From assembly GCA_002712335.1 (NCBI GenBank), contig PATI01000008.1:21587-41232 (forward strand): DNA of 19,646 nt, given 5' to 3'. The notes under the pieces were generated by a model, which had not been told where the DNA came from, did no database searches, and worked only from the letters and a program-made list of their open reading frames with translations. The stretch's first letter is position 1. Every line of letters starts with the position of its first letter. Source of the DNA: Rhodospirillaceae bacterium (GTDB lineage: Bacteria; Pseudomonadota; Alphaproteobacteria; MPNO01; UBA2964). The translations under genes and the position numbers were made by a program. This document shows positions 1 to 19,646 of the stretch, piece after piece.

Positions 1-597
1 ACATATACATTCCTCTTCTTCTCCCACAATTGGTTTATGTATTATTGCTTCGTCTACGTCCTGCATATCACCAGCATTAAAAGATGAAATTTGATCACTG
101 TAACAGCCGGACAGTACTACGGTAACTTCCCGACCCCGGTGACCATGATCTGGGACAGGTTTTCCTGCCTTGATACGAAGAAGACGAGCAATGCCACCAT
201 CATCAGAAAGACCTAACATGTGCTGATAAACGCCCGGGCCAATATACTTCCAGGGAATATTATCAACGTCATGATTAACATATTTACGTAAGACAGGAGG
301 TATAATTGATTTTGTAGTGTAATACTCCTCCACAGTAGCAAATGGGCCAGGTGTTGCAGTTTCTGGAGATTCTGAATCTATATTTTCAAATACTTTGTCT
401 AACATGTTTGGTGACAACTCTTGATCAGGGGTATCTGCCAACAAAACTCCACCTACCGTTTCAGCTAGCTGAACACTAGCTCGACATTCTGGACAGAATG
501 AAAGGTGAGTAGCCACCGCCAAACTCCAACTTTCTGACAAGGCGCCAGCTGCATAGCTCATCAATAAATCGTCATGTGGGTGGTGGCTTACATTCAT
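1..597 (-). CDS. chrR: ChrR-type zinc anti-sigma factor, cut by the left window edge
   Basis: The partial reading frame gives 199 residues without a stop. Its ATG overlaps the sigma factor stop as ATGA (594-597), so the two genes are translationally coupled. The N-terminal zinc anti-sigma domain shows H6, H31, C35 and C38 (HLSFCPECR), the same numbering I recall for the Zn ligands of Rhodobacter sphaeroides ChrR. A C-terminal cupin domain follows, with H151, H153, E157 and H187 as its probable metal site and a Cys-x-Cys at 197-199 at the window edge. In the family the N-terminal domain holds RpoE inactive in the cytoplasm, and the cupin domain is needed to release it under singlet oxygen. About 20-25 residues probably lie outside the window. 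The role is inferred from family and context; membership itself is close to certain. Confidence 0.95.
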   Translation of the reverse strand, partial: MNVSHHPHDDLLMSYAAGALSESWSLAVATHLSFCPECRASVQLAETVGGVLLADTPDQELSPNMLDKVFENIDSESPETATPGPFATVEEYYTTKSIIPPVLRKYVNHDVDNIPWKYIGPGVYQHMLGLSDDGGIARLLRIKAGKPVPDHGHRGREVTVVLSGCYSDQISSFNAGDMQDVDEAIIHKPIVGEEEECIC

Positions 598-1190
598 TGT
601 AAATCTCCTAACGCGTGACGTAATTTGGTGAAGGATAAACGCAAACGCGATTTAACTGTACCAAGTGGAATGTTAATAGCGTCTGCTATTTCTTGGTGAG
701 ACAAGCCCTCCAAAAAGGAGAGTGTTACAACCTCCCTTTGATCATCAGGCAATTGATTAATTGAAAGTTTTACACGATCCACTAATGCGGATTGTTCAAC
801 GTTTTGCAATGGCGTTGGCGTTTCGTCCGGTTTAAACATTGGATCATCTGGATCTAGAAGAGGCTTATTTTCTTTTCGCAAGCGGTCTATTCTTAAATTT
901 CTGGCAATAGTAAAAATCCAAGTCGTGGCTGACGATTTTTTAGGATTAAATTGCTCAGCCTTTCGCCAAACACGTATGAAAGTTTCCTGTGTAATTTCTT
1001 CAGATGCTACCGGATCGCCTCCAATTTTCATCATGTAGGCTTTAACCCGTGGACCTATTTTTCTAAACAAAGTAGCAAAAGCTTCGCGATCTTTTGCAGA
1101 CCCTATTTTCATTAACAGATCATTATCAGAGGGTGTCACTTCAAGCTTTACCTTGGGCTGATTTCTTAAGGACAAAAAATTTCCGCTCAT
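594..1190 (-). CDS. rpoE: ECF sigma factor RpoE (ECF11, singlet-oxygen type)
   Basis: This is an RNA polymerase sigma factor of the extracytoplasmic type. The product has region 2 (EEITQETFIRVWRKAEQF, then TTWIFTIARNLRIDRLR) and region 4 (LPDDQREVVTLSFLEGLSHQEIA with the HTH ending GTVKSRLRLS). It is paired with chrR through a 4-base overlap, the arrangement of the RpoE-ChrR singlet-oxygen switch. The reading frame extends to an ATG at 1289, but that codon lies only 4 bases past the likely -10 element (1294-1299) and so at or before the transcription start. The in-frame ATGs at 1208 and 1190 are better candidates. I chose 1190 (198 residues, GAGG just upstream, though unusually close); 1208 is possible. 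A promoter of its own type points to autoregulation. Confidence 0.93.
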   Translation of the reverse strand: MSGNFLSLRNQPKVKLEVTPSDNDLLMKIGSAKDREAFATLFRKIGPRVKAYMMKIGGDPVASEEITQETFIRVWRKAEQFNPKKSSATTWIFTIARNLRIDRLRKENKPLLDPDDPMFKPDETPTPLQNVEQSALVDRVKLSINQLPDDQREVVTLSFLEGLSHQEIADAINIPLGTVKSRLRLSFTKLRHALGDLQ

Positions 1191-1293
1191 ACCCTCATTT
1201 TGCGCCATGTTTGTCAATGTTCTTGGCACAAAATATGCTGTCGGCTTGCAGTTTAAAGTATTAAATCCGGTATCCTGAATATGTAACATAATT

Positions 1294-1323
1294 ATCTTAC
1301 GTTCAGTCTAGACCCTCAGATCA
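1294..1323 (-). promoter_or_regulatory. Candidate RpoE-dependent promoter of rpoE-chrR
   Basis: Read on the minus strand: TGATCT (1323-1318), an 18-base spacer ending in CG, then TAAGAT (1299-1294). This matches the -35 TGATCC and -10 TAAGA that I recall for the autoregulated rpoE promoter of R. sphaeroides. It lies in the 44-base gap between the phrB stop and the longest rpoE frame, so rpoE-chrR can be transcribed separately from phrB. The motif is seen directly; its function is inferred. Confidence 0.75.
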
Positions 1324-1334
1324 TAAAAAAGTCT

Positions 1335-2891
1335 TTAATTTTGAATTTTAATACAATTCCCGCAATGACTTTTCAAAAATTCTGCTGATTGACTGCGTAC
1401 GATTTCTTTATGTTTTTCATCCTTAGATTGCCACATGCGGTAAGGCATTGATAATCTGGGATTTTTTTCGAGTTTGTGTTTATTACGATCTAGAAAGTCC
1501 CAATATAAATAATTAAATGGACAAGCATCTTTTCCTACTTTCTTTTTCACATCATAAGAACAGGAACTACAGTAGTTGGACATTTTATTGATATAATTAC
1601 CACTGGCCGCATAAGGTTTAGTTGCCAAGGTTCCTCCATCAGCGAATTGACTCATGCCGAGCGTATTAGGCAGCTCTACCCATTCATGAGCATCAGCGTA
1701 AACAGAAAGATACCACTCGTGAACAGCTTTAGGATCAATGCCAGCCAACATTGCAAAATTCCCCGTAATCATAAGCCTTTGGATATGATGAGCATATGCC
1801 TCCTCCATAGTTTGTTGTAGGCTCGCACTTAAACAGGCCATATTTGTTTTTCCTGTCCAATAAAACTCAGGCAATTTTCTTGAATTTTGGAAGAAATTAA
1901 GCTCCTGATATCGTGGCATCTTGAGCCAATAGATACCTCGGATAAATTCCCTCCAACCTATAATTTGCCTAATAAACCCCTCAGCAGAGTTCAATGGTAT
2001 CCTGCCTTGGCGGTATTGATCCTCAACACGCTCACAAACAACTAATGGGTCTAGGAAGCCAATATTTAAATAAAGAGATATTATAGAATGAAAAAGAAAA
2101 GCTTCTTCTTTTAAAAGAGCATCCTGATAGGTACCAAATGAAGCTAAAGAGTTTTCAATAAAACTTTGGAGAGCCTCTTCCGCTCCAGTCCGCGTTACCG
2201 CAAACCAAAAAGGCTCCAAAACTCCGTAGTTATCGGGAAAGTAGCCAGCAATAAGTTTAATCACCTCCTGCGTTATTAAATCTGGTTTGAAACGTTTAGG
2301 CCCATAAAAATTTTCAACTTTGTTGGCAGGCTTTCTATTGTCCTTATCAAAATTCCACTGTCCGCCTTCCGGCTCACCCTTATCAGTTAACAACAAACCT
2401 GTTTTTCGCCGCATATTTCGATAGAAATTTTCCATGCGAAGTTGCTGCCGCCCCGCTGCCCACTCGTCGAATTCAGTAGAGCTACAGATATATCTTGTGT
2501 CGTCAGGAATGGTTATATTAAATGTGGATAGATTATCTAATTTTTTAAGTTTTTCATAAAGTTGCCATTCGCCTGGTTTGGTAACAATGATCTGATCACA
2601 GCCATACTTTCTATAGACACCTTTAAGTTCTTTAATCAAAGAACCAGAATTTTGGAGGTCTTCAAGTTTTTGGTAGACTACCTGCCAGCCAGCCGACAAC
2701 AATTCGCTTTTAAAATGACGCATTGCAGAGAACAAAAACACCAACTTTTTTTTATGATGCGGCATCAAGGAAGCTTCTGAAGAAGCCTCCACTAAAAGCA
2801 CTAAATCACGATCCTTTTTAGCCTTCTTAAGAGAAGATATGTCTAAAGATAGTTGGTCCCACAGGATGAGGATGAGCGACTTATTGTCCAT
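1335..2891 (-). CDS. phrB: FeS-type photolyase/cryptochrome (PhrB/CryB class)
   Basis: 518 residues, full length for the FeS-BCP/CryPro class of the photolyase-cryptochrome family. These proteins bind FAD and a [4Fe-4S] cluster; characterised members repair (6-4) photoproducts or act as light-responsive cryptochromes. Four cysteines, C353, C441, C444 and C457 (CSSC, then ACPFN), have the spacing of the cluster ligands of Agrobacterium PhrB, shifted by three residues. The N-terminal part is a Rossmann-like antenna domain (LILILWDQLS). The C-terminal FAD region includes HIQRLMITGNFAML. The ATG overlaps the stop of the upstream DCC gene as TAATG (2889-2893), so the two are translated together. 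Placement beside rpoE-chrR and downstream of an RpoE-like promoter suggests induction by light-driven oxidative stress. Repair enzyme versus photoreceptor cannot be decided here. Confidence 0.95.
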   Translation of the reverse strand: MDNKSLILILWDQLSLDISSLKKAKKDRDLVLLVEASSEASLMPHHKKKLVFLFSAMRHFKSELLSAGWQVVYQKLEDLQNSGSLIKELKGVYRKYGCDQIIVTKPGEWQLYEKLKKLDNLSTFNITIPDDTRYICSSTEFDEWAAGRQQLRMENFYRNMRRKTGLLLTDKGEPEGGQWNFDKDNRKPANKVENFYGPKRFKPDLITQEVIKLIAGYFPDNYGVLEPFWFAVTRTGAEEALQSFIENSLASFGTYQDALLKEEAFLFHSIISLYLNIGFLDPLVVCERVEDQYRQGRIPLNSAEGFIRQIIGWREFIRGIYWLKMPRYQELNFFQNSRKLPEFYWTGKTNMACLSASLQQTMEEAYAHHIQRLMITGNFAMLAGIDPKAVHEWYLSVYADAHEWVELPNTLGMSQFADGGTLATKPYAASGNYINKMSNYCSSCSYDVKKKVGKDACPFNYLYWDFLDRNKHKLEKNPRLSMPYRMWQSKDEKHKEIVRSQSAEFLKSHCGNCIKIQN

Positions 2892-3388
2892 TAGAGATAG
2901 AAGAGCAAATGTTGAGCTTTATTGTATGGCCTTTCCGCATGTATTTTGTTTACAACAATTTTGTGAGTTTTTTGATGAATTGCAGGTCCGAGTTCTTTTT
3001 TAGATTGATGGTGAGAAGCAGTAGTCTTTAGTAGGCGCTGCAGCACAGGCCTAAAGACAAGAAACATTAGATAAAAAAATTCTAATAAATAAATGATTGG
3101 TTTTTTTCGGGCAATAATCCCATATGCCCTGAAAGCCGGCAGCAGCGTCCATAGTGCAGCAAAGGCTGCCGCTCCTGATAGTAATCCTGTCTCATCATTA
3201 AATATATGAAAGCGCTTCATTGCTATTTTCGGATTTAAATCAGGGTGCAGTTTTCCTTTCCCGGTGGGGGAAATGTCTTCCCAAACAATTTTGTCCGACT
3301 CGGCAAACTTTTTGTAAAAGTTTATCTCTAAGCTGCATAAAGGACATGAACCATCATAATAAACGTGATTAGTGTTTTGGTTTATCAT
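2891..3388 (-). CDS. DCC-family (DUF393) thiol-disulfide oxidoreductase-like protein
   Basis: 165 residues. The N-terminal signature YYDGSCPLCSLEINFYKK (residues 10-27) with a CPLC pair defines the DUF393 or DCC family, predicted to have a thioredoxin-like fold with a CxxC redox centre. No substrate is known for most members. A hydrophobic stretch near residues 95-118 (IIYLLEFFYLMFLVF) could lie against or in the membrane. The tail is basic and histidine-rich. Its stop shares one base with the phrB start (TAATG), and an RpoE-like promoter lies about 85 bases upstream, so DCC and phrB form a two-gene unit. No clear Shine-Dalgarno sequence precedes the ATG. A redox role in the photo-oxidative response is inferred from position only. 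Confidence 0.88.
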   Translation of the reverse strand: MINQNTNHVYYDGSCPLCSLEINFYKKFAESDKIVWEDISPTGKGKLHPDLNPKIAMKRFHIFNDETGLLSGAAAFAALWTLLPAFRAYGIIARKKPIIYLLEFFYLMFLVFRPVLQRLLKTTASHHQSKKELGPAIHQKTHKIVVNKIHAERPYNKAQHLLFYL

Positions 3389-3473
3389 TTTTAATTAATG
3401 CCTTTTTTTATTTTTGAGACAAGTAAATTCACTGCATAAGATAACTTCAACTGTTAAGCGAGGTTATATAATT

Positions 3474-3503
3474 GTTTTACGTTTATGAATAAACTTTAGA
3501 TCG
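3474..3503 (-). promoter_or_regulatory. Candidate RpoE-dependent promoter of DCC-phrB
   Basis: On the minus strand: CGATCT (3503-3498), an 18-base spacer ending in CG, then TAAAAC (3479-3474). It shares GATCT, the spacer length and the ACG-TAA junction with the rpoE promoter. The spacer contains a 14-base perfect palindrome, GTTTATTCATAAAC (3481-3494). The expected transcript would have a leader of roughly 75-80 bases before the DCC gene. The -35 has one mismatch to TGATCY, so this is the weaker of the two minus-strand candidates. Confidence 0.55.
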
Positions 3504-3526
3504 ATCCAATCAATTTTAAGCGCCGG

Positions 3527-3556
3527 TGATCCATAATTTTCATTATAGCGTAACCC
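3527..3556 (+). promoter_or_regulatory. Candidate RpoE-dependent promoter of the small membrane protein gene
   Basis: TGATCC (3527-3532), an 18-base spacer ending in GCG, then TAACCC (3551-3556). The -35 is a perfect match to the R. sphaeroides-type consensus as I recall it; the -10 keeps only TAA. Transcription would start near 3563, just before the strong GGAGG ribosome site at 3573-3577. It lies back to back with the DCC-phrB candidate, with 23 bases between the two -35 elements. Confidence 0.55.
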
Positions 3557-3583
3557 CTACACAATGTAATTTGGAGGTATCAA

Positions 3584-3829
3584 ATGTCTTTATACTCAGT
3601 TGTTATGAATGATGATCAAAACCCCTTGAACGCCCTTCCAAAGCCCCAGCGCTTTCAGGCAATGGTTTTTCTTTCTTTAATGTGGTCGACTGTATTTTGC
3701 GTGGCCATAGGTTCTTGGGCCTATTGGGGCGAATTGGTCATTGGACATCTAGCTGTTGCCCTGGGAGTGATTTTAACCGGTCTTACTTTTCGTTCAGTCA
3801 ATAAAAATGAAGGATCTTCTGTAGATTAA
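3584..3829 (+). CDS. Small two-helix inner-membrane protein of unknown function
   Basis: 81 residues. A polar N-terminus (about 24 residues, with PLNALPKPQRF) is followed by two predicted membrane helices, roughly residues 26-47 (AMVFLSLMWSTVFC...) and 50-69 (ELVIGHLAVALGVILTGL), and a short polar tail. The first helix carries a Cys and several aromatic residues. GGAGG at 3573-3577, six bases before the ATG, fixes the start. I do not recognise a named family. The gene lies divergent from DCC-phrB behind an RpoE-like promoter and 56 bases ahead of the SDR gene, so an RpoE-controlled role at the membrane is the best inference. The ribosome site, hydrophobic pattern and position make a real gene likely. 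Confidence 0.8.
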   Translation: MSLYSVVMNDDQNPLNALPKPQRFQAMVFLSLMWSTVFCVAIGSWAYWGELVIGHLAVALGVILTGLTFRSVNKNEGSSVD

Positions 3830-3885
3830 TATTCGCATTGCACAGCTACGCGAAAGGGTAGTCTCAACAGAATTGTATTAAATAA

Positions 3886-4665
3886 ATGGATACATTCTCT
3901 CCCGACCTCGGCAGTAAATCATCCCTAACCTCTTTTTCTCGTGGGGCCAATGTTGCTGTCATAGGGGCAGGTGGGGGTATTGGTAAAGCTCTAGTTGATT
4001 GTCTATCGTTAGATGACAATAAACCAAACATTATAGCATTAAATCGAAGTGATATTAGAAGGTCCGGTTGGAAAGGGTTGTTCAAGGCGCTTGAATTAGA
4101 GAATGAAAGTTCTATTAAAGAAGCGGCGGAATTTATTAAGTGTAAAATGGGAAATCTCAGCGCTGTAATCGTAGCAACCGGTTTGTTGCATGACGATACA
4201 GGGATTAAGCCCGAAAAATCATGGAACTCTTTGGACCCGTATTCTATCGAGAGGGTTTACAGGGTAAATACGGTTGGCCCAGCTCTTGTGGCCAAGTATT
4301 TTCTCCCCCTACTAGATAATAATTGCAAGTCAGTTTTTGCCTGTCTATCAGCTCGCGTGGGTAGCATAGCCGATAATAATTTAGGCGGGTGGTACGCATA
4401 CCGAGCATCAAAAGCTGCCCTCAATATGGTATTGAAAAATCTTTCAATAGAGCTTCACCGAAAAAATAAAAGTGCTGTCTGCGTGGGTCTCCACCCCGGT
4501 ACCGTCAGTACAAAATTATCAAAGTCATTCAGCAATAATGTATCGCCTGAATCAATCGTCTCGCCTGAGCAAGCAGCCGTCAATCTATTATCAGTGTTAA
4601 ATGACTTAACGGTTAGCGATTCCGGTAAAATATTTGCCTACGATGGAAGCATTATCCCTTATTGA
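3886..4665 (+). CDS. Short-chain dehydrogenase/reductase (SDR)
   Basis: 259 residues, normal for a classical-type SDR. The cofactor motif GAGGGIG is at 27-33, the Asn motif VNTVGP around 127-132, the catalytic Ser near 155 (CLSARVGS) and the Tyr-Lys pair Y172/K176 in YRASK, so the active site is complete. HPGTVSTKLS follows the catalytic block, as in C-factor-like (CsgA-type) SDRs. The first 20 residues are an extra polar lead-in before the first beta strand; no downstream ATG precedes the GAGGGIG motif, so the start at 3886 stands despite a weak ribosome site. The gene follows the small membrane protein by 56 bases with no obvious terminator, so it may share its RpoE-like promoter. The substrate is unknown. 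Confidence 0.9.
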   Translation: MDTFSPDLGSKSSLTSFSRGANVAVIGAGGGIGKALVDCLSLDDNKPNIIALNRSDIRRSGWKGLFKALELENESSIKEAAEFIKCKMGNLSAVIVATGLLHDDTGIKPEKSWNSLDPYSIERVYRVNTVGPALVAKYFLPLLDNNCKSVFACLSARVGSIADNNLGGWYAYRASKAALNMVLKNLSIELHRKNKSAVCVGLHPGTVSTKLSKSFSNNVSPESIVSPEQAAVNLLSVLNDLTVSDSGKIFAYDGSIIPY

Positions 4666-4809
4666 TATCCGAGAAAAAGACAGATCTGAAAACTTGGTAA
4701 ATGATGATTTAATATACCTTCCCAAGTGTGATACTTTGTGTGTGGTTGTATAGACCGGCGAATTTGGGGCATAAAAGACCCAAATAAAATCACTAACAGA
4801 GATATTCAT

Positions 4810-5742
4810 ATGACCTATAAAGTAGCTTTACCCGACTTAGTTTCCAACTCATATTTCCCAGCCATAGCAGCCGTATACTTGGGGTTTTTCGAAGAAGAGG
4901 GTATCGATGCAGAAATCGAACTAATATTCCCAGTACCAGATTCTTTTTCGGCGCTCCGTGATGGCCACTGTGATTTTGTTGCAGGCTCCACACACGCTCC
5001 ACTTTGGGCATTCCCTAGATGGCAAGGATCCAAAGTGTTGTGTGCTCTTTCACAGGGTATGTATTGGTTTTTAGTAATGCGAAAAGATATTGATGTTAAA
5101 AAGGGTGACGTCAACGGCCTCAAAGGTTTGAGACTGGGCGCTGCTCCGGGGGTAGATGTTGGGCTTCGTCAATTATTGGTGGCCGCTGGAGTCGATGCTA
5201 ATGCGGAAAATATCACAATTGGATTACCGCCGGGTGGCATACCTGAAGGGAAATCCTTTGGAGTAGTAGCAGCACAAGCTTTAATTGATGGGAAAATAGA
5301 CGGTTTCTGGGCTAATGGCATGGGCGCTGAGGTCGCTATCACGAGCGGTATTGCTAAATGTATAATTGATGTACGAAGAGGTGATGGTCCGCCCGCTGCC
5401 TTTAATTTTACGCAACCAGCGTTAGTGACGACTAAAAAGTTAGTAGATGAAAAACCAGAAATTGCCGCTGGGGCGGTACGCGCTATTGTAAAGACACTCA
5501 ACGCTTTAAAAAAAGACGCCTCACTTGCAACCAAGGTCGCTCAAGGCTTATTTCCCGAAAAGGAAACAAGTCTAATTGCGAAGCTGATAGAGCGAGATCA
5601 ACCTTATTATGATGCCAAGATAAGCAAGGACCTAATCGATGGCATGAACCAGTTTGCCACTAATGCAGGTCTTCTTAAGGGCGGCCCAGTGGCATTTGAG
5701 GAGATAATTGCTACTCAGTTTAGCCACCTCTGGAAAAGCTAG
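4810..5742 (+). CDS. NMT1/THI5-like (ABC substrate-binding-fold) protein without signal peptide
   Basis: 310 residues from the ATG at 4810; an upstream in-frame GTG at 4738 is possible but adds an unlikely Cys/Arg-rich leader. The protein begins directly with the first strand of the binding-protein fold (KVALPDLVSNSYFPAIAAVYLGFFEEEGID), as in NMT1/SsuA/TauA-type proteins that bind small organic or sulfonate-like ligands. GGIPEGKSFGVVAAQALIDGKIDG fits the second lobe. Neither start gives a signal peptide or lipobox, and no ABC permease or ATPase gene is nearby. It may therefore be cytoplasmic, either a sensor or an enzyme; some enzymes such as 4,5-dihydroxyphthalate decarboxylase use this fold. 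It ends in TAG, nine bases from the convergent GST stop. Confidence 0.85.
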   Translation: MTYKVALPDLVSNSYFPAIAAVYLGFFEEEGIDAEIELIFPVPDSFSALRDGHCDFVAGSTHAPLWAFPRWQGSKVLCALSQGMYWFLVMRKDIDVKKGDVNGLKGLRLGAAPGVDVGLRQLLVAAGVDANAENITIGLPPGGIPEGKSFGVVAAQALIDGKIDGFWANGMGAEVAITSGIAKCIIDVRRGDGPPAAFNFTQPALVTTKKLVDEKPEIAAGAVRAIVKTLNALKKDASLATKVAQGLFPEKETSLIAKLIERDQPYYDAKISKDLIDGMNQFATNAGLLKGGPVAFEEIIATQFSHLWKS

Positions 5743-5751
5743 AAAACTCTG

Positions 5752-6435
5752 TCAAACTGCCGCAGACGGCGGCAAAAACTTAGAAGCCCAGCCGCCCTTG
5801 GATCGCAAGACATCGCGCCAATATTCCTCAAAATTCGGGACAACCGCCGCGATGACCGACGGTCTTTCCATTAATGAATCTCTCCAATCCCTAACAGCCG
5901 GATATTTTTCAATTAATCCAAGTGGATGTAGATGATCAAAAAACGTAAACCGCATTAGGGCAGGAGCATAAGAAGCATCTGTTAAGGAAAAGTTCTGGCC
6001 ATTGAAGTAAGGTCGTCTTTCGCCTCGTTTCATTAGTGCACCTTCTAATTTAGAAAAATATCCATCGGCGACTACACACCGGCGTCTTAAATCCTCTTCG
6101 TCCTCCGCATTATTTAAATGGGTAATAGCACTAAATGTAGGGACATAATCATTCCAAGCACGATTATAAGCGCGATCTAATGGGTCAACAGGGTGCAGTC
6201 GAGGTTCCCTTACCTCATCCAAATATTCTGCAATGGCATTGGACTCAAACAAAGCAGTTTCATTATTTACAATAAGAACAGGCACCTTTGAATGAGGCGA
6301 GATAGAAACAAACCAATCTGGTCGGTCATCGCGATTTATATACTCGATATCATAATTAATATTTTTTTCTTGGAGGACGATGGCCGCACGGTGAACCCAA
6401 GGACAAGTTTTAAAGCTACATAGTTTAAATTTCAT
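5752..6435 (-). CDS. Glutathione S-transferase family protein
   Basis: 227 residues, typical for a cytosolic GST. The N-terminal thioredoxin-like domain starts KLCSFKTCPWVHRAAIVL with a Cys-Pro-Trp active-site motif (near residue 11), as in the omega/beta-like Cys-type GSTs. The cis-Pro segment SKVPVLIVNN and the glutathione-binding ALFESNAIAEYLDE follow. An all-helical C-terminal domain includes SLTDASYAPALMRF. GST proteins of this type conjugate, isomerise or dethiolate substrates with glutathione. GGGAG lies upstream of the ATG. It converges with the binding protein gene. Placement in a catabolic region suggests a part in substrate processing, but this cannot be shown. Confidence 0.93.
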   Translation of the reverse strand: MKFKLCSFKTCPWVHRAAIVLQEKNINYDIEYINRDDRPDWFVSISPHSKVPVLIVNNETALFESNAIAEYLDEVREPRLHPVDPLDRAYNRAWNDYVPTFSAITHLNNAEDEEDLRRRCVVADGYFSKLEGALMKRGERRPYFNGQNFSLTDASYAPALMRFTFFDHLHPLGLIEKYPAVRDWRDSLMERPSVIAAVVPNFEEYWRDVLRSKGGWASKFLPPSAAV

Positions 6436-6597
6436 TTCCCGAAAAACTCCCTTTTAATTAGTATAAAGGGTCACATAGAGAGGCATATGTTTCAATTATG
6501 AATTAAATTTATTAACCCTACATGTTTAGAATAGATGATTAACGTGATATGATTAAAACACTACGGAATTAACAGAAATATTTTATGGGAGGTAGAG

Positions 6598-7380
6598 ATG
6601 TGTCCATCCCCAGTAATACAAAAATTAAAAACCGCTAATGTCAGCATGAGTGACGCAGAGTGGAGCACCCGGGTAGATCTTGCAGCGTGCTATCGACTAA
6701 TCGAGCATTATGGCATGGATGATCTTTTCGCGACACATATTTCTGTTCGTGCTCCAGGTGCAGCAGACCATTTTTTGCTAAACCCATACGGGGTTCACTT
6801 CAGTGAAATTACAGCGTCAAGTCTTGTTAAGGTGGACCTCGATGGCAACATTGTACAGGATACTGAACACGTCATTAATCCTGCTGGGTTTGTAATCCAT
6901 TCAGCAGTTCACTCAGCTCGTCATGATGCCAAGTGTGTACTTCACACCCATACCGTAGCTGGTATGGCTATTGCTTCTTTGGAAGAAGGCCTAAAACCAA
7001 TGTTCCAGAAAGCTATGCGATTTTACAACGGAGTTGCATATCACGACTTTGAAGGTGTTGCCGACGACCTCGATGAACGCAAGAGGCTCGTCAATGATCT
7101 AGGTGACAAAAATTACTTAGTACTCCGCAATCATGGCTTGTTGGTCTGTGGGCCAACGATTGCACAAGCCTTTAAGGAAATGTTCGCGATGGAAAAGGCC
7201 TGTAAAACACAGCTGGCCATTATGCAGACCGGCGGTAAGGTAATCCAAATCTCGGAAAATCTTCTGCAACATACTGCACAACAGTTTTCTCGAAACCGAG
7301 CTGTTACAAAAGAGCGTCCAAGCGGTTGGGTTTCTTTGAAGAAAATGCTGGATAGGGTGAACCCCGGATACGACAGTTGA
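6598..7380 (+). CDS. Class II aldolase/adducin family protein
   Basis: 260 residues with the class II aldolase/adducin fold. The metal-binding histidines are H116 and H118 in VLHTHTVAG and H179 in LRNHGLLVCG. The substrate-loop segment FATHISVR lies near residue 44. In sugar-phosphate aldolases such as FucA a catalytic Glu lies in the helix before HxH; here the matching region reads NPAGFVIH, with no Glu at my alignment. This resembles family members whose reaction is not known, so sugar-phosphate aldolase activity should not be assumed. GGGAGG at 6587-6592, five bases before the ATG, supports the start. It is a single gene between a divergent GST and a convergent crotonase. Other reactions, such as decarboxylation or epimerisation, are possible. 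Confidence 0.92.
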   Translation: MCPSPVIQKLKTANVSMSDAEWSTRVDLAACYRLIEHYGMDDLFATHISVRAPGAADHFLLNPYGVHFSEITASSLVKVDLDGNIVQDTEHVINPAGFVIHSAVHSARHDAKCVLHTHTVAGMAIASLEEGLKPMFQKAMRFYNGVAYHDFEGVADDLDERKRLVNDLGDKNYLVLRNHGLLVCGPTIAQAFKEMFAMEKACKTQLAIMQTGGKVIQISENLLQHTAQQFSRNRAVTKERPSGWVSLKKMLDRVNPGYDS

Positions 7381-7438
7381 TAATAAAATTAATCAGTTGT
7401 TGGCCATGGCGAAAGATTACATTCTGCTCATCATCCCT

Positions 7439-8242
7439 TTAACGGCCCCGAAATTTTGGTGTCCTTTTCTCCATGAAAGCAGTTCGCCCTTCCTTGTAAT
7501 CCTCACTCCGCATACAGTTTTCGACGAGTTGATCACATAAGACAATATCACGTTTATCAGGATCTTTGGCAGCTTCAGCAACAATAACCTTCGTTGCATG
7601 AATGGTTAAAGGGGCATTTGAAGCAATTGTTAAGGCTAGATCATCTACCACTTCCTCTAACTTATCAGCTGGCACCAACTGGTTAATTAGCCCCATAGCT
7701 AACGCTTCATCACCAGAGTATCGACGACCAGTAAAAAGTATCTCTTTCGTTTTAGCGGGGCCAACAATGTCTATAATTTTTTTCATATTACGAAATGCAT
7801 AGCCCAACCCCAGCTTAGCCGCTGGCACTCCAAACTGGGATCCTTCTGCCGCAATCCTAATATCCGCGTGAATTGCTGTTCCAATGCCTGCCCCTATACA
7901 AAATCCTCTGATCATGGCTATGAGAGGTTTTTTTATATTCGCATAAGCATCATTTACTTTAGCAGAAAGAGCATCATAAATCTCCCGCTGTTCTGGCGTT
8001 GCTCTTCTCTCAGAAAACTCTGAAATATCCGAACCTGAAACAAAAGATCTATCGCCCGCCCCCTGCATAACTATAACTCGAACCTTAGGATCAGCTTCAA
8101 AATCCTCTATGATTTCCAATATAGCCTCCCGCATAGCAAAGCCAATGGCATTCCGCCTCGCGGGGTTATTAAAGGTCATCCAACCAATGCCATTTTTCTT
8201 GAGAGCATGCATTTTTTCTGTAGCAAGTTTCAGTTCAGTCAT
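7439..8242 (-). CDS. Crotonase (enoyl-CoA hydratase/isomerase) family protein
   Basis: 267 residues with the crotonase fold. The oxyanion-hole strands are FVSGSDISEF (67-76) and RGFCIGAGIG (112-121). Where true hydratases carry their two catalytic glutamates (GGGCEL and FGQPE), this protein has Gly121 and Ala141 (FGVPAAKLGLGY). It therefore probably acts on a CoA thioester by another route (for instance hydrolysis, decarboxylation or isomerisation), or has a different substrate. The C-terminal KEILFTGRRYSGDEALAMGLINQLV is canonical. It is the last gene of the minus-strand run that starts at the amidase, 18 bases after the dehydrogenase. Family assignment is firm; calling it enoyl-CoA hydratase is not. 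Confidence 0.92.
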   Translation of the reverse strand: MTELKLATEKMHALKKNGIGWMTFNNPARRNAIGFAMREAILEIIEDFEADPKVRVIVMQGAGDRSFVSGSDISEFSERRATPEQREIYDALSAKVNDAYANIKKPLIAMIRGFCIGAGIGTAIHADIRIAAEGSQFGVPAAKLGLGYAFRNMKKIIDIVGPAKTKEILFTGRRYSGDEALAMGLINQLVPADKLEEVVDDLALTIASNAPLTIHATKVIVAEAAKDPDKRDIVLCDQLVENCMRSEDYKEGRTAFMEKRTPKFRGR

Positions 8243-8260
8243 TAGAATCTCTCTAGTAAT

Positions 8261-9769
8261 TTATGTATTTGAATGGAAAGCCGCATTCCTACCTGCCTCA
8301 CGACTAAACACCGCATTACGCGTCTGTCCTGTACAAGAGGGATAATTATGAAAAAACAAGCCAACAATATCACCAGAGGCATAAAGTCCTGGTATTGGAT
8401 TTTCTGTAATATCTAATACCTCACATTTGGTATTTATACTGACTCCTCCAAAAGAGAACGTAATCCCTCCAGTCACCGCATAGGCTCTAAACGGAGGTGT
8501 ATCAATAGGATTAGCCCAGTTAGATTTAGGGATATTGAGTCCTTTCGTCGAACGGCCATCTAGCGTTCCGGGACTAAAAGGTATCTCCGTAGAACACGAT
8601 TGATTAAAACCTATAACAGTAGTTTCTAGTGCTATGGGATCTAGACCAATCTTCGTTGCCAATTCAGATATTGATTCCGCTTCTTCATAGACATCTGTGT
8701 ATTCGGCACCAAGTCGAAACAAATTAATCCCTTTTTGATCATAAATCTGGTAAGCTATTCCCCCAGGTTGAGATAATACAGCTCTCCCGGTTTTTGCATA
8801 GGTATAGGAATGATTACTCTCCCCCTCGTCATAAAAACGCTCTGCAAGACTGTTAACTGTAATGCCATGCGTGTAATCATAACGATTACAGGTATTGCTG
8901 TGCCCGTCCTGTCGCAAAGGTGTTCCCCCATCGGGGGCTTGTGCATCAATAGGTGTTGCATGGGCTCCCTGCCAATGACCAGCCGGCTTAGCACCAAGTT
9001 GCAGCATTTCTCTTAAAACTTCACCGGTGTTGTGTTTCGACCCACGAACTTTCATCAAATCGGCATTAGCGCCCAAATAACGCGCTCGCATTTCCGCATT
9101 AGCCTGGAAACCACCAGCACAGACAATTACCGAACCAGCCTCGAGTTCGTAGTCTTCACTATCTGAGCTAATTTGCACACCTTTAATACCACGGAAATCT
9201 CCGATGAAAGAGGCAAGCCGAGACCTGTAACGAATTTCCACGTTAAGTTGTGTAGCAATTTGCCGCCAACGAATTAACTGACCTAATCCCCCACCGATGG
9301 TATGCACGATGATACCAGGTTCAAAATAGTATTTACCATCTATTTCACGCCTTTTTTCCGGCTCAAATTCAATACCAGTTTCAAACATCCACCTGACTGC
9401 GGCATTAGACTGGGATACCATAAAATTAGCGAGTTTAGTGTCTATTCTATGCTGGGTAACCCTGTTCAGGTCCGCCAAAAAATTTTTTTCGGTATAGGGC
9501 GGAATATGAAATCTTGCGAACTCGTCAGGGTCAAAATTTGGTACGATATAGCGTATGTCTTCAGGACCACTATAGACAAAACGGAACCCAGTATGAGAAT
9601 ACCGAGCATTGCCACCGAAATCTTCTTCAGGGGCTTTTTCAAGCATTATCACTTTTTCAGCCCCATTCTGCACAGCAGATACTGCGGCTTCAAAAGCGGC
9701 ACTACCTCCACCTACCACGGCTATATCACAGCTTTCCCTGCGCAAGGTATAACTCCGACTAATGTTCAT
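8261..9769 (-). CDS. FAD-dependent dehydrogenase, tricarballylate dehydrogenase (TcuA)-like
   Basis: 502 residues of the fumarate reductase/succinate dehydrogenase flavoprotein family. The dinucleotide-binding motif VVGGGSAAFEAA lies at 18-29, followed by MLEKAPEEDFGGNARYSHTGFRF, which binds the flavin and resembles TcuA proteins. The C-terminal flavin site IPGLYASGDIVGLFFHNYPS with SCTGQTRNAVFSREAGRNAA is typical. TcuA oxidises tricarballylate to cis-aconitate, but many relatives act on other carboxylates or steroids, so the substrate is open. No partner TcuB iron-sulfur/b-type protein gene is present in the window. It follows the VOC gene by ten bases and precedes the crotonase by 18, so it is one operon. 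No clear Shine-Dalgarno precedes the ATG, consistent with coupling. Confidence 0.9.
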   Translation of the reverse strand: MNISRSYTLRRESCDIAVVGGGSAAFEAAVSAVQNGAEKVIMLEKAPEEDFGGNARYSHTGFRFVYSGPEDIRYIVPNFDPDEFARFHIPPYTEKNFLADLNRVTQHRIDTKLANFMVSQSNAAVRWMFETGIEFEPEKRREIDGKYYFEPGIIVHTIGGGLGQLIRWRQIATQLNVEIRYRSRLASFIGDFRGIKGVQISSDSEDYELEAGSVIVCAGGFQANAEMRARYLGANADLMKVRGSKHNTGEVLREMLQLGAKPAGHWQGAHATPIDAQAPDGGTPLRQDGHSNTCNRYDYTHGITVNSLAERFYDEGESNHSYTYAKTGRAVLSQPGGIAYQIYDQKGINLFRLGAEYTDVYEEAESISELATKIGLDPIALETTVIGFNQSCSTEIPFSPGTLDGRSTKGLNIPKSNWANPIDTPPFRAYAVTGGITFSFGGVSINTKCEVLDITENPIPGLYASGDIVGLFFHNYPSCTGQTRNAVFSREAGRNAAFHSNT

Positions 9770-9779
9770 CCAATGTTAT

Positions 9780-10175
9780 TTAAACTCGCTTGACGCCCCT
9801 CTCCCTATCGGCTTCATACTCGACTGTCTGGAAACCGTGAACAGAAAGGTCAAAATTATTTCCCTCAGGATCGCAGCCTCTCTTTTCAGCATAAGGTCGA
9901 TTTCGAGGTCTTGAGGCAGGTGGATTAATTCCGAACTTAACTATACGTTGAGCTATTTCTTCTTGATCTTTTATTTCAAAGCCAAAATGGTTCAAACCAT
10001 TTGGTTTTCCCTCTGCCTTGTTAGGCAACAGGGCAACATTAATGTAGCCATCGGTAAGATAAGTTGCCCCACCTTTTGATTGGTGCAGAATTTTCATATC
10101 AAAAACTTTAGTATAAAAATTTGCTAACTTTGGGGGATCCATCGTTACAATTGCTATATGTTTGATTTTAGCCAT
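9780..10175 (-). CDS. VOC (glyoxalase/dioxygenase superfamily) protein
   Basis: 131 residues, one VOC module pair. The N-terminal strand KIKHIAIVTMDPPKLANFYTKVF contains the first likely metal His (H6 of the IKHIAI strand). The second half has GLNHFGFEI with another His and ends GCDPEGNNFDLSVHG. This is the size of glyoxalase I-like or small extradiol-type proteins, most of unknown reaction (isomerase, lyase, epimerase). AGGAGG (10181-10187 region) lies five bases before the ATG and fixes the start. It is the second gene in the amidase-VOC-dehydrogenase-crotonase run. A methylmalonyl-CoA-epimerase-like or other lyase role would fit the context, but nothing in the sequence selects one. Confidence 0.92.
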   Translation of the reverse strand: MAKIKHIAIVTMDPPKLANFYTKVFDMKILHQSKGGATYLTDGYINVALLPNKAEGKPNGLNHFGFEIKDQEEIAQRIVKFGINPPASRPRNRPYAEKRGCDPEGNNFDLSVHGFQTVEYEADRERGVKRV

Positions 10176-10227
10176 AAAAAACCTCCTGCAAAACTTTTCT
10201 CGACATATTGAGACCTTCTCAACTGAT

Positions 10228-11508
10228 CTAAGTGGATACTAGCTGTTCTAGAACCCATTTAGCGACATCAAAGAGCTGATTATCTTTTCCATGACGCCCA
10301 ATAATTTGGATTGAAACCGGCATACTATTAGGGCCTTTGTATGTTGGTAAAGCATAACTCGGAACGTGCAGCAAATTCCACATACCGATATGAGAATGAT
10401 CGCCCGTACTATTTCTATCAGGAGGAGCTTCACCGGCGGTACAAGGTGTAATAATTGCGTCAAATTCTTTGAATAAGTTGGATAGAATTTTACGGCAATC
10501 TTCCCCTACCTTTAGCGAATCAGCATATTCCTCATACTCCCAGCCGAAACCCTTAGCGATACCTTTATGAAGCTTTGGACTTAAAAGTTCACGGTGATTA
10601 AACCATTCATAAGAGGTTGCGCGTGCGCGCTCATAGCTTGAAATTATATCTCTTGCAGCCACCAATTCTTCAAACTTACCGGGTAAGGTAAGCTCGGTTA
10701 TTTCAGCTCCTTTATCTTTGAGGGTTTCGCTAGCAATATTTATAGCTTCTTCGGTTTCGGGCTTAACAATATCCCAAAGAGGGGTTTTACATATTGCAAT
10801 TCGAGGTTTCGAAATTTTTGGCCGGTCAAGATTAAAAGGACGGCCCAGTAGCGCTGCACTGATAAGTTCAATATCATCTATTGAGCGTACAATTAAACCT
10901 AAGGTATCGAGTGACTGAGCTGCAGGCCAAACACCGTGGAGATTAAAAGTATCAAAAGTTGGTTTATATCCAATGACACCACAATAAGCAGCCGGACGAT
11001 GTATTGAACCAGCTGTTTGCGTGCCAAATGCTGCGGGTACCATCAAATCGGCAACAGCGGCGCCAGAACCGCTGCTAGAACCACCCGGTGTACAATCTAA
11101 GTTATGCGGGTTTGCAGTTGGTGGAGGGGCCATGCCAGCAAATTCTACAGTAACTGTCTTTCCGAGAATAACAGCGCCGGACGCACGCAAAAGCGCTACA
11201 CATGCGGCATCATATCCGAAATATTTTCCTTCATAAATTGGTGATCCCATTCCGGTAGGCATATCAAAAGTTGCGATAATGTCCTTTACCCCGAACGGGA
11301 CCCCATGCAAGGTGCCTTTTATACTATCCGCTTCATCACAAGCTTGCGCCTGCCTGAGAGCGAGTTCGGGATCAATAAATGACCACGCTTTTACCTTCTT
11401 TTCACGAGCTTCGATGCGATCAAGACAATCACGAGTCAGACGCTGTGATGTTATTTCTCCACTCTTAATGGACCTAGCAGCCTCATAAAATGATAATTCA
11501 TTCAACAT
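10228..11508 (-). CDS. Amidase-signature family amidohydrolase
   Basis: 426 residues of the amidase signature family. The Ser-cisSer-Lys triad can be placed: Lys75 in GVPFGVKDII, Ser144 in the GGSSSGSGAAVA block, and nucleophile Ser168 in TQTAGSIHRPAA. The spacings 69 and 24 match malonamidase E2. Members hydrolyse amides, ureido compounds or (in GatA) glutamine. No GatB or GatC gene is nearby and the context is catabolic, so a GatA role is unlikely; a free-standing catabolic amidase is preferred. It is the first gene of the minus-strand run, 52 bases before the VOC gene, and divergent from the GlcG-like gene. The shared intergenic region 11509-11634 probably carries the promoters; I see no clear operator there. 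Confidence 0.93.
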   Translation of the reverse strand: MLNELSFYEAARSIKSGEITSQRLTRDCLDRIEAREKKVKAWSFIDPELALRQAQACDEADSIKGTLHGVPFGVKDIIATFDMPTGMGSPIYEGKYFGYDAACVALLRASGAVILGKTVTVEFAGMAPPPTANPHNLDCTPGGSSSGSGAAVADLMVPAAFGTQTAGSIHRPAAYCGVIGYKPTFDTFNLHGVWPAAQSLDTLGLIVRSIDDIELISAALLGRPFNLDRPKISKPRIAICKTPLWDIVKPETEEAINIASETLKDKGAEITELTLPGKFEELVAARDIISSYERARATSYEWFNHRELLSPKLHKGIAKGFGWEYEEYADSLKVGEDCRKILSNLFKEFDAIITPCTAGEAPPDRNSTGDHSHIGMWNLLHVPSYALPTYKGPNSMPVSIQIIGRHGKDNQLFDVAKWVLEQLVST

Positions 11509-11634
11509 AAAGAGACTTCACATCAAAAATTCTTTTTACGCAACCTTTCGAACTATTTTTAAAACACACCAAAGAAGGTCTTGTGCGAAAGGCGCCATTT
11601 TGTCAAAGTCGCGCGGAAGATTAGGGATAATTAA

Positions 11635-12078
11635 ATGCTAACTGTCAAACGAATATCAAAAGACGAGGCCGATTTAATGATCGCCGCTGCGGAAAATAAA
11701 TCGTCCGAATTAGGTATCCCAATGTGTATTGCGGTTACTGATGAATCAGGAAACCTAATAGCTTTTTCTAGAATGGACGGAGGCAAGGTATCCAGCATAT
11801 CGATTGCTATTGATAAAGCTTTTACGGCTTCAGCCGCCAAAAACCCTACAGAATTTTATAATGAGATGTGTCGACCAGGCAGTCCAACCTTTGGTATTCA
11901 CACCTCCAACGAGGGCCATTTTAGTATTATTGGAGGGGGGCTACCAGTTGTTTCAGGAGCAGAAATTGTAGGTGGAATTGGGTCTAGCTCCGGCACTCCC
12001 GCACAAGATATTGAGGTATCACAGGCCGGTTTGGATGCTCTATTATCACACTGGGAAAAGACAAAAAATAAAAAGTAA
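11635..12078 (+). CDS. GlcG/HbpS-like (DUF336) protein
   Basis: 147 residues of the GlcG/HbpS family (PF03928). The characteristic segments are ELGIPMCIAVTDESGNLIAFSRMDG (about 28-52), the SIDKAFTAS-like helix (residues 60-68), and GGGLPVVSGAEIVGGIGSSSGTPAQDIEVSQAGL near the end. HbpS binds haem extracellularly in Streptomyces, but most members accompany catabolic genes (glycolate, aromatic, diol use) and have no proven reaction; there is no signal peptide here, so a cytoplasmic role fits better. It is divergent from the amidase and 11 bases ahead of the YrdC gene. GGGA upstream may serve as the ribosome site. It probably forms one unit with the next gene. Confidence 0.93.
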   Translation: MLTVKRISKDEADLMIAAAENKSSELGIPMCIAVTDESGNLIAFSRMDGGKVSSISIAIDKAFTASAAKNPTEFYNEMCRPGSPTFGIHTSNEGHFSIIGGGLPVVSGAEIVGGIGSSSGTPAQDIEVSQAGLDALLSHWEKTKNKK

Positions 12079-12089
12079 GAGAAAAAGAA

Positions 12090-12773
12090 ATGTCTTCTTT
12101 TAACATCAAGAAAGATGCTGATCGTGCAATGGATGTCGTTTTAAATGGCGGCATTGCAATTATTCCCACTTTTGTGGGTTATGTAATTTTAGGTGCAACA
12201 ACAGAAGCAATTAATCGAACAATTGAAATAAAAAAACGTGGGCCGTCAAAATTAAACGCTGTTATAGGCTGCCCCTCAATGCACGCCGCATTACATGAAT
12301 TAGAGGGTCGAAACCGCGAAATTGTTAGGGTAATAACCAAAGACTACGATTTACCGCTGGGGGCCGTTGCTCCTGCATATCTTCATCACCCAATGCTTAA
12401 AACTTTAGACCCGGATGTTTTGAGCCGAACAACATTAGGTGGCACTCTAGCAATGCTTCTAAATGCCGGTCCGCTGATGGATGCCATGGCACAGTTGAGT
12501 TTTGAGGCAGGCCAATTGGTTGTTGGCTCATCTGCTAACTTATCTCTAAAGGGAACCAAATTTCGAGCCACAGATATAGAGGCAGAGGTTTTAGATGCTG
12601 CCGATATAGTTATTGATTATGGGCTGATGCGTTGGGCAAATTACAAAAAATCTTCCACTATGATAAATGTCCATGACTTTAGTGTCGTTCGCTACGGTAG
12701 TTGTCTGGACTTGATCAATGATGTTTTACAACGCCACTTCAATTTTAGTCTGCCTCCGGAACCAAGAAGATAA
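12090..12773 (+). CDS. Divergent Sua5/YciO/YrdC-domain protein
   Basis: 227 residues covering one YrdC domain and no C-terminal Sua5 domain. Family landmarks are GGIAIIPTFVGYVILG (20-35, compare the usual PTDTVYGLG), IKKRGPSK (47-54, the Lys/Arg/Lys nucleotide-binding cluster), LPLGAVAPA and VVGSSANLS (144-152, the Ser-x-Asn motif). The AVRVPxHP element, which supplies an Arg in TsaC proteins, is replaced by LGGTLAMLLNAGP, and the acidic residue of the PT(D/E)T motif is missing. It is therefore unlikely to be the housekeeping threonylcarbamoyl-AMP synthase for tRNA t6A. Its tight link to the GlcG-like gene and the amidase operon suggests a specialised carbamoyl or acyl-adenylate reaction; this is inference. 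It converges with the methyltransferase gene, 12 bases apart. Confidence 0.82.
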   Translation: MSSFNIKKDADRAMDVVLNGGIAIIPTFVGYVILGATTEAINRTIEIKKRGPSKLNAVIGCPSMHAALHELEGRNREIVRVITKDYDLPLGAVAPAYLHHPMLKTLDPDVLSRTTLGGTLAMLLNAGPLMDAMAQLSFEAGQLVVGSSANLSLKGTKFRATDIEAEVLDAADIVIDYGLMRWANYKKSSTMINVHDFSVVRYGSCLDLINDVLQRHFNFSLPPEPRR

Positions 12774-12785
12774 TATTGATTTAAT

Positions 12786-13871
12786 TTACTTTTGATAGAG
12801 CCAAATATCACCCCACACAGGTTCACCATATTCTAACCGGAGTGTTTCACTTTTAACTAGAATTTCTGTAAAACCAACTTGATCAGCAGCTTTTCTGACA
12901 TAAGGACGACTATGCGAATAGCGTCCTGAGGACGTCAAACTAAAACCCGAACTCCTTTGTATCTCTAAAGAGAATAGAATTAAACCGCGCGGTTTAACAA
13001 CTTTTTTTAAACTAGAGAATAAAGCTTCTAAAGCACCAAAATAAACAAAAACATCCGCTGCTAAAACGATATCGTAAGTGCGGTTGGCTGATTTCAAATA
13101 GGATAAAACATCAGAATTTATTAAATTATTATACACTAATTTCTGTTTGGCCTTTTTTAGCATCTGCACGGATAAGTCCACACCATCTATCCTGCTAGAA
13201 AATTGTTTCACAGCTTCACCGCAGAGCCCAGTTCCACAACCTAGGTCAAGGATCTCCAGATTAGCTTTTTGCGAATTCAAATAGTGTTCGATTGTATTAT
13301 ATATTAGAGTGGGTACTCTGTAATCTAAATCATTTTTCAATAATTCATCAAAGTCTGGCGCGAAACGATCAAATAAAATTTTTATATAGCCTTCACTAGC
13401 ACGATCTGGCGTCTGAAGCGCCCCCATCGCAGACAACATATGCATAGCTTCTGGTTCTTCGGGTTCTAAGTCGAGGTATCTCTGATACCACCTGGCCGCG
13501 GTCTTTGTTTCTTCAATGGATGCGTAGCATTCAGCCAAACCCCATATTGCATCTAAATTATCATCAATTATATTGAGAGCATTTTTATAACACTCAATAG
13601 CATCTTGATAAGAGGCTTCCTCAGATGCCTTTTCAGCTTCAAAACAATAATTTGAAACCTCTTGTTCATTAGCTTTTTGAAAAAACTCTGTAGCGCGATC
13701 ATTGAAACCTAATGCTTCAGAAATTCTTCCTCTCCCATTTAGCGCGGCCACACATTTTTTATCTCGCTTTAGAACTTTTGCAAAAATATTATCAGCCTTT
13801 TCTAGCGAACCCTTTTTGAATAATTCTTCAGCCTGCGAAATCCAGCTAAAAACAAAAGAATCTGTAGACAT
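12786..13871 (-). CDS. TPR-domain class I SAM-dependent methyltransferase
   Basis: 361 residues. The N-terminal 150 residues form about four TPR helices pairs (for example AEELFKKGSLEKADNIFAKVL and QDAIECYKNALNIIDDNLDAIWGLAECY), likely a protein-interaction surface. After a linker (YIKILFDRFAPDFDELL) comes a Rossmann methyltransferase domain: motif I LEILDLGCGTGLCGEAV, DGVDLS for the ribose-binding acid, and YDIVLAADVFVYFG as motif IV. The C-terminal RYSHSRPYVRKAADQVGF is usual for this group. The substrate is unknown; a protein or small-molecule target is equally possible. AAGAGG lies upstream of the ATG. It is a single gene, divergent from mmcB across an AT-rich 175-base gap (13872-14046). 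Confidence 0.93.
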   Translation of the reverse strand: MSTDSFVFSWISQAEELFKKGSLEKADNIFAKVLKRDKKCVAALNGRGRISEALGFNDRATEFFQKANEQEVSNYCFEAEKASEEASYQDAIECYKNALNIIDDNLDAIWGLAECYASIEETKTAARWYQRYLDLEPEEPEAMHMLSAMGALQTPDRASEGYIKILFDRFAPDFDELLKNDLDYRVPTLIYNTIEHYLNSQKANLEILDLGCGTGLCGEAVKQFSSRIDGVDLSVQMLKKAKQKLVYNNLINSDVLSYLKSANRTYDIVLAADVFVYFGALEALFSSLKKVVKPRGLILFSLEIQRSSGFSLTSSGRYSHSRPYVRKAADQVGFTEILVKSETLRLEYGEPVWGDIWLYQK

Positions 13872-14046
13872 TCTAATTATTACCTCTTAACCACTTTGAG
13901 AATTAGCACATGCGATTTCATGAAATTTTACAAAATTTATATGAACCCATAGGACAACACACTATAATAAATTTTTTATACTCTTACCCGTTAAATTAGT
14001 TTAAAAATTGATAAATTATATTTTGAAACCCATTGATCGATTTTAG

Positions 14047-14532
14047 ATGCTGCCATTAGAACTTCCATTTTCTCCGAAGCATGAAAACCTCGCAAAAAAA
14101 CCTCCCAGGCAATCACACAAAGCCGCAATACTAACCCGCGGTGTCGCAAGGCTTTTCAAAGATCTTGGCTGCGGATGTTTGACAGAATTTCCGCTCCCCA
14201 ACAGTCGAAGAGTAGATATTATTACTCTTAGTACTGAAGGAATATTCTCGATTATTGAAGTAAAAAGTTCCGTTCAAGACTTTAAATCTGACTCTAAGTG
14301 GCAGTTTTATCTACCTTATTGTGATCGCTTTTACTTCGCTGTGTCAGAGAATTTTCCATTGGAAATTCTTCCTAGAAACCACGGAATTATAATCGCCGAT
14401 AAATTTTCTGCCAGCATTGAAAAAGAAACATCAGAAAGATCAATACAAGGGACCCGCAGACGCCAACAACTTAAAAGGTTTGCATTGATTGCCAGCGAGC
14501 GGCTACAAAATATTACTGATCCGCGCCCCTAA
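14047..14532 (+). CDS. mmcB: MmcB-family DNA repair putative endonuclease
   Basis: 161 residues. The protein matches the alphaproteobacterial MmcB family (named for mitomycin C sensitivity in Caulobacter), with a PD-(D/E)xK nuclease core: E47 (LTEFPLP), D57 (RRVDII) and E71-x-K73 (IIEVKSS). The following DFKSDSKWQFYLPYCDRFYFAV is strongly conserved in the family. It probably cuts damaged DNA; the target structure is not established. There is no Shine-Dalgarno before the ATG, and I found no GTTC-N7-GTTC LexA box in the upstream gap, although the family is LexA-regulated in Caulobacter. It converges with hldE, 14 bases apart. Confidence 0.93.
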   Translation: MLPLELPFSPKHENLAKKPPRQSHKAAILTRGVARLFKDLGCGCLTEFPLPNSRRVDIITLSTEGIFSIIEVKSSVQDFKSDSKWQFYLPYCDRFYFAVSENFPLEILPRNHGIIIADKFSASIEKETSERSIQGTRRRQQLKRFALIASERLQNITDPRP

Positions 14533-14546
14533 TTAAAACCTTTTGA

Positions 14547-16010
14547 TTAGCGTTCGAAGCGCTCGATAGTTCCAGTTGTACTATGTCCCTCTTCTATGTC
14601 AACTAGCAAAACCTGACCGCCATATGACTGGACCAAGTCAGCGCCTATTACATTTTCTAATGAATAATCGGCACCCTTAGACAAAAAATCTGGCCTAAGA
14701 GCTTTTATCAATTCAATGGGGGTCTCTTCAGAAAATACAACAACCAAATCCACACTTGCTAAGGAAGCAAGCACAGACGCACGGGATTCTTCATTCTGGA
14801 TTGGACGGCTTTCCCCTTTTATCTGCTTCACAGAAGTATCAGAATTAAGACCCACAATTAACCGGTCACAGACAAGGCGAGATTCCGCTAACAAAGCTAA
14901 GTGGCCTGGATGGATTAGATCAAAACAGCCATTCGTAAACCCTATTTTATTGCTCTGGCTTCGCCAGATCTCGACTTTTTTCTTCGCATCCTCTAAAGAC
15001 AAAATCTTTAATTTACTTAAATGCAGGGAGTCCTGACTTTGAAGTGATTCAACAAGCTCAGTAGCCGAGACAACGGCAGTCCCAGTTTTGCCGACTGCTA
15101 TCCCTGCCGCAATATTGGAAAGACGCGATGCCATTAACAAATCTCCACCAGCGGCTAAGACAGCCGCTAATATTGCAACTACTGTGTCGCCTGCTCCTGA
15201 AACATCAAAAATTGCACGTGCTTCTGCAGGCAAATGATCTATGCTTTTATCGGAAATAAGCGTCATGCCTTCTGCGCTTCTGGTCACCAGAATATTCTCT
15301 ATTCCATATTCCATTGTAATAAATCGTGCTGCTTCAACAAGGTTAGTATTATCTATAATTCCTCTTTTACTGGATTCAGAAAGCTCGCGCAGGTTCGGTG
15401 TAATAACAGTAGCACCTCTATACCGCTGGTAGTCACCTCCCTTTGGATCAACAATTACCGGACAATTATAATTTTTTGCTATCGAAATTAACTCATTCAA
15501 ACTATCTGGTGTTAGAACACCCTTACCATAATCAGAAAGTATAAGAGCATCCGCAGTCGCAATGGTTTTCCTTACATAATCAAAAATACCTTCTTTTGTA
15601 TCATTCGAGATATCTTTGCAATCCTCTCTATCTAATCTCATTAATTGTTGAGAACCCCCGAAATATCTTTCTTTGATTGTAGTTTGACGCCCAGGCTCTC
15701 TTATTAGTTTTGGCCTAATTTGATTGATACCATGAACCAACGATAGCACTTGGTCTGCTGCCTCGTCGTTACCGACAACACTAACAAAATCAACCGAAAC
15801 TCCTACCTCAGCCAAGTTTCGGGCTACATTGCCAGCCCCGCCCAACATGGACGCTTCATCAATTACACGGCAAACTGGCACTGGTGCCTATGGTGATATA
15901 CGCGATACATCCCCATAAACAAACTTATCAAGCATAACGTCGCCCAAGCATAGAATATTCACTTTATCGAGCCGATCAATCAATGGAAGAAGTTTTGTGC
16001 TATCATTCAT
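14547..16010 (-). pseudogene. hldE: hldE (heptose kinase/adenylyltransferase) with in-frame TAG at codon 41
   Basis: Bifunctional D-glycero-beta-D-manno-heptose-7-phosphate kinase and 1-phosphate adenylyltransferase for LPS inner-core heptose, 487 codons including the interruption. The true start is ATG at 16008-16010, overlapping the gmhA stop as ATGA. Residues 17-40 (VNILCLGDVMLDKFVYGDVSRISP in pieces) are intact family sequence. Codon 41 is TAG (15890-15888), where homologues have Glu in ISPEAPVPV; the frame then continues as APVPVCRV and GGAGNVARN. The PfkB catalytic SGAGD lies at 271-275 and the adenylyltransferase HPGH at 367-370. The longest uninterrupted frame starts at GTG 15881 (444 residues) and lacks the first strand with GDVMLD. 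Both domains after the stop are intact, so the lesion is recent, an error in the sequence, or is read through. Neighbouring genes use TAG as a normal stop. Confidence 0.93.
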
Positions 16011-16582
16011 TTTGCACACCGCTGTTCTAACACATCACACATCATGTGACCCAAAACTATATGTGCCTCCTGAATTCTAGCCGTAATATCCGATGGGACT
16101 AAAATTAATGGTTTTACAAGCCCAACTAATTCGCCCCCATTTTCCCCGGACAGTGCGGCAGCCGTAATACCCATTTCTTTTGCAGCTTTGACCACGTTCA
16201 AAACATTAGGGCTTCTGCCTGATGTAGTTATTGCTATTAGCAGGTCCCCCTTATTGCCCAAGGCTCTAAGCTGAATCTCAAAAACTCGCTCAAATCCAAA
16301 ATCATTGCTGCCAGCAGTAAGCGCAGAAGTATCAGTTGTTAAAGCGATAGCAGAGAATGGTTCCCTATCCCTTTTATACCGCACGACCAACTCGGCAGCT
16401 AAATGTTGAGCATCCGCCGCACTACCGCCGTTACCAACGAAAATAATTTTTTTACCGGTTTTTAAAGTATTTTCAGCGACAATACACAAAGCCTCAAATT
16501 GTTCGGCTAAGGTTTCACGCGTAATTTGCATTACCGCTTCATGTTCAGTAATTTCCTTATCAAAGAAAGACTTCAAATTCAT
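16007..16582 (-). CDS. gmhA: Phosphoheptose isomerase
   Basis: 191 residues from the ATG at 16582; an in-frame TTG at 16591 would add three. GmhA converts sedoheptulose 7-phosphate to D-glycero-D-manno-heptose 7-phosphate, the first step of ADP-heptose synthesis for LPS. The SIS domain has the phosphate loop FVGNGGSAADAQHLAAELVVRY with H60 and E64 as probable zinc ligands. ITTSGRSPNVL is the second SIS motif, and the C-terminal QEAHIVLGHMMCD supplies the Gln and His of the zinc site. The gene is complete. It overlaps hldE by four bases, so the two enzymes of the pathway are translated in a coupled way. Confidence 0.96.
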   Translation of the reverse strand: MNLKSFFDKEITEHEAVMQITRETLAEQFEALCIVAENTLKTGKKIIFVGNGGSAADAQHLAAELVVRYKRDREPFSAIALTTDTSALTAGSNDFGFERVFEIQLRALGNKGDLLIAITTSGRSPNVLNVVKAAKEMGITAAALSGENGGELVGLVKPLILVPSDITARIQEAHIVLGHMMCDVLEQRCAK

Positions 16583-16658
16583 AAGGGACAATCCATGAAA
16601 TTTAATATTTCTTATTAAATGGGTAACAGAAAACGCAAACAGTTTCTATTATATTTAA

Positions 16659-17816
16659 TTATGTTACCCAGGGACGAAAATGTTTGCTCAAGGTTAAACC
16701 CTGACGTTGATAAGATGAACCTGACTCAGCTCCGTAGAGTTTATCTGGTGTATCAGTTAAATGTTCATACTTTAACCGCCCAACAAGTTGTGCATCCTCC
16801 ATTGTGAACGGCACCCCGTAAGACCTTACCTCTAGCACTGCGCGCGTACCAGCCGCATCAGCAACAGGATGCCCAAATCCAGGGTCAAAGAACCCAGCAT
16901 AATGAGCACGAAACTCTCCAGTAAATGCATCATATGGAACCATTTCAGCCGCGTAATCTACCGGCACTGAAACCGACTCCTTGGAGGCTAAGATGTAAAA
17001 GTCATCAGGATTTAATATTATGCTGCGACTACTATCACAGTATATAGGGTCCCAATAATTTATGGGATTATAGTACCCTTGTTTATCTACATCTATAAGA
17101 GGAGCATGGGGTTTAGCTTTGAAACCAACGAGGTCCGTATCCCCAACCCCTGCCAAATCAATGGAGAGAGGCACCCCTCTGAACAATGTATTTTCCTCTT
17201 GTTCTGTAAGATCCCGGTCAAGTACTGGCTGGTCCTTAAGAAGGCGTTTCAACTCTGCTTCACGAATATCTCCAGTTCCTCGACATAATCGAAGCTGATT
17301 TAACTTGCTACCAGTGCGGGCTATAATACTAAATGTTCTCGGAAAAATTTCCGCGTAAAGGGGACCATGATAACCCCTTGCTACAACATCGAAGTCAGAG
17401 GAGTGGTCAGTCAAGAGGCGTGTGAATATATCAAGGCGCCCAGTAGAGCTTTTTGGATTAGCCACCCCAGATATGCCATCGCTTAAAGATAGTGATTCCA
17501 ATAAAGGTATTAGGTATACACATCCCGTTTCCAAAAGAGCCCCCGAAGTTAGGTCTATTTGATGGAGGCTTGAGAAATCAACTTGTTCTTTTACAGTTCT
17601 ATTCGGCCCCGGTAGAAAACTCGCCCTCATACGATAGGCGGTTTTTCCAAGCCTCAAGTCAAGACTAGCAGGTTGTATTTGCTGTGAGGTAATGGGGGAG
17701 ATACCATGGAGTTCACCATCCCTAATTAGAGCATTGAGAGATTGGAAAGGTAATACCCCTGTATTTCTCGAAATCTCTCTTTGTCCCGATTTCATAGAGG
17801 TAATTTGATCAGTCAT
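16659..17816 (-). CDS. dcd: Two-domain 2'-deoxycytidine 5'-triphosphate deaminase
   Basis: 385 residues, about twice the length of E. coli Dcd, as in the alphaproteobacterial tandem-domain form. The first domain carries VANPKSSTGRLDIFTRL and ARGYHGPLYAEIFPRTF. The second carries HYAGFFDPGFGHPV and AVLEVRSYGVPFTMEDAQLVGRL, which matches the Dcd segment with the catalytic Glu and the C-terminal LSKHF tail. It makes dUTP from dCTP, feeding thymidylate synthesis in the cytosol. The start at 17816 is the first ATG and gives an N-terminus with usual family features (QSLNALIRDGEL). It lies between gmhA (67-76 bases) and the UDP-sugar gene on the same strand but is not functionally linked to them. 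Confidence 0.94.
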   Translation of the reverse strand: MTDQITSMKSGQREISRNTGVLPFQSLNALIRDGELHGISPITSQQIQPASLDLRLGKTAYRMRASFLPGPNRTVKEQVDFSSLHQIDLTSGALLETGCVYLIPLLESLSLSDGISGVANPKSSTGRLDIFTRLLTDHSSDFDVVARGYHGPLYAEIFPRTFSIIARTGSKLNQLRLCRGTGDIREAELKRLLKDQPVLDRDLTEQEENTLFRGVPLSIDLAGVGDTDLVGFKAKPHAPLIDVDKQGYYNPINYWDPIYCDSSRSIILNPDDFYILASKESVSVPVDYAAEMVPYDAFTGEFRAHYAGFFDPGFGHPVADAAGTRAVLEVRSYGVPFTMEDAQLVGRLKYEHLTDTPDKLYGAESGSSYQRQGLTLSKHFRPWVT

Positions 17817-17892
17817 CCATATTTACCGTCTTTTTCACGAATTTTTTATATTTTCACTACTTTAAAGCTTATATTTATACTCAGGACTATAT

Positions 17893-18843
17893 TCATTCTT
17901 TAGAAAGCCTAGTTTCAAAATAATCAATTGTTCTTTTAAGCCCTTCTAAAAGTGGTACTTGCGGATCCCATGAGATCGTCTTATTGGCAAGTGAAATATC
18001 TGGCTTACGTTGAATAGGATCATCCTCGGGCAGCTTTTTCCTTATTATCTTAGAACTCGACCCAGTAAGTTTGATAACTATATCGGCAAGCTCACTAATT
18101 TTGACTTCATAGGGATTACCAATATTTATTGGACCGATAAAATCGTCATTCGTTTGCATTATAAGTATGAAGGCCTCAATTAAATCATCAATATAGCAAA
18201 AAGATCTAGTTTGTGACCCATCACCATAGATTGTAACCGGGTTATTCCTTAGCGCCTGAACAATAAAATTCGAAACTACCCGTCCATCATTAGGGTGCAT
18301 ACGTGGACCATAGGTATTAAATATTCTAGCTACTTTGATTGAGAGATTATGTTGCCTGCGATAATCAAAAAATAATGTTTCCGCACACCTTTTACCTTCA
18401 TCATAACAGGCCCTAGATCCTATAGGGTTGCAATTACCCCAATAACTCTCGACTTGCGGATGTACAGTAGGATCTCCATAAATCTCGCTAGTGGAGGCTT
18501 GAAAAATTTTAGCTCCCACTCTTTTCGCTAGACCAAGCATATTGATTGCACCATGGACACTAGTCTTAGTTGTTTGGACCGGGTCTAATTGATAATGAAT
18601 GGGCGAAGCTGGACAGGCTAAGTTAAAAATCTCATCAACTTCAACATATAGCGGAAAAGTAACATCGTGGCGCATCAGTTCAAATCGGGGATGAGAGAGT
18701 AATTGAGATATATTATCTTTCAAACCTGTATAGTAATTATCTACACAGAGTACATCGTATCCCAAACCAATCAACTTTTCACAAAGATGAGAACCTATAA
18801 ATCCTGCACCCCCTGTCACTAATACTCGTTTTTTAGAAAGCAT
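17893..18843 (-). CDS. UDP-glucuronate decarboxylase (UDP-xylose synthase)-like NAD-dependent sugar epimerase
   Basis: 316 residues of the extended SDR family. The NAD motif [12 protein letters not shown] is at 9-20, and the catalytic triad is STSEIYGDP (Ser/Thr) with Y and K in [15 protein letters not shown]. The segments [45 protein letters not shown] and [17 protein letters not shown] together are the signature of UXS1-type UDP-glucuronate decarboxylases, which yield UDP-xylose with internal NAD+. HldD, the heptose epimerase, is a different subfamily, so this is not the missing step of the heptose pathway. It presumably serves LPS or capsule sugars. The upstream gap 18844-18994 is AT-rich, with a 12-base palindrome TCTAAATTTAGA at 18915-18926. 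Confidence 0.93.
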
Positions 18844-18994
18844 AATATCTTACCACGACACCTGATATTTTTAATTAACTGTTAGACTTGCACATTTAGC
18901 ATATTTTAAATCTGTCTAAATTTAGAAAAATTCTTCGTCGAATATGTTAAATTTTTTTATTTAATATACTTTAATAACTATTTTGAACCCACTC

Positions 18995-19588
18995 CTAAGA
19001 CCTTGGAATATTAGTCTCTCTTGGTGCGCGTTTTGCTAGAATTCTTTGTAGTGTTCTCCTATGCATGTTTAATCTTCTAGCGGTTTCAGACACATTTCTA
19101 TCACACTGTTCATACACGCGCTGAATATGTTCCCACCTTACTCTGTCAGCAGACATTGGGTTTTCAGGTGGTGGTGGCAAGTCAACTCCCCGGGTTAGTA
19201 AGGCTGATGCAACCTGATCGGCATCTGCAGGCTTTGCAAGATAGTCAATTGCACCTGCCTTAACTGCAGCAACGGCTGTCGCGATGTTTCCATAGCCAGT
19301 CAATATGATTATACGTGACTCGGGCTGTGCTTCCCGTATTACAGAAACGACATCTAGCCCACTGCCGTCATCTAAGCGTAAGTCAAGAACCGCATAATTA
19401 GGTGGTTCCAATTTAGCCATAGATATTCCCTCCGCGGCGCTCTCGACAGCGGTGACTATAAAACCTCTGCGCTCCATCGCTTTTGCCAGTCTTTCTCTAA
19501 AAGGTTTGTCATCATCAACAATTAATAATGTTTTTGGTTCTCGGTTTACATGGGATGCCGGCCCAACCTTTGTATCAATTTCATCCAT
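18995..19588 (-). CDS. regA: RegA/ActR/PrrA-family response regulator
   Basis: 197 residues from the ATG at 19588. The longer frame to 19642 is unlikely because that part encodes the end of the upstream sensor gene in another frame. The receiver domain has the acidic pocket DDD (25-27), phosphoacceptor D69 (AVLDLRLDDGSG), LTGYG and K119 (YLAKPADA). The linker LPPPPENP and the Fis-type HTH (NVSETARRLNMHRRTLQRILAKR) match RegA almost residue for residue. Together with RegB it controls redox-dependent genes such as respiration, nitrogen and carbon fixation, and photosynthesis. The start ATG lies in ATGGATGA, overlapping the sensor stop by eight bases. Confidence 0.95.
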   Translation of the reverse strand: MDEIDTKVGPASHVNREPKTLLIVDDDKPFRERLAKAMERRGFIVTAVESAAEGISMAKLEPPNYAVLDLRLDDGSGLDVVSVIREAQPESRIIILTGYGNIATAVAAVKAGAIDYLAKPADADQVASALLTRGVDLPPPPENPMSADRVRWEHIQRVYEQCDRNVSETARRLNMHRRTLQRILAKRAPRETNIPRS

Positions 19589-19646
19589 CAAATTCACCCT
19601 CAACGCTTTCCAACATTTCTCGGCGCCATTGTATCTCAACAACCGC
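19581..19646 (-). CDS. C-terminal end of a probable RegB/PrrB/ActS sensor kinase, cut by the right edge
   Basis: An open frame of 22 codons (21 residues and TGA, 19646-19581) enters from the right edge and ends inside the regA start (ATGGATGA). The visible residues, AVVEIQWRREMLESVEGEF, fit the last strand of an HATPase domain and the tail seen in RegB/ActS kinases, where gaVVxIxWpR is typical. Assignment rests on this short tail and on the conserved regB-regA order, so it is inferred. Only the end is in the window. Confidence 0.6.
   Translation of the reverse strand, partial: AVVEIQWRREMLESVEGEFDG

Follow-up and report, generated by a model that had tools for sequence, protein, structure and literature searches.

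Here we report that three promoter elements in an alphaproteobacterial genome, standing ahead of rpoE-chrR, of a DCC-photolyase unit, and of a gene for a small membrane protein (SMP) followed by an SDR gene, have the form YGATCY-N16-CGTA, which is the published promoter of RpoE-ChrR (ECF11) systems. Control of this regulon by RpoE is very likely on sequence grounds, and we hold with high confidence to the explanation as a whole, namely an ECF11 RpoE-ChrR stress regulon as in Rhodobacter sphaeroides that would include a leaderless rpoE message. While the promoter set itself adds one more member to a well-studied regulon, the SMP family as an RpoE target and the spacing of the rpoE start codon look new. 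The stretch analysed, hereafter the window, comprises 19,646 nucleotides (contig PATI01000008.1 of assembly GCA_002712335.1, positions 21,587 to 41,232), and its host, an alphaproteobacterium, is probably marine.

The ECF sigma factor gene rpoE (594..1289, minus strand; 231 aa, Sigma70_r2/r4) overlaps through ATGA (594-597) with chrR (1..597, minus strand), which encodes a zinc anti-sigma factor with a cupin domain and is cut by the window edge. ChrR matched TIGR02451 with 180.7 bits (cut-off 124.5), and the best match of RpoE among PDB sequences was R. sphaeroides RpoE (2q1z, 127 bits; next 72 bits). Before its cut, the window ChrR carries HLSFCPEC, HGHRGRE, and CIC, a region in which we take the metal ligands to lie; the ChrR of relative L001, aligned to 2z2s, keeps the H-x3-C-x2-C zinc motif, the cupin HxHxxxE, and the CIC of R. 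sphaeroides ChrR. The pair was assigned to ECF11 on the basis of a sigma gene overlapping a ChrR-type gene, the ligand motifs, closest similarity to R. sphaeroides RpoE, and an autoregulatory promoter.

Behind the second promoter lie the genes for a DCC-family thiol-disulfide oxidoreductase (2891..3388, minus strand; PF04134) and for phrB, an FeS-BCP / (6-4)-photolyase-type protein (1335..2891, minus strand; PF04244), the DCC stop overlapping the phrB start in TAATG. The best PDB match of phrB was 4dja PhrB (E 1.3e-186), full-length over 4dja residues 3-505, and its translation contains a CSSC...C stretch, a candidate for the four cysteines that bind the 4Fe-4S cluster in PhrB. DCC, phrB, rpoE, and chrR share one orientation, and a search for terminator-like sites along them gave none; the rpoE site therefore probably acts as a promoter inside a single unit. 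On the plus strand, GGAGG at 3573-3577 precedes the SMP gene (3584..3829; 81 aa, two predicted helices, unnamed, family alignment A1), with which the SDR oxidoreductase gene (3886..4665, plus strand; PF00106, best NCBIfam match PRK09009 below cut-off) is probably co-transcribed.

The ECF11-type elements are located at 1298..1323 (minus strand; TGATCT at 1323-1318, N16, CGTA at 1301-1298; exact match) for rpoE-chrR, at 3478..3503 (minus strand; CGATCT, N16, CGTA at 3481-3478; exact match) for DCC-phrB, and at 3527..3552 (plus strand; TGATCC, N16, CGTA at 3549-3552) for SMP and SDR; the initial annotation had read the positions and strands of all three correctly. Only one of the three, that of SMP-SDR, has the perfect consensus TGATCC-N16-CGTA, the site obtained by ChIP-seq in P. 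syringae (PMC5507510), and the R. sphaeroides RpoE promoter is given as TGATCC(N15)GCGTA (PMC5036791). The sites had been described as YGATCY, an 18-base spacer and TAA; the sites are real, but this parsing is wrong. The TAA form occurs four times in the window. The extra match, at 1486 (plus strand), lies within phrB, on the opposite strand and without CG; shuffled windows held a mean of 0.88 matches per shuffle, with at least three in 65/1000 shuffles. The CGTA form has exactly three matches, all inside two promoter gaps, against a mean of 0.071 per shuffle and at least three in 0/1000 shuffles. The CG at the spacer end does carry most of the signal, as had been supposed, but these two bases open the -10 element CGTA and do not form a spacer junction. 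TAA was rejected as a conserved -10, since relatives keep CGTA and not TAA; the third site of L179, the contig of relative L001, reads CGTATT. No Rfam model matched across the window at gathering scores.

Conservation in orthologous gaps of close relatives had been chosen beforehand as a check that could refute the proposal, and it was found: in the two closest relatives (L179 and L180) 30/30 motif columns are identical as compared with 147/233 other columns. The rpoE-chrR site has the same 10/10 motif columns in both, and the DCC-phrB and SMP-SDR sites are both kept. Given the published ECF11 architecture and this retention, the proposed autoregulatory rpoE-chrR promoter of known RpoE type is supported, as are those ahead of DCC-phrB and of the small membrane protein. 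In the wider survey rpoE was located in 96 of the 105 loci given, and 82 of these have a strict site upstream of it; the other 14 include order-level relatives L188, L192, and L199, and for at least one of the 14, L220, the sequence begins too near rpoE to tell. The description of the locus as a self-contained switch did not survive: relatives carry further sites, two of them beside the locus, ahead of another small membrane protein and ahead of a histidine phosphatase, and one on another contig before an FAD oxidoreductase. Homology would suggest the role of a light/singlet-oxygen switch.

A general promoter rule for phrB fails, a site being present within 300 nt upstream in only 3/80 phrB relatives (control 0); in L001 and L002 the site stands upstream of DCC rather than phrB. 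The rule that DCC/photolyase sites lack T at -35 position 1 also fails, T being found in L004, L008, L013, and Shewanella. C occupies this position at the DCC/photolyase sites of the window and its two closest relatives (L179, L180) and ahead of phrB in L189 and L191; A occupies it ahead of DCC-containing units in L188-L191 and at the published P. syringae phrB (PMC5507510).

The SMP sequence matched no Pfam or NCBIfam family at E 0.001. Naming the family from Pfam was abandoned, as 26 rows searched to E 10 gave only scattered matches (none for the window protein), the best being to a two-transmembrane domain model (3.1e-5), matched by 10 rows. The AlphaFold2 model has helices at 20-46 and 48-75 (mean pLDDT 62). 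SMP is followed directly by an SDR match in 8/25 fetched order-level loci, and in L201 with DCC between. A strict site lies upstream of 14/18 SMP matches in the same order, the remainder being two without a site (L115, L116) and two with a near match only, and of 9/23 new class-wide matches (8/13 closer, 1/10 distant). Across 27 genomes, SMP and ChrR were both present in 11, SMP only in 2, ChrR only in 3, and neither in 11 (Fisher p 0.0018, with genomes counted as independent and relatedness not corrected). Together, sites and co-occurrence suggest that RpoE also switches on SMP, a very small membrane protein whose family has no name; titles and abstract openings of open-licence literature on small membrane protein, singlet oxygen, and sigma factor yielded no report of it.

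In favour of the three matches being chance resemblances, with housekeeping promoters driving these genes, are the figures for the TAA form, with its four matches and 65/1000 shuffles reaching three, and genome-wide pattern counts near those of a backward control (18 vs 14 in G001; 9 vs 7 in G002). A single pattern match proves nothing, because genome-wide counts are not exclusive against that control. However, the CGTA form never reached three in 1000 shuffles, 5 of the 18 matches in G001 cluster within about 8.6 kb at the RpoE locus, neither close relative has a change in any motif column, and among more distant relatives such sites turn up again ahead of the corresponding gene families, while sigma-70-like matches between 500 and 5000 show no excess over shuffles (8 vs a mean of 11.5). 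Chance thus appears scarcely credible. It is quite unlikely, too, that the promoters are read by another sigma factor of the genome or shared among several. Some P. fluorescens strains have phrB homologues behind such a site apparently without the sigma gene (PMC5507510), and two genomes (G013 and G016) have SMP with no ChrR match; against this, one site is autoregulatory by position, the sigma gene is of RpoE-ChrR type, and in G016 the contig ends within a sigma gene that has a site 34 nt ahead of it, so that the ChrR of this genome may simply be unassembled.

The position of the rpoE start codon deserves attention. It lies at 1287..1289 (minus strand), 8 nt past CGTA and 34 nt from where the site begins; the predicted transcription start is at 1289. 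Among the 82 alphaproteobacterial rpoE loci with a site, 38 have an ATG at 34/35 nt from the site start, in frame in 38 and out of frame in 0, as compared with 63 in frame and 52 out of frame for ATGs at 38 to 109 nt; 44/82 lack it. The feature is present in 12/23 sigma clusters (60% identity). Residue 59 of the window RpoE aligns with residue 17 in the R. sphaeroides structure 2q1z, and the N-terminal extension comes to some 40 to 55 residues according to which residue is taken as the first of the core. The start-codon spacing therefore predicts that the rpoE mRNA is leaderless and encodes a variable extension at the N-terminus, and the sequence suggests that the start codon is at the predicted first base of the message. 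Alternatively, the ATG at 34/35 may not be a leaderless start, its position being set, for example, by a preferred initiating base, with translation beginning further in. The pN/pS of the extension, 0.86 to 1.08, indicates no amino-acid constraint and would suit such an internal start, as would the 28/82 loci whose first in-frame start is 46-75 nt away from the site, leaving room for a leader. The strict frame bias at 34/35, its breadth across sigma clusters, and an extension frame that stays open for 54 codons, with no difference in length between the window, L179, and L180, speak against it, and we consider it improbable. That the promoter is locked to the ATG in just under half of the surveyed alphaproteobacterial RpoE-ChrR systems, giving a leaderless message and a fast-evolving extension, with the SMP family as a standing RpoE target, is a generalization from sequence that we favour with some reserve.

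Drawing on the genes, the motif, its conservation, and the ATG spacing, we infer the following course of events. ChrR would hold RpoE until its release by an oxidant (singlet oxygen or organic peroxide, judging by homology); free RpoE would then bring polymerase to YGATCY-N16-CGTA promoters and raise rpoE-chrR, the DCC-(6-4)-photolyase unit, and the unit of the two-helix SMP and SDR. The DCC-phrB and SMP-SDR promoters, whose first bases are 24 bp apart, would fire back to back, and read-through from the DCC promoter into rpoE-chrR may provide a second feedback route. Transcription from the rpoE promoter is predicted to begin with the start codon of rpoE itself; the induced message would then be leaderless and encode RpoE with the variable N-terminal extension.

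In Shewanella oneidensis, RpoE2-ChrR, whose listed promoters share the architecture seen in the window, likewise has a DPRP-type photolyase (SO_4169) with a CsgA-type SDR (SO_4170) under an RpoE2 promoter, but, unlike in the window, the targets listed include neither DCC nor SMP by name; mapping placed the 5' end of its rpoE2 transcript on an A downstream of the motifs (PMC4336711). No ECF11 rpoE transcript start was found in the available parts of PMC6852236, PMC3597554, PMC3441632, PMC10673084, and PMC4287350. The R. sphaeroides ECF11 system shares the sigma/anti-sigma pair, promoter architecture, and autoregulation (PMC5036791), and its core regulon counts a photolyase and an SDR among its targets (as cited in PMC5507510). 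The window differs from it on three counts: a DCC gene precedes the photolyase, which is of FeS-BCP (6-4) type; the predicted targets include a member of an unnamed family of small membrane proteins; and rpoE begins 8 nt after CGTA and has an N-terminal extension.

Leaderless mRNAs in general are well known from alphaproteobacteria, and Streptomyces sigma-R is of a different ECF group, with a different promoter, from RpoE-ChrR. Leaderless starts number 171 in S. meliloti (PMC3616915), and 62 leaderless mRNAs are reported in Gluconobacter (PMC5756330); among the matches listed for open-licence literature, titles and abstract openings held no leaderless rpoE-chrR. The ECF sigma gene sigE of Mycobacterium tuberculosis has a leaderless transcript, sigEp1, whose promoter carries a WhiB7 motif, with the SigE/SigH-type promoter further upstream (PMC4921905), whereas in the window the autoregulatory promoter itself sits at the start codon. 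The Streptomyces isoforms sigma-R and sigma-R' (anti-sigma RsrA) arise from two sigR promoters, as against one for the window rpoE, and are distinguished solely by 55 residues at the N-terminus; sigma-R' is the oxidant-induced, unstable form, and the available portions of that paper contain no leaderless translation of it (PMC4921905).

If the prediction is true, extended RpoE would be an analogue of sigma-R', perhaps short-lived or separately translated, shaping feedback. For the SMP family, a likely expression condition (photo-oxidative stress) and neighbours (SDR, DCC, and photolyase) are gained for functional tests, and the rpoE spacing hints at a translation-level rule inside a classic sigma/anti-sigma feedback loop.

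The three sites that the initial annotation had read as RpoE promoters were found in the window sequence at the positions claimed for them: before rpoE-chrR (site 1, 1298..1323, reverse strand), before DCC-phrB (3478..3503, reverse strand) and before the genes for a small membrane protein (SMP) and an SDR oxidoreductase (3527..3552, forward strand). The pattern assigned to them, YGATCY-N18-TAA, has 4 matches in the window and is not rare, at least three being reached in 65 of 1000 shuffles. It was corrected to YGATCY-N16-CGTA (the strict site), the matches of which are exactly the three sites, with at least three reached in 0 of 1000 shuffles. This pattern was picked after the three sites had been seen; its architecture is independently published, as TGATCC-N16-CGTA from ChIP-seq in P. 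syringae (PMC5507510), TGATCC(N15)GCGTA in R. sphaeroides (PMC5036791), TGATC-N16-18-CGTAW in V. cholerae (PMC5241685) and in the RpoE2 promoter table of Shewanella (PMC4336711). The three-site locus adds a new member to a regulon already known, for which the initial annotation needed one motif correction and contained one overstatement.

DCC (2891-3388; PF04134), phrB (1335-2891), rpoE (594-1289) and chrR (1-597, cut at the window edge) share one direction, with overlaps of TAATG between DCC and phrB and ATGA between rpoE and chrR, and 45 nt between phrB and rpoE. Since no terminator-like site was found in window 500-5000, site 1 is, from sequence, probably an internal promoter. The closest solved structure to the phrB product is PhrB (4dja), followed by (6-4) photolyase entries. 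R. sphaeroides RpoE is the nearest solved relative of the ECF sigma factor, which is paired with a ChrR-type anti-sigma factor; R. sphaeroides ChrR is likewise nearest to the full-length ChrR of the relative L001. The SMP gene (3584-3829, 81 aa) is followed by the SDR gene. In Shewanella, a DPRP photolyase and a CsgA-type SDR lie under an RpoE2 promoter (PMC4336711), and photolyase and SDR targets are thus not new. At the opposite window end (18995-19642, reverse strand), a response regulator resembling the global redox regulator RegA/ActR was seen by inspection.

A PhrB scan of the genome collection, of which the best 80 of 169 relatives were kept, gave two close relatives, L001 and L002 (92 and 97% over the best-matching PhrB segment), in which the cluster is complete. 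In each, all three sites are retained and a fourth precedes a second SMP copy, beyond chrR. When the same gaps were aligned between the window and their contigs (L179 and L180), all motif columns proved identical (20/20 and 10/10), compared with 123/175 and 24/58 of the non-motif columns. Between the two divergent -35 boxes the sequence is nearly invariant as well, so conservation extends beyond the motif; window 3504-3526 is identical in both contigs except for two columns near the DCC -35 box, and may contain a further control element.

Genome-wide pattern tests were made in the relatives' genomes G001 and G002. In G001 there are 18 matches (14 in the backward control) and in G002 there are 9 (7 in the control), with 5 of the 18 and 5 of the 9 at this locus; with counts this near the control, the pattern is not exclusive genome-wide. 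Four sites elsewhere are common to both genomes: before an FAD oxidoreductase (L093/L098; a protein of this kind in locus L188 is Amino_oxidase, PF01593), before a histidine phosphatase adjoining the locus (L105/L082), followed at most by a small open frame some way off (L085/L094), and within a coding region (L095/L096), the last probably by chance. The regulon is thus clustered but, unlike the light/singlet-oxygen switch initially proposed, not self-contained.

Across 25 order-level loci (2 in the close relatives and 23 in 14 other genomes, surrounding ChrR or SMP matches), rpoE-chrR, DCC, photolyase, SMP and SDR recur, many with the site. In 8 of the 25 an SDR comes immediately after SMP, and in L201 DCC lies between the two. 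Other genes behind sites encode fasciclin, DUF3833, DUF6134, GTP cyclohydrolase I, a glyoxalase-type protein and a flavin amine oxidoreductase; some sites have no 70-aa open frame behind them. Head-to-head sites, 16 to 29 bp from first base to first base, recur in L179, L180, L185, L188, L190 and L200. Genome G017 has two rpoE-chrR modules, each with a separate SMP copy, and one chrR (L191; G017:C1:897088-897742) reads as two overlapping pieces, possibly through a frameshift or sequencing error. A 474-aa protein, which we take to resemble the benzoyl-CoA epoxidase subunit BoxB, is preceded by an ECF11-type site that diverges from rpoE (L191:9653-11074 and L189 near 17537); Pfam yields only a sub-threshold PaaA_PaaC match for the L191 copy. 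Beyond chrR in L001 (9850-13080), inspection revealed ubiX and folE, along with a DUF2177-like membrane protein and another photolyase, one of classical CPD type. The presence of pterin synthesis and flavin prenylation genes next to photolyases suggests cofactor supply; the FolE type is Pfam-confirmed only in L184.

The window SMP has no family match at E 0.001, and a database search with it gave 24 relatives, which were aligned. Among 27 genomes from the order, 13 carry SMP, and 14 of 18 order-level matches (G001, G002, G016 and G017 giving more than one each) have a strict site within 250 nt upstream, against a chance expectation of about 6 in 10,000 per 150 nt (one strand, equal base frequencies). 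L118 and L119 have a near match only, L115 and L116 no site, and match L124 carries internal stops. Where the site is strict, the SMP match begins 46-81 nt from it in 13 of 14 order-level cases (143 nt in L120); in the window, GGAGG precedes the SMP gene. SMP occurs with ChrR (matches over the cut-off) in 11 of the 27 genomes and without it in 2, ChrR without SMP in 3, and 11 have neither (Fisher p 0.0018, with no correction for relatedness). Class-wide, SMP was found in 24 of 385 genomes; a strict site lies within 300 nt upstream in 8 of 13 new matches with E below 1e-20 and in 1 of 10 more distant ones, a split set after the table was seen. The distant relatives, in many of which the N-terminus is altered (to LFDDxKNDLRALP or AEWNPLRxIP, for example), look like a second group with other regulation: L165, L167, L168, L169 and L170-L176 have no strict site within 300 nt, although L178 of the same group carries one. 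An AlphaFold2 model gives two helices at low confidence, and a membrane-protective role tied to the adjoining SDR is our guess.

In the window, the rpoE ATG lies 34 nt from the first base of site 1 and 8 nt after CGTA. This spacing was surveyed in 105 loci (the window, 16 order-level and 88 class-level), the class-level loci being mostly the best-scoring from matches in 142 of 385 genomes, with G362 left out and G186 added from lower down. A rpoE match was found in 96 loci, 82 with and 14 without a strict site; the other 9 gave no rpoE match, in one of them (L189) because the contig ends, although it too shows the 34-nt spacing. In 38 of the 82 loci an ATG stands at 34 or 35, always in frame and open (0 out of frame), compared with 6 in and 1 out at 36-37 and 63 in and 52 out at 38-109; in another five loci GTG takes one of these two positions. 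Per open in-frame codon, ATG makes up 19/31 and 19/28 at 34 and 35, versus 76/2126 at 40-120 nt. Such starts are not confined to one lineage, as 12 of 23 clusters of sigma sequences (60% identity) contain them. Against a general rule, 44 of the 82 loci lack ATG at 34/35, and in 28 the first in-frame start is 46-75 nt from the site. Of 13 gammaproteobacterial loci given, 10 have the site and 3 a start at 34-35. Neither a start-codon rule for ChrR-type sigma genes nor the SMP family was met among the papers listed in a limited search of open-licence literature.

If the -10 element is written as six bases, as for Shewanella pgpD (CGTAAT; PMC4336711), a six-base gap would by arithmetic place initiation on the rpoE ATG. 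Between this ATG and the conserved part, RpoE carries an extension of equal length in the window, L179 and L180, with pN/pS of 0.86, 0.93 and 1.08 in the three pairs, compared with 0.06-0.10 in the core. The start position is thus kept as residues drift. A parallel is Streptomyces, where two sigR promoters give isoforms differing only by the N-terminal 55 residues, the oxidant-induced sigma-R' being itself reported as unstable (PMC4921905). That an ECF sigma gene can have a leaderless transcript is already known from sigE of M. tuberculosis (PMC4921905); the leaderless start here is predicted. A kept start with drifting residues fits a leaderless rpoE start whose N-terminal extension may be tolerated or may serve solely as a bulk feature.
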